Shown piece by piece: positions 1 to 64,000 of a stretch of DNA of 64,000 bases. How positions within the stretch are numbered: the stretch's first letter is position 1; every line of letters begins with the position of its first letter. Origin of the DNA: Erythrobacteraceae bacterium CCH12-C2 (GTDB lineage Bacteria; Pseudomonadota; Alphaproteobacteria; Sphingomonadales; Sphingomonadaceae); assembly GCA_001556995.1 (NCBI GenBank), contig LSKF01000129.1, positions 1 to 64,000 on the forward strand, given 5' to 3'. The notes below the pieces were generated by a model. The model saw nothing but the letters and a program-made list of their open reading frames with translations. It was not told where the DNA came from and did not search any database. The position numbers and the translations under genes are program-made.

Positions 1-114
1 GGTGGCCGGGTGGGGAGGCGGGGTGGGTGGTCTGCATCGCGCGTCAGCGCGATCGCAAACAAACACACCTTGCAAGCCACCGCCTCCCCCCCTATAGGCC
101 CGCTTCCACTGGAA

Positions 115-191
115 CGGGACGTAGCGCAGCCTGGTAGCGCATCACACTGGGGGTGTGGGGGTCGGAGGTTCGAATCCTCTCGTCCCGACCA
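115..191 (+). tRNA. tRNA-Pro (anticodon GGG)
   Basis: A full cloverleaf can be drawn. The 7-bp acceptor stem is CGGGACG with CGTCCCG, the anticodon stem is TCACA with TGTGG, and the seven-base loop CTGGGGG puts anticodon GGG at 149-151. The T arm is GGAGG TTCGAAT CCTCT. The 3' CCA is encoded. It is isolated, and no integrase lies next to it, unlike the second proline tRNA in this window. Confidence 0.95.
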
Positions 192-305
192 GTGGTTTAC
201 CCCCTCTTTTGCCACCGACAGATTTCGTCCCATGCGGGAGATTTGCGCGCGCGCCGCAGGGCGGTTAGGGTTGCGGCCCTCTTGCAAGAAAGCACGCCCC
301 CTCGC

Positions 306-1310
306 ATGACCCGCTGGCGCCTTGCCGCTCCGATTGACGATATTCGCGAAGGCCTCTTGGCGCTTGACGCCATGCCGACGCGCTTTGCTATCGCCACATT
401 GGTCGAGGTGAGCGGCTCCGCACCGCGCGACGTTGGGGCGCAGATGCTGATTACCGACGAGGAATATTGGGGCTTCCTATCGGGCGGGTGCATTGAGGCT
501 GATGTCGCTCGCCATGGGCGCGAAGCCATGGCCGAGGGTACACCGCGTCTCTTGCGCTATGGCGAGGGCAGTCCGTGGATCGATATCAAGCTTGCCTGCG
601 GATCAGGGATTTCGGTGCTGGTCGAGCCGGTGGCGGCGGATGACCCGGCGGTGGGGGCGCTGCTGGAGAGCTACACCGCGCGCCAGCCGCTGATGTGGAT
701 GAGCGACGGGCACACGCGCACCGCACAATCGGTGGCCGATCCCCCCGCCGATGATTGGGACGGTGCACGGTATACCAAGGCCTTCATCCCGCCCCTACGG
801 CTGGTGATTGTGGGCGAGGACGGTGCGGCGCTGGCGGCTGCTGCGCTCGGCTTGGAGATGGGATGGGACATTGCCCTGATAAATCCAGGTGGGCCGGACG
901 CGGCGCCGTTTGCCGGGATCGCCTACCACCGCAGCGCGCCCGAAGCGGCGCTGGCGGCCATCGGACCGGACCGCTGGACCGCCATCGCCGTGCTGTCACA
1001 CGACCGCGAGGACGATGAGCGCGCGCTGGCGGCGGCTTTGCAAAGCGGGGCCTTCTATGTCGGTGCCATCGGCGCGCGGGCGCGGCTCGAACAGCGCTTC
1101 GCCCGGCTGCGCGGGCATGGCGTGAGCGAGGCGGCGCTGGCGCGGCTGCGTGCGCCTATCGGCCTCTACGGCTTCGGCAAGGCCCCGCGCGAAGTGGCGC
1201 TGTCGCTGGTGGCCGAGGTGGCGCAGGCGTTCCACGCGGCTTCGGCTGCGGCAAGATCGGAGGGCGAATCGATGTCGATCAGCGCGCCGCGTTCGGCCGT
1301 GTCGATATAA
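306..1310 (+). CDS. xdhC: XdhC/CoxI family protein (molybdenum hydroxylase maturation)
   Basis: XdhC proteins bind the molybdenum cofactor and help insert it, with its sulfido ligand, into xanthine-dehydrogenase-type enzymes in the cytoplasm. The 334-residue product has the N-terminal XdhC/CoxI signature [12 protein letters not shown] (residues 37-48) and SGGCIE (59-64). It also has a C-terminal Rossmann-like domain ([10 protein letters not shown]) ending in the conserved [10 protein letters not shown] and [17 protein letters not shown] blocks. ATG 306 is chosen because the XdhC fold starts just after it; an in-frame extension to 153 would run into the tRNA. The last ~35 residues, after AEVAQAF, look like read-through into DNA that encodes the convergent mocA-like gene on the other strand. 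The IorAB-like hydroxylase lies about 500 bp beyond the end of the gene, so that enzyme is its likely client. Confidence 0.88.
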
Positions 1311-1813
1311 GCGACATCGGCGCGTGCCTTGAGCAAGGCCGTCGCGCCCTGATCGCCGGTCAACTGAGCGAGATCGGCGAAGGCCGCGCGGGTGAAGGCG
1401 ACCGGGTGACCCGGCAGGCCTTCGCAGCGCAGGCGGGCGGCGTAGCCTGCTTGCTCGGCGGCGGCGATTATCTCAGGACCAAGCGCTACCGGCACCAGCG
1501 GCATATCGCCAAGGAACACGCAGACGCCGCGGGAAGTGGGAGCCACCGCGCCCAGCCCGGCGCGCATGGTCGCGGCCATGCCCTCGCCCCAGTCAGCGGC
1601 GTGAAGGATCGAGCAGGCCATGCCTTCAAGTGCTGCGCGGATGCGGGCATCCTCGGCCCCCGTCACCACCAGCACCTCGGCAAAGCCCGCCGCTGCGACC
1701 CTCTCAGCCACCCGGCGGATCACCGGCGCGCCCGCCAAATCCGCCAGCAGTTTGCCCCCACCAAACCGCCGCCCCGCCCCTCCGGCGAGGATCAGCGCCG
1801 ACCAGCCTTGCAA
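1166..1813 (-). CDS. mocA: MocA/MobA-like nucleotidyltransferase
   Basis: This belongs to the NTP-transferase family that makes the dinucleotide form of the molybdenum cofactor; the CTP-dependent member MocA serves xanthine-dehydrogenase-type enzymes. The nucleotide-binding loop LILAGGAGRRFGGGK is at residues 7-21, the metal-binding Asp lies in FLGDMPLV, and the LPGHPV block is typical of MocA. It follows the IorB-like gene by one base and starts with TTG at 1813, so it is probably translated from the same mRNA. The normal end of the family is near [15 protein letters not shown]. About 18 further residues run on, and the gene overlaps the convergent xdhC by 145 bp. Whether it uses CTP or GTP cannot be read from the sequence; the neighbours favour CTP. 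Confidence 0.85.
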   Translation of the reverse strand: MQGWSALILAGGAGRRFGGGKLLADLAGAPVIRRVAERVAAAGFAEVLVVTGAEDARIRAALEGMACSILHAADWGEGMAATMRAGLGAVAPTSRGVCVFLGDMPLVPVALGPEIIAAAEQAGYAARLRCEGLPGHPVAFTRAAFADLAQLTGDQGATALLKARADVAYIDTAERGALIDIDSPSDLAAAEAAWNACATSATSDSATSRGALPKP

Positions 1814-1814
1814 A

Positions 1815-4079
1815 TCAGGCTTTCGCTTGGGTCAGCAGCGGTAGGGTGCGGATGCGCTTGCCCGTCGCAGCAGCCAGCGCATTGGCGAGCGCGGGCGAGG
1901 CAGGCGGCAGGCCCGGTTCGCCGATCCCGCCGGTCTTGGCCCCGCTTTCGATGAAATGCACATCCACCGCAGGCGGCGCATCGGCCAGTTTGAGGATCGG
2001 GTAATCGGTGAAATTGCTTTGCTCCACCGCGCCCTTGTCGAGCGTCACCTGCTCACCAATAGCCGAGGACAGGCCCATAATCAGCCCGCCCATGATCTGC
2101 GCCTCGGCGTTCAAGGGGTTCACCGTGGTGCCGCAGTCGACCACCGCAAAGGCGCGAAGCACCTTAGGGCTGCCGTCCTCCTTGACGCTGGCCTCGACCA
2201 CCTCGGCGACGATCGTGTCGAAGCTCTCGACGATGGCGATCCCGCGCCCCACGCCCTCAGGCAGCGGCGAGCCCCAGCCGGAGCGCTTCGCCACCATGTC
2301 GAGTGCGGCGAGATGGCGCGAACCGGCGGGCAGATGCTTTCGGCGGAACTGGTAGGGATCTTCCCCCGCTGCCTCGGCCAGCTCGTCCATGAAGCTTTCG
2401 GTATAGAAGCCCAATTGGGTCGCATTCACCGAACGCCACGGCCCGTCGATCTGGTTCGACTGGTAGGCAAAATGGCGGCGCGAGGTGGCCGGGATGTCGT
2501 AGATGAACGGCACCTCGCCCTCGGCATTCCCGCTCTGGGCATAGTCGATCCGCAGCGCAGTGATCTGCCCATCCTTGACCGAGGCTTTGAGCGTCGAGGA
2601 CGACTGCGGGCGATAGGTGCCCTGACGCACTTCCTCCTCGCGGCTCCAGACGAGCTTGACGGGGTATGGCACCTGCTTGGCCAGCACCGCGACCTGATCG
2701 ATGATCTCGACAAGATCGGGGAAGCGCCGACCAAAGCCGCCGCCCATGATCATCGGGTTGAAGATCACGTTATCAACATCAAGCCCCGCCGCCTTCGCCG
2801 CCTTGGTGCGGGTGCTGAGCGGGTCTTGCATACCACCCCACAGGGTGAGCTTGCCGTCCTTGAAATGGCCGGTGAGCGCGAAGGGCTCCATCATCGCGTG
2901 GTGGAGGAAGGGGACGCGGTACTGCGCCTCGACCACCTTCGCGCCCGCCGCGCCGAAGGCCGCTTCGACATCGCCCTCGCCCGCCTCATTATCGGGCTTG
3001 CCGCCTGCGATGAGCTTTTCTTGCGCGGCGTAAATCGCGGGGGTCGACATGGCGCTGTTGCCGCCGTCGGTGAACTTGGGTGAGAGCGCGGCGAGGCCCT
3101 TGGCTGCGGGCCAATAGCCCTTGGCGACCACGATCACGGCGTTGTCGAGCTTCACGACCTTCTCGACGCCCTTGACCGCGAGCGCGGGGGCTTCGTCGAC
3201 CGATTCGAGCTTGCCCCCGCGCACTGGGGCCGCGGCGATGGTGGCGACGCGCATGTCGGGCAGCGTGAAGTCGATCCCGTAAATTGCGCTGCCATCGACC
3301 TTGGCCGGGATGTCGCGGCGGGGCACGGGCTTGCCGATAAGGTTCCACTGTTCGCGGGTCTTGAGCACCGGATCGCTGCTGAGTGAACGCCCGGCAGCGC
3401 CTGCCGCGAGCTCGCCATAGCGCAGCGACTTGCCGGACTTGGCGTGGGTCACAACGCTGTTCGCGGTGGTCAGCTCGCTCGCCGGAACGCCCAACCGGTC
3501 CGCCGCTTCGGCGATCAACACCGCGCGCACCGCTGCACCGGTCCGGCGCATCGCGACTTCGCCGGTAAAGCGGATCGCCGAGGAGCCGCCGGTAATCATC
3601 AGCGGCATCGAGCGCGCCATCATGCCGATCACCGCATCGGGGATCAGGCCCGCCACGGTATCGCCCACCATCGTCGGCAGAAAGCCCTTGGCGAGCGCCG
3701 CATTGGCGAAGGCGAGGTCGGCCGGGGCCTGCTCGATCGTGACCTTGGCCCAATCGGCATCAAGCTCATCCGCCAGCATCTGGCCCAGCGCGGTGTGCGA
3801 GCCCTGACCGAAATCGATATGCGGCGAGAACACTGTGACGGTATCGTCTTCGGCGATGGTCATGATGCTACCAAAGGCCTGCTGACCCTCGCCGCCGATC
3901 AGCGCATTGCCGCGTGAACGCGTGCTGCTGTCAGCCCACCACACGCCGAATACGCCGCCACCGACTAGCAGCGCGCTGCCCGCGAGGAAGATGCGGCGCT
4001 TGACGCCCTTGCGCTTGGGCTTGGTCGCCGGGGTCTCGGTTGCAGGGACATCAAGCTCGGGATTGGGATTGTCGGCCAT
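1815..4079 (-). CDS. Xanthine-dehydrogenase-family molybdopterin-binding subunit, IorB-like, Tat-exported
   Basis: This is the large catalytic subunit of a two-subunit molybdenum hydroxylase, like isoquinoline 1-oxidoreductase IorB or the membrane-associated aldehyde dehydrogenases. The product is 754 residues. Residues 27-50 form a twin-arginine signal (KRRIFLAGSALLVGG), so the enzyme is probably periplasmic. Cofactor loops include MGGGFGRRFPD. The family's active-site Glu is in the C-terminal GGIGEPGLPP motif (about residue 720). Its ATG overlaps the stop of the [2Fe-2S] subunit gene by one base (TGATG), so the two are translationally coupled. XdhC and the MocA-like enzyme encoded downstream complete a maturation set. 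The substrate cannot be inferred; related clusters oxidise N-heterocycles or aldehydes. Confidence 0.87.
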   Translation of the reverse strand: MADNPNPELDVPATETPATKPKRKGVKRRIFLAGSALLVGGGVFGVWWADSSTRSRGNALIGGEGQQAFGSIMTIAEDDTVTVFSPHIDFGQGSHTALGQMLADELDADWAKVTIEQAPADLAFANAALAKGFLPTMVGDTVAGLIPDAVIGMMARSMPLMITGGSSAIRFTGEVAMRRTGAAVRAVLIAEAADRLGVPASELTTANSVVTHAKSGKSLRYGELAAGAAGRSLSSDPVLKTREQWNLIGKPVPRRDIPAKVDGSAIYGIDFTLPDMRVATIAAAPVRGGKLESVDEAPALAVKGVEKVVKLDNAVIVVAKGYWPAAKGLAALSPKFTDGGNSAMSTPAIYAAQEKLIAGGKPDNEAGEGDVEAAFGAAGAKVVEAQYRVPFLHHAMMEPFALTGHFKDGKLTLWGGMQDPLSTRTKAAKAAGLDVDNVIFNPMIMGGGFGRRFPDLVEIIDQVAVLAKQVPYPVKLVWSREEEVRQGTYRPQSSSTLKASVKDGQITALRIDYAQSGNAEGEVPFIYDIPATSRRHFAYQSNQIDGPWRSVNATQLGFYTESFMDELAEAAGEDPYQFRRKHLPAGSRHLAALDMVAKRSGWGSPLPEGVGRGIAIVESFDTIVAEVVEASVKEDGSPKVLRAFAVVDCGTTVNPLNAEAQIMGGLIMGLSSAIGEQVTLDKGAVEQSNFTDYPILKLADAPPAVDVHFIESGAKTGGIGEPGLPPASPALANALAAATGKRIRTLPLLTQAKA

Positions 4080-4555
4080 CAGGCGTCTCCCTGCTGAGCA
4101 GCCGCGCCGGTGGCGGCGAGGATCGCGGTGCGGATGCGTGGATAGGTGCCGCAGCGGCAGATGTTGGTCATGGCTTCATCGATCTGCGCGTCCGACGGCG
4201 TGCCGACCTGTTCGATCAACGCGACCGCGGCCATAATCTGGCCCGACTGGCAGTATCCGCATTGCGGCACCTGCGCCTCGATCCAGGCAGCTTGCACCTT
4301 GTGGAGCGTGCCGTCGGCGGCCTTGAGACCTTCGATGGTCGTCACCGCCTTGCCCGCGACCTCGCTCACCGGCACGCTGCACGAGCGGGTGAGGTTGCCG
4401 TCGACATGCACCGAGCACGCCCCGCAGGCGGCGATGCCGCAGCCGAACTTGGTGCCGGTCAGGCCCAGATCATCACGCAAGGCCCACAGCAAGGGAGTGT
4501 CAGCCTCGGCCTCCACGCTCACCGGCTTACCGTTTACCGAAAATGCAATTGCCAC
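4079..4555 (-). CDS. (2Fe-2S)-binding subunit of the molybdenum hydroxylase, IorA-like
   Basis: This small electron-transfer subunit passes electrons from the molybdenum centre to an acceptor. It is 158 residues, the usual IorA length. Residues 39, 44, 47 and 59 are the cysteines of a plant-type [2Fe-2S] cluster ([10 protein letters not shown]). Residues 99, 102, 133 and 135 hold the second cluster (QCGYCQSG and NICRCG). The start is set at a GTG giving the standard N-terminus (M)AIAFSVNGK, with a GGGGGA Shine-Dalgarno stretch upstream; an in-frame extension to a TTG at 4768 would overlap the divergent gene and looks unlike the family. No signal peptide is present, so it is probably carried out with the Tat-signalled partner. 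The C-terminal His or Cys extension of cytochrome-linked forms is absent. Confidence 0.87.
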
Positions 4556-4756
4556 AGCTGGATCCCCCGCTGGTTGAAACCCGTCCTGCATAGCAACTTG
4601 ATCGCGGTGCCGCCAATGTAAAGACGCAGGCCTGCGAAGGGGCATTGTTTCGGCAAGGCGGTGGTTCTGTCCGTTCGTCGAACGAGAGCAACCCTTGGAC
4701 GAGCGAAGCTGGAACGCCCCTCGACGCAGCCGGGTGATGTCGGCAAGGGCCCGCGC

Positions 4757-6901
4757 ATGCCCCGTCAACCTTGGTCTTGTGCCTGCGCACTGCGCACAGC
4801 GCTAGCTTTGTCCGCAGCCATGGGACTGGCTGTGCCCGCCGCAGCGCAAGACAAGGCTCCGCCCAGCGCGGCTGATGCGGAGCCAAACGCCCCCACGCCA
4901 ACCAGCGCAGCGGCATCGGGACAGGCCGCGAGCAACACGCGCAGCACCTTCCTGCCTGCCGATTTCGCCCGCTTCGCGCCGCGCAGCGCCTTTGATATGG
5001 CGCGAAATGTTCCGGGCTTTGCGATCCAGGAGGGCGACGGCGCGCGCGGGCTCGGTCAGGCCGACACCAACGTGCTGATCAATGGCCGCCGAATCTCCGG
5101 CAAGGCCAACGGCCCGAGCGAAGCGCTCCGACGCATCCCGCTGGAAGACGTCGTGCGGCTCGAGTTGATCGATGGCGCGAGCCTCGGCATCGGCGGGCTC
5201 ACCGGGCAGGTGCTCAATGTCGTCACCAGCGCCAGCGGACGGGTGAGCGGGCAGTTCCGCTACAACCCCGAATTCCGCAGCTTTGGCACCCCGGCGCGGT
5301 TGTTGCAGGGCAGCGTCGCGCTCGCCGGTTCGGGCGCGAAGACCGAATGGAACCTTGCGCTGCGCAACGATTCCAATCGCCGCGGCAACGAGGGGCCCGA
5401 GGAAGTCTTCGACGGCAACGGAACGCTCGTCGCGCTGCGCGACGAGCAGGGCAATGTGAATACGGACCGCTTCGGCCTCTCCGGCTCCTTCTCCCGCAAT
5501 GCCGACAACGGCGCGATCCTCAATCTCACCGGACAGGTGCAGGGCTTCCTGTTCCGCGAGCGCGAGATTTCGCTCCAACGCCCGCCGGGCGGGAGCCTGA
5601 GCCGAAGCCGCACGCTCAACCGCACAGAGGACGAGTTCAGCTTCGAGCTCGGCGCGGATTACGAATTCGCCTTAGGCCCCGGACGCCTCAAGCTGATCGG
5701 CTATCACCGCTACGAAGACAGCCCCTTCACCAACACGGTGCTGACCATCTTCACCGACGGCAGTGCTGACACAGAAACGCGCTTCGTGCAGGATGCGGAC
5801 GAGGGCGAGACGATCCTTCGATCCGAATATTCGGTGAGCGCCGGCGGGGGCAATCTTGTCGCGGCGGTTGAAGGCGCGCGCAACTATCTCGAAATCGTCT
5901 CAGCCCTGTCGGAGCGCGATGGGGCGGGCGTGCTGCAACCGGTCGACCTTGCCGGATCGAGCGCGCGGGTCGATGAGGACCGGGTCGATGCCGGCCTCAC
6001 CTGGAGCCGCGCGCTGGCCAAGAACCTTCAGCTCCAGCTTTCGGCGGGCGGCGAATATTCGCGCATCAGCCAGTCGGGGCCCTTCGGCCTCACCCGGAGC
6101 TTTGTGCGCCCCAAGGGCTTCGCTTCGCTCGACTGGAAGGTGGCAGAAAACCTCAACATCGCCGGACGCATCGAACGCGTGGTCGGCCAGCTGGATTTTT
6201 TCGATTTCATAGCCTCGGTCGATCTCGATCAGGACCGCGCCGACGCGAGCAATGCCGACCTCAGGCCCGAACAGAGCTGGCTCTACGATATCGAGGCCAG
6301 CTGGCGGATGGGCGCGCTCGGCAACCTGACGGTGAGCGCCTATCTCGAAGACCTCGTCGACGTGGTCGACCAGATCCCGCTGCCGGACGGCGGACAGGCG
6401 CCGGGCAACCTGCCCTCAGCCCGGCTTTACGGGGTGGAGGGTCAGACGACGCTGCTATCGGACGGGCTCGGGTGGAAGGGCACCCGCGTCGACCTCACCC
6501 TCGGCTGGAACGAAAGCGCGGTGCGCGATCCGCTGCTCGGCACGTTGCGCCAGGTGTCGGGCAACGAGCTGTTCACGCTCGAATTCCGCCTGCGCCACGA
6601 TGTCCCGGGCAGCAACTGGGCGTTTGGCACGCGCGGCGACTGGACGAAGAACGCCCGCAGCGTGCGGCTGGATGAGATCTCATTGAACCAGCCGAGCTTC
6701 GCCCAGATGTTCGCGTTTCTCGAGAACAAGGACGTGGCCGGCTTGACCATGCGCGCGCGCATCGGCAACCTGCTGGGACAGCGTGATCGGTTCGAGCGCA
6801 CCGTGTTTTCCAACCGCGCCGCCGGACAGATCGCCTTCAGCGAAAGCCGCGACCGGCGCTTCGGGACGATCTTCAGCCTCGATGTCGAGGGCTCGTTCTA
6901 G
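4757..6901 (+). CDS. TonB-dependent receptor-like outer-membrane protein
   Basis: This 714-residue protein has an N-terminal signal peptide ending near VPAAAQ and a Pro/Ala-rich linker. A plug domain follows, recognisable from [19 protein letters not shown] and [12 protein letters not shown]. The rest is a beta-strand-rich barrel with alternating aromatic and acidic residues, ending in VEGSF with the C-terminal Phe typical of outer-membrane proteins. ATG 4757 is chosen because it begins the signal peptide; an in-frame GTG at 4661 would add 32 charged residues before it. It is divergent from the IorAB-like operon, so the two may share a control region. I see no clear TonB box. The substrate is unknown; uptake of the hydroxylase substrate is only a guess. 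Confidence 0.75.
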
Positions 6902-6955
6902 GCTTGTCGCGGCTCTCTGTGCTTCGTAAGCGACGGGGCAAGAGAGGAACCCGAC

Positions 6956-7858
6956 ATGGCCCCGACCACACCGCCCCTGCCCCGCATGCGATCATGGCTG
7001 TTCGCCCCCGGTGACAGCGAGAAGAAGATCGGCAAGGCCATCGCCAGCGCCGCCGATATTGCTCTGCTTGACCTTGAGGATTCGGTATCGCCCGAAAACA
7101 AGCCCGCAGCGCGTAAGATGGTGGCGCAGGCGATCGCGGCTTTGGACAATAAGGCGCGGGCATGGGTGCGGATCAACCCGCTGACAACGCCCGACTGCAT
7201 CGCCGATCTCACCGCGATCATGCCCGCGCGCCCCGGCGGCGTGTTCCTGCCCAAGGCCGAAGGGGCGGCGGATATTTCCCAGCTGCACCACTATCTCACG
7301 GCGCTGGAGGCAGCGAATGGCATACCGCAAGGGCGCACTTTCATTGCCGCGCTGGTGACCGAGACGGCGGCGGCAATGTTCCGCACCGGGGATTATGCCG
7401 GGGACTATCCAGGCAAGGCGCGGCTCGTCGCATTGAGCTGGGGCGCGGAAGATCTGTCCGCGGCGCTCGGCGCGAGCGCGCAGCGCGGGGCGGACGGCGC
7501 CTATCTCCACACTTATGAAATGGCCCGCAGCCTGTGCCTGATCGGCGCTTCAGCCGCTGGTGTGGCCGCGATTGAGACCGTTCAGCCGGAGTACCGAGAT
7601 CTTGAGGCGCTCGAGGTGCGTGCCCGCCATGTGCGCGCGGCAGGCTTTCGCGGGATGCTGGCGATCCACCCAGCGCAGGTCGATCCGATCAACGCTGCCT
7701 TCACCCCCAGCGCCGAGGAACTGGCCCACGCCCGTGCGGTGGTGCAGGCCTTCGCCGATAACCCCGGCGCAGGTGTGGTGGCGATGGACGGGGCGATGCT
7801 CGACCGCCCGCATCTGGCGCTGGCGCAGCGGTTGCTGGCCGAAGCTGACTCCAGTTAG
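6956..7858 (+). CDS. CoA ester lyase of the HpcH/HpaI aldolase / CitE family
   Basis: The family cleaves or condenses CoA thioesters such as citramalyl-, malyl- or beta-methylmalyl-CoA in a Mg-dependent TIM barrel. The 300-residue product starts with the typical SWLFAPGDSEKKIGKA. It has LLDLEDSVSP (metal and substrate ligands), VFLPKAEG, the catalytic-site strand ALVTETAAAM, LSWGAEDLSAALGA, and near the end GMLAIHPAQVDPIN. These are the ordered blocks of CitE-like lyases. A good ribosome-binding site (AGAGGA) precedes ATG 6956 by about eight bases. It stands alone 54 bp after the TonB receptor gene. The exact acyl-CoA substrate cannot be told from sequence alone. Confidence 0.85.
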   Translation: MAPTTPPLPRMRSWLFAPGDSEKKIGKAIASAADIALLDLEDSVSPENKPAARKMVAQAIAALDNKARAWVRINPLTTPDCIADLTAIMPARPGGVFLPKAEGAADISQLHHYLTALEAANGIPQGRTFIAALVTETAAAMFRTGDYAGDYPGKARLVALSWGAEDLSAALGASAQRGADGAYLHTYEMARSLCLIGASAAGVAAIETVQPEYRDLEALEVRARHVRAAGFRGMLAIHPAQVDPINAAFTPSAEELAHARAVVQAFADNPGAGVVAMDGAMLDRPHLALAQRLLAEADSS

Positions 7859-7927
7859 GTTAATTTGCTTTCCTACGCTAACCAATGTGGTCAATTTGGA
7901 ACGACTCGACCCAAGGAGCGCTTCCTT

Positions 7928-8341
7928 ATGGCCATTCTCGACCTACTCGTCGGCCCGATCGCCTCAATCATCGACAAGATCATCCCCGACAAGGAAGCGC
8001 AGGCCCGCGCCAAGCTTGAGCTGATCGCGCTTGAAGGCTCGCAGGAAATGAAGATGATCGAGGCGCAGCTGCAGGCGATCGTGGCTGAAGCCCATTCGGC
8101 CGATCCGTGGACCAGCCGCGCCCGGCCGAGCTTCCTTTATGTGATCTATATCCTGCTGCTCGCGGCCCTGCCGATGGGGGTGCTCAGCGCCTTCAGTCCG
8201 GAGACGGCACGCAATATTTCAGCGGGAATGAACGCCTATCTCACCGGCCTTCCCGAACCGCTCTACGCCCTGTTCGGCACCGGCTACCTCGGGTACACGG
8301 CGGCGCGCCAGTGGGGCAAGGTCAAGGGCGTCGACCGCTAG
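7928..8341 (+). CDS. 3-TM holin family protein (gene-transfer-agent type)
   Basis: The 137-residue product resembles the small holins found with Rhodobacter-type gene transfer agents, which permeabilise the inner membrane so endolysin can act. After a helical, charged N-terminus comes ADPWTSRARPSFLYVIYILL, a trademark of the family, then hydrophobic segments at about residues 63-85 and 103-128. The C-terminal GYTAARQWGKVKGVDR is also typical. ATG 7928 is chosen because it begins the conserved MAILDLLVG; an upstream in-frame ATG at 7865 would add an atypical leader. No capsid, tail or lysin genes lie nearby, so it is solitary here. The gene is convergent with the DUF1295 gene, with palindromic repeats between them. 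Confidence 0.75.
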   Translation: MAILDLLVGPIASIIDKIIPDKEAQARAKLELIALEGSQEMKMIEAQLQAIVAEAHSADPWTSRARPSFLYVIYILLLAALPMGVLSAFSPETARNISAGMNAYLTGLPEPLYALFGTGYLGYTAARQWGKVKGVDR

Positions 8342-8342
8342 A

Positions 8343-8444
8343 GCGTTTTCGAGCCGGGTGGAATCACCCGGCGGCTCGGAAAACGCGGCAAAACAATAGT
8401 CTAGAGCGGCCGGTCCGATGCAATCGGATCGGAAACCGCTCTAG
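8343..8444. repeat. Two intergenic palindromic repeats, possible bidirectional terminator
   Basis: Two hairpins lie between convergent genes. The first (8343-8386) pairs GCGTTTTC with GAAAACGC, then GAGCC with GGCTC and GGGTG with CACCC. The second (8401-8444) has perfect 9-bp arms CTAGAGCGG and CCGCTCTAG around an inner CGGTCCGAT/ATCGGATCGG stem. The last four bases overlap the stop region of the DUF1295 gene. Motifs like CTAGAGCGG...CCGATCCGAT recur between genes in many alphaproteobacterial genomes, from memory. There is no long T run, so a termination role is inferred only from position. Confidence 0.7.
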
Positions 8445-9334
8445 GTGCGCGGCGGGCGCGGAAGCAGCACGGGGGTGCGCGCCACATAGGCCTGCCACGC
8501 CGGATCATCGCCCCACCGCCTCTTGGCGATAGCATCAAGCAGATTGATCCCGCTCACCTTGGTCAGCAGCAGGGTGACGAACAGCGGCGAGAACACCACC
8601 AGCCAGTTCCAGCCGGACAGCTGCGGGATCGCAATCACCAGAATGCCGGTCCACAGCGTGATCTCGCCGAAGTAATTGGGATGCTGCGACCAGGCCCACA
8701 GGCCCGAAGTGATAAACTTGCCGTGATTGGCCGGATCGGCCTTGAACCGGCGCTTTTGTTCATCGGCGATCACCTCGAAGGCAAAGCCGATCACCCACAG
8801 CGCCGCGCCCGCCCAGAAGAGTGCATCGAGCGGCCGGGGTTCGGGCGCGGTGATGATCACCAGCGCGGCTGAGGCGGTGAAGATCACCCAGCACGCCTGC
8901 AACGTCCAAGCGACGAGGAAGCGTGGCGGGTTCACCTTGATCTTTTCAAAGCGCACATCGGTGCCGCCCGACGCGTGGATGCGGGTGAACAGGAAGCTGC
9001 CGAGGCGGATCGTCCACACCGCCACCATCCCCGCCACCGCGAGCGCCACCGGACCGAGGCTCCCGCGCCCCGCCATCGCTGCCGCTGAGGCCGCCGCGAT
9101 CACTGATAGATAGGTCAGCGCCCCGGTCGTGTCATAGAAGCGGTCGCTCTGGAATGCTGCCGCCGGGATGAAGGCGAGCCAGTTCACCCCGAAGGCAATC
9201 AGCGCGCAGGAGAACACCGCCGGGAGCCCGGCCAGCGGGACGCTCGCGCTACCGGCAAACCATGCAAAGGCGAGCCCCAGCGCGCTGGCAACCAGCACCA
9301 CCGTCAGGCTGCGTGCGGCATGCTTGAACGACAC
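8441..9334 (-). CDS. DUF1295 family membrane protein (steroid 5-alpha-reductase-like)
   Basis: The 297-residue product is an integral inner-membrane protein with about seven hydrophobic segments. It has the family's most conserved C-terminal block, SGLWAWSQHPNYFGEITLW (the HPNYFGE motif shared with isoprenylcysteine methyltransferases and 5-alpha reductases), preceded by DEQKRRFKADP. DUF1295 proteins are thought to act on lipids or steroids, but none of these activities is proven for close relatives. It lies 29 bp downstream of an acyl-CoA dehydrogenase gene on the same strand and probably ends the three-gene operon. The association with two pimeloyl-CoA-dehydrogenase-like genes hints at lipid or sterol side-chain metabolism; this is inference. 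Confidence 0.8.
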   Translation of the reverse strand: MSFKHAARSLTVVLVASALGLAFAWFAGSASVPLAGLPAVFSCALIAFGVNWLAFIPAAAFQSDRFYDTTGALTYLSVIAAASAAAMAGRGSLGPVALAVAGMVAVWTIRLGSFLFTRIHASGGTDVRFEKIKVNPPRFLVAWTLQACWVIFTASAALVIITAPEPRPLDALFWAGAALWVIGFAFEVIADEQKRRFKADPANHGKFITSGLWAWSQHPNYFGEITLWTGILVIAIPQLSGWNWLVVFSPLFVTLLLTKVSGINLLDAIAKRRWGDDPAWQAYVARTPVLLPRPPRT

Positions 9335-9363
9335 GCCTTTTCTCCTGCGTCAGCCGATCTGCA

Positions 9364-10494
9364 TCACGCCAAGGCGATGTGGCGCTTCATGTGGTGATCG
9401 ACGTTGCCGAACTCGGAGTCGAAGATCGTCAGCCGCTTGAAGTAGTGCCCAATGGCATACTCGTCGGTCACGCCGTTGCCGCCGTGGATCTGCACCGCTT
9501 CCTGCCCGATCAGCCGCGCCGATTGCCCAACGCCGACCTTCGCCGCCGAGACCGCCTGCTTGCGGGTGCGCTCGTCCGAACCGAGCCGCAGGGTGGCGAG
9601 ATAGGTCAGCGACACCGCCGTTTCATAAGCCGTGTACATGTCGACCATGCGGTGCTGGAGCACTTGGAAGCTGCCGATCGGCACACCGAACTGCTTGCGC
9701 TGGCGGCTGTATTCCACCGTCATCGCGTGGGCGACCTTCATCGCCCCGCAGGCCTCGGCGCAGATCGCGGCGATGGCTTCGTCCGTGACCAGCTCGATCA
9801 GAGCAAGGCCCTCGCCCTCCGCGCCGATCAGCGCTTCGGAGGGCACGCTCACGTTTTCGAAATAGACTTCCGAGGCGCGGCGACCATCGACGGTGACGTA
9901 ATCGCGGGTGGTGATCCCGGCGCTCGCCTTGTCGACCACGAACACCGAGACGCCCGATCGATCGCGCCGCTCGCCGCCCGTGCGCGCGGTGACGACGAGG
10001 TGGCTCGCCCAAGGCGCGCCGATCACGACTGCCTTGTGGCCATTGAGCACATAGCCGCTGCCGTCTTTCTTGGCGGTGGTTTCTAGGTCGGCATAGTCAA
10101 ACCGCCCGCGCGGTTCGGCGTGGGCAAAGGCAAACACCCGGCTACCCGCGACGATCCCGCCGATATGCTCTTCCTTCTGCGCCGCCGTGCCGCCGTGCTT
10201 GAGGAAGCCCCCGGCACAGACCACGGTCGGGACAAACGGCTCAACCACGAGGCCTTTGCCGAATTCCTCCATGATCACCATCGCATCGACCGCGCCGCCG
10301 CCAAAGCCGCCATCGGCTTCGGAGAAGGGCATGCCGAGAATGCCGAGCTCAGCCAGCTGCGCCCACACCTCGGGCCGCCAGCCTTCGGCGCTGGCAATGG
10401 CCTTGCGCCGGGTTTCCCAATCGTACTGCTCGCGCACCAGCCGCGACAAGCCGTCACGCACCATGCCCTGTTCTTCGGTGAAGTTGAAATCCAC
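9364..10494 (-). CDS. Acyl-CoA dehydrogenase, PimD/small-subunit-like
   Basis: This FAD-dependent enzyme would introduce the alpha-beta double bond in an acyl-CoA. The 376-residue product starts MDFNFTEEQGMVRDGLSRLV from a GTG codon with GGGAGAG upstream. The three acyl-CoA dehydrogenase domains follow in order: an N-terminal helical domain, a middle beta domain (FAFAHAEPRGRFDYADLET region) and a C-terminal helical domain with YSRQRKQFGVPIGSFQVLQH and IHGGNGVTDEYAIGHYFKRL. The FAD-binding QIHGG stretch is intact, here as AVQIHGGNGVTDE. It resembles the small subunit described as pimeloyl-CoA dehydrogenase in Rhodopseudomonas-type pim clusters. Its partner is the next gene upstream, 123 bp away, which fits a heteromeric pair. 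Confidence 0.85.
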   Translation of the reverse strand: MDFNFTEEQGMVRDGLSRLVREQYDWETRRKAIASAEGWRPEVWAQLAELGILGMPFSEADGGFGGGAVDAMVIMEEFGKGLVVEPFVPTVVCAGGFLKHGGTAAQKEEHIGGIVAGSRVFAFAHAEPRGRFDYADLETTAKKDGSGYVLNGHKAVVIGAPWASHLVVTARTGGERRDRSGVSVFVVDKASAGITTRDYVTVDGRRASEVYFENVSVPSEALIGAEGEGLALIELVTDEAIAAICAEACGAMKVAHAMTVEYSRQRKQFGVPIGSFQVLQHRMVDMYTAYETAVSLTYLATLRLGSDERTRKQAVSAAKVGVGQSARLIGQEAVQIHGGNGVTDEYAIGHYFKRLTIFDSEFGNVDHHMKRHIALA

Positions 10495-10518
10495 GTAGTC
10501 TCTCCCGTCCGTAAAAAG

Positions 10519-10608
10519 CCCTTCCCCTTGGGGAAGGGTTGGGATGGGGGGTCTGCCGTATCGGGGGTCGCCGCCCCCACCCCCCGCCCCCTCCCCGCGG
10601 GGAGGGGG
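10519..10608. repeat. Two perfect intergenic palindromes between acyl-CoA dehydrogenase genes
   Basis: CCCTTCCCC-TT-GGGGAAGGG (10519-10538) is a 9-bp-arm palindrome, and CCCCCTCCCC-GC-GGGGAGGGGG (10587-10608) has 10-bp arms. The 48 bases between them are G- and C-runs. Such C-rich/G-rich palindromes are common intergenic repeats in sphingomonads and relatives (recollection, not searched). In the mRNA of the acyl-CoA dehydrogenase operon they could stabilise or attenuate the transcript between its first and second genes. Confidence 0.7.
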
Positions 10609-10617
10609 AGTTGAACC

Positions 10618-11811
10618 TTACAGCCCCAAGATCATCTTGGTGATGATGTTGCGCTGAATTTCGTTCGATCCGCCATAGATCGACGTCTTGCGCATGTTGA
10701 AATAGGTCGCGGCGGCGTGGCTCGCATAGTCGGGGCCGACCGGGTAGTCATTGGTGTTGTCGTTCGACACCCCGCCATGGAACGGCGCGCCATAGACGCC
10801 CACCGCTTCCAGCGTCAGTTCGGTGAGGCGCTGCTGGATTTCGGTGCCCTTGATCTTGAGGATCGAGCTTTCCGGCCCCGGCCCCTTGCCCGCCTGCTCG
10901 CCCGCGAGCGTTCGCAGCTCGGTGATTTCGAGCGCGGCGAGATCGATTTCGAGCTGGCTCACCTTGCGAGCAAAATCGAAGTCCTTGATCAGCGGCTGGC
11001 CGTCCATCGTTTCGTTGGCGGCGATTTCGCGCAGCTTTTCGACGCCGCGCTTCGAGCGCGCGACCCCGGCAATCCCTGAGCGTTCGTGGGCGAGCAGGAA
11101 CTTGGCATAGGTCCAGCCCTTGTTCTCTTGGCCCACCAAATTCTCGACCGGCACGCGCACATCCGTGAGCCAGGTCTCGTTGACCTCATAGCCGCCGTCG
11201 AGCAGCTTGATCGGCTTCACTTCAACGCCCGGCGACTTCATGTCGACGAGGATGAAGCTGATGCCTTCCTGCGCCTTCGCGGTGGGATCGGTGCGGCAGA
11301 GGAAGAAGCCCCAATCGGCGTGCTGGGCGAGCGTCGTCCAGGTCTTCTGGCCGTTGATGATGTAGTGATCGCCATCGCGCACGGCGGTGGTCTTGAGGCT
11401 GGCAAGGTCAGAGCCCGCGCCCGGCTCCGAATAGCCCTGACACCACCACACTTCGCCGCTGCGGATGCCGGGGAGGTGTTTGGCCTTCTGCTCTTCATTC
11501 CCGAACGTGTAGATCACCGGGCCGACCATCGACACGCCGAAGGGCAGCGGCATGAAGGTGTTGGCGCGGGCGTTTTCTTCCGACCAGATGTAGCGCTGGG
11601 TCGGAGTCCAGCCAGTGCCGCCGTACTCAACGGGCCATGCCGGGACCGACCAGCCCTTGGCGCCGAGGATCTTGTGCCAGGCGACCATTTCCTCGCGGCT
11701 CATATCTTCGCGCATCCCGAAATCGCCCAACTCCTTGGGGTGGTTTTCGGCAATGAAGGCGCGCACTTCGTCGCGGAAGGCCTGTTCTTCGGCGGTGAAT
11801 TCGAGATTCAT
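10618..11811 (-). CDS. Acyl-CoA dehydrogenase, PimC/large-subunit-like
   Basis: The 397-residue product is the larger partner of the downstream acyl-CoA dehydrogenase. It begins MNLEFTAEEQAFRDEVRAFI and includes GKGWSVPAWPVEYGGTGWT (written AKGWSVPAWP here), the FAD-contacting CQGYSEPGAGSDLASLKTTA and INGQKTWTT. Late in the chain are LLAHERSGIAG and the end motif YGGSNEIQRNIITKMILGL, which carries the C-terminal FAD/substrate contacts of the family. ATG 11811 is preferred over an in-frame start at 11829 because the family begins here and GGAGAGAG sits at the right distance. It is the first gene of a minus-strand operon with the PimD-like and DUF1295 genes. Confidence 0.86.
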   Translation of the reverse strand: MNLEFTAEEQAFRDEVRAFIAENHPKELGDFGMREDMSREEMVAWHKILGAKGWSVPAWPVEYGGTGWTPTQRYIWSEENARANTFMPLPFGVSMVGPVIYTFGNEEQKAKHLPGIRSGEVWWCQGYSEPGAGSDLASLKTTAVRDGDHYIINGQKTWTTLAQHADWGFFLCRTDPTAKAQEGISFILVDMKSPGVEVKPIKLLDGGYEVNETWLTDVRVPVENLVGQENKGWTYAKFLLAHERSGIAGVARSKRGVEKLREIAANETMDGQPLIKDFDFARKVSQLEIDLAALEITELRTLAGEQAGKGPGPESSILKIKGTEIQQRLTELTLEAVGVYGAPFHGGVSNDNTNDYPVGPDYASHAAATYFNMRKTSIYGGSNEIQRNIITKMILGL

Positions 11812-12101
11812 GGGGCTCTCTCCAGACAATCAGTTTTGCTTTGCCACCTCTCTTGTCACGACAGCGCCGGGACTGAAAGGGCCAATCTGAAGGAGAAGGC
11901 CCCCTGAAGTGCGGAAATTCACGGGCCACTTGGCTTGATCGCCGTCGCCCTTGCAGGCGGTGCAATCCCATGGCCGTTTCAGCGCAAGTTCCGCAACCGC
12001 CTGTCGGCCGGTTTCATACCGATCACGACCACAGACTGACAAGGCTGGCCCGATTCGCGAGAGGCCTTCCCCCTCCCAGCCATCCCCGCTAACGCGCGAC
12101 C

Positions 12102-12542
12102 ATGAGCAACTGCATCTATGTCCTCAATGGCCCCAACCTCAACCTGCTCGGCACCCGCGAGCCCGAAATCTACGGGCGCGTGACGCTCGACGAGATTGCC
12201 GGGATGCTCGAAGACCGCGCCCGCGAATTGGGGCTGGAGATCGATATGCGCCAGTCCAATCACGAAGGGATGCTGGTCGACTGGCTGCACGAGGCGCAGG
12301 CTGAAGGCGCGCGCGCGGTGCTGCTCAACGCGGCAGCCTACACCCATACGTCGATCGCCCTGCTCGATGCCATCAAGGCGATCCGCACGCCGGTGATCGA
12401 GGTTCACCTCTCCGATCCCACCACGCGCGAGCCGTTCCGCCACGTTTCTTATGTGGGCATGGCCGCCGCGCTGACGGTGCAAGGGCACGGACCGGACTCC
12501 TACCGCATCGCGTTGGAAGCGGTCGCCGCAGGCCGGGTCTGA
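12102..12542 (+). CDS. aroQ: Type II 3-dehydroquinate dehydratase
   Basis: AroQ dehydrates 3-dehydroquinate to 3-dehydroshikimate, the third step of the shikimate pathway, as a dodecamer in the cytoplasm. The 146-residue protein has the full type II set: the NGPNLNLLGTREPEIYG block with the flexible-loop Arg and catalytic Tyr, SNHEG, LNAAAYTHTS, and EVHLSDPTTREPFRHVS with the active-site His and Arg. The length is normal. It sits in a 270-bp divergent spacing from the acyl-CoA dehydrogenase operon. It is 104 bp upstream of accB on the same strand, the aroQ-accB-accC order seen in many proteobacteria, so the three may share a transcript. Confidence 0.95.
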   Translation: MSNCIYVLNGPNLNLLGTREPEIYGRVTLDEIAGMLEDRARELGLEIDMRQSNHEGMLVDWLHEAQAEGARAVLLNAAAYTHTSIALLDAIKAIRTPVIEVHLSDPTTREPFRHVSYVGMAAALTVQGHGPDSYRIALEAVAAGRV

Positions 12543-12646
12543 ATCGTCACCAGACTTTCACAATTTGCACCCTTGCCACTTGCCAGCCGCAATCTGCGTG
12601 AATAGTCCCCGCTGCTCTAGGGGCGATACAACAACAAGGGACCATC

Positions 12647-13156
12647 ATGGCAAACGACGCGGGCCAAGGCAGCAAGTCGAACGGGCGCAAATCCGGCATG
12701 AACATCGACACCGCGCTGGTGCGCGAGCTTGCCGAACTGCTCAACGAGACCGGCCTCACCGAAATCGAGGTTGAGGATGATGACCGCAAGATCCGCGTCT
12801 CGCGCGGCGCGGTCGCTGCCGCAGCGCCGGTCTATGCCGCGGCCCCTGCGCCCGCTGCTGCCGCTCCGGCCCCGGCTGCCCCTGCACCGGCGGAACCCAG
12901 CGCCCCCGCCGGCCCTGACCTCGCCAACGCCGTCAAATCGCCGATGGTCGGCACCTGCTATCTCACCCCGGAACCGGGCGCAGCGCCTTTCATTGCGGTC
13001 GGCAAGCCGGTCAAGGAAGGCGACACCCTGCTGATCGTCGAGGCCATGAAGGTCATGAACCCGATCACCGCGCCCAAATCCGGCACGGTCAGCGCGATTC
13101 TGGTCGATCACGCCCAGCCGGTCGAGTTTGATCAGCCGCTCGTGGTGATCGCGTAA
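12647..13156 (+). CDS. accB: Biotin carboxyl carrier protein of acetyl-CoA carboxylase
   Basis: BCCP carries carboxybiotin between biotin carboxylase and carboxyltransferase in the first committed step of fatty-acid synthesis. The 169-residue product has an N-terminal helical part (residues 19-55) and an Ala/Pro-rich linker (about 57-88) with many APA repeats. The C-terminal biotinyl domain carries the canonical VEAMKVM, with the biotinylated lysine at residue 135. The [12 protein letters not shown] thumb region of bacterial BCCP is present. The start ATG 12647 has AAGGGA eight bases upstream. An in-frame ATG at the [14 protein letters not shown] block (near residue 18) is an alternative start. 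accC follows four bases after the stop. Confidence 0.95.
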
Positions 13157-13160
13157 GGCC

Positions 13161-14510
13161 ATGGGAATCAAACGCATCCTGATCGCCAACCGCGGCGAGA
13201 TCGCGCTGCGCATTCACCGTGCGGCGCATGAAATGGGCATTGAGACGGTCGCGGTGCACTCCACCGCCGATGCCGACGCGATGCACGTGCGGCTCGCGGA
13301 CCACGCGGTGTGCATCGGCCCCCCGCCCGCGACCGACAGCTATCTCAACATCGCCAACATCATCTCAGCCGCCGAAATCGCGCAGTGCGACGCGATCCAC
13401 CCCGGCTATGGCTTTCTGTCGGAGAACGCCAAGTTCGCCGATATCGTCGAAGCGCACGACATCATCTGGATCGGCCCCAAGCCCGAACATATCCGCACCA
13501 TGGGCGACAAGGTCGAGGCCAAGCGCACCGCGGGCGCACTGGGCCTGCCGCTGGTGCCGGGTTCGGACGGCGCGGTCAGCGATTTCGATGAAGCGCGCCG
13601 GATCGCCAAGGACATCGGCTACCCCGTGATCATCAAGGCCGCCAGCGGCGGCGGTGGGCGCGGCATGAAGGTGTGCGAGAGCGAGGACAAGCTCGAAACC
13701 CTGATGCAGCAGGCCGGCTCCGAGGCGAAGGCCGCCTTCGGCGACGCCACGGTCTATATCGAGAAGTACCTCGGCAACCCGCGCCACATCGAATTCCAGG
13801 TGTTCGGCGATGGGCAAGGCAATGCCATCCACTTGGGTGAGCGTGATTGCTCGCTCCAGCGCCGCCACCAGAAGGTGCTCGAAGAAGCCCCCTCCCCCGT
13901 CATCACCCATGAAGAGCGCATGCGGATGGGCGAGGTCTGCTCCAAGGCGATGCGCGACATGGGTTATCGCGGCGCGGGCACGATCGAATTCCTGTGGGAG
14001 AACGGGGAGTTCTACTTCATCGAGATGAACACCCGCCTGCAGGTCGAACACCCGGTCACCGAAGCGATCACCGGGGTCGATCTGGTCCGCGAACAGATCC
14101 GCATTGCCGAGGGTAAGCCGCTATCGGTAACGCAGGAGGAACTGGAGTTTACCGGCCACGCGATTGAATGCCGGATCAACGCCGAAGACCCGTTCAACTT
14201 CGCCCCCTCGCCCGGCCTTGTGACCTATTACCACCCGGCTGGCGGGATGCATGTCCGGGTCGATAGCGGGCTTTATGCCGGCTACCGCATCCCGCCCTAT
14301 TACGATTCCATGATCGCCAAGGTGATCGTCTATGGCCGCAACCGCGAAGGCTGCATCATGCGGCTCCGGCGGGCGCTTGAGGAAATGGTGGTCGAGGGCG
14401 TGAAGACCAACATCCCGCTGCATCAGGCCTTGCTACGCCAGGACGATGTGCTGAACGGCGATTATTCGATCAAGTGGCTGGAAAAGTGGCTGGAGGAGCG
14501 CGAGGTCTGA
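13161..14510 (+). CDS. accC: Biotin carboxylase subunit of acetyl-CoA carboxylase
   Basis: AccC uses ATP and bicarbonate to carboxylate biotin on AccB. The 449-residue product opens with [18 protein letters not shown], continues with [10 protein letters not shown], and has the ATP-grasp glycine loop [13 protein letters not shown]. It then shows [20 protein letters not shown] and the catalytic-site [18 protein letters not shown]. Length and order match the family. It begins four bases after accB, so the two are co-translated in the usual accBC operon. The C-terminus ends normally at WLEEREV. Nothing unusual is visible. Confidence 0.96.
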
Positions 14511-14660
14511 CGCGCTCCAAGTCCCTGACATGATTGATGCTGCATTGCAGCGGAAAATCGCGTATCGCGCAAAGCCAGACCCCGATGGGCGGCGTGCCAA
14601 ATCATGCCTCTCGACTTATCGGAGCGTGCGACTGCCACTGAGGCGCGAAGGAGTGCCTGA

Positions 14661-15971
14661 ATGAACCGCAAGACCCAGATTGTCGTCGTCGGCGGAGGCG
14701 CGGGCGGGCTGGAGCTGGTGCGGCGGCTCGGTGCGAAGTACGGGCGCAAGCGGCACGATATTATCCTTGTCGACAAGAACCTCACCCATATCTGGAAGCC
14801 GCTGCTGCACGAGGTCGCGGCTGGGTCACTCGACGCTAACCTCGATGAAGTCGGCTATCGCGGGCATTGCTACCGCTGGGGCTACCGGTTCTTTCAGGGC
14901 AGCCTTGAGGGGGTCGACCGCGCGGCCAAGACCATCCGGCTCGCCCCGGTCAAGGATGAGGACGGCAGCGAGCTGATCGCGGGACACACGATCCGCTACG
15001 ATATCCTCGCGCTGGCACTGGGATCGGTGTCGAACGATTTCGGCGTGCCGGGGGTGAAGGAGCATTGCCTCTATCTCGACAGCCGGGTGCAGGCCGACCG
15101 ATTCCGCACCCGGTTGCTCAATCATTGCCTGCGCGTCAGCCGGGCGATGATGAACGATCCCACCGCCAATGAACAGGTTCGCGTCGCAATCGTCGGCGGC
15201 GGGGCGACCGGTGTGGAACTGGCGGCGGAACTCTACAACGCGGCGGGGGCGCTTAGGCACTATGGCCTTGAGGTGTTTGACGAGAGCCGGATGCATGTCA
15301 CCCTGCTCGAAGCAGGCCCGCGCATTCTGCCCGCTCTGCCCGAGAAGCTGGCCGCAGCGGCCGCGCATGAACTGGGCGTGCTAGGGGTGGAGGTCCGCCC
15401 CGGCGTGCAAGTGGTCGAGGCCCGCCCGCGCCAGCTCATCACCAAAACCGGCGACGTGATCGAGGCCGATCTGATCGTGTGGGCGGCGGGGGTGAAAGGC
15501 GCTGACTTCCTGGCAGGCCTTGGGCTCGAAACCAATCCGAGGAACCAGATCCTCGTCACCGACACGCTCCAGACCACGGTCGATCCGTGCATCTATGCGC
15601 TGGGCGACTGTGCCAGCTATACGCCCCCGGGCGAGGACAGCCCTGTCCCCCCGCGCGCGCAGGCCGCGCATCAGATGGCGGGGACTGTGTTCGACAACAT
15701 CGTGCGAATGCAACAGGGCAAACCGCTCAGGCACTTCACCTATCACGACAAGGGCTCGCTGGTGTCGCTGAGCCGTTTCTCGACCGTGGGGAGCCTGATG
15801 GGCAACCTCATCGGCGGGAGCATGGCGATCGAAGGGCGGCTGGCGCGGTTCATCTACACCTCGCTGTATCGCCTGCATCTGATCGGCATTCACGGCTGGG
15901 TGAAGGCGACCTTCCTGATGCTGGTGGGCCGGGTGAACCGCATCGTGCGGCCCAAACTCAAGCTGCATTAG
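14661..15971 (+). CDS. ndh: Type II NADH dehydrogenase (NDH-2)
   Basis: NDH-2 oxidises NADH and reduces quinone at the inner face of the membrane without pumping protons. The 436-residue product has the FAD-binding VVVGGGAGGLELVRRLG near its start and a second dinucleotide loop AIVGGGATGVELAAEL (about residue 176). It has the IYALGDCASYTPPGEDSPVPPRA region with its APRAQ-like quinone/FAD contact (here PPRAQAAHQMA). A C-terminal amphipathic or hydrophobic tail (RLHLIGIHGWVKATFLMLVGR) probably anchors it to the membrane. GAAGGAG lies upstream of ATG 14661. The 3' end overlaps the convergent GFA gene by four bases. Confidence 0.88.
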   Translation: MNRKTQIVVVGGGAGGLELVRRLGAKYGRKRHDIILVDKNLTHIWKPLLHEVAAGSLDANLDEVGYRGHCYRWGYRFFQGSLEGVDRAAKTIRLAPVKDEDGSELIAGHTIRYDILALALGSVSNDFGVPGVKEHCLYLDSRVQADRFRTRLLNHCLRVSRAMMNDPTANEQVRVAIVGGGATGVELAAELYNAAGALRHYGLEVFDESRMHVTLLEAGPRILPALPEKLAAAAAHELGVLGVEVRPGVQVVEARPRQLITKTGDVIEADLIVWAAGVKGADFLAGLGLETNPRNQILVTDTLQTTVDPCIYALGDCASYTPPGEDSPVPPRAQAAHQMAGTVFDNIVRMQQGKPLRHFTYHDKGSLVSLSRFSTVGSLMGNLIGGSMAIEGRLARFIYTSLYRLHLIGIHGWVKATFLMLVGRVNRIVRPKLKLH

Positions 15972-16417
15972 GCGCCGAAGTTGAAACCCTGCGCCATCGC
16001 TTCGGCCACCACCTCAGGTCCGGTCTTCATCGGACTTTCCTGAACAATATCATACCAGTCGGGTTTTTCATCGACAAAAATCTGCTGCTCGATACCAAAG
16101 CCCGGCGGCAGGTCGAACAATCCGGCCAGAAAGGATCGCCCGCCGGTCGGCAAGAAGCGATACCACAGGTTGCTGCCGCAAGTGGCGCAGAAGGCGCGCT
16201 CGGCCCACCCGCTCGATCGATAGACGGTGATCGCGTCCTCGCCCGAAACCTCGGCGGCCTCGCCTTTCACACCCGCAAAGAACGCCCCGCCCCAGCGCTG
16301 GCACATGGCGCAGTGGCATATATCAACCTCAGCCTGCATCGCATGGACGGTGATCGACACCGCCCCGCACAGGCAGTGGCCCGTCACCGGCGCGGCAAGG
16401 CGCGGCACACCACTCAC
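15968..16417 (-). CDS. GFA family protein (glutathione-dependent formaldehyde-activating fold)
   Basis: The 149-residue product has the three cysteine clusters that bind zinc in this fold: GHCLCG, CHCAMCQRWGG and CATCGSNLWY. Only the founding member acts on glutathione and formaldehyde; most relatives have unknown roles, so no reaction is assigned. The start is set at GTG 16417, whose GTGA overlaps the stop codon of the upstream Lrp-family gene by four bases. This indicates translational coupling; a longer frame reading back into that gene (to 16585) does not resemble the family. The stop overlaps the end of the convergent ndh gene. Confidence 0.8.
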   Translation of the reverse strand: MSGVPRLAAPVTGHCLCGAVSITVHAMQAEVDICHCAMCQRWGGAFFAGVKGEAAEVSGEDAITVYRSSGWAERAFCATCGSNLWYRFLPTGGRSFLAGLFDLPPGFGIEQQIFVDEKPDWYDIVQESPMKTGPEVVAEAMAQGFNFGA

Positions 16418-16875
16418 AGCGGGACGCCCGGCTCCTGCTTTGCGGTGCGGATCGTGAGCGAGGTCTTGACGCTTTCGACATTGGGCGCAGGCGTGAGCTT
16501 GCCCGTCAGGAATTCCTGAAAGCTCTGCAGATCCTTGCTCACGATCTTCAGGATGAAGTCGATCTCGCCATTGAGCATGTGGCACTCACGCACTTCGGGG
16601 AGCGCGCGCATGTGCTCCTCGAATTCGCGCAAGGACGCTTCAGCCTGGCTTTTGAGGCTGACCATCGCGAAGACGGTGATGGCAAAGCCCAGCTTCGAGG
16701 GATCGAGATCGGCGTGATAGCCGCGGATCACGCCATCCTCCTCAAGGCCCCGTACTCGCCGCAGGCAGGGCGGCGCCGTCAAGCCGACGCGCTGCGCCAA
16801 CTCGACATTGGTCACGCGGCCTTCCGCTTGCAGTTCGGCGAGCAGGCGGCGGTCGATATCGTCCAGATTGGCCAC
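16414..16875 (-). CDS. Lrp/AsnC family transcriptional regulator
   Basis: The 153-residue product has the N-terminal helix-turn-helix of feast/famine regulators (LDDIDRRLLAELQAEGRV, then NVELAQRVGLTAPPCLRRV). A C-terminal ligand-binding RAM domain follows (VMVSL-type strand as FAMVSLKSQA, then LPEVRECHMLNGEIDFILKI). These proteins form octamers and respond to amino acids or related ligands. It overlaps the GFA gene and is divergent from a histidine-kinase-like gene 223 bp away, which may be a target. The ligand is not predictable. Confidence 0.9.
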   Translation of the reverse strand: MANLDDIDRRLLAELQAEGRVTNVELAQRVGLTAPPCLRRVRGLEEDGVIRGYHADLDPSKLGFAITVFAMVSLKSQAEASLREFEEHMRALPEVRECHMLNGEIDFILKIVSKDLQSFQEFLTGKLTPAPNVESVKTSLTIRTAKQEPGVPL

Positions 16876-17098
16876 TTGGCTTAAGCTCCTGCACCAGCAC
16901 CGCGGCGTTGACCCTCTGGCAACCCGCTTGCCCTATCATCACCATGAAACAAGAGGCGCGCCTTATGGCTCGCTTCGCTAATATTATTAGGTCTGACAGC
17001 AATTGTCCCGCTTTGCAACGCGCCTTGCACCGCAAAGTGTGACATTTGCCCGATGCTGTTAGGACGGCGATACGCGTTGCAGCTACGTAACCTTGAAG

Positions 17099-18910
17099 AT
17101 GACCGCCATCAGCGGCGATTCGGCGCGGTCAGGATGTGTGGGAGAACTTGTGTTTTTCGATGATCGCCTTGCCACCGTGCTGCGCCAGCAGGCCACAGGC
17201 GAGGCGGGATTGCGCACGCAATTCAGGCAGTTGCTCGATCTGCTCGGCCGTCAGAGGACAAGCCGGGGGCAGCAGCCCGATCAAAGCCTGATCGCGGCGG
17301 CATGGCTGCGGATGGATGCGCTCGCCGAGACGATTCCAGCCCATGAGCGCGCGCGCATCATCCGTGAGCCCGGCTGGCGCTTGCAGAGCGCCGAACTGGC
17401 AGCCCATCTGGCCGATTACGAACCCGAAGTCGCTTCGGCTGCGCTGAACCGCGCCGATCTTCGCTCAGCGGATTGGATCGCGCTGATTCCTCGCCTGCCC
17501 TTGCGCGCCCGGGGCTTTTTGCGCCTGCGCCGGGATTTGCCGGTCGATGTGGAGGCAGTTCTCGCCCGGTTGGGGGTGCAGGATCGCGGCCTTCCGCCGC
17601 CCGTCGCGGTTGAGGCCGCACCAGAGCAAGCCTCCACGCCCATCACGCCGCCACCCGCAGCGCCGGTCCTGCGGCGGATAAAGCCGGCACAGCCGCAACG
17701 TCCGACCCCGGAGGATAGCGGCCGCACCGAAATTTCCGCCCTCGTCGAGCGGATCGCGCAGTTCCGGCGCGAGCGCGGCGAGAGCCGTCAGGACCTTGAA
17801 CGCTCGCCGCGCCTGCCGCTCGGCGAATTGCCCGAGCGCCATGAGCGCCCGCTCACCAGTTTCGGATTTTCCACCGACACGACCGGGCGCATTGCCTGGG
17901 CCAGCCCCGAGGTGGCCGCGATGGTGATCGGGGCCCGGCTCTTCACCCCGCAGCGGCTGGGTGATCACGCGCTCGCGACTGATGCGGTGGAGCGGGCCTT
18001 TGTGCGGCGTCAGCCGATCAGCGGCGGCGAGATAAGCCTTGCGGGTGCCTCCGCCATCACCGGCGACTGGATCGCCGATGCCGAACCCCAATTCAGCCGG
18101 GAAGGCCATTTCACCGGCTATTTCGGCCGCTTGCGCCGCGTGCCCGAAGGTATCGATGCACCGGTCAGTGGTGACGCTCACGAGGCGGATCGGATCCGCC
18201 AACTGCTGCATGAGCTGCGCACGCCCGTCACCGCTGTGCAAGGCTATGCCGAGGTGATCCAGCAGCAATTGTTCGGCCCCGCTCCGCATGAATATCGCGC
18301 GCTGGCAGCCGCCATCGCCGCTGATGCCGCACATATACTGGCCGGGTTCGAAGAGCTCGACCGGCTGGCGCGGCTGGAAACAGGGGCACTCGCGATCGAA
18401 CCCGGTGACGCCGATCTGGCAGCACTGGTCCGCCGCACGCTGTACCAGCTCAATCCGGTGCTGGCGTCTCGCGGTGCGGCGCTTGCAGCAGCACTGGCTG
18501 ATGATGCGATGATGCTGCTGGCGATTGATGCCGATGATGCCGAAGCCTTGGTGTGGCGCTTGCTCGCCAGCCTCGCCGGTGCCTGTGATCAAGGCGAGAC
18601 GATCATGGTGTCACTCGACCCGCTGATCGGCGGCAAAGGGGCGAAGGTACGGATGCGTTGCACATTGCCCGCGCGGCTGGCTGCGCAGGAGAACGTGTTT
18701 GCCGCAAGCCTTGCAGCGCCCAACCCCGCGATCAATGCCGGGCTGTTCGGCGCAGGCTTTGCGCTGCGTCTGGCCCGGGCTGAGGCACGCGCGGCTGGCG
18801 GAAGTCTGGTGCGCGATGGCGACCGGATCGATTTGGTCTTGCCGCTGATGATGGATCAGCTGCATCACGATGCGCCGACGTCACCCGACAACTGGGCGGC
18901 GATGCCATGA
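17099..18910 (+). CDS. Histidine-kinase-like protein with degenerate ATPase domain
   Basis: The 603-residue product lacks membrane segments. Its N-terminal half (to about residue 245) is helical and unrecognised, with a Pro-rich linker near 170-205. A PAS-like stretch follows (FGFSTDTTGRIAWASPEVAAMVIG). The dimerisation/phosphoacceptor helix is intact: LLHELRTPVTAVQGYAEVI, with His in the right place. In the ATPase region the N-box is replaced by VWRLLASLAGACDQGE, and no DxGxG G1 box is visible; only a G2-like GLFGAGFALRLARAEA remains. ATG 17099 is preferred to TTG 17093. It overlaps the polysaccharide deacetylase gene by 4 bp. It may be a phosphatase or sensor scaffold rather than an active kinase. 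Confidence 0.75.
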   Translation: MTAISGDSARSGCVGELVFFDDRLATVLRQQATGEAGLRTQFRQLLDLLGRQRTSRGQQPDQSLIAAAWLRMDALAETIPAHERARIIREPGWRLQSAELAAHLADYEPEVASAALNRADLRSADWIALIPRLPLRARGFLRLRRDLPVDVEAVLARLGVQDRGLPPPVAVEAAPEQASTPITPPPAAPVLRRIKPAQPQRPTPEDSGRTEISALVERIAQFRRERGESRQDLERSPRLPLGELPERHERPLTSFGFSTDTTGRIAWASPEVAAMVIGARLFTPQRLGDHALATDAVERAFVRRQPISGGEISLAGASAITGDWIADAEPQFSREGHFTGYFGRLRRVPEGIDAPVSGDAHEADRIRQLLHELRTPVTAVQGYAEVIQQQLFGPAPHEYRALAAAIAADAAHILAGFEELDRLARLETGALAIEPGDADLAALVRRTLYQLNPVLASRGAALAAALADDAMMLLAIDADDAEALVWRLLASLAGACDQGETIMVSLDPLIGGKGAKVRMRCTLPARLAAQENVFAASLAAPNPAINAGLFGAGFALRLARAEARAAGGSLVRDGDRIDLVLPLMMDQLHHDAPTSPDNWAAMP

Positions 18911-19986
18911 CGCGTGACGACCCTGCCGTTGCCGGTTCGGCGGTCTCGATGCTGGCGGTGCCGCCCGCGGACCGCAGGGCGGTCTTTGCCCCTGATTTCG
19001 GGCAAAGGGTGCTGCTGACAGTCGACACTGAAGAGGAATTCGACTGGCGGGCACCGTTCCAGCGCGATGGCTATGGGCTGAGCCATGTCACGGCGATCCC
19101 ACGCTTTCAGCGTGTCTGCGAGGCGATCGGCGCGCAGCCGGTTTATCTCGTTGACTGGCCGATCGTCAGCGATCCGCGCGCGGTGGACATCATCGGCGAT
19201 GCTGTCCAGCGCGGGACCGCCGAGGTGGGCGTGCAGCTGCATCCGTGGGTCAACCCGCCGTTCGACGAAGAACTGTCGGTCTATAATTCCTTTGCCGGCA
19301 ACCTGCCGCCAGCCTTGGAAGCGGCCAAGTTCATGCGCCTGCGCGACGCGGTCGAGGGCGCTTTTGGCACTCCGCCGCTGATCTACCGCGCCGGACGCTA
19401 TGGTCTTGGGCCCAACACAGCGCATCTGCTCCAGTCAGCCGGGATCAAGATCGACACCTCGGTGCGTCCGCTGTTCGATTACAGCAACCAGGGCGGCCCC
19501 GACTATAGTCACCACCCGCCCGCGCCCTATTGGGTCGATGAGGCGCAAGCATTGCTCGAGCTGCCCATCACGAGCACGTATCTGGGCCCGCTGCGGCGCA
19601 TGGGGCCGATCATCCACCGCGCTCAGCGTCATATCCCGACGCTTTTCTCAGGCTTCTCGCGCTTCAAACTGCTCGAACGGATTGCCCTGACACCCGAAGG
19701 CTTCTCAGCAGCAGAGGCGTTGCGCGGGGTGGACGTTGCACTTGCGAGCGGGCTGCCGATGTTGGTGCTGTCCTTCCACAGCCCCTCGCTTGCCCCCGGC
19801 CACACACCCTACGCAGCCACCGAAGCCAAGGTCGAGGCGCTCTACCAATGGTTTGAAGAAATCTATGCCGAGCTCAACAGACGCGGGGTGCGTTCAGTCA
19901 CAGTGCGCGAAGTGATTGGTGCCACCGGCGGCGATCTGCGCAATCACAATACGACCCGGCTTGTTTCGGCAGCAGCCCCGGAGTAG
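18907..19986 (+). CDS. Polysaccharide deacetylase family protein (WalW-like)
   Basis: The family removes acetyl or formyl groups from sugars of surface polysaccharides. The 359-residue product has the NodB-type metal motif start LLTVDTEEEFDW (first Asp pair) and VGVQLHPWVNPPF (metal His). It also shows IYRAGRYGLGPNTAHLL (the R-A-G-R-Y catalytic strand) and LVLSFHSPSL (the late His motif). The ATG at 18907 overlaps the upstream histidine-kinase stop by four bases (ATGA), so the two products are likely made together. No signal peptide is visible, so it may act on lipid-linked precursors in the cytoplasm. It precedes the tRNA-Ile gene by 38 bp. Confidence 0.83.
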   Translation: MTRDDPAVAGSAVSMLAVPPADRRAVFAPDFGQRVLLTVDTEEEFDWRAPFQRDGYGLSHVTAIPRFQRVCEAIGAQPVYLVDWPIVSDPRAVDIIGDAVQRGTAEVGVQLHPWVNPPFDEELSVYNSFAGNLPPALEAAKFMRLRDAVEGAFGTPPLIYRAGRYGLGPNTAHLLQSAGIKIDTSVRPLFDYSNQGGPDYSHHPPAPYWVDEAQALLELPITSTYLGPLRRMGPIIHRAQRHIPTLFSGFSRFKLLERIALTPEGFSAAEALRGVDVALASGLPMLVLSFHSPSLAPGHTPYAATEAKVEALYQWFEEIYAELNRRGVRSVTVREVIGATGGDLRNHNTTRLVSAAAPE

Positions 19987-20024
19987 TGCGAGGCATCGCC
20001 CTGCCTTCCGGTGTCACACGTTAA

Positions 20025-20097
20025 GGGCCTGTAGCTCAGCGGTTAGAGCTGGCCGCTCATAACGGCTAGGTCGCGGGTTCGAATCCTGCCGGGCCCA
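20025..20097 (+). tRNA. tRNA-Ile (anticodon CAU, lysidine type)
   Basis: Acceptor GGGCCTG pairs with CGGGCCC. The anticodon stem GGCCG/CGGCT holds loop CTCATAA, placing CAT at 20058-20060. The body GTAGCTCAGCGGTTAGAGC and this loop match tRNA-Ile2, whose C34 is modified to lysidine by TilS to read AUA, rather than either methionine tRNA. The CCA tail is not encoded (bases after the discriminator A are CCG). Confidence 0.88.
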
Positions 20098-20195
20098 CCG
20101 GAGGCGGGGCGCATGATCGCCGGAGCAGCACTCTTGGCCCGATCCAATCGCCGCTTGCACCATGGCTGCTGAAAACCTAAGGGGAGCGCCCGGCT

Positions 20196-20272
<77 letters not shown>

Positions 20273-20390
20273 ACATCCTGATTTCAACCAGTCTCAAACA
20301 ATCTCAAAATTTCCCCTGATCTACTGAATTTAAGTAAATTATAGGGAATCCTCCATCCCATCCTGCCTCACTCATGTTCAGGACAGCCTG

Positions 20391-20424
20391 TTGGCATGCT
20401 GGTAATTGCGTTGGTATGCTGGTA
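20391..20424 (+). repeat. Direct repeat upstream of int, candidate integrase arm sites
   Basis: TTGGCATGCTGGTA (20391-20404) and TTGGTATGCTGGTA (20411-20424) differ at one base and are exactly 20 bp apart, two helical turns. A related inverted TACCAA occurs at 20439-20444, just before the int start. Paired TTGGTA motifs also occur near the right end (31014 and 31026) and before the integrase remnant (31233 and 31245, the second as TTGGTG). Arm-type recombinase binding is inferred from spacing and location. Confidence 0.5.
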
Positions 20425-20445
20425 GGCTTCATCGCAGATACCAAC

Positions 20446-21687
20446 ATGCTGACAGACACCGCCATCCGCGCCCTCAAGGCTGACTCCCGCCCGATCAAGA
20501 AGTCGGATGGCGGCGGCCTGTTCATCTTTGTGACGCCCGAAGGCAGCAAGCTCTGGCGGCTGGCCTACCGATTCAACGGCAAGCAAAAGTTGCTTTCCGG
20601 TGGCCCCTACCCCCTCGTCAAGCTGGCCGACGCGCGGAAATGGCGCGAGGATGCCAAGGCCGACTTGCTCGCCGGACGCGATCCCAGCGCGATCCGCAGG
20701 GCAAAAAAGCGTGAGCATAAGGAAGCCAGCGAGAATTCCTTCGAGAATGTCGCCAAGGAATGGATCGAAGCGCGAAGCTGCGCCTGGTCGGAACGGTATA
20801 CCCGCGTAGTCGAAACGCGGCTGAGGGAGGACATTTTTCCCGACCTTGGGAAATTAGCGATCAGCGAGATCGACCCGCCGATGCTGCTGACTGCGCTCCG
20901 CAAGATCGAAGCGCGCGGATCGATCGAGATGGCGCACCGCGTGCGCAACTATTGCAGCGAAGTATTCCGCTTCGCCATCGCCATGGAGAAATGCCGCAGC
21001 GATCCCAGCCGTGACATTGGCCCGGCGATGAAGAAGCCGCCGCCAGTCCAACACCGCGCGAAAGTCGAGGCGAAGGACTTGCCGAGCTTCTTTGCGCGGC
21101 TCAATCAGGACGAGGGCGAGCGCATGAGCCATCTGGCTTTGCACTGGACTATCCACACGATGGTGCGCACGCAGGAAACCCGTTTCGCCGAATGGAGCGA
21201 ATTTGAGGGCCTGGACACCGACGAACCGCTCTGGCGCATTCCCGCTCAGCGCATGAAAATGCGAACCGAGCACCTGGTCCCACTGTCTCCACAGGTAGTC
21301 GCGCTTTTGCGTGAGATCGACAAGGTCAACGCATTTCGGCAAGCGGGCAACAAGCGGCTGGGGAATTTCCTGTTTCCCGTTGCCAGCAGCAAGACCGGTA
21401 CGATCAGCGAAAACCGGATGCTCGACATCATGTATCGAATCGGTCTGCGCGGCAAAGCCACGGTCCACGGGTTCCGTGGCCTTGCCAGCACTGTACTTAA
21501 TGAATCCGGCCAGTTCGAACCGGACTGGATCGAGATGCAACTCGCCCACATCCAGCGCGGCGTGCGCGCCGCCTATAACTCAGCCCGCTACCTCAACCAG
21601 CGTCGGGAAATGATGCGCTGGTGGTCGGACTATCTAGAAAAGGCCGAATTGGATGGGCTGCGTAAGTGCGCTCAGACTTTCGCCTGA
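20446..21687 (+). CDS. int: P4-type tyrosine recombinase (site-specific integrase)
   Basis: This enzyme would insert and excise the element at tRNA-Pro. The 413-residue product opens with the DUF4102-type arm-binding domain (MLTDTAIRALKADSRPIKKS, then GLFIFVTPEGSKLWRLAYRF). A core-binding helical domain follows, then the catalytic domain. Catalytic residues are seen as the first Arg in MVRTQETRFAEW, HGFRGLAST (His-x-x-Arg) and the C-terminal YNSARYLNQRREMMRWWSDYL with the nucleophilic Tyr. ATG 20446 is chosen because P4 integrases start this way; an in-frame ATG at 20374 would translate through the direct repeats upstream. Its 3' end overlaps the convergent alpA-like gene by 16 bp. Confidence 0.93.
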   Translation: MLTDTAIRALKADSRPIKKSDGGGLFIFVTPEGSKLWRLAYRFNGKQKLLSGGPYPLVKLADARKWREDAKADLLAGRDPSAIRRAKKREHKEASENSFENVAKEWIEARSCAWSERYTRVVETRLREDIFPDLGKLAISEIDPPMLLTALRKIEARGSIEMAHRVRNYCSEVFRFAIAMEKCRSDPSRDIGPAMKKPPPVQHRAKVEAKDLPSFFARLNQDEGERMSHLALHWTIHTMVRTQETRFAEWSEFEGLDTDEPLWRIPAQRMKMRTEHLVPLSPQVVALLREIDKVNAFRQAGNKRLGNFLFPVASSKTGTISENRMLDIMYRIGLRGKATVHGFRGLASTVLNESGQFEPDWIEMQLAHIQRGVRAAYNSARYLNQRREMMRWWSDYLEKAELDGLRKCAQTFA

Positions 21688-21902
21688 TCGCCACCCGTGG
21701 TCGGCGACACGTCACGCCCGTAGATCACGGGATCAGCGATCCAATCATTGATGGCCGATTCTCGCCAGCCCGCGCCATGTATGCTGATCTTCACCTGAGA
21801 GGGGAAAGTCCCCTCGGCGATCTTGCGGTACATGGTTGAGCGGGAAAGGCCGGTGCGGGCGAGAACGGTCTTGAGACGGATGATCTTGTCTGGGTTGGAC
21901 AT
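21672..21902 (-). CDS. AlpA-family DNA-binding regulator / excisionase
   Basis: The 76-residue product has the AlpA helix-turn-helix (IIRLKTVLARTGLSRSTMYR, then KIAEGTFPSQVKI) and the usual WRESAINDWI tail. P4 AlpA regulates the integrase gene; relatives act as recombination directionality factors. It is convergent with int and overlaps it by 16 bp, a common arrangement in P4-like elements. ATG 21902 fits the family length better than the in-frame ATG at 21917. It probably controls excision of this element; the operator is not identified. Confidence 0.87.
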   Translation of the reverse strand: MSNPDKIIRLKTVLARTGLSRSTMYRKIAEGTFPSQVKISIHGAGWRESAINDWIADPVIYGRDVSPTTGGDQAKV

Positions 21903-22273
21903 GGGACTTGCTTCCATTCGTTGGCAGTTTCTGGTCTCCCCTGAAGCAAAGATTGAGCAATGAACTCATTGACGCAAGATGATTTTTACATCCGATGAGC
22001 GCCATCGTAATTGCGGATAGAATGACTGCGAGAAGGATAGAAACGGATACGGAAGCGTAGAGAAGGCTACGGACGCCAGGTGTAGGTAGGTCCGTGCGGC
22101 AAGAATGCACTACTTCTGCACTACAATGCTGAACTTGCCTTTTGATATCGGCACGGCTGACGGTGATTTGCGCCTACTCTGACGGTGCCTGCGCGCGAAT
22201 CACGCAAATTCAGGAGTGTTGCGCTCGACAACCATTCTCGATATTGCAGCGGAAAAGGAATGACGTAATTTTA
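21903..22273. other. 371-bp stretch without a convincing gene; short direct repeats
   Basis: No frame here looks coding; the longer frames lack a ribosome-binding site or family features. It probably contains the alpA promoter and the 3' end of the Tad-block transcript. TGCACTAC occurs twice 11 bp apart (22106-22113 and 22117-22124), and TACGGA also recurs near 22049 and 22070. Such helical-turn-spaced repeats could be regulator or recombinase sites; this is speculation. Confidence 0.5.
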
Positions 22274-22651
22274 CTATTCAATCCGCCCCGCCGGCAGTGT
22301 TGGATTAGCGGAACCAGCTGAAGTTCCACCATTCCACCCAAAATCGTCGCTTGAGGCTCCACTCATCGGGCCATAGTCTCCCTCGACATCTGTCGATGCT
22401 CCTGCCGGAGAACCATCCGGATTTACGATGATAATTTGGCCCGGTGCCGAAGTCACTGTCGATGCGGAATCCCCGGCAGCCCATGGATTCTTGGAGACGG
22501 CGACTCGACTTGCCGTTTCTGGAGAAGCTATGGGCGCGCGGCGCAGCTTGCCATCGAGGCTGAAGCTCAAAGCGGCAGCCCCGGCTGCAATGGCAACTAC
22601 AAGCAAAAGTGTAGCCCATCGACCGAAGAGGGGAACATAATTCACCGACAA
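22274..22651 (-). CDS. Small single-pass membrane protein, unknown function
   Basis: The product (up to 125 residues) has one hydrophobic helix near its N-terminus (WATLLLVVAIAAGAAALSF). A Ser/Gly/Pro/Asp-rich tail then includes the beta-like stretch GQIIIVNPDGSPAG. I do not recognise a family. The start is uncertain: TTG 22651 or GTG 22645 would both leave the helix intact, and neither has a strong ribosome-binding site. It lies 44 bp downstream of a TadE-like gene on the same strand, so it is likely the last gene of the TadG-TadE-TadE block. An envelope role beside those proteins is a guess from position. Confidence 0.55.
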   Translation of the reverse strand: MSVNYVPLFGRWATLLLVVAIAAGAAALSFSLDGKLRRAPIASPETASRVAVSKNPWAAGDSASTVTSAPGQIIIVNPDGSPAGASTDVEGDYGPMSGASSDDFGWNGGTSAGSANPTLPAGRIE

Positions 22652-22695
22652 AGATTGCCATTGCTGATATTTTTCAATTTTGTCATTTTAGAACT

Positions 22696-23346
22696 TCAGC
22701 AACTATTGACCACAAGGCTCTGAACGTTTGTGATATCCTGATTCGTTCTTTCACGAACATTGAAGGCGCTTTCATAGCGGATTTGTTGAGGCCCCCAACC
22801 AGGTATTCCAGATACGAGGGGGATATAATTATAAGTGACTTCAACAAACATGACAGCAGTGTTCTCAGCAGATTGGATCTTATTGCCATCGGCACCCAAT
22901 CCATCTGCAAGCGAAGCATCATTAACACCGTCACCCTGTACGCCGTATCTTGGTGCGACATTCAATTCGCCATTGCACCGCTGCCAGTTGATCATTTGCC
23001 CCGCGTCTACACCTGTCTTGCCGTTGGGCTCAAGCGACGACAGCACGACCCGTCCATTTTCCTTGAAGGAAATTGAGTTGCCCATCAAATCCGCGCCCGC
23101 AAACACTTCGTAGATGTTCGACTCATCTATCCCGGTTCGAACGCGCCCGGCATTGTCTGCAACTGCAATTGCAATCTGGTTGAGTCGCATGTGCGTCATT
23201 ACCATCTGCGTAAGTTCTAGACCTCCGAATATCATCAGGAGGAGAACGGGCATCGCGAACGCCATTTCAACCATAGCCACGCCACGACTGCACGACAAAA
23301 TTCGTCGAACAATGCCGCGATGCTTTCGGGCAACAGATGTACACAT
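22696..23346 (-). CDS. TadE-like pseudopilin-family protein (first of two)
   Basis: TadE-type minor pseudopilins are inserted in the inner membrane and processed by a TadV-type prepilin peptidase in tight-adherence (Flp pilus) systems. The 216-residue product has the TadE signature RGVAMVEMAFAMPVLLLMIF (about residues 20-40): a Glu at the start of a hydrophobic helix after a basic leader. A mixed periplasmic domain follows, with NYIPLVSGIPGWG near the end, and C-terminal Cys. ATG 23346 overlaps the upstream gene's stop by one base (TGATG). Its A+T content is higher than in the flanking chromosome. No Flp pilin, ATPase or secretin gene is nearby. Confidence 0.8.
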   Translation of the reverse strand: MCTSVARKHRGIVRRILSCSRGVAMVEMAFAMPVLLLMIFGGLELTQMVMTHMRLNQIAIAVADNAGRVRTGIDESNIYEVFAGADLMGNSISFKENGRVVLSSLEPNGKTGVDAGQMINWQRCNGELNVAPRYGVQGDGVNDASLADGLGADGNKIQSAENTAVMFVEVTYNYIPLVSGIPGWGPQQIRYESAFNVRERTNQDITNVQSLVVNSC

Positions 23347-23969
23347 CACACACACACCGTTGGCGGCACTCGTTGACTGGAGTACGGCTGATTGCGAACG
23401 GCGGTCGTTGCGTGGATTCGGTATTCGGACGCCCACCCGAGCAGGGATGCCATCGGAAGAAGCCGAGGCATGGTTAGGGTCACATCATAAAGCACAACAT
23501 CGTCGGCGCCGCCAATCCCTTCGCGACCGGCCACAGAATCAAATTCTCCGTTCTCATTTAAATCTTGGAAGCAATCGCCGGGATCATATCGCCCATTATG
23601 ATTATAGTCGGTGATGAGCCTCTCACCTCGACCCACACCATTAGAATCGTAGTAACTTTTTATAACAAAATCATATTTCGCATTTCGAGCGACTGTATCT
23701 GACCGCTTTTCGACCGCACATTTAAGTTTCTCTTCAGTAGAAGCCCCTGCGCAATTTAGATCAGGACTCTCCAAAGATCCTGTCCGCGCAATGTCATTCA
23801 GTGCGCCCTGGAGCACCGAACGAGCATATGCCAGATATCCGACATCAAGTCCGCCAATGATGGCTGTTAACAAGACCGGAGCAACAAGCGCAAACTCCAC
23901 CGCGGTCACGCCCCGATTATCAGGCTTGAGTGATCTTGCCCACGAACGGATACGATTCTGAATTGCCAT
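23346..23969 (-). CDS. TadE-like pseudopilin-family protein with two calcium-loop-like motifs
   Basis: The 207-residue product opens with the TadE motif RGVTAVEFALVAPVLLTAII (residues 19-38) after a basic leader. It then has two Asp/Asn/Gly loops, DYNHNGRYDPGD and DLNENGEFD, of the DxNxNGxxD kind seen in dockerin and thrombospondin type 3 calcium sites. The C-terminal part GGADDVVLYDVTLTMPRLLP is typical of TadE-like proteins in sphingomonads (recollection). ATG 23969 has a GGACGGA stretch just upstream. It sits 11 bp after the TadG-like gene and one base before the next TadE-like gene, so all are one operon. Calcium binding is inferred from the motif only. Confidence 0.82.
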   Translation of the reverse strand: MAIQNRIRSWARSLKPDNRGVTAVEFALVAPVLLTAIIGGLDVGYLAYARSVLQGALNDIARTGSLESPDLNCAGASTEEKLKCAVEKRSDTVARNAKYDFVIKSYYDSNGVGRGERLITDYNHNGRYDPGDCFQDLNENGEFDSVAGREGIGGADDVVLYDVTLTMPRLLPMASLLGWASEYRIHATTAVRNQPYSSQRVPPTVCV

Positions 23970-23980
23970 AATCCGTCGTC

Positions 23981-25978
23981 CTATTTGACCAAACGCAGCG
24001 CGCCGATTTGGTTGCCGATCTGCCGGAATCGCTCGATCAAGCTTTCGCGGTCTGAGGAAGTGCTCGCCTGGCTCGCATTGCTGGCGCACCCTGTGAGATT
24101 GGAATTCAGTGACGTGTCGAATCCGATGACCCACACGGATGTGTTCATGTTCTTTGCCGCATTGCAGGCCATCCTGAAGCGCTGCTGATGCCGGGCGAGC
24201 TGGCTGGGGCAATTTCCTGCGCCGGTAACACGCATATCGTTTTGCTCGACGCCGTAAGCAGTAAGGACGTTGCAATAGGCTGTCTGGGCACCATCGGTCA
24301 TGAAGATGATATGACGGTTGCACGGCATGCCATTGTATTCATCACATCCATCAGCGAATACGCCTTCTGTCGAGATCATTCGCGCGCCCCAGATCATGCC
24401 GATATCATGATACGTGCCACCGACTGTCTGGAGTCCAGAAATATATCCTTCGAGTTCGTCCCGGGTCCATTCGGTTAGTCTGCGTGCCTCAGTGGGGCAT
24501 GCCCAGTAACCTTGACTGTACGCGTAGTTCTTGACCCAGCCAGTGGTGCTGGTGTTGCTTGCGCTCGAGGTCGTCGAGGTGCTCCCGGCAGTTCTCGTGT
24601 AAACGACATCGGGGAACATTGGTCGCCAACGGCTCGAATCATCGGACGGTATCAGGTTGATGTTCAGGTCCAGCGCGGCTGACGGGATCGTCATGCTAGT
24701 TCCGCCATCTATCGATGTGGTCGTATCACGCTCCTCGATGCATCCGTTCCATGAGACGGACGAGTTGCTGCCGCCAGTCGCAGCTGCGGCAAGCTGCTGA
24801 GCGTTGAAGCTTCCGCCCGGAACAGCAACCGTCCCAGTCGCATTGTTCGCAAGCAGAATGCTGCCCGTAGGCTCGATAAAGTTACTGAGGTCGTATGTGA
24901 CGTTCTGGTAGGTCCAATTGGTGAACCCGCGACGGGCGTTGTAGGTCGTCGTCTGTGTGGTCTTCCAGCGGCGGCAACTGCGGTTGGTTCCGGTCGTCAC
25001 AGGCGCGCCGGACCAGCCCCAGTTCGAGCTTGCCACATAGCTCGCGCTGCTTGAACTGCCGCGATAGGTATAGGTAAATGTCGAAGCCGGAGCGGGACCA
25101 CCGCCTGTGGAAGGTCCCGACGATCCACCCACCCAGGTTTGGCATTGCGAAGTGGAGCGCGTAGAGGCTGTCGGGCTCGACGATCCCGCTCCGGAGCTTC
25201 CGCTGTAATATTCCCACGCTCCCGCGTCTGTTGTCGGAGTGTTCGCCACCGCAACCACCTGATTGAAATTCGCCACTCGTGACGGATAGATGGCTGACGT
25301 TCGCAGATAATCCGGATTGGCGTCGTACAAGAGGTGGCCGACGTTCACCGTGCTCGAATAGGGCACGATGCCATACCGCAAACGCAGCCCCTGACTCTCA
25401 AGTTGTTGCTGAACTGGCGCCAGTTCGTCGTAGAGCGCCATCACGGCTTCTTTCAGCGAATCGATCTTCGCCACGCCATCGATTGGGTCGGCCATTGAGC
25501 CGGTTACGTCGAGCACCAATACGACATCGGTATTCACGAAGTTGAGAGAAGCATCGCATGTCACGTCGATTGGCATTCGCTCAAAGCCGAAAATCTGCAT
25601 GAATACGTTTGGTATGGATGTCTCGGCAGAAACCCGGAGGACCCCGATTTCTGGTTTCGTAACCTCGGGTTCAAATTCGGCTGTACCGAACACTCCAGCA
25701 GGAAAATTGAAGCGAAAATATTTTTGGCCAGTGGTAGTTACGTTATCGTCAAGCTCATCGTTCTTCATGACGCGCCGGGCAGCCAGCGCTGACGAATCAC
25801 AAGCGCTCTGCAATTTACTCTTGGCCATGTAGGCTCGGCTGACATCAACCGCGCTGCCGATCATCGCGATGAGCGGGATGAGTGCGATAGCGGCAATGAG
25901 CATCGTATTGCCGCGACAATCTCTCCCCAAGCGCCGCAACATCGCAGCCAGGCCGGTCATCATATACGTCGCCCCCAT
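23981..25978 (-). CDS. TadG-like protein with von Willebrand A domain split by a low-complexity insert
   Basis: The 665-residue product has a TadE/TadG-like N-terminal membrane helix (GNTMLIAAIALIPLIAMIGS, residues 23-42) followed by DVSRAYMAKSKLQSACDSSA. A vWA domain starts at VVLVLDVTGSM, with the MIDAS DxTxS at residues 157-161. The second half of the vWA fold (HIIFMTDGAQTAY, Asp about 562) comes 400 residues later instead of about 100. The spacer is very rich in Ser, Thr, Gly, Trp and Tyr. TadG-type proteins are envelope anchors of Flp pili. ATG 25978 is chosen at the start of the leader. It heads the minus-strand block; the promoter region is shared with the divergent small exported-protein gene. 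Confidence 0.82.
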   Translation of the reverse strand: MGATYMMTGLAAMLRRLGRDCRGNTMLIAAIALIPLIAMIGSAVDVSRAYMAKSKLQSACDSSALAARRVMKNDELDDNVTTTGQKYFRFNFPAGVFGTAEFEPEVTKPEIGVLRVSAETSIPNVFMQIFGFERMPIDVTCDASLNFVNTDVVLVLDVTGSMADPIDGVAKIDSLKEAVMALYDELAPVQQQLESQGLRLRYGIVPYSSTVNVGHLLYDANPDYLRTSAIYPSRVANFNQVVAVANTPTTDAGAWEYYSGSSGAGSSSPTASTRSTSQCQTWVGGSSGPSTGGGPAPASTFTYTYRGSSSSASYVASSNWGWSGAPVTTGTNRSCRRWKTTQTTTYNARRGFTNWTYQNVTYDLSNFIEPTGSILLANNATGTVAVPGGSFNAQQLAAAATGGSNSSVSWNGCIEERDTTTSIDGGTSMTIPSAALDLNINLIPSDDSSRWRPMFPDVVYTRTAGSTSTTSSASNTSTTGWVKNYAYSQGYWACPTEARRLTEWTRDELEGYISGLQTVGGTYHDIGMIWGARMISTEGVFADGCDEYNGMPCNRHIIFMTDGAQTAYCNVLTAYGVEQNDMRVTGAGNCPSQLARHQQRFRMACNAAKNMNTSVWVIGFDTSLNSNLTGCASNASQASTSSDRESLIERFRQIGNQIGALRLVK

Positions 25979-26223
25979 ACTGCTGATGCCTTTGCAGCGG
26001 AAATGAGGAAATTTTGGCCAAAAATGTTTGAGAAAACGTAAACGCAGTGCCCTTGGAACGGGTTGCGAGACACCCTGCCGACCCACTTGCTTGATGACCT
26101 ACCAGCAAGACGTGGTCTCTTGCGTAACTGATCTCATCGGAAATTATTATTCCGTTGATACTTATTTGTTAAGTGTGGATGCCGCCGGTTCGGCGGAGCA
26201 ACACTTCAGAACAAGGAACAGCC

Positions 26224-26463
26224 ATGTTTTGGCAGAAGAGTTTGAAAATGCGCGTCGCTGGCTCGTTGGCTTTGTGCGCAGTTCTCGCAGCGGTAGCTGT
26301 GGCTACCAGCCCAGCCGGTGTATGTGTCAGAAGCCAGACTGGCATACTGATCGCAAGCGCCTACTCAGAGCTCCCGTTGCGGGCTGCAAGTGCTGCACAA
26401 ATAATGTGTGCGCGCAACAATAATCAGCTAGTTCGGCAGCCATGGGCATCCGGAGGAAGATAG
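26224..26463 (+). CDS. Small exported protein, unknown
   Basis: The 79-residue frame starts at ATG 26224 with CAAGGAAC eight bases upstream. It begins with a clear signal-peptide-like stretch, MFWQKSLKMRVAGSLALCAV then LAAVAVATSPAG. The rest is short and unrecognised, with two cysteines. It is divergent from the TadG-like operon across 245 bp of A+T-rich DNA. Its 3' end almost touches the convergent traD-like gene (stop codons about 7 bp apart). It may be a co-regulated secreted factor of the Tad block or a spurious frame; the ribosome-binding site and signal favour a real gene. Confidence 0.5.
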   Translation: MFWQKSLKMRVAGSLALCAVLAAVAVATSPAGVCVRSQTGILIASAYSELPLRAASAAQIMCARNNNQLVRQPWASGGR

Positions 26464-26469
26464 CCGCGC

Positions 26470-26793
26470 TCAAAGCTCATTCGTTCGGCCTTGTTCGGCC
26501 TCGAATGACCGATTGCCCTTCCGCTTCCAGAGCACCAGCGCCTGTTCGCGTTCCTCGCCCCGCAGCTTGGCCGCGACGGTGAGAAACGCGCCGTAGAGCG
26601 CGGCGCGATCATCATCGGTGAGATCGACCAGCCCCGCCTTCACGACAAGGCCGCCCAGTTCGATCAGATGCCGCGTGCGCTCGCGCCGCTTGACCTGCCA
26701 TTCGCGCATGTCGGTTCGCGCCTTTCGTGCCTCAAGCCGATGCCGCGCCGCCGTCAAGCGGGAGAGTGCCGTCCGGTTGGCCTTGAGGTCCAT
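26470..26793 (-). CDS. traD: TraD-like conjugal transfer accessory protein
   Basis: The 107-residue product carries the TraD-family core RTRHLIELGGLVVKAGL followed by a short acidic helix, as in the small TraD encoded beside traC on Ti-type plasmids. It is highly charged and probably a relaxosome helper. ATG 26793 is chosen; it begins MDLKANRTALSRLTAARHRL, and the frame further upstream only mirrors the overlapping traC-like gene. The genes overlap by 62 bp. The pair is divergent from traA with oriT between, the same layout as traCD/traA on Agrobacterium Ti plasmids. Confidence 0.78.
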   Translation of the reverse strand: MDLKANRTALSRLTAARHRLEARKARTDMREWQVKRRERTRHLIELGGLVVKAGLVDLTDDDRAALYGAFLTVAAKLRGEEREQALVLWKRKGNRSFEAEQGRTNEL

Positions 26794-27037
26794 CACCACG
26801 CCTGCGCGCCTTGCTGTGAAAGAAGGTCGCGCCGCGCTTGCGCCACGCCTCATTCTTTTGGGCATCGCTGGTTTCCGCAATGACGAGCAGCGCACCGGCC
26901 AGCGTTTCGGCATCGGTCGCATCGGCTCCGGTCGCGATCACCAGTTCGCCGAGCTGCTGCACGCGGCGCTCCTTCAGTTGCTTGGCCTTGTCGGCGAGCG
27001 CCTTCAGTTCCGAATCGAAGTCACGGGGTTTGCGCAT
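26732..27037 (-). CDS. traC: TraC-like conjugal transfer accessory protein
   Basis: The 101-residue product has a coiled-coil-like basic start (MRKPRDFDSELKALADKAKQ), the conserved LGELVIATGADATDAETLAG block and RKRGATFFHSKARR. These mark small TraC/TraD accessory proteins that bind near oriT and help the TraA relaxase. The ATG at 27037 is preceded by GAGAACTTCG after a CTCTCAATGG leader; an in-frame ATG at 27091 would extend into the oriT-side spacer. It overlaps traD by 62 bp and faces oriT, so its promoter lies in the 27.04-27.15 kb spacer. Confidence 0.75.
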   Translation of the reverse strand: MRKPRDFDSELKALADKAKQLKERRVQQLGELVIATGADATDAETLAGALLVIAETSDAQKNEAWRKRGATFFHSKARRRGDGPQGQPDGTLPLDGGAASA

Positions 27038-27103
27038 CGAAGTTCTCCATTGAGAGGTGATGCGCTGATGATAATGTCGATGCTCTCCCAATGCTGTAGA
27101 GTC

Positions 27104-27192
27104 GTCGGGACATCCTGATACTGAATAGTCCCGAGCAGGATTTTATCATGGGAGGGCGCGCTTATACGTCGTGCCGACGTGCGCTTGGTGGC
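27104..27192. other. Origin of transfer (Ti/RSF1010-like, MOBQ nic region)
   Basis: AGGGCGCGCTTATACGTCG (27153-27171) matches the conserved nic region of Ti- and RSF1010-type oriTs (AGGGCGCA-x-TTATACGTCG, from memory). It is followed by the perfect inverted repeat ACGTCG-TGC-CGACGT (27166-27180) and GCGCTTGG. Just left of it are nested inverted repeats CGGGAC/GTCCCG (27106-27111, 27128-27133) and ATCCTG/CAGGAT (27112-27117, 27136-27141). It lies between divergent traC and traA, exactly where Ti plasmids have oriT. Confidence 0.85.
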
Positions 27193-27209
27193 GTAGATGG
27201 ATTGCCGTC

Positions 27210-30095
27210 ATGGCGATCTTCCACCTCTCCGTCAAAGTCATCAGCCGGTCGAGCGGGCGCAGCGCCGTGGCCGCCGCAGCCTATCGCGGGGCCGAGCGGC
27301 TGCATGACGAGCGGCTCGACCGCGATCATGATTTCACCAACAAGGACGGGGTCGTCCATTCCGAGGTGATGCTGCCGGAAGGTGTGCCGGAGGAATTCGC
27401 CGACCGCGAGAAACTGTGGAATGCGGTCGAGGCCGCCGAAAAGCGCAAGGACGCGCAGCTCGCCCGCGAGGTCGAATTCGCCATTCCGCGCGAACTGACC
27501 AAGGAACAGGGCATCGAGCTGGCGCGGGAGTTTGCCGAGGCCGAGTTCGTCGAAAAGGGGATGATCGCCGACCTCAATGTCCATTGGGATATTGGCGCGG
27601 ACGGCCAGCCCAAGCCCCACGCGCATGTCATGCTCACCATGCGCGAGGTCGGGAAAGACGGGTTCGGCCCGAAGGTGCGCGAGTGGAACAAGGCCGAGCT
27701 GGTGGAGCAGTGGCGCGAGCGCTGGGCCGAGCATGTCAACCAGCGCATGGCCGAACTCGATATCGATGCGCGGATCGATCACCGCAGCCTGGAGGCGCAG
27801 GGCATTGCGCTGGAGCCGCAGGACAAGATCGGCCCCGCCGCATCGCGCATGGGTGTGCGCGGGCTGGAGGCCGAACGCATCGAGGAACACCGCGCTGTCG
27901 CACAGCGCAATGGCGAGCGGATCATCGCCAATCCCAACGTCGCGCTAGACGCGATCACGCACAGCCAGGCCACCTTCACGAACCGCGACCTCGCCATGTT
28001 CGTGCATCGGCATAGCGACGGAAAAGAGCAGTTCGATTTGGCCATGAGGGCGATTCGCGGTTCGTCCGACCTTATCGCGCTGGGCAAGGACGGACGCGGC
28101 GAAGATCGGTTCACATCGCGGCAGATGATCGAGACCGAACAGCGATTGCAGCGCGCATCCGAATTGATGGCCGAGCGCGGGCGGCATGGCGTCAAAGGCA
28201 ATGGCCGGGAAGGAGCGCTGGCGCGGGCAGCGGAACGCGGCTTGATCCTGTCCGGCGAGCAGCGCGCGGCGTTCGAGCATGTGACCGATAATCGCGGCCT
28301 CAGTGTTGTCGTCGGCTATGCCGGGACCGGCAAGAGCGCGATGCTGGGCGTAGCGCGCGAGGCATGGGAATGCGCGGGCTACACCGTTCGCGGTGCGGCA
28401 CTGTCCGGCATTGCCGCCGAGGGCTTGGAGCACGGTTCGGGCATCGCCTCACGCACCATCGCCAGCCTTGAACATCAGTGGGGCCAGGGCCGCGAATTGC
28501 TCACCGCGCGCGATGTGCTGGTCATAGACGAGGCAGGCATGGTCGGCACGCGCCAGATGGAGCGCGTCCTCTCCCATGCCGCCGATGCAGGCGCGAAAGT
28601 TGTCCTGGTTGGCGACCCGCAGCAGCTCCAGGCCATCGAAGCCGGAGCTGCCTTCCGTGCGATCCATGAACGCCACGGCGGTGTCGAAATCAGCGAAGTC
28701 CGACGCCAGCACGAAGGCTGGCAGCAGGAGGCCACGCGGCACCTTGCTACCGGGCGCACCGGTCTTGCCATTCAGGCCTATGGCGAACGCGGCATGGTCC
28801 ACGCCGCTGAGACGCGGGAAGCTGCACGCGGCGAGCTGATCGAGCGCTGGGATCGCGACCGGCAGGCCAGTCCCCGTGATACGCGCATCATCCTCACTCA
28901 CACCAATGACGAGGTGCGCGAACTCAATGACGCCGCGCGCGAAAAGCTGCGCGCCAGTGGCGAACTGGGCATGGACGTGTCGATCAGCGCGACACGCGGA
29001 GAGCGTCAGTTCGCCAGCGGCGACCGCATCATGTTCCTGCGCAATGAGCGCGGGCTGGGCGTCAAGAATGGCACACTCGGCACTGTCGAGCAGGTGACGC
29101 CGCAGCGCATGACCGTGCGAACCGACGATGGCCGCAGCGTCGCCTTCGACACCAAGGACTATGCCAATCTCGATCATGGCTATGCCGCGACGATCCACAA
29201 GGCGCAAGGCATGACCGTGGACCGGGCGCATGTGCTGGCGACGCCGGGCATGGACAGTCATGGTGCCTATGTGGCGATGTCCCGCCACCGTGACGGCCTT
29301 GCCCTGCACTATGGGCGCGACGACTTCGCCGATCAGTCGAAACTTGTCCGCACCCTGAGCCGCGAGCGCGGCAAGGACATGGCCAGCGACTACAAGCCCG
29401 AGCAGCGGTTTGCCGAACGGCGCGGCATCACCTTCCGCGAACGCATCGTGGCGATTGCGCGGCAGGTGCCAGAGCGGGCGAAGTCCATCTTCGCCGGTTT
29501 CCGTCCCCAGGCCAACCGGCTCGAAGTTCTGCCGACCGATCAGGCTGGCCCGACCGATCAGCGCCGGGCGGTCGAACGCTATGCGCGTACTGCCAACGAC
29601 ATCGAGCAGATGCGCGAACAGGGATTGCCGGTCCTGCCACACCAGCGCGACGCGCTGGAGAAGGCCGGGAAGGCGCTCGACGCGATCCGGCCCCATGCTG
29701 CCGCAGACCTCGCCAGCGCCTTGCAGCGCCAGCCCTCGCTCGCCCTTGAGGCCGCCGATGGCCGCACTCAGGGCGCAATGCGTGCCATGCAGCTTGAAGC
29801 CGAAATCCGCGTCGATCCCGCGCAGCGTGCAGATCGCTTTGTCAGCGACTGGCAGCGGCTCGGGCAGGCACGACAGGCCATGCAGCGCGATGGTGACACC
29901 AATGGCGCGCAGAGGCTCACCAACCGAATGACGGACATGGCGAAGGGGCTGGAGCGCGACGCGCAGGTCGAATCCCTGCTGTGCAGCCGCACGCGCGAGC
30001 TTGGCATCAAGACAGAACTCGGTCGCGATCTGGCCCGCGACCTTGCTGCTTCCGTGACCATGGAGCGGAGCCGGTCAATCGGCATGGGCCTGTAG
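27210..30095 (+). CDS. traA: TraA-type conjugative relaxase-helicase (MOBQ)
   Basis: TraA nicks one oriT strand, stays bound to the 5' end and unwinds the DNA for transfer. The 961-residue product begins with the MobA/MobL relaxase domain: MAIFHLSVKVISRSSGRSAV (catalytic region), AAYRGAERLHDER and the metal-binding HAHVMLTMREV (HxH). A RecD-like helicase follows with Walker A VVGYAGTGKSAML, Walker B LVIDEAGMVGTRQM, VVLVGDPQQLQAIEAG, and the UvrD-C-like YAATIHKAQGMTVDRAHVL. ATG 27210 is chosen for the canonical MAIFH start; an in-frame ATG at 27171 lies inside the oriT repeat. It ends in LGIKTELGRDLARDLAASV. Full length and intact. Confidence 0.93.
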   Translation: MAIFHLSVKVISRSSGRSAVAAAAYRGAERLHDERLDRDHDFTNKDGVVHSEVMLPEGVPEEFADREKLWNAVEAAEKRKDAQLAREVEFAIPRELTKEQGIELAREFAEAEFVEKGMIADLNVHWDIGADGQPKPHAHVMLTMREVGKDGFGPKVREWNKAELVEQWRERWAEHVNQRMAELDIDARIDHRSLEAQGIALEPQDKIGPAASRMGVRGLEAERIEEHRAVAQRNGERIIANPNVALDAITHSQATFTNRDLAMFVHRHSDGKEQFDLAMRAIRGSSDLIALGKDGRGEDRFTSRQMIETEQRLQRASELMAERGRHGVKGNGREGALARAAERGLILSGEQRAAFEHVTDNRGLSVVVGYAGTGKSAMLGVAREAWECAGYTVRGAALSGIAAEGLEHGSGIASRTIASLEHQWGQGRELLTARDVLVIDEAGMVGTRQMERVLSHAADAGAKVVLVGDPQQLQAIEAGAAFRAIHERHGGVEISEVRRQHEGWQQEATRHLATGRTGLAIQAYGERGMVHAAETREAARGELIERWDRDRQASPRDTRIILTHTNDEVRELNDAAREKLRASGELGMDVSISATRGERQFASGDRIMFLRNERGLGVKNGTLGTVEQVTPQRMTVRTDDGRSVAFDTKDYANLDHGYAATIHKAQGMTVDRAHVLATPGMDSHGAYVAMSRHRDGLALHYGRDDFADQSKLVRTLSRERGKDMASDYKPEQRFAERRGITFRERIVAIARQVPERAKSIFAGFRPQANRLEVLPTDQAGPTDQRRAVERYARTANDIEQMREQGLPVLPHQRDALEKAGKALDAIRPHAAADLASALQRQPSLALEAADGRTQGAMRAMQLEAEIRVDPAQRADRFVSDWQRLGQARQAMQRDGDTNGAQRLTNRMTDMAKGLERDAQVESLLCSRTRELGIKTELGRDLARDLAASVTMERSRSIGMGL

Positions 30096-30105
30096 GAGAT
30101 GTGAG

Positions 30106-30876
30106 ATGGATACCGATACCGATGACGTGGAACTGACCCTGGACCTTGAGCCGGAGCCGGAACCCGACCCGGCCACCCCGGATTCCGCTGGCGATCCCGC
30201 TGCCGAGGCTTTCGCCCGCCTGGAAGGTGAACTGGCCCTGATGCGTCGGGCGGTCCAGCACCTTGCCGTCGAACGTGCGGACATTGTCATTCCCGACTAT
30301 GGCCCGACCCTGACCGACATGGCCAAGCGGATGGGCGCGATTAGCGAGAGCCTGAAGGGCATGGCTGGTCATCCCGCGATGCAGATGACCCCCGACAGCG
30401 TCGGCAATCGGATAGCCGCCGCAGCCGAAGCCGCGCGGCGCAGCGATCAGGACAGGATCAGCCAGGCCCGGAGTGACTTGAACCACGCCGCCCAGGAAAT
30501 GCGCAACGTCACCGCCCATGCGCGCACTGCCGCCGAACAGCGGCAGCAGCTCTACCAGGTGGCAGGCGGAGCCGTGCTGGCGGGCATCCTGCTATGGTCT
30601 TTCCTCCCCGGCACCATTGCCCGTGCCATGCCCGAAAGCTGGCACTGGCCGGAGCGCATGGCAGCGCGGCTGGTGGGCGCATCCTCTCGCTGGGACGCAG
30701 GCGCACGGATGATGCAAAGTGATAGCCCCGATGCATGGAATGCACTGGTGCAGGCCGCTGACATCCAGCGTGACAATCGCGATGTCATTGACGCTTGCCG
30801 GAAAACCGCCGCAACTTCTCAGCAGCCGGTGCGATGCACCGTCAGGATTCGGGCAGAACTCCGACGGCAAACGTGA
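30106..30876 (+). CDS. DUF6118 family protein
   Basis: The 256-residue product has an acidic Pro/Glu/Asp-rich N-terminus, a long helical middle (about 60-145), one hydrophobic segment (AGGAVLAGILLWSFLPG, about 157-173) and MPESWHWPERMAARLVGAS. This is the pattern I associate with DUF6118 proteins encoded next to traA on sphingomonad and rhizobial mobile elements. It starts 10 bp after traA with GGAG before the ATG, so it is in the traA operon. A membrane-linked role in transfer is plausible but unproven. The last ~50 residues are soluble with two cysteines. Confidence 0.75.
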   Translation: MDTDTDDVELTLDLEPEPEPDPATPDSAGDPAAEAFARLEGELALMRRAVQHLAVERADIVIPDYGPTLTDMAKRMGAISESLKGMAGHPAMQMTPDSVGNRIAAAAEAARRSDQDRISQARSDLNHAAQEMRNVTAHARTAAEQRQQLYQVAGGAVLAGILLWSFLPGTIARAMPESWHWPERMAARLVGASSRWDAGARMMQSDSPDAWNALVQAADIQRDNRDVIDACRKTAATSQQPVRCTVRIRAELRRQT

Positions 30877-31091
30877 CGAGCGCCATCTGCATCTGCTCGA
30901 ATAACTGTTCCGCAGGCATATCCCCCTTGTAGAACGCATCAAGCCGGGCAACGATTGACATCGCTCGTACTGGAAGAAACGCCGTTCGGGGTTATCCACA
31001 GCGAGTCGCATTTTTGGTAGAAGCGTTGGTAGATCGAAATATCAGTCTGCAATTATGCCATAATATCAATCATTAAATCGTATATACGCAT

Positions 31092-31108
31092 TCCTGTCTC
31101 CCCGACCA
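31092..31108 (+). repeat. attR core
   Basis: TCCTGTCTCCCCGACCA is identical to the 17 bases at the 3' end of tRNA-Pro(UGG) (20256-20272). It is not part of a tRNA here: upstream bases are A+T-rich (ATATACGCAT). It marks the right junction of the 10.85-kb element. Confidence 0.9.
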
Positions 31109-31279
31109 TTTTCTTTTCTCAGCCGATCCCACCTTGCGCCATTTTGTCGAAATTATCTTATTTTTTCATATAGATAATTGACTGCCCTGTCGCAGCGCAT
31201 TTCGTTCAATGTCACGAGTTACCCGCACTTTGTTGGTAAGAATTTTGGTGGCAAAGCTCGAATTCGCCAGCTTGGCTAA

Positions 31280-31443
31280 ATCCTTAGCGATGCGAAAATC
31301 CGCAGCCTTAAGGCTCGCCCCAAACCCGCCAGGCACGCCGACTGGGGAAGCTTGTTTCCCTTTTTGAACCCAGACGGCAAGAAGTCTGGCGTCTCAGCTA
31401 CCGCTATTGCGGCAAGCAAAAATTGCTCGCCGATGGCCAGTAG
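31280..31443 (+). pseudogene. Remnant of a P4-type integrase (N-terminal part, frameshifted)
   Basis: From 31280 the reading LSDAKIRSLKARPKPARHAD then WGSLFPFLNPDGKK aligns with the start of the intact integrase (LTDTAIRALKA..., GLFIFVTPEGSK). After one frameshift near 31380 the next frame reads VWRLSYRYCGKQKLLADG, matching LWRLAYRFNGKQKLLSGG. A TAG follows at 31441-31443, and no later part of the gene is recognisable. The expected start codon is ATC instead of ATG. It is clearly a dead gene from a different integrase lineage, not a copy of the neighbouring one. Confidence 0.85.
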
Positions 31444-31693
31444 CCGCACACCGTTTTCTCCCGGCGGGATCACTCTCAGGGGGCCATGTCTGTTCCATCG
31501 CAAGGAACAGGATTGAGGTCGCTTGACGAAGCGTCCGCTCGCACCACTGCATCAATTCCAACTCGTCAAGCTACGCGGGCCTACCGAGGCCTCCACTCAA
31601 TCGATGTTCAATCACTCACGGGAAAATGGTGAGATCGCGGGGAGCGTTTCGCCTGCCGCTGTCTGAACTGTGAAGATGTGAGTCAACCTAGCG

Positions 31694-32959
31694 ATGATAA
31701 GGTCCCGATCCGGCACATTTTCGTCGGCTGTGAAGATCTGGCGCTGCGCTGCCCGTGGTGCCACTCTGATGTTTGCCGCCGGCTTGCTGGCCGCAGGACC
31801 GGCGCGTGCCGGCGAAGATGAGCTTGCCCCGGAGCCATCCGCTACACCGTTGATAACGCTGACGGGCGAATACATCCTCGATTTCGTGGCGGTCACACAA
31901 GGTAGCGACACAGGCGCGCGCTATGTCGATCTTGCGTCACTTGCGGCGGAGCTCGATCTTGAAGTCGCCGCCGGATGGAGGGGCGCAAGGCTGGTCGCGC
32001 AGGGGATCGCCGGCACCGGACAGCGGCCCAATGATCTCGCCGAAACTCTGCAAGGCATCAACAACAGCGAGGTTCCTCGCAACCGGGTCAAGCTCTACCA
32101 GCTCTATCTGGCGCAAAGCCTTGGTGACTTGCCGGTGACGTTGAGCGCTGGTTTCATCGATCTCAACGAGCAATTCTACAGCAACGATGCCGCCGGATTG
32201 CTGATCGCCCCGGCGTTCGGGATCGGTTCGGAACTGGCCGCCACTGGTCCCAACGGCCCGGCGATCTTTCCGTCGACCGCGCTGACGGCAGCGGTGCGGG
32301 TGGAACCCACCGCCGACAGCTATGCCACCTTTGCCATCGTCAATGCCGAAGCGGGCGTGCTGGGCGATGACGGCGGTATCCGGCCAATGTTCAAGCACGG
32401 CGCGCTGGTCATCGGTGAGGCGGGGTGGACCGGAGCGGGCAAGATCGCGTTCGGCGCGTGGGCCTATACCGACAGGCAGGATGATATTCGCCTGATCGAC
32501 ACGGAGGGCAATCCGCTGCGGCAACGGGCGCAAGGCGGCTATGTTCTGCTGGAATGGCCGATCGGCGCAGCCATTGCGCCTGAACTCGACGCGCCGCGCA
32601 AGGCCAGCCTATTCCTGCGCGCGGGAATTTCGGATGGCGACACCACGCCCTATCGGGGCGGGTGGCAGGCCGGGGTCTTGGTCCATAGTGTGCTGCCCGG
32701 TCGCTCCGAAAGCCAGTTTTCGTTCGGCGCCAATCAAGCGTTTCTGTCGGACAAGTTCCGGCTCAATGAAGGTGCAGCCGGCAATCGGTTGCGGGGCGCG
32801 GAAACCGGGCTCGAGCTCACCGTCGCCGATCGGGTCACGCCCTGGCTGAACGTGCAGGCCGATGCCCAATATGTCCAGAACCCGAGCCGCGCTGCAGGAT
32901 CGCGTGACGCGATCATTATCGGTCTGCGCTTCATTCTTGATTTCACGCGGCAGTGGTAA
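31694..32959 (+). CDS. OprB-like carbohydrate porin
   Basis: The 421-residue product has a signal peptide ([18 protein letters not shown], cleavage near residue 39). A beta-barrel pattern follows, with the OprB-type [40 protein letters not shown] and [13 protein letters not shown] at the C-terminus. Strand-like repeats with Gly and aromatic residues are visible throughout. OprB porins admit sugars such as glucose across the outer membrane. ATG 31694 is the only start that leaves an intact signal. A chemoreceptor gene starts 31 bp later on the same strand, so porin and receptor are probably co-expressed; the substrate may also be the attractant (inference). Confidence 0.75.
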
Positions 32960-32990
32960 CTCTGCAATCGCACCCAAGGATCCTTCGACC

Positions 32991-34760
32991 ATGACCATCA
33001 AACAACGTGCGATACTGATCGGGTCAGTCCTTATCGGCCTCACTCTGTTGCAAACGCTTTCCGCTGTCTGGAGCGATCACCAGCGCACCCGGAGCGATCG
33101 GGAGGGCGAAGTGATCGTCAGCATGCTGCGCAACCACATGGTAGGCGACATGATGCACGATGCAGCCCGCGGCGCTGTGTTTGCCGCGCTGTACGGCGCC
33201 GCCATCGAGAACCCGGCTGTGGTGCGCAAGGCGAGCGAGGATCTTGACGAATATGCCGCGAACTACCGCCAGATCATGGCCGACAACCGCAAGCTGGCGG
33301 TCGATCCGGAACTTCGCCAGCAGCTTGAGACGACCAACCGCGATGTCGAGCTTTACCTCGCGACCGGGCGCAAGATGGTCGACGCCGCCCGGCGCGGGCG
33401 CGCCGGAGCCGAACAGAAGTTCCCCGAATTCAATGCAAGCTTCGACCGGCTCGAAGTGTCGATGGAGAAAATCGGCTTGATCTTCGAAGACCTGCTCGCC
33501 GAGCGCAACGCGCAGGCCCAGTCGAGTAGCCTGTGGTTGATGATCGGCCTAGCGCTGCTGTCCTTCGCCGTCCTGGGCGTGACGGTGCGGTTGATCCAGA
33601 AGACAGTCATCCTGAGGCTCGACAGGCTTGCCGAACGGCTCAAGGCGCTAGGGGCAGGCGATTATGCCAGCCCGGTGTCCGATGTAGAGGTCAACGACGA
33701 GATCGGCGAGATCGCCCGCGCCGCCGAACTCTTCCGGACAGCCGCGATCGCCAAGCAGACCGCTGACCGCCAGCAGGCAATCGTGGTCGACCAGCTTGGC
33801 GGCGGCTTGCAGGCACTGGCCGCGCGCAATCTATCCAAGCGCATCGACATCCCGTTTGCGCCCGAATACGAAGTCCTCCGCGAAAACTTCAACCGCACCG
33901 CTGCCGAACTCTGCTCGGTGATGATGCAGGTCGCTGGCTCCGCTGACGCCGTCTCGGTTGGCGCGCGGGAGATCCACAGCGCGTCGAACGATCTGGCCAA
34001 GCGCAATGAATTGCAGGCGGCACGGGTCGATAAGACCAGCACCGCGCTCGGCGAGGTGGCGGGCAATGTCCGGAACACGGCGGCCAGCGCCAAAGAGGTC
34101 CAGTGCGTGATCGCCGAGGCCAATAGCGAAGTCAAAGCGGGTGACGAGATCGTCCGACAGGCTGTCGAAACCATGGCTTCGGTCGAGCGGTCATCGCAGG
34201 AAGTGGGCAGTATCGTCACCCTGATCGAAGGCATCGCCTTCCAGACCAATCTTCTGGCATTGAACGCCGGGGTCGAAGCCGCGCGTGCGGGGGAATCGGG
34301 CAAGGGATTTGCCGTAGTCGCCAATGAAGTGCGTGCGCTCGCCCAGCGCAGCGCCGATGCAGCAAACGAGATTGCCGCGTTGATCAACACCAGCACTGAC
34401 CAGGTCGGCCGAGGTGTGGCGCTGGTCGGCCAGACCGGTCAGTCATTCGCCCGGATTATGGAGCAATTCAGCCGCATCGACACGCATGTCCGCACCATTG
34501 CCGAAGGATCACAGGGGCAGGCAGACAATCTCCTACAGGTCAGCCAGGCAGCAAGCGACATGGGGCGGATGACCCAGCAGAATGCGGCAATGGTGGAAGA
34601 AGCAACCGCTGCCGCGAGCAGTCTCGCTCAACAATCGGGCGAGCTCCGACAACTCGTGGCAGCCTTCACGCTCCGAGGGTCAGGATCAGCGGAGCAACCG
34701 CAGCGGCTGGGCGATACGCGTTTCGCCCGAAGCCACGCCTTGGATTGTGAAGCAGCCTGA
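32991..34760 (+). CDS. Methyl-accepting chemotaxis protein
   Basis: The 589-residue receptor has TM1 at about residues 7-27 and a helical periplasmic domain. TM2 is at about 180-202 ([20 protein letters not shown]), then HAMP ([20 protein letters not shown]). The signalling tip is [30 protein letters not shown], given here as [18 protein letters not shown] plus the rest. ATG 32991 has AAGGAT upstream. It ends in SHALDCEAA with no aromatic CheR/CheB-tethering pentapeptide, unlike the receptor of the che locus. It follows an OprB-like porin by 31 bp. It probably signals through the CheA encoded at 49.7 kb. The ligand is unknown. Confidence 0.9.
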
Positions 34761-35438
34761 ACCGCTTTCGCCGGATGTACGCCGGGGCAGAACGGCTTAG
34801 CGATATGATCGCCCGGTTCCGGACCCGCTACCTATCCGAGAGCACCGATGCCAGCGCTGGCCGTGGCTCCATCGATACGCAAATCCATTTCTTCCTCGAG
34901 TGCGAAGAGAGGCTCTCCGACCGCGCGCTGTTCGACCTCGCAATAGGCAGCAAGCTCCGTGGCTGAGATCTGCTGAAGCTCAGGATCGGCGACCTTGTGG
35001 CCGGATCTGAAGTCCGCAGCCGCACGGTGATCCTTCAGCAGAAGACAGGGGGATCGGGATTTGACGGACCAAACCTGGTCTAATGCGGCATGGTCCACAG
35101 TCTCGCATAGGAACATCGGCCAACGCGCAATGGAGGCCGATTTTCCCCGAATTTTGAGAATCACTCGATGCTTGCTATGACGATTGGCACTTGGATCGCC
35201 TGAACCCCAGTGAAATTGGGGAAAATCGCATTACCTGCGATAAAAAGCCTGTTTCTAGGGGTGCCGGTAATGCGGCAAATTTCATATAAACATCTCAAAT
35301 AAATACAAATTTTGTGCAAAAATGAGCGGTCCTGTCTCTCCGAACACTTCGTTACAATCACCGTTTTTCCGATGCGCGAACGATTTCTGGCGAGTCACCT
35401 GGGGCACCTCATCGGGGCACTTCGGGGCCAACAAAAAA
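34761..35438. other. 678-bp stretch without a recognised gene
   Basis: Several short frames exist. The longest, on the minus strand 34832-35164 (110 residues, with an ordered-looking C-terminal half ADPELQQISATELAAYCEVE), resembles no family I know and may be gene debris. From 35165 the DNA becomes A+T-rich and leads to the degenerate att copy at 35330-35346. I see no RNA gene or terminator. Confidence 0.5.
35330..35346 (+). repeat. Degenerate att core copy
   Basis: TCCTGTCTCTCCGAACA matches the att core TCCTGTCTCCCCGACCA at 15 of 17 positions (differences at positions 10 and 15). It is in the same orientation as attL and attR and is preceded by an A+T-rich run, as attR is. It is a plausible old right end of a second element. 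Confidence 0.5.
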
Positions 35439-36152
35439 TCATCGCAGCGCCGCCACCAGATCGCTTTCGAAGCGGGCGGCATCATGGCGTCCGGCGCGCA
35501 GCATGGCGGAGTCGAGCGCGAGGCTGACGCGACCTTTTGCGAGAACAATGCCGCTGTCGCAGAACCCGCACAGCGTGGTCAGATCGTGCAGCGCGGTGGC
35601 CAGTGCCAGCCCCTCTGTCACCAACCGGGCGAGCGCCGCGCGGACATCGAAGGCCGCAACCGGATCGAGCCAGTTGAACGGTTCATCGAGGATCACGATC
35701 CGGCAGGGCGTGGCAAATGCGAGCGCAATCGCTGCGCGCTGGCGCATGCCCGATGAACATTCGCCTGCGGGGATATCGAGCAGTTCCTCCAGCCCCAGCG
35801 CATTCCACAGGTCGCGGTTTCGCTCCTGCTGCACGCCAATCGGATCACCGGCCAGCTCCAGCAGCTGGCGCAGGCGCAGTGACGCCGGGAAGTGCTCGAT
35901 CGGCGGGGCAAAGCCGATCGCCTGCGCCCGCGCAGCCCGATCCTGCGCGCATTCCTCGCCGAACAGCGCGCAGCTCCCCCGCGCAATCGGCAGCCGCCCG
36001 GCGATGGCGCGCAACAATGTCGTCTTTCCCGAGCCATTGGCGCCGATCACGCCGAACCAGCTGGCGGGCATGATGGCGGCGCTGACATCATGCACAATCG
36101 GTAGCCCGCCGCGGTTAACGCTGAGATCGGTGATGGCGACCGCCGCGATCAT
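35439..36152 (-). CDS. ABC transporter ATP-binding protein
   Basis: The 237-residue ATPase has Walker A VIGANGSGKTTLLRAI, a Q-loop region, the signature CSSGMRQRAAIALAF (a variant of LSGGQ), Walker B CRIVILDEPFNWLDP and the switch His in ATALHDLTTLC. ATG 36152 overlaps the stop of the membrane-protein gene by four bases (ATGA); the frame extends upstream to 36755, but that part is the other frame of the membrane gene. The pair looks like a small exporter of the CcmA/ABC-2 type. The substrate cannot be read. The 3' end lies about 90 bp from the degenerate att site. Confidence 0.85.
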   Translation of the reverse strand: MIAAVAITDLSVNRGGLPIVHDVSAAIMPASWFGVIGANGSGKTTLLRAIAGRLPIARGSCALFGEECAQDRAARAQAIGFAPPIEHFPASLRLRQLLELAGDPIGVQQERNRDLWNALGLEELLDIPAGECSSGMRQRAAIALAFATPCRIVILDEPFNWLDPVAAFDVRAALARLVTEGLALATALHDLTTLCGFCDSGIVLAKGRVSLALDSAMLRAGRHDAARFESDLVAALR

Positions 36153-37174
36153 GCCAGCAACCACCGTGCACCAGCCCCGCGCCGCGCCAGCGACACGATG
36201 GCAACGACGATGATGATCGGCCCGAGCGGCAACGCGGTGAGGCCGGCATAGACAGCGGCGAGGATCACGAACGCCACGGCCCAGTCTGCCGCCACCCGGC
36301 TGAGCGCGCGATAGGCGACGATGCGCAGGGCGGTGAGCACCGGGAGGGCGACGGCAACACCGACAGCCACCCCTGCGGGCACCCAAGCCTGTCCCGCCAG
36401 CAGGACGAGCGCCGCTGGCCATGTCAGCACCAGCTGCATCGGCACCCAATGGCGCAGCAACGACGCGCTCCCGTGCCCCACCAGCGTCATGTAACGCACG
36501 ACGCGCGCATCGACCGGCGCTGACAGCACGATGACGGCCAAGGCGTAGATCCCGGTGGCAATGGCATCGAGGTAGAACCGCGACGGCATAATCACGCAAA
36601 AGATCCCCACCCCCACCGACAGCGCCGCCGCGCTGGCCAGCGGAAGTCGGGTCCGGGTCAGCGACCGAAGACGTGTCGGCGCGGCGCGGCGCCACCACCG
36701 GCCGATATGCTCTCGCACGAAGGGGACCAGAGCCCCTGCGGGCACCCCGCTGCACACCCCGAGCACGAATCCGCCGGGATCAACGAGACCGAGCCCGGCA
36801 AGCGCGGCCACGCCCAACGTGATCCCCACCAGCAAAAGCACCGCAAGATAGGCGATCCCATCGCGGGGTCGCTGGGCATCGCGGGCGAGAGCGCCGTCGG
36901 TCCGGTGGAACCACAGGCGTTCGATCAGCGCCTTGGCAAGCAAGGTCGCCAGCACCGACGCGGCAGCATAGGCGCCCATCTCGCGCAAGGCATCCGGCAA
37001 TGGCGCAAGCCAAGCGCGAGCGAACAGGGCCAGCAGCGGCACCAGCACAAGCACCGTCAACCCGTCGATCAACCGCCCCCGTAGCCCCCGCACTGCCGCC
37101 AAGGCGATCGCGGCATCATGTTTGACAAGGGCGAGGCGCAAGGGCGTTCCAGCAGATCCGGTGATCAATTCCAA
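36149..37174 (-). CDS. Polytopic membrane protein, probable ABC permease partner
   Basis: The 341-residue product has roughly nine to ten hydrophobic segments (for example LIDGLTVLVLVPLLALFARA, YLAVLLLVGITLGVAALAGL, VLTWPAALVLLAGQAWV, WAVAFVILAAVYAGLTALPL). It has no soluble domain and no motif I can name. Translational coupling with the ATPase gene (4-bp overlap) makes it the likely membrane subunit of that transporter. It is divergent from the MFS gene over 160 bp. Confidence 0.7.
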   Translation of the reverse strand: MELITGSAGTPLRLALVKHDAAIALAAVRGLRGRLIDGLTVLVLVPLLALFARAWLAPLPDALREMGAYAAASVLATLLAKALIERLWFHRTDGALARDAQRPRDGIAYLAVLLLVGITLGVAALAGLGLVDPGGFVLGVCSGVPAGALVPFVREHIGRWWRRAAPTRLRSLTRTRLPLASAAALSVGVGIFCVIMPSRFYLDAIATGIYALAVIVLSAPVDARVVRYMTLVGHGSASLLRHWVPMQLVLTWPAALVLLAGQAWVPAGVAVGVAVALPVLTALRIVAYRALSRVAADWAVAFVILAAVYAGLTALPLGPIIIVVAIVSLARRGAGARWLLA

Positions 37175-37334
37175 AGCGATCCCGGATGCTTACCATCCTA
37201 TCGTCTTATGACAATTGCTGTCGTCTGCGTCCCGACCCAATAATCGCGGCCAATCCCTAGCCTCGACGCCGAGGCTCTAGCCGAGCCGGCACTCCGCGCG
37301 TGACATTCGTTCAGGCCGGTGCAATGATCTGATA

Positions 37335-38573
37335 ATGAGAGGGAAAAGCTCGCACATTCTGGCAGCAGTCGCGTTCATCGTCTTTGTCGACATGCTGGGT
37401 ATCGGGCTGATCCTACCCGTCATGCCGCGCCTGATCGGCGAAATTGCGCAGACCAGCCTTGATCGCTCTGCCGAAATCGGCGGATTGCTGACCTTTGCCT
37501 ATGCCGGAATGCAGTTTTTGTGCGCGCCCTTCATCGGTGGGCTGAGCGATCGGTTCGGAAGGCGACCGGTGCTGCTGATCACGCTGTTCCTGCTCACCGT
37601 GGATTATGCCGTGATGGCCTGGGCACCGACGCTGGTGTGGCTGGTGGCGGGGCGGATGATGTCGGGGATCATGGGGGCCAGCTGGGCCGCGGCCAATTCG
37701 TGCATCGCTGATTGCATTCCGGCGGAAAAGCGGGGGGCGGCCTTCGGGATGCTTGGCGGCGCCGGGGCGGCTGGCTTCGTGTTGGGCCCGGCGCTGGGCG
37801 GAATCGCGGGCGAGATCGGCACGCGCACGCCTTTCATCATCGCAGCGGGCCTTGCAGGCCTTGGCGTGCTCGGCGGTCTGGTGTTTCTGCGCGAGACCCT
37901 GCCGCCCGACCGCCGCCGCGCTTTCGACCTCAAGCGGGCCAATCCGCTCGGCTCGCTGATCCAGATGGCGCGCACGCCCTTCGTGCTGTCATGCCTTGTC
38001 ATTGCGTTCTTCATGCAGCTTGCAGCGCAGGCGCAGATGTCGATCTGGCCCTATTGGGGTGAGCTGGAGTTTGGCTGGACGCCGACAATCAGCGGGCTCA
38101 CCGTGTCGCTCTATGGCGTGCTGATCGGTACCGCACAGGCGGTGCTGACCGGCAAGAGCATTGCCCGCTTCGGCGCGGCCAACACTGCGCGTTACAGCCT
38201 GCTGCTGGGCATCCCGTCCTATGTGCTGCTCGCCTTTGCCACGGTCACCCCGATGGTGATCGCCGCGATCATCGTGGGCGCGCTGACCGGTATGACCTTC
38301 CCCGCGATGCAAAGCCTGATGACCGTAAGGGTAAGCGAGGATGCGCAGGGCGAATTGCAGGGCGCGATCGCCAGCACAATCAGCCTCACTTCGATCATCG
38401 GCCCGGTGATGATGACCCAGATCTTCGGCCACTTCGCCGACGACACAGGGCCGTTCTTTCCGGGCGCGCCCTACATCGTCTCGCTCGGGCTGCTTGTCGT
38501 GGCGATCGGACTGCTGTGGCGCACGATGGGCGGGCTGGGCCAGGTGGGACTGCCCACCCCGGTGCCGGAGTGA
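37335..38573 (+). CDS. MFS transporter, Tet/TCR drug-efflux-like family
   Basis: The 412-residue product has twelve hydrophobic segments and the marks of the tetracycline-efflux (DHA1/TCR) group: FVDMLGIGLILPVMPRLI in helix 1, and the loop 2-3 motif GGLSDRFGRRPVLLITL. In helix 5, GFVLGPALGGIAGEIGTRTP serves as the antiporter motif. Many such TCR proteins in alphaproteobacteria do not confer tetracycline resistance, so the substrate is left open. No TetR-type regulator is adjacent. Start ATG 37335 leaves a short MRGKSSH lead before helix 1. Confidence 0.87.
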   Translation: MRGKSSHILAAVAFIVFVDMLGIGLILPVMPRLIGEIAQTSLDRSAEIGGLLTFAYAGMQFLCAPFIGGLSDRFGRRPVLLITLFLLTVDYAVMAWAPTLVWLVAGRMMSGIMGASWAAANSCIADCIPAEKRGAAFGMLGGAGAAGFVLGPALGGIAGEIGTRTPFIIAAGLAGLGVLGGLVFLRETLPPDRRRAFDLKRANPLGSLIQMARTPFVLSCLVIAFFMQLAAQAQMSIWPYWGELEFGWTPTISGLTVSLYGVLIGTAQAVLTGKSIARFGAANTARYSLLLGIPSYVLLAFATVTPMVIAAIIVGALTGMTFPAMQSLMTVRVSEDAQGELQGAIASTISLTSIIGPVMMTQIFGHFADDTGPFFPGAPYIVSLGLLVVAIGLLWRTMGGLGQVGLPTPVPE

Positions 38574-38656
38574 GCGATGGACCAGCAGATCGCCGCTTGA
38601 GTCAGAATTGCTCGCTTTTCCATCGGCATCATCGGCCACGCACGGGAGGTAAGCGC

Positions 38657-38779
38657 ATGACCATCATCCGCCTTTCAAATGGAGGACAGTGGGTGCACTC
38701 CCCGGCCGCCTGCACACCCGATCCGGTCGCGGCGGCAGAGGGTCGCACCGCCCTCGCGGCGTTCATGGGCGTGCGCTGA
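38657..38779 (+). pseudogene. Truncated 40-residue gene start, DUF4336-like
   Basis: A strong ribosome-binding site (GGGAGG, 38644-38649) precedes ATG 38657. The frame reads MTIIRLSNGGQWVHSPAACT then PDPVAAAEGR and stops after 40 residues. The start resembles proteins of the DUF4336 metallo-hydrolase-like family (typical form: ...GLWVHSP..LTPEL...), from memory, but the rest of such a gene is missing. It is most simply a relic left by a deletion; a genuine micro-protein is the alternative. Confidence 0.5.
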
Positions 38780-38811
38780 GCGAGGCCCGGCCAGGATCGC
38801 GCCGATGACGA

Positions 38812-40224
38812 TTATCGGGAGCGATGCGAGATCCTCCGGCTTTCATGGTGGTACGCCAGAGGCAGGCGCAGGGTGGCGATGGTTCCCCCGTCGGGTGCAT
38901 CGCTCAAGGTGAAATTGCCGCGCTGCTGCATGGCAAAGTCGCGCACGATGCTCAGCCCCAGCCCCGCGCCGCCGGTATCGCGGTTGCGCGAACCCTCGCC
39001 GCGTTCAAAGGGACGCATCAACCGCTCGCGCTCGGCTGCGGGAATGCCCGGACCTTCATCCTGAACCGAAATCAGCACTTCGGGTCCTGCCAGAGCGGTC
39101 GTGACCGTCCCGCCTCCGGCATAGGCCATGGCGTTGCGCAGCAGGTTTTCGATCGCACGGCGCAAAGCGGGTTCCGGCACGCGCACCTGCGCATCGTCTC
39201 CGGGCTTGAGGCGAATGCTCGGCCCTCCCGCATTCATCTCATCGACGATCACTTCGAGCACAGTGCGGACATCGACCAGTGCGGCAGGCGCGGCAGCGGC
39301 GCGCGCAAAGCTCAGCACCTCGCCGATCATCGCCTGCATGCGCTCGACATCATGCACCATCCGCGTCCGTTGCGGTTCCGGCACTCCCTCGATGCGGAGG
39401 CGCAGGCCGGTGAGCGGCGTGCGCAGGTCGTGGGCGATGGCGGTGAGCATCCGGGCGCGCTCGCTCGCCTCGTCGGCGAGGCGCTGCTGCATCGCGGCGA
39501 TGGCGGCGGCCGCCTCGCGCAATTCGCGGGGCCCTTCTTGCGGGATCTGCGCCGCATCGCTGCCGAGCGCTCCTGCCAGCGCGCGGAACGGGCGCGTCAG
39601 GCGCCGGGCGAAGAACCACGCCAATGGTGCGAGCAGCAGCAGGCTGACCGTGAGGGCGATCAGGATGCTGCGCTGCCATCCGCCCAGCAGCGGCACGGCC
39701 GGCTGGACCACGAGCCAGCCGCCGTCCGGCTGTTTGAGGCTGGTGGCATAGGCGGGCAGCGGCAGATCGAGCAGCACTCTGCGAAAATCACCCGTCGCAT
39801 CGGCGGGCTCAAGCAGCTGAAGCTTGGCGGCATCACGCTCGCGCAGCACAATCGTGCCGGGCAGATTTGATGTGCCCAACATGCGCTCCGCCGCCTCTTT
39901 GGGCATGGTCCGCACGCTGACGGCGACGGCTGGCGCAGCATCAAGCCGCGTGACGCGCACATTCCCGGCGGGCTGGCCGAGCTCGGCGGCGATCAGGTCT
40001 TCGAGCATTGTGATCCGCGCACCAGCGGGCGGCGCAGCGAGGACTCGCCGTTCGAAGCCGGGCGTCGGTGCCTTGAGCGCCGCGACCGCTTCGGCAGCGA
40101 CAGTGCGCGGCGCGGGCGGCGGCGGGGCGGCGAGAACGATGGCGGTCGTCGTCGCCACGCTCAACGCCGCCACCGCGACGCCGAAGCCGCCGATTGAAAC
40201 AAGAGCGCTGGGCGCGCGCTTCAT
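38812..40224 (-). CDS. Sensor histidine kinase (HAMP, HisKA, HATPase)
   Basis: The 470-residue kinase has TM1 at residues 8-32, a periplasmic sensor domain, TM2 (ILIALTVSLLLLAPLAWFF, about 178-196) and HAMP. The phosphoacceptor helix is TAIAHDLRTPLTGLRLRI, and a complete ATP-binding set follows: N-box IENLLRNAMAYAGGG, G1 VQDEGPGIP, G2 GGAGLGLSIV. ATG 40224 overlaps the response-regulator stop by 4 bp, so the pair is coupled. The long frame to 40515 only mirrors the regulator gene. Its stimulus is unknown; the divergent TonB receptor gene is an obvious candidate target of the system. Confidence 0.92.
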   Translation of the reverse strand: MKRAPSALVSIGGFGVAVAALSVATTTAIVLAAPPPPAPRTVAAEAVAALKAPTPGFERRVLAAPPAGARITMLEDLIAAELGQPAGNVRVTRLDAAPAVAVSVRTMPKEAAERMLGTSNLPGTIVLRERDAAKLQLLEPADATGDFRRVLLDLPLPAYATSLKQPDGGWLVVQPAVPLLGGWQRSILIALTVSLLLLAPLAWFFARRLTRPFRALAGALGSDAAQIPQEGPRELREAAAAIAAMQQRLADEASERARMLTAIAHDLRTPLTGLRLRIEGVPEPQRTRMVHDVERMQAMIGEVLSFARAAAAPAALVDVRTVLEVIVDEMNAGGPSIRLKPGDDAQVRVPEPALRRAIENLLRNAMAYAGGGTVTTALAGPEVLISVQDEGPGIPAAERERLMRPFERGEGSRNRDTGGAGLGLSIVRDFAMQQRGNFTLSDAPDGGTIATLRLPLAYHHESRRISHRSR

Positions 40225-40946
40225 GCCCTCTGCACCGCCGGAAGAAACCGGTAGCCCGCACCGCGCACGGTCTCGATCAGCGGCGCCGGATCGGCCTCGG
40301 CGAGCTTGCGCCGCAAGCGGCTGACCGCGATGTCGATGGCGCGGTCGTAGGGGGCCGCATCGACCCCGCGCGCAAGGTCGAGCAAGACGTCGCGCGACAG
40401 AATGCGACCGGGCCGCAGGACGAAGGCAGCCAGCAGCGCGTGCTCGCCCTCGGTCAGCACCATGGGCCGTCCCGCCGGATCGCGCAGGCGCCGCTCTTCG
40501 ATGTCGAACCGCCATCCGGCGAACGACAGCGCCTCGCCCGTGTCATCGGGCTGTCCGGTGCGGTCGGCCGCCGGTCGGCGCAGCAGCGCGCGCACCCGCG
40601 CCAGCAATTCGCGCGGCTCGAAGGGCTTGGTCATGTAATCCCATGCGCCCACTTCGAGGCCCACGATCCGGTCGGTCACCGCATCGAGCGCGCTCAGCAT
40701 CAGGATCGGCGTGCCGCCCCCGCCAAGACGGCGGCAGAGCGACAGCCCGTCCTCGCCCGGCATCATCACATCGAGCACGATGAGGTCGGCGGGCGCGGCA
40801 GCCAGCGCCCGGTCGCATGCCGCCGCATTCTCGGCCACCCGAACCGCATAGCCGTGCAGGCCGAGGAAATCGGCAATCGCATCGCGAATGCTCGCATCAT
40901 CGTCGACCACGAGGATGGTGGGCAGGGAATCGGTCTCGGGCATCAT
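40221..40946 (-). CDS. OmpR-family response regulator
   Basis: The 241-residue product has a receiver domain with acidic pocket VVDDD (residues 13-17), phospho-Asp 59 in LIVLDVMMPGEDG, and the conserved Lys in DYMTKPFEP. A winged-helix DNA-binding domain follows, with AIDIAVSRLRRKLAE and ETVRGAGYRF, which define the OmpR/PhoB class. The start is ATG 40946 or the adjacent 40943. It overlaps the cognate kinase by four bases and faces the TonB receptor gene across 122 bp that likely hold promoters for both. Confidence 0.93.
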   Translation of the reverse strand: MMPETDSLPTILVVDDDASIRDAIADFLGLHGYAVRVAENAAACDRALAAAPADLIVLDVMMPGEDGLSLCRRLGGGGTPILMLSALDAVTDRIVGLEVGAWDYMTKPFEPRELLARVRALLRRPAADRTGQPDDTGEALSFAGWRFDIEERRLRDPAGRPMVLTEGEHALLAAFVLRPGRILSRDVLLDLARGVDAAPYDRAIDIAVSRLRRKLAEADPAPLIETVRGAGYRFLPAVQRA

Positions 40947-41068
40947 GGCGGGCTGGGATACCAAGGCTTTGTAGCATTCACGTATCACGACCCGTTACAC
41001 GCGCGCCATCCGGTCGATACGCAAGGCTGCTCTTGTCACTGCCAGGTTCACAAACTTGGAGATTTGGT

Positions 41069-43774
41069 GTGACAGGAAAGTGGTGCGGTCTTTTGGCGGG
41101 GCTTCTGGCGAGCGCAGCGCCCGGCGCGCTGGTGGCGCAGGCGGCGAAGGAAACCGATACGCCCCCAGCCACGAGCGAGGCACAAGGCGAGAAGGAGAGG
41201 GAAGCACCGGCCGCTCCTGCCAAGCGCGTGTTTTATGGCCCCGATGGCAAGCCGCTCCCGCCCGAGCTCGCAAAGCAGATTGAGGAACAACTGAAAGACC
41301 AACTGCCCCCGCCCGGAGAGCCCGGCGCAGCCGGAGCGAAACCGACAGTGCGGGTCCAGACCATCGACGGCAAACCGCTGCCGCCCGAACTTGCGCGCAG
41401 GCTGCTCGAGCAATTCGGCGACCAGCTTCCGCCCGAAGCGCGCGAGGCCGCGCTGGCGGCGGCGGGAGAGGCGACCGGCGAGGCTGGGGGCGAGGCTGGG
41501 GGCGAGGCTCAAGGCGAAGCGGGCTCGAATGAAACGCCTCCAAAGCCCGATGGCATCGTGGTGTCCAGCGAGCGCCCGCGCGGGTCGGTCAACAGCGACA
41601 TCCCGCCCGAACGCACCTTCAGCCAGCTCGATATCCGTGCCTTCGGTGCGGAAAACATCGGCGCGCTGCTCGACACCATCGCCCCGCAGACCGCCAGCAA
41701 CCGCGGCCGCGGTGACGCTGCGCCGGTGACGCTGCTCAACGGCCGCCGCGTGTCCGACTTCTCCGAGATTGCGCGGATCCCCTCCGAAGCGATCGAGCGG
41801 ATGGAGGTCTTCCCGGAGGAGTTGGCGCTGCAGTATGGCTACCGCGCCGACCAGAAGGTGGTGAACATCGTCACCTTCCCCCGCTATCAGGCGCGGGTGG
41901 GCCAGGCCGCCGCTCTGCTGCCGAGCGAAGGTGGGCGGGAGACGGGCACCGCCAATGCCGACTACCTCAGGATCGCCGGCGACACGCGCATCGCGCTGGG
42001 GGCGACCTATTCGCGCGCCGATCAGCTGCTCGAAAGCGAGCGCGGGGTGGACCAATTTGTTGGGGTGCCGGAACTGGGCACAGTGCGGACTCTGCTGCCC
42101 GACAATGAGCGCTTCGGCGTCAATGGCGTGCTCAGCGGGCATGTGTTCGGGGATGTGTCGGCGACCCTCAATGGCCGGGTCGATGTCAGCCGGAACGACA
42201 GCCTGCTTGGCCTGGCCGGGGACCGCGTCCTGCGGCGTGACAGCGATCAGACGCTGGTTCATGTCGGCACCACGCTTGGCGGGCGGTTGGGGCGCTGGCA
42301 GTGGACCGCGCTCGGCAATTTCGACCGGACCGAGGGCGAGGTGCTCACCGATTCCGCCATCACAGCGATGCGGCGCGATGCCGCGCGATTGACCGACACG
42401 CTGGTCAATGCCGATGTCCTCGCGGCGGGACCGCTCGCTGAGTTGCCCGCTGGTCCGCTGACGGCAAGCCTGCGGATCGGGGGAGAGCTACGCGATTTCA
42501 CGGGCCGGGCGAGCTTTGGTGGCACCAACACGGTGGCCGATCTTTCGCGCGACCGTGGGGGCGTGCAGGCGGATGTCTCCGTCCCGATCTTCAGCAGCAC
42601 CGAGGAAAAAACCTCACCGCTCGGCAACCTGACGCTCAACGCCAATGTCGCCTATGACCGGCTGTCAGACGCGGGCACGCTGTGGACCTATGGCTACGGC
42701 CTCAACTGGTCGCCCGCCAAGGCCATTAACCTCGTCGCGTCGTTCACATCCGAGGAAGGCGCACCCACCCTCGAACAGCTGGGCGGGCCCGCGGTCATCA
42801 CGCCGAACCTTCGCACCTTCGACTTCGTCCGCCGCGAGGTGGTCGACCTGACCCGCATTACCGGCGGCAACCCTGGCCTTGCCAATGACGATCGCGATCT
42901 GCTCCGGCTCGGCGTGACCCTGCGGCCGCTCCCCAAGACCGATTTCAGCGTCAGCGCCGATTACGTGTGGAGCGAGACTGACAATCCGATTGCCGCCTTC
43001 CCGATCATCACATCGCAGATCGAGGCGGCCTTTCCGGAACGGTTCACGCGCGACAGCACAGGCCGCTTGCAGCAGATCGATGCGCGCGCGGTAAACTTTG
43101 CTTCGGCGCGCCAGCAGCAACTGCGCTGGGGGATCAATTTCACCCGCCCGCTCGGCAAGGTGCCGGATTTCCTGCGCGATGCGCGCGTCAAGGTGGTGAC
43201 CAGCGAGGCCGAGGTGAAGCGGCTCTTCCCCAATGCGACGCTGATCCGGCCCGAGGCTGGCAGCGCGACCGCGCAAGGCGCGGCCAATCTGACCAGCCGC
43301 TTTTATGTCAGCCTCTACCACAACTGGTTTTTCGAGGACGAGATCACGTTGCGCCGCGGCGGCCCGCGGCTCGACCTGCTGGAAGGCGGCGCGGTCGACT
43401 TCCTCGGGGGGCGGCGGCGGCATGAGATCGACTTTCAGGCCGGGGCCTTCAAAGGCGGCTGGGGCGCACGCGTTTCGGCCAACTGGCGAAGCGCGACCGC
43501 CGTGCGCGATCCGGGGCAACCGGCCAGCAATCTGCGCTTTGATGACATAGCGGTCGTGAACTTCAACCTGTTCGCCAACCTCTCCGAGGCGGTCGGCGGC
43601 AAGACGCCACCCAGCTGGCTGAAGGGCACGCGCGCATCGCTGGGTGTCAGCAACCTGTTCAACACCCGCCCGCAGGTGCGCGGCGCGGCTGGCACGGTGC
43701 CGCTGAGTTACCAGCCGGCCTATCTCGATCCACTGGGGCGCGTGTTCAGCCTGAGCCTGCGCAAACTGATCTGA
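41069..43774 (+). CDS. TonB-dependent receptor with duplicated N-terminal linker
   Basis: The 901-residue product has a signal peptide to about residue 25. An unusual linker carries two copies of DGKPLPPELA (59-68 and 100-109), each followed by a helix ending in DQLPP, then GEA repeats (about 133-151). A TonB-box-like DGIVVSS (161-167) comes next, then the plug (TLLNGRRVSDFSEIARIP, about 221-238) and a long barrel ending SLRKLI. GTG 41069 is chosen, with GGAG eight bases upstream; a longer frame from 40817 reads through the spacer. A small aspartic-protease-like gene follows 56 bp later. The substrate is unknown. Confidence 0.82.
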   Translation: MTGKWCGLLAGLLASAAPGALVAQAAKETDTPPATSEAQGEKEREAPAAPAKRVFYGPDGKPLPPELAKQIEEQLKDQLPPPGEPGAAGAKPTVRVQTIDGKPLPPELARRLLEQFGDQLPPEAREAALAAAGEATGEAGGEAGGEAQGEAGSNETPPKPDGIVVSSERPRGSVNSDIPPERTFSQLDIRAFGAENIGALLDTIAPQTASNRGRGDAAPVTLLNGRRVSDFSEIARIPSEAIERMEVFPEELALQYGYRADQKVVNIVTFPRYQARVGQAAALLPSEGGRETGTANADYLRIAGDTRIALGATYSRADQLLESERGVDQFVGVPELGTVRTLLPDNERFGVNGVLSGHVFGDVSATLNGRVDVSRNDSLLGLAGDRVLRRDSDQTLVHVGTTLGGRLGRWQWTALGNFDRTEGEVLTDSAITAMRRDAARLTDTLVNADVLAAGPLAELPAGPLTASLRIGGELRDFTGRASFGGTNTVADLSRDRGGVQADVSVPIFSSTEEKTSPLGNLTLNANVAYDRLSDAGTLWTYGYGLNWSPAKAINLVASFTSEEGAPTLEQLGGPAVITPNLRTFDFVRREVVDLTRITGGNPGLANDDRDLLRLGVTLRPLPKTDFSVSADYVWSETDNPIAAFPIITSQIEAAFPERFTRDSTGRLQQIDARAVNFASARQQQLRWGINFTRPLGKVPDFLRDARVKVVTSEAEVKRLFPNATLIRPEAGSATAQGAANLTSRFYVSLYHNWFFEDEITLRRGGPRLDLLEGGAVDFLGGRRRHEIDFQAGAFKGGWGARVSANWRSATAVRDPGQPASNLRFDDIAVVNFNLFANLSEAVGGKTPPSWLKGTRASLGVSNLFNTRPQVRGAAGTVPLSYQPAYLDPLGRVFSLSLRKLI

Positions 43775-43830
43775 CTGCCGTCCCTCGGCGGTCACCCCTT
43801 GCAAATCCCATCCCCATGAAAGGAAACATC

Positions 43831-44352
43831 ATGCATCTGGTTATCAAAGCTTCGGTCATTCTTGCCATGTTGCTGCCCGCCGCCGCTCTTGCTGCGCCGC
43901 CCGAAGCGGACGCGGTCCGCGCATTTCTCGGCGAGCAGGGCTTTACCACCTTCAAACTCACCAAGCTGCCGACTGGCCATGAAATCATCACCGTGAGCAT
44001 CAACGGCCAATCGGGCACCTTCGTGCTCGATTCCGGCGCCGGTCGGACAGTAGTGCGGCACGATCGGCTGGCGAAGTTCGGCCTCGCCCCGGCGGCCGAT
44101 GAGCAAGAGGGGGCCGGCGCCGGTGGCAGCATTGCGATTACGAGCCATCCGATCACCACTTTCTCCCTCGACGGCCGGGCCGTCCCGCTTCCGGTCGTCT
44201 ACGGGACCAATCTCGACAGTGTCGCCGCGCGCCTAAAGGCGGCCACGGGCGTCGAGATCGACGGGGTCGTGGGGCAGGACGTTCTCAGCGGCTACGCGGC
44301 CATCATCAACATCGGAACGAGCGAATTGTATCTGAAGCTTCCCACCAACTGA
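43831..44352 (+). CDS. Exported retropepsin-like aspartic protease
   Basis: The 173-residue product has a signal peptide (MHLVIKASVILAMLLPAAAL) and one aspartic-protease lobe: GTFVLDSGAGRTVV with the catalytic D-S-G, then hydrophobic-Gly near GVVGQDVLSGYAAIINIG, as in dimeric retropepsins. It would act in the periplasm as a homodimer. ATG 43831 is preferred over ATG 43816 because AAAGGAAA lies directly upstream of it at good spacing. It is downstream of the TonB receptor gene on the same strand, so cleavage of or around that receptor is possible but speculative. Confidence 0.78.
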   Translation: MHLVIKASVILAMLLPAAALAAPPEADAVRAFLGEQGFTTFKLTKLPTGHEIITVSINGQSGTFVLDSGAGRTVVRHDRLAKFGLAPAADEQEGAGAGGSIAITSHPITTFSLDGRAVPLPVVYGTNLDSVAARLKAATGVEIDGVVGQDVLSGYAAIINIGTSELYLKLPTN

Positions 44353-44662
44353 GCCCGGTCAGAGCAAAACTCAGAAAGGAAAATCGAATAAAGAAACGCG
44401 CGCTCGCGAAGTTTATGGCTCGCGGCCAGCAGGCCGAAGCCTCGGGGATCGCTGCTCCAGCAATCCCTCAGGGGCCATGCGGGATATCTACAATTGCCAG
44501 CGAATTTTCGGGCGAAATCATGCACGCTGCGTTATAGCTGGCGCTTCTACGTAATCTGACTGTCGGAGATCTGCTACCCAATGGAGACCTGGAGGCCACT
44601 TGCCCTTACGGTCTTGGGGCGCAGGCGCTGCCAAAGGCATCGCCCGTGATAGGGTCGGCACG
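44353..44662. other. 310-bp stretch between genes; imperfect hairpin
   Basis: No coding frame is convincing. A 15-bp imperfect stem occurs at 44440-44472: CCTCGGGGATCGCTG, loop CTC, then CAGCAATCCCTCAGG, with two mismatches and one G-T pair. It is not followed by a T run. The glpD promoter must lie to the right; no confident -35/-10 pair is seen. Confidence 0.5.
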
Positions 44663-46135
44663 GTGAGCGCGCAGATGTTCGACATTGCGGTGATCGGCGG
44701 CGGGATCAACGGCGCTGGTATCGCGCGTGATGCGGCGGGGCGCGGTGCAAAAGTGCTGCTGCTCGAACGCGGCGATCTGGCAGCGGGTACCTCGTCAAAC
44801 TCCACCAAGCTGATCCATGGCGGGTTGAGGTATCTTGAGCACTATGAATTCGCGCTGGTGCGCGAGGCCTTGTCCGAGCGCGAAGTGCTCTGGGGCATCG
44901 CCCCGCACATCATCTGGCCGCTGCGCTTCATCCTGCCGCATCGTCCCGGGCTGCGCCCGCGCTGGCTGCTGCGGTTGGGGCTGTTCCTTTATGACCATAT
45001 CGGCGGGCGCAAGTTGCTGCCCTCCACTCAGAGCCTTGACCTTGCCCGCCATCCGGCGGGCGCGCCGCTCAAGCCCGAATACACCCGCGCCTTTGCCTAT
45101 TCGGACGGCTGGGTGGATGATGCGCGCCTGGTGGTGCTCAACGCGCGCGATGCCGCCGATCGCGGCGCCGAGGTGCGCACCCGCTGCGAGGTCACTGCAC
45201 TGAGGCGCGAGGCTGATCTGTGGCGGATCACTGCGGGCGGCGAGACCTTCGCCGCGCGTGCGGTGATCAATGCGGCGGGCCCGCGCGTGCTTGATCTGCT
45301 AGGGCGGGCAGGCGAGCCCTCGCACCAGAAGCTGCGCCTGGTGCGAGGGTCGCACATCGTGGTGCCAAAGCTGTTCGCGCACGACTTTGCCTATTTCTTC
45401 CAGCTGCCCGATGGGCGCATCTTCTTTGCCATTCCCTATGAGCAGGACTTCACGCTGATCGGCACCACGGATGTCGATCATACAGGCGGGCTTGATGAGG
45501 TGCGCGCCAGCCCTGAGGAAATCGCCTATCTGTGCGAGGGGGCGAGCGAATATTTCCGCAAAGCGATCACGCCAGCCGATGTGGTGTGGAGCTATTCCGG
45601 GGTGCGCCCGCTGGTCGATGACGGTTCGGGCAGGCCTGAGGCGGCAACGCGCGGCTATCGCTTTGAGGTCGACGGCGGCGACGGCGAGGCACCGCTGCTC
45701 TCAATCTTTGGCGGCAAGATCACCACCTATCGGCAATTGGCCAGCGCGGCGCTGCGCGAGCTGGTGCCTTTTTGTCCTGCGCTGAGCGCGCCAGACTGGA
45801 CCGGGGCCGCGCCGCTCCCCGGCGGCGATTTCGGTCGTCACGAGGCATCATCACTGATGCAGGACCTCAATGCGGATTACCCGTTCCTCACCCCTTACGA
45901 CGCTGAAAGACTGATCCGGCTCTATGGTACCCGGGCATGGTTGATCTTGGGCAATGCGGGATGCTGGCCTGACCTCGGCGAGAATTTCGGAAACGGCCTG
46001 AGCGCTGTCGAGGTGAACTATCTCATCACGCAGGAATGGGCGCAAACGGCGGAAGATGTATTGTGGCGGCGGACCAAGCTGGGCCTTCGCCTGTCGCCAG
46101 AAGAAGCCGCGCGCCTCGCCCGTTACATGGCTTAG
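44663..46135 (+). CDS. glpD: Aerobic glycerol-3-phosphate dehydrogenase
   Basis: GlpD oxidises sn-glycerol 3-phosphate to dihydroxyacetone phosphate at the membrane and feeds electrons to quinone. The 490-residue product has the FAD loop FDIAVIGGGINGAGIARDAA, LLERGDLAAGTSSNSTKLIH, GGLRYLEHYEF, the FFAIPYEQDFTLIGTTDVDH block and a C-terminal GlpD-specific helical domain with WLILGNAGCWPDLGENFGNG. GTG 44663 or ATG 44675 could start it; the former gives VSAQMFDIAV. No glpF/glpK is adjacent. The gene converges on the pseudo-cheB gene. Confidence 0.92.
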   Translation: MSAQMFDIAVIGGGINGAGIARDAAGRGAKVLLLERGDLAAGTSSNSTKLIHGGLRYLEHYEFALVREALSEREVLWGIAPHIIWPLRFILPHRPGLRPRWLLRLGLFLYDHIGGRKLLPSTQSLDLARHPAGAPLKPEYTRAFAYSDGWVDDARLVVLNARDAADRGAEVRTRCEVTALRREADLWRITAGGETFAARAVINAAGPRVLDLLGRAGEPSHQKLRLVRGSHIVVPKLFAHDFAYFFQLPDGRIFFAIPYEQDFTLIGTTDVDHTGGLDEVRASPEEIAYLCEGASEYFRKAITPADVVWSYSGVRPLVDDGSGRPEAATRGYRFEVDGGDGEAPLLSIFGGKITTYRQLASAALRELVPFCPALSAPDWTGAAPLPGGDFGRHEASSLMQDLNADYPFLTPYDAERLIRLYGTRAWLILGNAGCWPDLGENFGNGLSAVEVNYLITQEWAQTAEDVLWRRTKLGLRLSPEEAARLARYMA

Positions 46136-46196
46136 CGTTTGTCGCTTGCCCAGCCCGCATCCTAGCCTCCGCCCACATCAGCGGCGCGGGCGTTCT

Positions 46197-47222
46197 TTAT
46201 CCTGCTGCGTTGGTCTGTTCGAGGATCCACGCTGGAATGCCCTCTTGGCGCAACTCGGCTAGGTCCAGCCCCAGCGCCTTGACCGCGTCGAACCGCTCGC
46301 TGGGCGCATAGTCGGCTGGGCGCTGCACGAACACCTTCCCGCCCGCTTCGGCCAGAATATTGAGGCCGCGCACGCCATCAGTGCCGCCGCCTGACAGCAA
46401 CCCGCCCAGCGTCGGCAGGCCGCTCCGGGCGAGAGCGCCGAGCAGCAAGTCGGCCGAGGGACGACAGCCATTGACCGGATCGCGCTCGACCAGCCGCAGC
46501 CGCGGCGGCGTGCCGGGCTCGACGATCACATGGCGCGTCGGATCATGCGCCAGCCACACCTTGCCCGGCTCGAGCGAGACCCCGTCGACCGCATCGCCCA
46601 GTTGGCAAGGCAGCGAATGGCGCATGGCGCGCACGGCATTCTCGACAGCAGCAGGATCGGCATCGAACAGCACGATCGTCGGCGGGCAAGCGGCATCATA
46701 GGCGGCCAGCACCTGGCGCGCGGTCTCGATCCCGGCGGCACCGGTTGCGAGCACAACGATCCGCCCGTCGCTGCGATAGCTCGCCCCGCCCTCGCCCGCA
46801 CTGCCTCCGCCGGGCTTAAGCTCGCCAGCCGCGGCCTTGATCACGATGTCGCCAAGCTGGCGCACGGTCGCATCAAACTCCTCGCGCGAGGTGTGGAGCG
46901 GCTTGGGAAAGCAATGCACCGCGCCCAGCTCCAGCGCGCGCCGCGCCGTGCCAGTTCCGGCCTGGGTTATGCTGGAGAGCATGATCACCGGCATTGGCCG
47001 GGTCTCCATGACCTCCTCCAGAAACTCCATCCCGCTCTTGCCCGGCATTTCGACATCGAGCGTCAGCACATCAGGCTTGAGCGCGTCCAATTGATCGCGC
47101 GCTTCATCGGCGTTCTTGGCTGTGCCGCACACGCTCACGCCCTTGGCGTTATCAAGAATGTCGCAAAACAACGCGCGCATCGCGGCGGAATCGTCGACAA
47201 CCAGAACCCTAACATTGGCCAT
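46197..47222 (-). CDS. CheB homologue with degenerate methylesterase domain
   Basis: The 341-residue product has an intact receiver domain (VLVVDDSAAMRAL, phospho-Asp 56 in VLTLDVEMPGKSG, Lys in CFPKPL) and a C-terminal CheB-like domain. There the GxSTGG nucleophile loop is replaced by ATGAAG (residues 159-164), so the catalytic Ser is gone. The catalytic His (QH in CheB) is replaced in PTIVLFDADP. Only the Asp motif survives, as LLSGGGTDGV. It therefore should not demethylate receptors. It is divergent from the chemoreceptor gene over 217 bp. A phosphate-sink or binding role is possible. An intact CheB is encoded at 52.7 kb. Confidence 0.85.
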   Translation of the reverse strand: MANVRVLVVDDSAAMRALFCDILDNAKGVSVCGTAKNADEARDQLDALKPDVLTLDVEMPGKSGMEFLEEVMETRPMPVIMLSSITQAGTGTARRALELGAVHCFPKPLHTSREEFDATVRQLGDIVIKAAAGELKPGGGSAGEGGASYRSDGRIVVLATGAAGIETARQVLAAYDAACPPTIVLFDADPAAVENAVRAMRHSLPCQLGDAVDGVSLEPGKVWLAHDPTRHVIVEPGTPPRLRLVERDPVNGCRPSADLLLGALARSGLPTLGGLLSGGGTDGVRGLNILAEAGGKVFVQRPADYAPSERFDAVKALGLDLAELRQEGIPAWILEQTNAAG

Positions 47223-47439
47223 TGCTCGCTAAGCCTCTCTTGTTCGATCATGCCGCCCCGCCACGGGGCTGCGGCGGCAGCCTCCTTGATAAACGCAAGC
47301 GAGCGAACAAACCTGCCGCGCGGGAATACGGGCTTGCGCCTAGCAAGCCGGCAAACAGACCTTCAGCCAGCCACAACTACAGCACAGCCTGCAACAAGCC
47401 CGCGCCGGCATTTCCGCCAGGGCAGAACCAAGGTTGTGC

Positions 47440-49344
47440 ATGATGACGATCGAAAGAGCTTCGAAGATCGGCGCGGGCGCGCTGGGTGGGCTGCTGGTGG
47501 TGATCGTGCTGATCGCCGTTTTCGGGATCGAGCAGATCCGCTTCGGCGGGACGCTCGACTCCCGCAACAAGCAGCTGGAGGATCTCCGGGCCGATATCGT
47601 CCCCCCTCCCGCCTATCTGGTCGAAGCCTTCGCGCTCGCCAATGTCATGGGCATTCACCCCGACAGCTATGACATCAACGACACGCGTCTCGCCAAGCTT
47701 GAGGCGAACTGGCGCGAGGTCACGGAAGGCTGGGAAGCCTCCGACATTGACCCCAAGCTGCGCGAAGCCCTCGCCGAAACCAGCGAGAACGAAGGCCGCC
47801 GCTTTTGGGACGAGGTCAACCTCCGGCTAAAGCCCGCCGCGCGCGCCGGGGATCAGGCGCAAGTCCGCGCATCGCTGCGGCGGCTGCTGATGATCTACCG
47901 CGAACATCGCAGCAAGATCGATACGCTGCTCGCCGATGTCCGAACAGCGCAAGACGGGCTGGCGTCGGACAGCGCGGCGACGGTCATGATGACCCTTGCC
48001 GTTATGGGCGTTTCGGTTCTTGCCATGCTGGCAGCGCTGGCCGCGGCCTTCCTTGCCTTCCGGCGCAAGGTGCTCTGGCCCGTCTTCGATACGGGCGAGA
48101 CCATGCGGGCGATGGCGGCAGGTGACTATGAGGCTGGCATCACCACCCGCCACCGCGAGGACGAAGTGGGCACCATGACCCGCGCGATCGAAACCTTCCG
48201 CGCGGCGCTCAAATCCGATCGGGCCCGGGCCGCAGCGCAGGCCGAGGTCGTCGAGACGTTAAGTCAGGCCATGTGTCGCCTCGCAGAGGGCGATCTCACC
48301 CACCGCATCACGCGTATGCCCGAAGGCGAGCCCGAGCGCTTGCAGGATGCTTACAATACCTCGGCCAGCAAGCTCGAGGTCATGATCAGCGCGGTGCGGG
48401 CGACCGCCAGCGGGGTGCGCAACAGTTCGGACGAAATCCGCGCCGCCTCTGAAGACCTCGCCTTGCGCAACGAGCAACAGGCAGCCAGCCTCGAGGAAAC
48501 GGCAGCATCGATCAGCGGGGTCACCACGATCACGCGCCAATCGGCGGAGAATGCCCTAACTTCGAAGCGCGCCATCGACGAAACCCATGGCCGCGCAACC
48601 GAAGGCGGCTCCGTGGTTCGCAAGGCGGTCGATGCCATGGGCGCTATCGAGAAATCGGCGAGCGAAATCACCCAGATCATCGACGTGATTGAGGGCATCG
48701 CGTTTCAGACCAATCTGCTCGCGCTCAACGCCGGGGTCGAGGCGGCCCGGGCGGGAGAAGCGGGCAAGGGATTCGCCGTGGTCGCCAATGAAGTACGCGC
48801 CCTTGCCCAGCGCAGCGCCGATGCCGCGCGCGACATCAAGCAGTTGATCGACAACTCAACGCGCCACGTCAGCGAAGGCGTGAGCCTGGTGGGCGAGACC
48901 GGAAAACTGCTCGACGCGATCGTGCAGCAAATCGGAACCATTGCCATGCAGATCAACGCAATCTCGGAAATGACTTCCACGCAAGCCGGGAACCTCGACC
49001 AGCTCAATTCCGCAGTCGGGTCGCTCGACCGGATGACCCAGCAAAACGCCGCGATGGTCGAGCAGTCGACTGCTGCCACGCGAAGCCTTTCGAGTGAGGC
49101 CGAGCACTTAAGCGCGCTCGTCACCCAATTCCGGGTCTCCGCGCCCCAACATGGCTCCGGCCAAGCCACCGTGACGCACCAGGCACCGCGCCGGATTAAG
49201 GCCGCCAGCCCCAAGCCCGCAGGAACGCCAAAAGCTGCGCAGCCTTCCTTCAAGGGCAAGCCGGCCACCCATCGCAATCTCGCGCTGAAGCCGCAGCCAC
49301 AGGCCGCACCCAGCATCAACGATGATGACTGGAGCGAGTTCTGA
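47440..49344 (+). CDS. Methyl-accepting chemotaxis protein of the che locus
   Basis: The 634-residue receptor has TM1 at about residues 10-33 (GALGGLLVVIVLIAVFGI) and a helical periplasmic domain. TM2 is about 185-208 (TLAVMGVSVLAMLAALAAAF), then HAMP and a methylation/signalling domain with the tip [19 protein letters not shown] Pro/Lys/Ala-rich linker leads to the C-terminal NDDDWSEF. This ends in an aromatic pentapeptide (DWSEF) of the kind that tethers CheR and CheB. ATG 47440 or 47443 starts it, with AGG at good distance. It is the first gene of the che operon, 77 bp before the STAS gene. Confidence 0.92.
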   Translation: MMTIERASKIGAGALGGLLVVIVLIAVFGIEQIRFGGTLDSRNKQLEDLRADIVPPPAYLVEAFALANVMGIHPDSYDINDTRLAKLEANWREVTEGWEASDIDPKLREALAETSENEGRRFWDEVNLRLKPAARAGDQAQVRASLRRLLMIYREHRSKIDTLLADVRTAQDGLASDSAATVMMTLAVMGVSVLAMLAALAAAFLAFRRKVLWPVFDTGETMRAMAAGDYEAGITTRHREDEVGTMTRAIETFRAALKSDRARAAAQAEVVETLSQAMCRLAEGDLTHRITRMPEGEPERLQDAYNTSASKLEVMISAVRATASGVRNSSDEIRAASEDLALRNEQQAASLEETAASISGVTTITRQSAENALTSKRAIDETHGRATEGGSVVRKAVDAMGAIEKSASEITQIIDVIEGIAFQTNLLALNAGVEAARAGEAGKGFAVVANEVRALAQRSADAARDIKQLIDNSTRHVSEGVSLVGETGKLLDAIVQQIGTIAMQINAISEMTSTQAGNLDQLNSAVGSLDRMTQQNAAMVEQSTAATRSLSSEAEHLSALVTQFRVSAPQHGSGQATVTHQAPRRIKAASPKPAGTPKAAQPSFKGKPATHRNLALKPQPQAAPSINDDDWSEF

Positions 49345-49421
49345 ACCCTTCGGGAAACCCGCAGATCGCCCGTCGCGGTGCACGGGCGCCAACCTTGCTT
49401 CGGACCTAACGGAGAACCGTC

Positions 49422-49685
49422 ATGCCCAGCCTGACTCTACCCGCTATCTGCGACCGCGCGGCCACGATCGCGTTCTATCCTGATCTTTGCGAGGCTCTCG
49501 GCACCATGCCGCTCACGCTCGACGCCAGCCGGGTCGAACGGCTGGGACAGGCCATGCTGCAGATGCTGGCTTCGGCTGCCCGCAGCGAAGGAGGCATCAC
49601 CGTGGTCAATCCGAGCGAGACGTTTCTGGCCACGCTGCGCCTGACGGGTCTCGAAAAGGTGCTGTGCGAAGGAGTGCCCGGATGA
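49422..49685 (+). CDS. STAS-domain protein of the che operon
   Basis: The 87-residue product looks like a lone STAS (anti-sigma-antagonist-like) domain: DLCEALGTMPLTLDASRVER, a short helix LGQAMLQMLASAARSEGG, then VVNPSETFLATLRLTGLEKV. The Ser/Thr that is phosphorylated in SpoIIAA would fall near DASRVERLG. GGAG lies upstream of the ATG. Its stop overlaps the cheA start by four bases (ATGA). Small STAS proteins occur at this place in several alphaproteobacterial che operons; the role is not known to me. Confidence 0.75.
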   Translation: MPSLTLPAICDRAATIAFYPDLCEALGTMPLTLDASRVERLGQAMLQMLASAARSEGGITVVNPSETFLATLRLTGLEKVLCEGVPG

Positions 49686-51781
49686 CCGAAGACGACATCC
49701 AGCAGATTTTCTTCGTCGAGTGCGAAGAAGCGCTTGAGGCAGCGGAATCCGGGCTCGACGCCTGCCGCGCCGGGACGCATGACAGCGAGACCATCAACGC
49801 CATTTTCCGCGGGGTCCATTCGATCAAAGGCGGGGCCGGAGCGTTTGGTTACCTCGCCATGCAGGCCTTCACCCATAGTTTCGAAACGCTGCTGGCCGAT
49901 ATTCGCGAAGGCAAGCTTGACCTCACGCCGGAGCTTGTGGACCTGCTGCTGCTGGCGCTCGATTGTCTGCGTGATCATGTGGAAGCGGCACGCGAGGGAT
50001 TGCAGCCGCCCGAGGATCATGAATTGCTGGGGCGGCTCGAAGCGGCCCTTGAGTGTCCCGCCAGCGCGGAAGCGCCCCCGGTTGCGCAGCCCTCACCGGC
50101 ACCGCTTGATGATCTCGATGCCCTGCTCGACGAGTTGAGCGCCCCCGCATCTACCACGCCTGCCGTAACCTATGCGGCGCCATGCCGAGCCGAATGGCGC
50201 GTTCACATTCGCCCTCATGCGGGCGCGATGGCCAATGGCACCGAGCCTGTGCTGTGGCTGCGCGAGCTGAGCCTGCTGGGCGGTCGCTGCGAAGCGTGCG
50301 ACCTGACAGCGCTGCCGCACCTTGATCGGCTGTCTGTCACCGAGGGCTATCTCGGCTGGACCTTTGTGATGCCGGCCAGCGTCAGCCATGCCGAGGTCGC
50401 GGAGATCTTCGACTTTGCCGGTGACAATGTGTCTATTGCCATGGGGAACGAGGCCAGCATGCCCCCGCCGCGCCTTCCCGAAGACGCAGCTCCAGCACCC
50501 CAGGCCAAGGTCGAACCCATCCGCAAGGCGGATGCCACAGCCGCACCCGCCAAACCTGCCCGCGCCGAGGCCGAGGGCGGCGCGCATGGCAATGCCCCGT
50601 CGCAATCGGTCAGGATCGACCTCAAGAAACTCGACAAGCTGATCGACGGCGTCGGCGAACTGGTGATCGCGCAGGCGATGCTGACCCAGCGCCTTGCCAA
50701 TGAGGGGCTTGCGCATATCGAGGAGCTGGCGCTGCTCGATACGCTGGTACGCGACATTCAGGAACACGCCATGGCGTTCCGCGCCCAGCCGATCAGCTCG
50801 GTGTTCGGGCGGGTGCCGCGCCTCCTGCGCGAACTTGCCGCCTCCACAGGTAAGCACGTGCGCCTTGCCGTGAGCGGGGAGAGCACCGAGCTCGACAAGA
50901 CCGTGATCGAGCGGCTGAGCGAGCCGATGACCCACCTGATCCGCAACGCGGTCGACCATGGGATCGAACCGCCCGAGGAGCGACGTGCTGCTGGCAAGGA
51001 CCCTGAAGGCACGCTGACCCTCTCAGCCGAGCAGAAATCGGGCCGGATTGTCATCCGGATCAGCGATGACGGGCGCGGGATCGACCGGGCGCGGGTTCTG
51101 GCCAAAGCGATCGCCAACGGCCTTGTCAGCCCCGATGCTGAGCTCAGTGATGATGAGATTCACCAGCTCGTCTTCGCCCCCGGCTTCTCGACTGCGGCGA
51201 CCGTGTCGAACATCTCGGGCCGCGGCGTGGGCATGGACGTGGTGCGGCAGAACGTGAAGGAGCTTGGCGGGCGGATCACGATTGAATCAACCCCCGGCAA
51301 GGGCACCACCTTTACCCTCGCCCTGCCGCTGACGCTGGCGATTTCGGATGGGATGATCGTGCAGCTTGGCGATCAGTCCCTCGTGATCCCGCTCGCCCAT
51401 GTGATCGAAAGCCTGCGCCCCTCGCCTGGCGATATCAAGGGCTTGGGCACGCGCCGCCAGATGCTCAATGCGCGCGGTGTGTTCGTGCCGATTGTCCCGC
51501 TCGGGCAGATGACAGGGGCGTTGAACGCGAAAGATGATCCGTGTGAAGGCGTGCTGGTGCTGGTCGAGACCGAGGGCCATGGCCGCGCCGCGCTGCTGGT
51601 CGATGCCATCACCGACCAGCGCCAATTCGTGATCAAGTCGCTCGACACCCATTACCGGCAGGTCGATAGCGTCGCCGGGGCCACGATCCTAGGCAATGGC
51701 AAGGTCGCGCTGATTGTCGATGTTGACTACGTGGCGCGTAACGCCGCGAGCACCGGGCACCCGGTCAAAGCAGCCGCCTGA
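49682..51781 (+). CDS. cheA: Chemotaxis histidine kinase CheA
   Basis: CheA autophosphorylates in receptor arrays and passes phosphate to CheY and CheB. The 699-residue product has the P1 HPt domain with phospho-His 46 in FRGVHSIKGGAGAFG, and an acidic/Ala-Pro P2-like region. P3 follows, then the P4 kinase domain with HLIRNAVDHGIEPPEERRAA, ISDDGRGIDRARV, FAPGFSTAATVSNISGRGVG and MDVVRQNVKELGG. The C-terminal P5 CheW-like domain is LAISDGMIVQLGDQSLVIPL onward. All nucleotide-binding motifs are intact. It overlaps the STAS gene by 4 bp and is followed two bases later by cheR. Confidence 0.95.
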   Translation: MTEDDIQQIFFVECEEALEAAESGLDACRAGTHDSETINAIFRGVHSIKGGAGAFGYLAMQAFTHSFETLLADIREGKLDLTPELVDLLLLALDCLRDHVEAAREGLQPPEDHELLGRLEAALECPASAEAPPVAQPSPAPLDDLDALLDELSAPASTTPAVTYAAPCRAEWRVHIRPHAGAMANGTEPVLWLRELSLLGGRCEACDLTALPHLDRLSVTEGYLGWTFVMPASVSHAEVAEIFDFAGDNVSIAMGNEASMPPPRLPEDAAPAPQAKVEPIRKADATAAPAKPARAEAEGGAHGNAPSQSVRIDLKKLDKLIDGVGELVIAQAMLTQRLANEGLAHIEELALLDTLVRDIQEHAMAFRAQPISSVFGRVPRLLRELAASTGKHVRLAVSGESTELDKTVIERLSEPMTHLIRNAVDHGIEPPEERRAAGKDPEGTLTLSAEQKSGRIVIRISDDGRGIDRARVLAKAIANGLVSPDAELSDDEIHQLVFAPGFSTAATVSNISGRGVGMDVVRQNVKELGGRITIESTPGKGTTFTLALPLTLAISDGMIVQLGDQSLVIPLAHVIESLRPSPGDIKGLGTRRQMLNARGVFVPIVPLGQMTGALNAKDDPCEGVLVLVETEGHGRAALLVDAITDQRQFVIKSLDTHYRQVDSVAGATILGNGKVALIVDVDYVARNAASTGHPVKAAA

Positions 51782-51783
51782 CG

Positions 51784-52680
51784 ATGCCCGAAAGCCTATC
51801 GCCAGCGGCCGAACAGGGTGCCGGGATCATCCCCGGCGTGAGCCCGGCAATCTACAACAGCGCGGATTTTGATCGCATCGCGGATTTCATGCGGCGCGAG
51901 ACCTGCGTGGTGCTGGACGAGCGCAAGCGGATGCTGGCCTATTCGCGGCTCGCGCCGCTGGTGCGCGGCAGCGGTGTGACCAGTTTTGCCGCCTATCTCG
52001 ATGCGCTGGAACATGATCCTGCTCAGCAGGCCTTGGCGATTTCGGCGCTCACCACGAACCATACCTACTTCAACCGCGAGCCCCATCATTTCGAACATTT
52101 CGCCAATGCGGTGCGCCCGGACCTGCTGCGCCGCGCCGCATCGGGCGAGCCGATACGGCTGTGGTCCGCGGGTTGTTCCAGCGGGGAGGAGGTGTGGACC
52201 TTGATGATGTTTCTGCTGGGGGAAGATGCTGCCGCTGCCCGGCGAAAGGCAGCCGCAAACATCAAGGCTTTGGCAAGCGACATTGCGCTCGATGTGCTCG
52301 CCACCGCGCGCGCGGCGATCTACCCCGCCGAGGCGGTGGGCGCGATGCCTGAGGCTTTGCGCCGCCTGTGGTGCCATCCAGCGGAAGGGGCCGGCTCAGG
52401 CCGCATGATGATCGCCCCCGAACTGCGCGCCATGGTCCGCTTTCGCGAGCTCAACCTGTTTGGCACCTGGCCGATGCGTCAGCCCTTCGATGTGATTTTC
52501 TGCCGCAACGTCATGATCTACTTCGATGCGCAGGCCAAGGAACAGCTGATGCTGGCCCTGACCCAGCAGCTACGGCCGGGCGGGTTCCTCTACATCGGCC
52601 ACTCCGAAAGGATCGCAGGTCCGGCCGCGAGCCTGCTCGATTGCGTCGGGCCAACGATCTACCAAAGGAGGCGCGGATGA
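51784..52680 (+). CDS. cheR: Chemotaxis protein methyltransferase CheR
   Basis: CheR transfers methyl groups from S-adenosylmethionine to receptor glutamates. The 298-residue product has the N-terminal helical domain, LTTNHTYFNREPHHFEHF, the SAM loop IRLWSAGCSSGEEVWTLMMF, ALASDIALDVLATARAAIYP, and the family-defining FDVIFCRNVMIYFDAQ. The end GFLYIGHSERI is normal. It starts two bases after the cheA stop and overlaps cheB by four bases. Confidence 0.95.
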   Translation: MPESLSPAAEQGAGIIPGVSPAIYNSADFDRIADFMRRETCVVLDERKRMLAYSRLAPLVRGSGVTSFAAYLDALEHDPAQQALAISALTTNHTYFNREPHHFEHFANAVRPDLLRRAASGEPIRLWSAGCSSGEEVWTLMMFLLGEDAAAARRKAAANIKALASDIALDVLATARAAIYPAEAVGAMPEALRRLWCHPAEGAGSGRMMIAPELRAMVRFRELNLFGTWPMRQPFDVIFCRNVMIYFDAQAKEQLMLALTQQLRPGGFLYIGHSERIAGPAASLLDCVGPTIYQRRRG

Positions 52681-53744
52681 GCATCAGGGTTCTGGTGGTC
52701 GATGATTCTGCGGTGATGCGCGCTCTTCTGCGCCACCGGCTGGAGCGCGACCCCGAGATCGAGGTGGTCGGCAGTGCAGCCAATGCCGGCGAGGCGCGCC
52801 AATTGATCAAGGCGCTCGATCCCGATGTCGTCACGCTCGATATCGAGATGCCGGGCATGGACGGGTTGTCGTTCCTCGAGAAGATCATGCAGCTGCGCCC
52901 GACCCCGGTGATCCTGGTGTCGGGTGCGACCGAAGCAGGGGCCAGTGCGACGGTGCGGGGATTGCAGCTGGGCGCCATCGGTTGCTTGGCTAAGTCACAG
53001 CTGCGGCTGGGCGATCACGGCACTGATAATGATGCCTTGCTGACGCTGGTGCGCACGGCAGCGGGCGCGCAGTTGCGCAAGCTCCCATCGCACACATCGC
53101 GTCAGGCTGCCCGGCCTCCATCTCTGGAAACCCCAGCGACCCACGGCTTGCCCGGCCTGATCCTGATTGGTGCATCGACGGGCGGTGTCGAGGCGCTCCA
53201 TGTGATGCTGTCTGCTTTTCCGGCAGATTGCCCGCCCACCCTGATCGTGCAGCATATCAACCCATGCTTTGCTGCTGCCATTGCGCAATCGCTCGACCGC
53301 GCCGTTCCCCCAAAGGTTCGCTTGGCGCAGAGCGACGCACCGCTCGCGCGGGGCGAGGTGCTGCTGGCTCCCGGCAATGACCGCCATCTGCAGGTCGCGC
53401 GGGCCGGAAGCCACGGCTGGCGCTGCGTCCTGCGCGACGGCGATCCGGTGGCGGGACATCGCCCCAGCGTCGACCGGTTGTTTGCTTCGGCTGCCAGCGC
53501 ACTTGGGGAGGAACGCGGTCGTGAGGCGCTAGGAATCCTCTTGACCGGGATGGGTCAGGACGGCGCGCAAGGCATGGCCCAGCTGGCCAGCGTCGGTGCC
53601 CACACCATCGCCCAGGATCAGCCCAGCTGTGTCGTCTTCGGCATGCCGCGCGCGGCCATCGAGCTTGGCGCAGCGCGCGCAGTCTTGCCGCTCGAGCGGA
53701 TTGCATCCGCGATCTTCAACCCAGCACGATCGGTGCCCGCATGA
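52677..53744 (+). CDS. cheB: Chemotaxis methylesterase CheB (intact)
   Basis: CheB, when phosphorylated by CheA, demethylates or deamidates receptors. The 355-residue product has a receiver domain (VLVVDDSAVMRALL, phospho-Asp in VVTLDIEMPGMDG). Its methylesterase domain keeps all three catalytic sites: the Ser in LIGASTGG, the His in LIVQHINP, and the Asp in LTGMGQDGA. It overlaps both cheR and cheD by ATGA, so the three are coupled. It contrasts with the degenerate homologue at 46.2-47.2 kb. Confidence 0.95.
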   Translation: MSIRVLVVDDSAVMRALLRHRLERDPEIEVVGSAANAGEARQLIKALDPDVVTLDIEMPGMDGLSFLEKIMQLRPTPVILVSGATEAGASATVRGLQLGAIGCLAKSQLRLGDHGTDNDALLTLVRTAAGAQLRKLPSHTSRQAARPPSLETPATHGLPGLILIGASTGGVEALHVMLSAFPADCPPTLIVQHINPCFAAAIAQSLDRAVPPKVRLAQSDAPLARGEVLLAPGNDRHLQVARAGSHGWRCVLRDGDPVAGHRPSVDRLFASAASALGEERGREALGILLTGMGQDGAQGMAQLASVGAHTIAQDQPSCVVFGMPRAAIELGAARAVLPLERIASAIFNPARSVPA

Positions 53745-54310
53745 CCGCCCTCCCCCAATTTGGTGCCAACGGGCGCGATGGTGCCGATGCTGTTCGCTTG
53801 ACGATCGTGCAGGGCGAGGCCCGGGCGAGCGGCGATCCGCGGGTCGAGATGAGCACCATCCTCGGCAGCTGTGTCGCCACCTGCCTGTTCGATCCCGTGG
53901 CGCGGGTGGGCGGCATGAACCACTTCCTGCTGGCCGAGCCGCCAGCCCATGTCCGCCATCAGGCGTTTGATAGCGATTATGGCCTGTTCCTGATGGAGTT
54001 GCTGATCAATGAGATGCTCGCACTGGGCGCGATCAAAGGCCGAATGCGCGCGCGGCTATATGGCGGAGCCAATCTCAACCCCGATCTCAAACCAATCGGC
54101 AGCATCAATGCCGCCTTTGCCCGCCAGTTCCTCGAACGCGAGGGCATTCCCAAGGTGTTCGAAGATCTCGAAGGCACGCAGGCACGGCGGATCCAGCTGC
54201 GCCCCGCCACCGGGCTGGTGCGCGCCCGCCTGGTCCCATCGGAAACCGCACCTACGCAAAAACCAGTGGGGCGGCCGCAATCCGCGCTTGGGACAGTCGA
54301 GCTATTCTGA
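53741..54310 (+). CDS. cheD: Chemoreceptor glutamine deamidase CheD
   Basis: CheD deamidates receptor glutamines and in some bacteria works with CheC. The 189-residue product has the catalytic LGSCVATCLFD (Cys 44) and VGGMNHFLLAE (His 61), followed by YGLFLMELLINEMLALGA and RARLYGGANLNP, all typical. The C-terminal tail (about residue 155 on) is variable. It overlaps cheB by four bases. No cheC is visible in the window. Confidence 0.94.
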   Translation: MTALPQFGANGRDGADAVRLTIVQGEARASGDPRVEMSTILGSCVATCLFDPVARVGGMNHFLLAEPPAHVRHQAFDSDYGLFLMELLINEMLALGAIKGRMRARLYGGANLNPDLKPIGSINAAFARQFLEREGIPKVFEDLEGTQARRIQLRPATGLVRARLVPSETAPTQKPVGRPQSALGTVELF

Positions 54311-54328
54311 GGTCCAAGGGAGCACATC

Positions 54329-54712
54329 ATGCAAGGCACTTCCGCTAAACCCATCCGGGTCCTGACTGTTGACGACAGCGCCAGCATGCGCGCTTTGCTC
54401 CTGGGTTCGCTCACCTCGCGCGGGTTTGCCGTCGAACAGTGCGAGGACGGTCAGGAAGCGCTCGAATGGCTGGCGACCAACGAGGTCGATGTCATCATCA
54501 CCGATATCAACATGCCGCGCCTCGACGGCTTTGGCCTCATTGAAAAGCTCCGCGCCAGCGCGCTCCATGCCGAGTGCCCGATCCTGGTGCTGACCACGGA
54601 AAGCTCCGAGGAGAAGAAACTTAGGGCCCGCAATGCCGGGGCCACGGGCTGGATCGTCAAACCCTTCGACGCCGAAAAACTGACCATCGCGCTGCGCCGC
54701 GTGGCGCCTTGA
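54329..54712 (+). CDS. cheY: Chemotaxis response regulator CheY
   Basis: The 127-residue single-domain receiver has acidic residues at 15 and 16 (LTVDDSASMRAL), phospho-Asp 59 in VDVIITDINMPRLDG, the conserved Thr/Ser in LVLTTESSEEK and the Lys in GWIVKPFDAEKL. AAGGGAG precedes ATG 54329 at ideal distance. When phosphorylated it would bind the flagellar switch. The stop overlaps the cheW start (TTGA). Confidence 0.95.
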   Translation: MQGTSAKPIRVLTVDDSASMRALLLGSLTSRGFAVEQCEDGQEALEWLATNEVDVIITDINMPRLDGFGLIEKLRASALHAECPILVLTTESSEEKKLRARNAGATGWIVKPFDAEKLTIALRRVAP

Positions 54713-55185
54713 TCACCCCTCTGCCCCCAGCGAAAGCCAGAACAGTGCGCCACGAACTGATCACCTTCGGAATTGCCGGACAGCTCTTCGGTATCGACAT
54801 CATGGCGATTCGGGAAATCCGTGCCTGGTCGCCCGTCACCCGCTTGCCGCGGGTGCCCGATTATGTCGCGGGCGTCGTCAATCTGCGCGGTGCGGTGTTG
54901 CCGGTCATCGACCTGTCGCTGCGGCTCGGCTGGCCCGCGACCGAAGCCACCCCGCGCAACCCGATCATCGTCAGCGTTATTGATGGCCAATCGCGCGGCC
55001 TCATCGTCCACGATGTCAACGACATCGTTTCGCTGGATTCCAGCACAATCCAGCAGCCGGATACGATCGCGCAGGACAGCATCACGCATTTCCTCGAAGG
55101 CGTGGCCCCGATTGGTGAGGACATGGTCATGGTTCTCGATCTGCGGCGGCTGATGGCTGTCGAAGAGCTGGTGCTGGCGGCGTGA
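54709..55185 (+). CDS. cheW: Chemotaxis coupling protein CheW
   Basis: CheW links receptors to CheA. The 158-residue product has the CheW fold: ELITFGIAGQLFGIDIMAIR, IRAWSPVTRLPRVPDYVAGV, VNLRGAVLPVIDLSLRLG, RGLIVHDVNDIVSL and a final MVMVLDLRRLM. The start is TTG 54709, overlapping the cheY stop by four bases; the GTG 36 bases later (giving MRHELITFG) is a reasonable alternative. It overlaps the next small gene by GTGA. Confidence 0.93.
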   Translation: MITPLPPAKARTVRHELITFGIAGQLFGIDIMAIREIRAWSPVTRLPRVPDYVAGVVNLRGAVLPVIDLSLRLGWPATEATPRNPIIVSVIDGQSRGLIVHDVNDIVSLDSSTIQQPDTIAQDSITHFLEGVAPIGEDMVMVLDLRRLMAVEELVLAA

Positions 55186-55457
55186 ACCATCCCGGCCCAC
55201 CTTCGCCGCGTCTTCAACAGGCAATTGCCGGAACGCTCGCGCAGCTTGCTGTGGAAGCGGAAGAGTTTGGCGTGGTTCTATGCATGGATCCCGAGTTTGC
55301 CGCGCGCTTTCTGGAGCAGTTGCAGAACATTGACCGCATCGCGCAATCCTTGCGCGAGCTTGCGGGTATCCTGTCAGCAAGCGACCCACAGGCGGCATTG
55401 AGCGACGTCCGGCTTGGCGGTCTGCGCCAAGAATTGGAGCGCGCCTGTAACAGCTGA
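55182..55457 (+). CDS. Small protein of unknown function ending the che operon
   Basis: The 91-residue product overlaps cheW by four bases (GTGA), so it belongs to the operon. It is predicted mostly helical, with QQAIAGTLAQLAVEAEEFGV and a C-terminal helix around LEQLQNIDRIAQSLRELAG. I do not recognise its family. The LQxxDRxxQ pattern is reminiscent of short helical motifs seen in CheZ-like and other chemotaxis accessory proteins, but this is weak. A CheY-phosphatase helper or an array adaptor would be reasonable guesses; none is supported directly. Confidence 0.7.
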   Translation: MNHPGPPSPRLQQAIAGTLAQLAVEAEEFGVVLCMDPEFAARFLEQLQNIDRIAQSLRELAGILSASDPQAALSDVRLGGLRQELERACNS

Positions 55458-55488
55458 AGTTGCGCTTGGCGCCGGGCGGGCTGAGAGC

Positions 55489-56904
55489 CTATTGGTTCCC
55501 CATGATCGCCGGCGCTGAGGGGATCGGGCCACCAGTCAGGATCGACGTATCTTCGTTGGCGAGGATACCAGCCACCTGCGTCCACACCGCAACGTTCTGC
55601 CGCAGCTGAACCGGATCGATCTTGTCGAGCGTGTCGTCGGGCGTATGGTGGAGGTCGAAATAGCGGGTGCCGTCCTGCTGCAGGTCAACCAGCGCGCCCT
55701 TCTGATCGCGCACGATGTTGAGATCGGCCCCGCCGGTCGCGACATCGCTGCCCGCCGAAACGCCGAACCGCGCAACCGCTGATGCAATCTTCTTGTGGAG
55801 CGCCGGATTGGTCTCGCGGAAGTTCGAATCGAAGCGCCAGATGCGGTCCGCCCCGAAATCGCTTTCAAGGCCCACCGCGATGGGCTCGTCGATATGCGCC
55901 TTGCTGTAGGCGGTAGAGCCGAACAAGCCGACTTCCTCAGCCCCCGCCATCAACACGCGGATGGTGCGCAAGGGCGCGCCTGCCTGCTTCACATGCAGCG
56001 CCGCCGCCGCAATGATCGCGCAGCCCGCGCCGTCATCAAAGGCACCGGGGGCATTCCACCAGCTGTCGATATGGCAGGCGAGCAGCACCGGCGGCAACAG
56101 CGGATTACGCCCGACAATCTCGCCCACGACATTGCCGCTTTGCGTCTCGCCGATCCGCCTCGGGTTCATTTCCAGCTTGAGGGTAATCGGCTTGCCATTG
56201 GCCCGCGCAAACATCCGCTCAAGGTTTTCGGCATCGGGCAGGCTGAGCGCCCCCGCCGGGATCGCATTCACGCCCGCCGGAAAGCTAGTGCCGCCGGTGT
56301 GCGGGTTGCGGTGGTGATCGGTGCCGACCGACTTGATCACGGTTGCCACTGCGCCTTTGCTCGCGGCGATGCCAGCGCCGACCCAGCGCGCAGGGCCGGC
56401 AACGCCATACTGACTGCCATCCTGCGTGCGCGACATGGCGTGGCTGATATAGGCGATTTTGCCCTTGAGGCTGCCTTCCGGCGCAGCGCGCAAATCATCG
56501 ACCGTGCGGAAGAACACCACCTCTGCCTCGATCCCGCCAGCGGGCGTCGCGGCAGAATTGCCGAGCGGCAGAACCGCCAGATCCTGCGCAAACGGCGCGG
56601 TGACCTTGGCGCGGGCGATGTCGCCCGGAACCCAGGTGTTCATCATGAACGGTTCGTCGGCAACATTGGCAAAGCCCTTGGCCTTGAGCCACGCCACCGC
56701 CCACGCCCGCCCGCGCGCCTCAGCCTCGGTCCCGGCCTGACGCGGGCCGACTTCGGTGGTGATCCCTTCGACGAAATCCCAGGCGTAGGTGTCGAGCCGG
56801 AGCGCGGCATCGGCCTGCACTTCCAAGGCGGGGTTCTGCCCGGCGGCACTGGTGGCGATGGGAAGGAGCGAAAGCGCAGTCAGCGCGGCAAGGGTGCGGT
56901 TCAT
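55489..56904 (-). CDS. M28-family zinc aminopeptidase, exported
   Basis: The 471-residue product has a signal peptide (MNRTLAALTALSLLPIATSA) and a protease-associated-like insert. All zinc ligands of family M28 are present: LLACHIDSWWNAPGAFDDGA (His and Asp), AGAEEVGLFGS (Glu pair), LESDFGAD (Asp) and FDLHHTPDDT (His). It should cleave N-terminal amino acids from peptides in the periplasm. It converges on the end of the che operon, leaving only 31 bp, and is divergent from ettA across about 110 bp. Confidence 0.9.
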   Translation of the reverse strand: MNRTLAALTALSLLPIATSAAGQNPALEVQADAALRLDTYAWDFVEGITTEVGPRQAGTEAEARGRAWAVAWLKAKGFANVADEPFMMNTWVPGDIARAKVTAPFAQDLAVLPLGNSAATPAGGIEAEVVFFRTVDDLRAAPEGSLKGKIAYISHAMSRTQDGSQYGVAGPARWVGAGIAASKGAVATVIKSVGTDHHRNPHTGGTSFPAGVNAIPAGALSLPDAENLERMFARANGKPITLKLEMNPRRIGETQSGNVVGEIVGRNPLLPPVLLACHIDSWWNAPGAFDDGAGCAIIAAAALHVKQAGAPLRTIRVLMAGAEEVGLFGSTAYSKAHIDEPIAVGLESDFGADRIWRFDSNFRETNPALHKKIASAVARFGVSAGSDVATGGADLNIVRDQKGALVDLQQDGTRYFDLHHTPDDTLDKIDPVQLRQNVAVWTQVAGILANEDTSILTGGPIPSAPAIMGNQ

Positions 56905-57013
56905 GGCCGCTGTGCTATCGCTGCACGGCGCGCAAGTCTAGCCGCTTGCCCTCGCCCCTTCGCTTGCCTATCTGCGCAACCCAACTCCCCGATCGATGTG
57001 AAGGACTGATCTG

Positions 57014-58687
57014 ATGGCCGCGCAATATGCCTACGTGATGAAGGGCATGACCAAGACCTTCCCCGGCGCCCAAAAGCCGGTGCTCTCGAACATCTCGCTC
57101 CAGTTCTATCAGGGCGCAAAGATCGGCATCGTCGGCCCCAATGGCGCGGGAAAATCGACCCTGATCAAGATCATGGCCGGGATCGACAAGGATTTCACCG
57201 GTGAGGCGTGGCCGGGTGAGAACATCACCGTGGGCTATCTTGAGCAGGAGCCGGAACTCGATCCGACCAAAACCGTCCTCGAGAATGTGCGCGAAGGCGC
57301 GAAGGAAACGGCAGACCTTGTTGCCCGCTTCAACGAGGTCTCGGCGCTGATGTGCGAGCCTGATGCCGATTTCGACACGCTCGGCGCGGAAATGGGCGAG
57401 TTGCAGGACAAGATCGACGCGGTTGACGGGTGGACGCTCGACAACCAGCTCGAAGTCGCGATGGAGGCCCTGCGCTGCCCGCCGGGCGACTGGCCGGTCA
57501 AGGACCTCTCGGGCGGTGAAAAGCGCCGTGTGGCGCTCACCCGGCTGTTGATCCAGAAGCCCTCGATCCTGCTGCTCGACGAACCTACCAACCACTTGGA
57601 CGCAGAATCCGTCCAGTGGCTCGAAAACCACCTCAAGGAATATGCAGGCGCGGTGCTGATGATCACCCACGACCGCTATTTCCTCGATAACGTCGTCGAG
57701 TGGATCCTCGAACTCGACCGCGGCTCCTACTACCCCTACGAAGGCAACTATTCGACCTACCTCGAAAAGAAGGCCAAGCGGCTGGAGCAGGAAAGCCGTG
57801 AGGAAAGCGGCAAGCAGAAGGCGCTGCAGCGCGAACTCGAGTGGATCCGGCAGACGCCAGCTGCGCGCCAGACCAAGTCTAAGGCGCGTATCCGCAAGTT
57901 CGAAGAGCTTCAGAACAGCCAGGACAATCGCCAGGTAGGCAAGGCGCAGATCGTCATCCAGGTGCCCGAACGCCTCGGCGGCAAGGTGATCGAGGCCAAG
58001 AACATCACCAAGGCCTATGGCGACAAGCTCTTGTTCGAAAACCTCAGCTTCACCCTGCCCCCCGGCGGGATCGTGGGCGTGATCGGGCCGAACGGCGCGG
58101 GCAAATCAACGCTGTTCAAGATCCTCACCGGCAAGGAAACCCCTGACAGCGGCACGGTGGAGATCGGTTCCACGGTGCGGCTCGGCTACGTCGACCAGAG
58201 CCGCGACCACCTCGATCCCAAGAAGAACGTGTGGGAGGAAATTTCCGACGGGCTCGATTACATGAAGGTCAACGGGCAGGACATGAGCACGCGCGCTTAC
58301 GTCGGCGCGTTCAACTTCAAGGGCGCGGACCAGCAGAAGAACGTCGGCAAGCTGTCAGGTGGTGAGCGCAACCGCGTTCACATGGCCAAGATGCTCAAGC
58401 AGGGCGGCAACGTGCTGCTGCTGGACGAGCCGACCAACGACCTCGACGTCGAAACGCTGGCCGCACTGGAAGATGCAATCGAGAACTTCGCCGGCTGCGC
58501 CGTGGTGATCAGCCACGACCGCTTCTTCCTCGACCGTCTGGCGACGCACATCCTTGCCTTTGAAGGCAACAGCCATGTCGAATGGTTCGAGGGCAACTTC
58601 GAAGCCTACGAGGAAGACAAGCGCCGCCGCTTGGGTGACGCGGCAGACCGCCCGACCCGGCTCGCTTACAAGAAATTGACGCGGTAA
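57014..58687 (+). CDS. ettA: Energy-dependent translational throttle protein EttA (ABC-F)
   Basis: EttA is a soluble ABC-F ATPase that binds the ribosomal E site and gates entry into the elongation cycle according to ATP/ADP. The 557-residue product has two ABC domains, with Walker A IVGPNGAGKSTLIKIMAG and VIGPNGAGKSTLFKILTG, signatures LSGGEKRRVALTRL and LSGGERNRVHMAKML, and Walker B motifs LLLDEPTNHLD and LLLDEPTNDLD. The inter-domain linker is helical. The N-terminal YAYVMKGMTKTFPGAQKPVL is diagnostic for EttA. AAGGA precedes ATG 57014. Confidence 0.96.
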   Translation: MAAQYAYVMKGMTKTFPGAQKPVLSNISLQFYQGAKIGIVGPNGAGKSTLIKIMAGIDKDFTGEAWPGENITVGYLEQEPELDPTKTVLENVREGAKETADLVARFNEVSALMCEPDADFDTLGAEMGELQDKIDAVDGWTLDNQLEVAMEALRCPPGDWPVKDLSGGEKRRVALTRLLIQKPSILLLDEPTNHLDAESVQWLENHLKEYAGAVLMITHDRYFLDNVVEWILELDRGSYYPYEGNYSTYLEKKAKRLEQESREESGKQKALQRELEWIRQTPAARQTKSKARIRKFEELQNSQDNRQVGKAQIVIQVPERLGGKVIEAKNITKAYGDKLLFENLSFTLPPGGIVGVIGPNGAGKSTLFKILTGKETPDSGTVEIGSTVRLGYVDQSRDHLDPKKNVWEEISDGLDYMKVNGQDMSTRAYVGAFNFKGADQQKNVGKLSGGERNRVHMAKMLKQGGNVLLLDEPTNDLDVETLAALEDAIENFAGCAVVISHDRFFLDRLATHILAFEGNSHVEWFEGNFEAYEEDKRRRLGDAADRPTRLAYKKLTR

Positions 58688-58776
58688 ACGCGGCTAACCC
58701 TCTCCTTTACGTCTCGTTAAACACGGGTGCGCCATTTCTATGGGCATTAACGAGGTCGCATAGGGGTCGAGAGCGC

Positions 58777-59421
58777 GTGATTACAGACATCGCCGTGCCG
58801 CTTGAAGTGGCGGCCGCACTCTGCGCGACCTTTGCCGTCATCGGGGGATGGGCTGGAAGGCATTACGCCCTTCAGCGTATGCTCGCGCAAGGCAGCCCCG
58901 AATTGTGGACAGACCGGCCATCGCATCATCGCCCCATGATTGGACGCGCCGCTAGCGGGAGCGCGGTTCCGGAGGCGCCGAGGGCCGTTTTGCTCGGCCG
59001 AGTGGCAGTGATGGATCACGCTGCGGGCGTCTGTGATGCAGACACCATCAAGCGGGTTGCCGATGTGATGCGCGCTTCCCTTCGGCGTGATGATCGCGTG
59101 ACGATCGGGGAGGGCGGGACCTTTACGGTAGAGATCGGCGGCGGCAGCGAAGGTGGTGCCGCGAGGATCGCTCAAAGGTTGCGCGATGCGTTCGCACGGC
59201 TGCGGTTTTCTCATAGCCGTGGCAATACAAGCGTTTCTGCCAGATTTGGCGTTGCCGCCGGGCCCGGGGGAATTGCAGGCGATGTCCTGATCCGGCGCGC
59301 GCGCGAAGCCTTGAACATCGCCCTGGGGGAAGGCGAAGAGCACATCGTCAAAGCCAGCGACGTCGCCGAGATCAGGCTGCTCCCCCCGCCAGACCCTGCG
59401 CCAATCGCTTCGGCAGCGTGA
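58777..59421 (+). CDS. Degenerate GGDEF-domain-like protein
   Basis: The 214-residue product has an N-terminal hydrophobic helix (IAVPLEVAAALCATFAVIGG) and a C-terminal domain that aligns with diguanylate cyclases: DADTIKRVADVMRASLRRDD, then VTIGEGGTFTVEI where the active-site GGDEF should be, then ARIAQRLRDAFARLRFSHSR and SARFGVAAG. The GGDEF acidic residues are missing, so it is unlikely to make c-di-GMP. It starts at GTG 58777, 89 bp after ettA on the same strand. It may bind a nucleotide or a partner. Confidence 0.65.
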   Translation: MITDIAVPLEVAAALCATFAVIGGWAGRHYALQRMLAQGSPELWTDRPSHHRPMIGRAASGSAVPEAPRAVLLGRVAVMDHAAGVCDADTIKRVADVMRASLRRDDRVTIGEGGTFTVEIGGGSEGGAARIAQRLRDAFARLRFSHSRGNTSVSARFGVAAGPGGIAGDVLIRRAREALNIALGEGEEHIVKASDVAEIRLLPPPDPAPIASAA

Positions 59422-59432
59422 TCACCTGAGGA

Positions 59433-60089
59433 TCAGGGCGACACCCATCGCCCAGCCCATTCCGCACCATCCTCCGCTCGGGTGAATTGTGCGCGAGCAT
59501 GGCCAGTGTGAGCGAGATAGAGCCAGTCAACACAGGTAATGGTAATCCACAAAAGCGCAAAGTTTGCGCGGGCCGGAACCAGCTGCGCATCATCGGGCTC
59601 TACCCCTTCAAACTCAGGCGGGAGGCCTGAGGTCGGCCCTTCCGACGACGCCCCCGGCCCCTCGCCCAGATAGCACCGGCGCGCGAAATTGGTGCCTGCG
59701 GCCCAAGCCGCATCGACCTCGGGCCCCTCGGTCAGGATTTGCCCTGCCCCGCGCAACCGGATCTGGATTTTGGCGCCTTTGTCATAGAACAACACCGCCA
59801 CGCGCGGGTCGGCTGCGATGATCTGCGCCTTGGGCGCGCGGGCATCAGTGTGGAGCCGCAGCGTCCAGCGCTGCGCACAAAACGCGCGCAGCACCATCAC
59901 CCGTGCATCGACATCGCCCGTGACGATCACGGGCGTGTGCATCGGCGATTTTCGATCACGCGCGGCGCGGATCAGGCGGTTGGTGCAGTCCTGACGGACA
60001 TCATCGAGGTGTTCAAACATGCGCTCGCCGCCATTGGGCGAGACGCAGATCCAGTCAAGCGGCGCGCGCCCACTTGCACCTTCGTTCAT
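59433..60089 (-). CDS. Pyridoxamine 5'-phosphate oxidase-family flavin-binding protein
   Basis: The 218-residue product resembles the PNPOx-like FMN-binding split barrel (RLIRAARDRKSPMHTPVIVT, ARVMVLRAFCAQRWTLRLHT, VAVLFYDKGAKIQIRLRGAG). A C-terminal WVSP/FAR-type end follows (ITCVDWLYLAHTGHARAQFT). It is not a full PdxH: the C-terminal PLP-phosphate motifs are absent. The ATG at 60089 (MNEGASG) or a GTG at 60101 could start it. It converges on the GGDEF-like gene 11 bp away and diverges from the RcnB-family gene. The substrate is unknown. Confidence 0.78.
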   Translation of the reverse strand: MNEGASGRAPLDWICVSPNGGERMFEHLDDVRQDCTNRLIRAARDRKSPMHTPVIVTGDVDARVMVLRAFCAQRWTLRLHTDARAPKAQIIAADPRVAVLFYDKGAKIQIRLRGAGQILTEGPEVDAAWAAGTNFARRCYLGEGPGASSEGPTSGLPPEFEGVEPDDAQLVPARANFALLWITITCVDWLYLAHTGHARAQFTRAEDGAEWAGRWVSP

Positions 60090-60210
60090 AAAAATTGTCA
60101 CTTTTGTGAATTTCGATGAACTGGTTCATCCCCGCGACAGTCTGTGACGTGTAACCAGCGACTCCTCAACATGCCGCTTGTGGTGGGCCGGCTATTCTGG
60201 AGTCACTGCA

Positions 60211-61344
60211 ATGAAGTTCACTTCTGCAACGGGCGGTTCGTTGGCAGCCCTGGCGCTGGCGCTTTCCCTCACTTTCCAAGCCACGCCCGCCGAAGCGCAG
60301 GACCGGGGCGAGCAGCGCGCAGCGGCCCGTGCCGAGGGACGCGCTGATCGCCAGACCGTCCGCAGCGAAAACCGCAGCGGCAAGGGCGAGGCGCGCGCCA
60401 ACCGGGCCGAACGGCCTCAGCGCGATGCCGCCCGTCAGAACGCGCGCGAACCACGCGGCTTTGGTGCCGATGTCCTGCGTCAGGCTCAGCAGGCCGAGCA
60501 GGCTCAGCGACTTCAGCAGGCGCAGCGGATTGACCAGAGGAGCGAAGCGCGCGCCAATCAGATTGACCGCCGCAGCGAGGCCCGCGCCAATCAGGTTGAT
60601 CGGCGTAGCGAATTCCGAGCGGCCGAGGTCGAACAGCGCGGCGATTTCCGGGCCAACCAGCTGGATCGGCGCGGGCGCGATGGCGCTGCACAGCGGGTCG
60701 ACAACCGCACCGAAGCGCCGGCCGACCAGATCGAGCGTCGCGGCGATTTTCGGGCGGACCGGATCGAAAACCGCGGAGACCGGCGCGCCGACCGCGTCGA
60801 GAATCGGGGTGACCGTCGCAGTGACCAGATCGTGAGCCGCCAGTCGGGATTCGGCGATGGTCGCCGGGATGTTGCCCGCGGCAATGATTGGCGCGATGGC
60901 CGCCGCGATGATGCCCGCCGCAACGAATGGCGCGATGATCGCCGCGGTGATGACTGGCGCCGGAACAATTGGCGGCGTGATGACTGGCGCTGGAGCTGGC
61001 AGGGCCGCCCGGGCTGGGACCAGCGCGATTTCCGCCGCTGGGACAACCGCTGGCGTTCGAACCGCACCTACAACTGGTTCGATTACCGGCGCACCAACCG
61101 CTTCGTCTACAGCCCCGGACCCTATTTCGCGCCGTTCCGGTCGCACCGCTACAGCCGCTTGCAGGCCGGGTTCTTCCTCGACAGCCTGTTCTTCCAGCCG
61201 CGCTTCTTCCTGAACGACCCATGGGCCTACCGCCTGCCCCCGGTCTATGGCCCCTATCAGTGGGTGCGGTATTACGATGATGTCGTGCTGGTCGATATCT
61301 ACACCGGCGAAGTGGTTGATGTGATCTACGACTTCTTCTGGTGA
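60211..61344 (+). CDS. RcnB-family exported protein with hendecad repeats
   Basis: The 377-residue product has a signal peptide (MKFTSATGGSLAALALALSL ... AEAQ) and an Arg/Gln/Ala-rich helical region. Nine tandem 11-residue repeats (residues 110-209) follow, then an Arg/Trp/Asp-rich segment and a C-terminal RcnB domain (VYGPYQWVRYYDDVVLVDIY, TGEVVDVIYDFF). E. coli RcnB is a small periplasmic protein linked to Ni/Co homeostasis; most homologues are uncharacterised. ATG 60211 starts at the signal peptide. The product is much longer than RcnB because of the repeats. The extreme Arg content makes a long antisense frame on the other strand, which is not a gene. Confidence 0.8.
   Translation: MKFTSATGGSLAALALALSLTFQATPAEAQDRGEQRAAARAEGRADRQTVRSENRSGKGEARANRAERPQRDAARQNAREPRGFGADVLRQAQQAEQAQRLQQAQRIDQRSEARANQIDRRSEARANQVDRRSEFRAAEVEQRGDFRANQLDRRGRDGAAQRVDNRTEAPADQIERRGDFRADRIENRGDRRADRVENRGDRRSDQIVSRQSGFGDGRRDVARGNDWRDGRRDDARRNEWRDDRRGDDWRRNNWRRDDWRWSWQGRPGWDQRDFRRWDNRWRSNRTYNWFDYRRTNRFVYSPGPYFAPFRSHRYSRLQAGFFLDSLFFQPRFFLNDPWAYRLPPVYGPYQWVRYYDDVVLVDIYTGEVVDVIYDFFW
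60538..60837 (+). repeat. Nine tandem 33-bp coding repeats (11-residue units)
   Basis: Units start at every 33 bp (one unit 36 bp) from 60538. Consensus R-[SG]-[ED]-x-R-A-[ND]-Q-[IVL]-[DE]-[RN]. Examples are RSEARANQIDR, RSEARANQVDR, RGDFRADRIEN and RGDRRADRVEN. Apolar residues recur at fixed positions with an 11-residue period. Confidence 0.85.
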
Positions 61345-61414
61345 GCCCCTGTGCGCGCGGTGTCAGGCCGATCTCCGGCTTGCACCGCGCGCTTGGCTTG
61401 CTAACAACCGACGC

Positions 61415-62095
61415 ATGAGCGCCGCTTCATCTGCCCCCGACACTGTCCCCGATCAGGCCGCCCTTGCCAAGGTCGGCGCGATCGTGCGCGAACGGCTTGC
61501 GGGTGATCCGGGCGTCTATCGGGTGGAGAACGACCGGGTCGAATTGTTCGCCGTCGGTGATTTCCTCACCTTGGGCGAATGCGAAAAGCTGTGCACCATG
61601 ATCGACGAGGTGGCCCGCCCCTCCTCGCTGCATGAGCTGGATTATGCGAGCGGATTTCGCACCTCATATTCCGGCGATCTTGATCCCGGCGAGACCATCG
61701 TCAAAGGCATTTCGCGACGGATCGATGACCTGCTCGGGATCGACAGCGCTTTCGGCGAAGCAGTCCAAGGCCAGCGTTATCTACCAGGTCAGCAGTTCCA
61801 ACCGCATAATGACTGGTTCTACACCTCCGAAAAATACTGGGCGCTCGAACAGGCCCGCGGCGGGCAGCGCAGCTGGACTACTATGGCCTATCTCAACACC
61901 GTTGAGGCGGGTGGGGAGACACTGTTCACCGAGATCGGCTTGCAGATCGAGCCCAAGCCGGGCGTGCTCCTCATCTGGAACAACGCACTGCCCGATGGCC
62001 GCCCCAACGAAGGCACGATGCATGCCGGGATGCCGGTGCTGAGCGGTGCGAAATACGTCATCACCAAGTGGTATCGCACTCGGCCTTGGCGGTAG
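61415..62095 (+). CDS. 2-oxoglutarate/Fe(II)-dependent prolyl 4-hydroxylase-like oxygenase
   Basis: The 226-residue product has the metal triad of prolyl 4-hydroxylases: His and Asp in FQPHNDWFYT and the distal His in GTMHAGMPVLSGAKYVI, with the 2-oxoglutarate-binding Lys in KYVITKWYRTRPWR. GGQRSWTTMAYLNTVEAGGE and LLIWNNALPDGRPNEGT are also typical. It lacks a signal peptide, so it acts in the cytoplasm, probably on a protein or peptide. The gene is 70 bp downstream of the RcnB-family gene and converges on the DUF1003 gene. Confidence 0.88.
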   Translation: MSAASSAPDTVPDQAALAKVGAIVRERLAGDPGVYRVENDRVELFAVGDFLTLGECEKLCTMIDEVARPSSLHELDYASGFRTSYSGDLDPGETIVKGISRRIDDLLGIDSAFGEAVQGQRYLPGQQFQPHNDWFYTSEKYWALEQARGGQRSWTTMAYLNTVEAGGETLFTEIGLQIEPKPGVLLIWNNALPDGRPNEGTMHAGMPVLSGAKYVITKWYRTRPWR

Positions 62096-62113
62096 GAAAG
62101 CCGCGCCCTGCGA

Positions 62114-62647
62114 TCAGCTGCCGGGCGCGTCCTCCTCAACATTGTTCCGATGCGCGCGCAATTCAGCCGCCAGCTTTTCGATCCGGTGTGACAGCCGCAG
62201 GATTTCCAACTGGGTGCGCAGGTTCACCTCATAATCGTGCCGCGCGGTGATGCGATCCTTTCGCGCCTGCCGGTTCTGGCTCATCAGGATGATCGGCGCC
62301 TGCACCGCCGCGAGCATCGACAGCATCAGGTTGAGGAAGATGAAGGGATAGGTGTCAAAGGGCACCAGACCCAGCAAATCCAGCGCACCGGTGTTGAGCA
62401 CAACCCACGTCATCAACACCACGCCAAAGCCGATAATGAAGCCCCAGCTTCCTCCGATCTCGGCGACACGGTCGGCCAGCCTGTCGCCCCAAGTCGCGTG
62501 GGCCTGCGCCAGTTCATCGGCGTCGCGCCCGGTGAAGCTGCCCGCCGCGACATGCTTCAACACCCGCTGCTCGTCCGCCTCCAGATCGTCGTAATCGCGG
62601 CCCAAGAGGTCGCGGGCGAGCTTGCGGGGATCGGCCTCGCGGGTCAT
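62114..62647 (-). CDS. DUF1003 family membrane protein
   Basis: The 177-residue product has an acidic N-terminal region and the DUF1003 block DRLADRVAEIGGSWGFIIGF. Two hydrophobic segments follow (GFIIGFGVVLMTWVVLNTGA and FIFLNLMLSMLAAVQAPIIL), then the conserved MSQNRQARKDRITARHDYEV and a helical tail. The function is unknown. Its ATG overlaps the lysyl-tRNA synthetase stop by four bases (ATGA), so it is coupled to that gene. Confidence 0.87.
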   Translation of the reverse strand: MTREADPRKLARDLLGRDYDDLEADEQRVLKHVAAGSFTGRDADELAQAHATWGDRLADRVAEIGGSWGFIIGFGVVLMTWVVLNTGALDLLGLVPFDTYPFIFLNLMLSMLAAVQAPIILMSQNRQARKDRITARHDYEVNLRTQLEILRLSHRIEKLAAELRAHRNNVEEDAPGS

Positions 62648-64000
62648 GCTTTCGCCAGCGCCTCCGCAATCAGTTGGCGGGTCGGAGCGATGCCGTAGAG
62701 CGCGATGAAGCTGCCCATGCGCGGGCCTTGTTCGCTCCCGAGGAGGGTCTCGTAAAGCGCCTTGAACCAGTCGCGGAGGCTCTCGAACCCGAATTCGGGC
62801 TGCTTGCCGATTTCATAGACGATGGTCTGGAGGTCCTCGGCGCTCAAATCGGTCGGTGCCTCGGCCAGCGCCGCATCGAGCGCCTGCAAGGCCCGCACCT
62901 CGCCGCCCACCGGCGCGCGCTTCACCAGCGTCGGGGCGACGAAATCGCGGTTATAGGCCAGTGCCTTCATCACCAGCGCATCGAGCGCCGGGTGCGCCGC
63001 CGGGTCGGCACCCTCGACGTAATTGCCAAGGTAGGACCACACCGCCTCGTGCGTCGCGCCCGCCCCGAGCACGCCGACCAGATTGAGCAGCAGGCTGAAG
63101 GGCACCGGCAGCGTATCGCCCGCACCGGGAGCCTCAGCGCCCTCATGCCGCTCATTGGCGCGCAGCAGGTGCCACACCGGGTTGCCCAGCTGCTTGTCGA
63201 TGTCTTGCCCCGGCAAGGCGGCGCGGAACTGCCAGTAATCGTCGATCGCCTTGGGGATCACGCCCGCGTGCAATTGCTTCGCGCTCTTGGGATTGGCGAA
63301 GATGTAAAGCCCAAGGCTCTCTTCGCTGCCATATTGCAGCCATTGCTCGATCGACAGGCCATTGCCCTTGGACTTGGAGATCTTCTCGCCCTTGGCGTCG
63401 AGGAACAGCTCGTAGATTAGGCCTTCGGGCTTGGTCCCGCCCAGCACGCGGGCGATCTTGCCCGACTGGATGCCGGAATCGGTCAAGTCCTTGCCATACA
63501 TCTCGTAATCGACGCCGAGCGCGACCCAGCGCATCGCCCAATCGACCTTCCACTGGCACTTGGCCATGCCGCCCAGCGCGGATTGTTCGACGATGCTGCC
63601 GTCCTCGTCGGTAAAGCGGATCAAGCCCGCAGCGGCGTCCACCACCTCGATAGGCACCTGCAACACCGCGCCGGTGGTGGGGCTGATCGGCATGACGGGG
63701 GAATAGGTGCGACGCCGCTCCTCGCCGAGCGTGGGGAGCATGATGTCGAGGATCGCCTCGAAGTTCGTCAGCACGCCCTTCAACGCGTCGTCAAACCGGC
63801 CCGAATTGTAGCAATCGGAGGAGCTGACGAATTCATACTCGAAACCGAAGCGGTCGAGGAAATCGCGCAGCATCGCGTTGTTGTGCGCGGCGAAGCTTTC
63901 GAACTTCTCGAAGGGATCGGGGATGCGCGACAGCGGCTTGCCGAGGTGCTCGGTCAGCATCGCCTGATTGGGGACGTTGTCGGGGACCTTCCTGAGGCCG
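62644..64000 (-). CDS. lysK: Class I lysyl-tRNA synthetase, 5' end outside the window
   Basis: Class I LysRS charges tRNA-Lys and replaces the usual class II enzyme in many alphaproteobacteria. About 452 residues of the C-terminal part are seen: EFVSSSDCYNSGRFDDALKG, the KMSKS-like KISKSKGNGLSIEQWLQYGS, and YIFANPKSAKQLHAGVIPKA. The frame stays open to the window edge (bases 63961-63999 read GLRKVPDNVPNQA before MLTEHLGK). The ATP-binding HIGH-like motif must lie beyond the edge. It ends in a 4-bp overlap with the DUF1003 gene. Confidence 0.93.
   Translation of the reverse strand, partial: GLRKVPDNVPNQAMLTEHLGKPLSRIPDPFEKFESFAAHNNAMLRDFLDRFGFEYEFVSSSDCYNSGRFDDALKGVLTNFEAILDIMLPTLGEERRRTYSPVMPISPTTGAVLQVPIEVVDAAAGLIRFTDEDGSIVEQSALGGMAKCQWKVDWAMRWVALGVDYEMYGKDLTDSGIQSGKIARVLGGTKPEGLIYELFLDAKGEKISKSKGNGLSIEQWLQYGSEESLGLYIFANPKSAKQLHAGVIPKAIDDYWQFRAALPGQDIDKQLGNPVWHLLRANERHEGAEAPGAGDTLPVPFSLLLNLVGVLGAGATHEAVWSYLGNYVEGADPAAHPALDALVMKALAYNRDFVAPTLVKRAPVGGEVRALQALDAALAEAPTDLSAEDLQTIVYEIGKQPEFGFESLRDWFKALYETLLGSEQGPRMGSFIALYGIAPTRQLIAEALAKA

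Follow-up and report, generated by a model that had tools for sequence, protein, structure and literature searches.

The window analysed here, a stretch of 64,000 nt, contains a minus-strand operon at positions 22274–25978 that encodes TadG, two TadE proteins (TadE1 and TadE2) and a small membrane protein. An earlier note, the sequence-only reading, had described it as cargo of a mobile element coding for minor pilins only, and the gene content and element boundaries agree with this. The element is a 10.8-kb integrative mobilizable element (IME). The operon is probably a mobile tip cassette that serves Tad (Flp, type IVc) pili through the resident machine, i.e., three pilus-tip proteins come without a machine and so would re-tip a pilus the host already builds. 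The genes and sites are as follows.

20196–20272, plus strand, tRNA-Pro(TGG), the integration target (ARAGORN)
20256–20272, attachment repeat on the integrase side, 17 bp exact, end of tRNA-Pro (repeat search)
20374–21687, plus strand, tyrosine integrase (Pfam Arm-DNA-bind_3, Phage_int_M, Phage_integrase)
21672–21917, minus strand, AlpA-type regulator/excisionase (PF05930; PHROG excisionase)
22274–22651, minus strand, small one-TM protein, fourth operon gene, 125 aa, TTG start
22696–23346, minus strand, TadE2, minor pilin-like, 216 aa, G/VAMVE site (PF07811, 34.1 bits, cut-off 22.9)
23346–23969, minus strand, TadE1, minor pilin-like, 207 aa, G/VTAVE site and DxNxNG loops by alignment (PF07811, 47.2 bits, cut-off 22.9)
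23981–25978, minus strand, TadG, 665 aa (PF13400, 53.3 bits, cut-off 22.3; these three Pfam scans used starts extended upstream)
26470–26922, minus strand, TraD ORF, mobilization (PF06412), overlapping the next TraD ORF in another frame
26732–27091, minus strand, TraD ORF, mobilization (PF06412)
27171–30095, plus strand, MobQ/TraA relaxase-helicase (Pfam MobA_MobL; NCBIfam MobQ and TraA above cut-off)
30106–30876, plus strand, DUF6118 protein of the transfer module (PF19613)
31092–31108, attachment repeat on the relaxase side, the same 17 bp

Eleven ORFs were taken as element genes and scanned with Pfam, a doubtful one at 26173–26463 among them. No type IV secretion genes are present among the 11. 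The element is an IME in that it has an integrase and tRNA attachment repeats, a relaxase without a type IV secretion system of its own, and copies at differing sites. The proposal that the block is mobile is borne out by the exact 17-bp repeat pair at the element ends and by a relative independently inserted elsewhere. This relative is a 19.5-kb element in a Novosphingobium (G001), with 89–97% identity in the aligned DNA and 96% aa identity in the integrase. It is located within a TPR-sulfotransferase gene, and its joined flanks form one 547-aa ORF. The flanks of the two elements do not match except for an integrase piece. The presence of this relative inside an unrelated gene shows that the element has moved.

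In addition, the relative's IME has a putative operon for a different type of appendage. A chaperone-usher label for this extra operon was rejected, as there is no PapD or usher family match in the scans made; the NCBIfam scan covered its chaperone-like and usher-like proteins only. DUF4402 is found in two scanned proteins of locus L119, and the two large proteins have an SdrD_B domain match, which in L001 (the IME copy) is just under the cut-off. The neutral name is used for this reason.

The four window genes form one coupled operon, as had been stated from the ORFs. TadG is separated from TadE1 by 11 bp, TadE1 and TadE2 overlap by one base (TGATG), from which the TadE2 start was set, and 44 bp precede the small gene. 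The small one-TM protein has no Pfam match above cut-off and no NCBIfam match; in relatives its sequence is poorly conserved but its position and shape are kept. The note's claim that the block lacks any Tad machine gene also holds for the whole element: the Pfam scan of the 11 ORFs shows no secretin, ATPase, platform protein, RcpC or prepilin peptidase, and the sole Flp_Fap match is below cut-off and lies on the N-terminus of TadE1 itself. The element is thus not a complete Tad/Flp system. The block is also A+T-richer than the transfer genes and chromosome, as noted before, with 54.4% GC compared with 65.4% in the transfer genes (26470–30876) and 64.8–65.3% in host DNA. The int-alpA region has 59.7%, and the minimum beyond the element is 61.6% (3705-bp stretches, 50-bp steps). 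A+T-richness was rejected as a family trait: with flanking ORFs called mechanically, GC3 is more than 5 points below that of the flanks in 1 of 18 close loci, L001 alone, and in 1 of 62 distant loci.

By alignment, structure model and fold matches, TadG is predicted to comprise a pilin stalk with a pilin-like helix and, after it, a vWA domain that is interrupted by a large insert. The vWA domain has a predicted MIDAS, the putative residues being D157/T159/S161/T522/D562. The structure model of TadE1 has a pLDDT of 86. The class III prepilin peptidase site G-x4-E (G20/E25) is invariant in 34 of 34 aligned TadE1 sequences, which suggests processing by a prepilin peptidase. A motif search with guessed start codons found it in 69/74 TadE1 and 59/72 TadE2. 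TadG, TadE1 and TadE2 have been under purifying selection since the window and relative copies parted (dN/dS); the value for the small gene is based on few changes and a hand-set start.

Tad pili are widespread organelles of attachment, sensing and predation, and recent work argues that exchangeable tip complexes determine what they do. The Caulobacter Tad pilus has the minor pilins CpaL-CpaJ-CpaK, and CpaL affects Tad pili (PMC12607857). In the account available, CpaL resembles the window TadG in having a pilin stalk, a beta-rich insert splitting the vWA domain and the MIDAS pattern DxTxS..T..D, and the two have overlapping best structural analogues (SpaC, Mfa5 and PilB); the likeness is one of architecture and not of direct sequence comparison. 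Both sets comprise a vWA protein and two further minor pilins. Unlike the CpaL system as described there, the window TadG is joined with two TadEs and a fourth small membrane protein in one operon on a mobile, machine-free element. In Myxococcus xanthus, Kil Tip1–Tip4 are four clusters of three minor pilin genes each, of which three lie outside the kil clusters; the tips are interchangeable on one Tad machine, and unlinked clusters act through it (PMC12075869). The window operon, judged by its genes, appears to have this same arrangement of three minor pilin genes away from the machine. It differs in that the Kil tips are described as nearly restricted to Myxococcales, have a role in predation and, in the text available, are not called mobile. 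The tadGEF genes of Bradyrhizobium are likewise reported as a set of tadG with two genes for minor pilins that lies outside the main tad/cpa clusters, and their loss impairs root adhesion (PMC10934763). In contrast to the window operon, the available text does not describe tadGEF as mobile-element cargo, and the effect given for tadGEF is on adhesion.

The proposal that the operon supplies a resident Tad system with alternative minor subunits is the best reading and has published precedents (PMC12075869, PMC12607857; PMC10934763). On this reading the operon would be a mobile form of the tip clusters that stand unlinked to the machine in Myxococcus and Bradyrhizobium. The note's view of it as a candidate for an undescribed system is not supported. 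A mobile TadG-TadE-TadE set or tip cassette was not recognised in any paper by title or abstract in open PMC full text, with subscription journals outside that scope. What remains new is that an IME carries the operon, in a slot often occupied by defence genes in other elements. In the proposed mechanism, TadE1, TadE2 and TadG would be exported as minor pilins and then processed by the host prepilin peptidase. The three-part TadG-TadE1-TadE2 complex would prime and cap a pilus made of the host's own Flp pilin by its own Tad machine, with the vWA domain of TadG placed at the tip. Gain of the element may thereby give pili whose tip differs in binding specificity, and the new tip may alter adhesion, the sensing of surfaces or the sensitivity of the cell to pilus-dependent phages. 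With such a self-travelling tip complex, a single horizontal transfer that leaves out the machine would be enough to gain pilus specificity, and a natural prediction is that one machine accepts foreign tips.

TadG-TadE-TadE operons are common on sphingomonad chromosomes. The note had named two findings that would tell against it, and one of these, a block that is ordinary and chromosomal in most relatives, is what the genomes show. TadG matches at E ≤ 0.001 occur in 343/397 family genomes and 178/195 Novosphingobium genomes (some weak or partial), and 51 of 62 distant loci (L019–L080, TadG 32–38% identical to the window TadG) have at least three flanking genes in common with at least one other. 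These orphan operons have the same three protein families as the window operon, but they are mostly at shared sites with host-like composition, whereas the window copy is mobile and AT-rich. The missing machine had been considered remarkable, but it is not unusual: TadG-TadE-TadE sets are ordinary chromosomal genes in sphingomonads, and among the matches listed full-length TadG is at least 73 kb from RcpC where both share a contig. A sharply separate clade of close TadGs holds in the genus, where identity is ≥60% in 9/195 genomes and ≤40% in the other full-length matches listed. It fails in the wider family, where identities are graded: full-length matches of 66, 61, 55, 52, 55, 50, 46, 44, 44, 40% and lower, partial matches up to 58%, and 43–50% at L012, L014–L016 and L018.

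Sister MobQ IMEs in Novosphingobium have a relaxase 70–94% identical, with TraD, DUF6118 and AlpA flanking a single cargo slot of highly variable content. Anti-phage genes are present in 6 of 10 sister slots sampled, which hold restriction-modification, Cas9/Cas1, SngABC or genes without assignment; a putative operon for another appendage also occurs in this slot. TadG is carried by 3 of 14 readable elements and is absent from all 11 other slots read. IME carriage of the operon is rare: traD is close to TadG at 1/80 loci and at 1/60 in a second set, the same site both times. This rarity and the variable slot are consistent with a chance passenger, i.e., a chromosomal operon caught by an IME and carried without benefit. 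Capture would be easy, as the operon is common on chromosomes (77 of 80 sphingomonad loci hold the full set of three genes), and the relative's copy has an IS insertion ahead of the fourth gene. We consider this explanation unlikely, since the three pilin genes have been kept under purifying selection, two close relatives are plasmid-borne, and the relative with the 19.5-kb element has another bounded IME with two further TadG-TadE-TadE operons of a different lineage adjoining traD, which implies capture more than once.

For the tip cassette, the defence genes in sister slots raise the question of whether a tip change protects against pilus-dependent phages. It is conceivable, though doubtful, that sphingomonad IMEs trade tip cassettes, sometimes with an appendage operon, in a defence slot, and that the cassette is itself a defence by receptor switching. 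If so, an incoming tip would displace the resident tip, and pilus-dependent phages could no longer hold on to a pilus that would still serve the cell. A known defence system was not recognised: PADLOC matches none of the four operon proteins (E ≤ 0.01) and none of six element proteins. A viral origin was also rejected, as none of 30 pattern matches in IMG/VR was confirmed as a TadG relative and 50,697 phage records have none. PHROGs matches among six element proteins are limited to the integrase and AlpA.

Potential hosts nearly always have Tad. RcpC is found in 183 of 195 Novosphingobium genomes, G001 included. Nine of the 195 have a close TadG copy, and eight of these nine have RcpC, the exception being a MAG (G013); hosts lacking Tad, the second finding named by the note, are therefore not the rule in the genomes searched. 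A nearby linked machine was rejected from TadG–RcpC distances compared by eye, since full-length TadG and RcpC sharing a contig are at least 73 kb apart among the matches listed. The closest such pair listed in the genus is in G051 (73 kb), with pairs of 85–102 kb in G105, G054, G179, G082, G095, G117, G053 and G162. In a 30-genome set, nine have both on one contig (closest 82 kb, G004) and the other 20 genomes with RcpC have TadG on different contigs. This separation, and the appendage operon in the relative's IME, which may point to surface adhesion as the common theme instead of Tad pili, favour an envelope-anchored adhesin or sensor of a vWA protein and two TadEs that needs no pilus, but such a complex is quite improbable given the invariant TadE1 peptidase site, the use of the Tad machine by unlinked Myxococcus clusters (PMC12075869) and the effect of CpaL on Caulobacter pili (PMC12607857), as far as these accounts are available. 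Minor pilin genes linked to the machine were seen in G011, where a TadG match that is weak and partial lies 2.1 kb from RcpC, and in G024, with TadE matches 2–4 kb from its second RcpC.

The window contains a 10.8-kb integrative mobilizable element (IME) that is bounded by two 17-bp copies of TCCTGTCTCCCCGACCA. The gene order is tyrosine integrase, AlpA, the Tad block, two TraD ORFs that overlap each other, a MobQ/TraA relaxase-helicase and a DUF6118 protein. The positions are as follows.

20256–20272: first 17-bp copy, the 3' end of tRNA-Pro
22274–25978, minus strand: Tad block, with genes for TadG, TadE1, TadE2 and a small one-TM protein
23346–23969: TadE1
31092–31108: second 17-bp copy, at the other end of the element
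31280–31446: two short integrase arm-domain pieces, just right of the attachment repeat

The tightly packed Tad block has the gene content that the sequence-only reading described, and it is A+T-richer as noted there, with 54.4% GC vs. ~65% in the transfer genes and host DNA; the minimum outside the element is 61.6% over any 3.7-kb stretch. None of the 11 ORFs assigned to the element is recognised as a Tad machine gene. The two integrase pieces are 34–35 aa and 46–47% identical, and are probably left over from another element that had used this tRNA-Pro site.

A close relative of the IME is found in a Novosphingobium MAG (genome G001, locus L001), with identities to the window of 96% for the integrase, 98–99% for AlpA, 96% for TadG and 92% for the relaxase. 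The DNA of the two elements is 89–97% identical where aligned. The L001 element is 19,469 bp and has a different insertion site, inside a TPR-sulfotransferase gene; its flanks, when joined, form a single 547-aa ORF. The flanks of the window and L001 elements show no match except one 80-base integrase-like piece right of the window's attR, which matches the L001 integrase. Chromosomal glpD has 74% DNA identity between the window and G001 (about 1.07 of 1.54 kb aligned). Among the matches listed, the nearest named records to the window GlpD protein are from Erythrobacter and Porphyrobacter (80–83%), and metagenome proteins without names reach up to 90%. Judged by these comparisons, the element has crossed lineages recently. 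The dN/dS values between the window and L001 copies are 0.11 (TadG), 0.28 (TadE1), 0.23 (TadE2) and 0.11 (relaxase), and these four genes have no internal stops in this comparison. For the small gene of the block no such constraint is seen (dN/dS 1.86, few changes).

The sequence-only reading proposed a mobile TadG-TadE-TadE block that could supply alternative minor subunits and is a candidate undescribed system. This is half right: the block is IME cargo, but it is a member of a common family of orphan TadG-E-E sets (TadG with two TadEs). Of 168 TadG relatives from a GTDB genome scan, the best 80 were used as loci; both TadEs are present in 77 of these, and L001 alone among the 80 has relaxase and TraD no more than 10 kb from TadG. 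Searches of the L001 genus and of the family supplied 60 TadG loci; TadE1 is present in 58 of them and so is TadE2, up to about 1.5 kb away, and a single locus, L082, which is the L001 site again, has TraD near TadG. With a threshold of E ≤ 0.001, which lets in some weak or partial matches, TadG is matched in 178 of 195 genus genomes and 343 of 397 genomes drawn from the family. Of 62 distant loci (L019–L080), 51 have at least three flanking genes in common with at least one other locus, and sharing extends up to 29 others; the remaining 11 reach three with no other locus. D-x-N-x-N-G type loops, possibly calcium-binding, are present in 64 of 74 TadE1 vs. 5 of 72 TadE2 sequences.

Close TadG relatives, those at 60% or above, occur in only 9 of the 195 genus genomes. 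Five Qipengyuania copies have 2–6 flanking genes in common pairwise and look chromosomal. The Novosphingobium copies L007, L008, L013 and L115 have 1–5 in common, except L013 vs. L115, with none. L001, L002, L004, L081 and L114 have 0 or 1 in common with any given other. Two close copies are on plasmid-collection replicons: L081 on PP1Y Lpl, typed as conjugative, and L114 on the 1.16-Mb replicon of THN1. A short one-TM ORF is located 3' of TadE2 in 11 of 18 close loci by ORF scan (L002–L010, L013, L017) and, by annotation, in L081. The scan shows none in L011, L012, L014–L016 and L018; in L001 an IS displaces the ORF from TadE2.

Potential hosts have the marker of a Tad machine, RcpC (PF16976), in 183 of 195 genus genomes and in 29 of 30 chosen TadG-bearing genomes (the exception is MAG G013). 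Carriers of close TadG copies with RcpC include G001, G084 and G105. The co-occurrence shows opportunity and not dependence, because TadG and RcpC are both nearly universal. Distances are measurable only where the contig is common, and contigs differ in most genomes; by eye, among the matches listed, 9 of the 30 have full-length TadG and RcpC on one contig, with separations that range from 82 kb (G004) to more than 2 Mb. The shortest separation listed for the genus is 73 kb (G051), with several at 85–102 kb. Also by eye among these matches, one chromosomal TadG lies at a fairly constant 73–102 kb from rcpC in several genomes (e.g., G004, G051, G054, G105, G179, G082, G095, G117, G053 and G162), and this spacing points to a conserved chromosomal location of one copy. 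Several full-length TadGs are listed with a single RcpC match in G105 (four) and in G213, G051, G179 and G195 (three each).

In Myxococcus, four three-gene minor-pilin clusters act as interchangeable tips for one Tad pilus (PMC12075869). Caulobacter CpaL is predicted at the pilus tip with CpaJ and CpaK (PMC12607857), and, according to PMC10934763, Bradyrhizobium requires an unlinked tadGEF set to adhere normally to roots. Because of these precedents, the simplest and most likely reading of the window is that its block would be a mobilised tip cassette, dependent on the host for prepilin peptidase, pilin and motor.

Relaxase relatives (E ≤ 0.001, some partial) are found in 115 of 195 genus genomes. 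Eleven elements have TraD and AlpA in one stretch (L152, L155, L160, L161, L164, L167, L168, L170, L172, L175 and L176), and none of these has TadG in the TraD-AlpA slot. Together with the window's element and two in G001, the slot is readable in 14 elements, and 3 of these carry TadG-E-E. The sample is small and not independent; two of the three are in G001 and were found by looking for TadG there. A PADLOC scan covered 30 of 135 mechanical ORFs of 16 slots; the scanned ORFs came from 10 slots, and six of these have defence matches. In L161 the match is to type I RM, in L152 to methyltransferase and specificity proteins, in L172 to SngABC and in L175, weakly, to a kinase. In the L155 slot, a PrrC-like gene is embedded in type I restriction-modification genes, along with AbiEii (L155:3264-13317, G105:C1), and in the L164 slot there are Cas9-like and Cas1-like genes with a methyltransferase upstream (L164:8041-12303, G176:C8). 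L160, L167, L168 and L176 have no PADLOC match among 1 to 3 proteins scanned each; their slots contain large ORFs where sister elements bear defence genes, and these ORFs are candidates for unknown defence genes. What is new is that an IME carries such a set, under maintained selection, in a slot that is also used for defence genes. The boldest reading, that the mobile element protects against phage by switching the Tad-pilus receptor, we consider rather improbable.

The L001 slot additionally contains an IS and six opposite-strand ORFs that resemble a secreted appendage system. In L162, TraD is adjoined by relatives of all but one of the six. The second G001 element (L119) is 29.2 kb between exact 16-bp repeats just outside int and DUF6118. 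After TraD come two TadG-E-E operons, convergent and of a distant type (32–33% to the window's TadG), and a TraD remnant inside it suggests that it is a composite. The convergent pair is at L119:6518-13426, within the bounded element, and similar double sets occur at L040, L054, L057, L074 and L079. This element also bears two appendage-like operons. Appendage-like operons are located at:

L001:15365-21218
L119:15151-18688
L121:3673-13263

No protein of these operons matches a PapD or usher family in the scans made, and two L119 proteins match DUF4402. The operons encode secreted proteins of small size, a protein resembling a chaperone and a large one with an SdrD_B-like end. Possibly, these elements carry a chaperone-usher-like appendage of an undescribed type.
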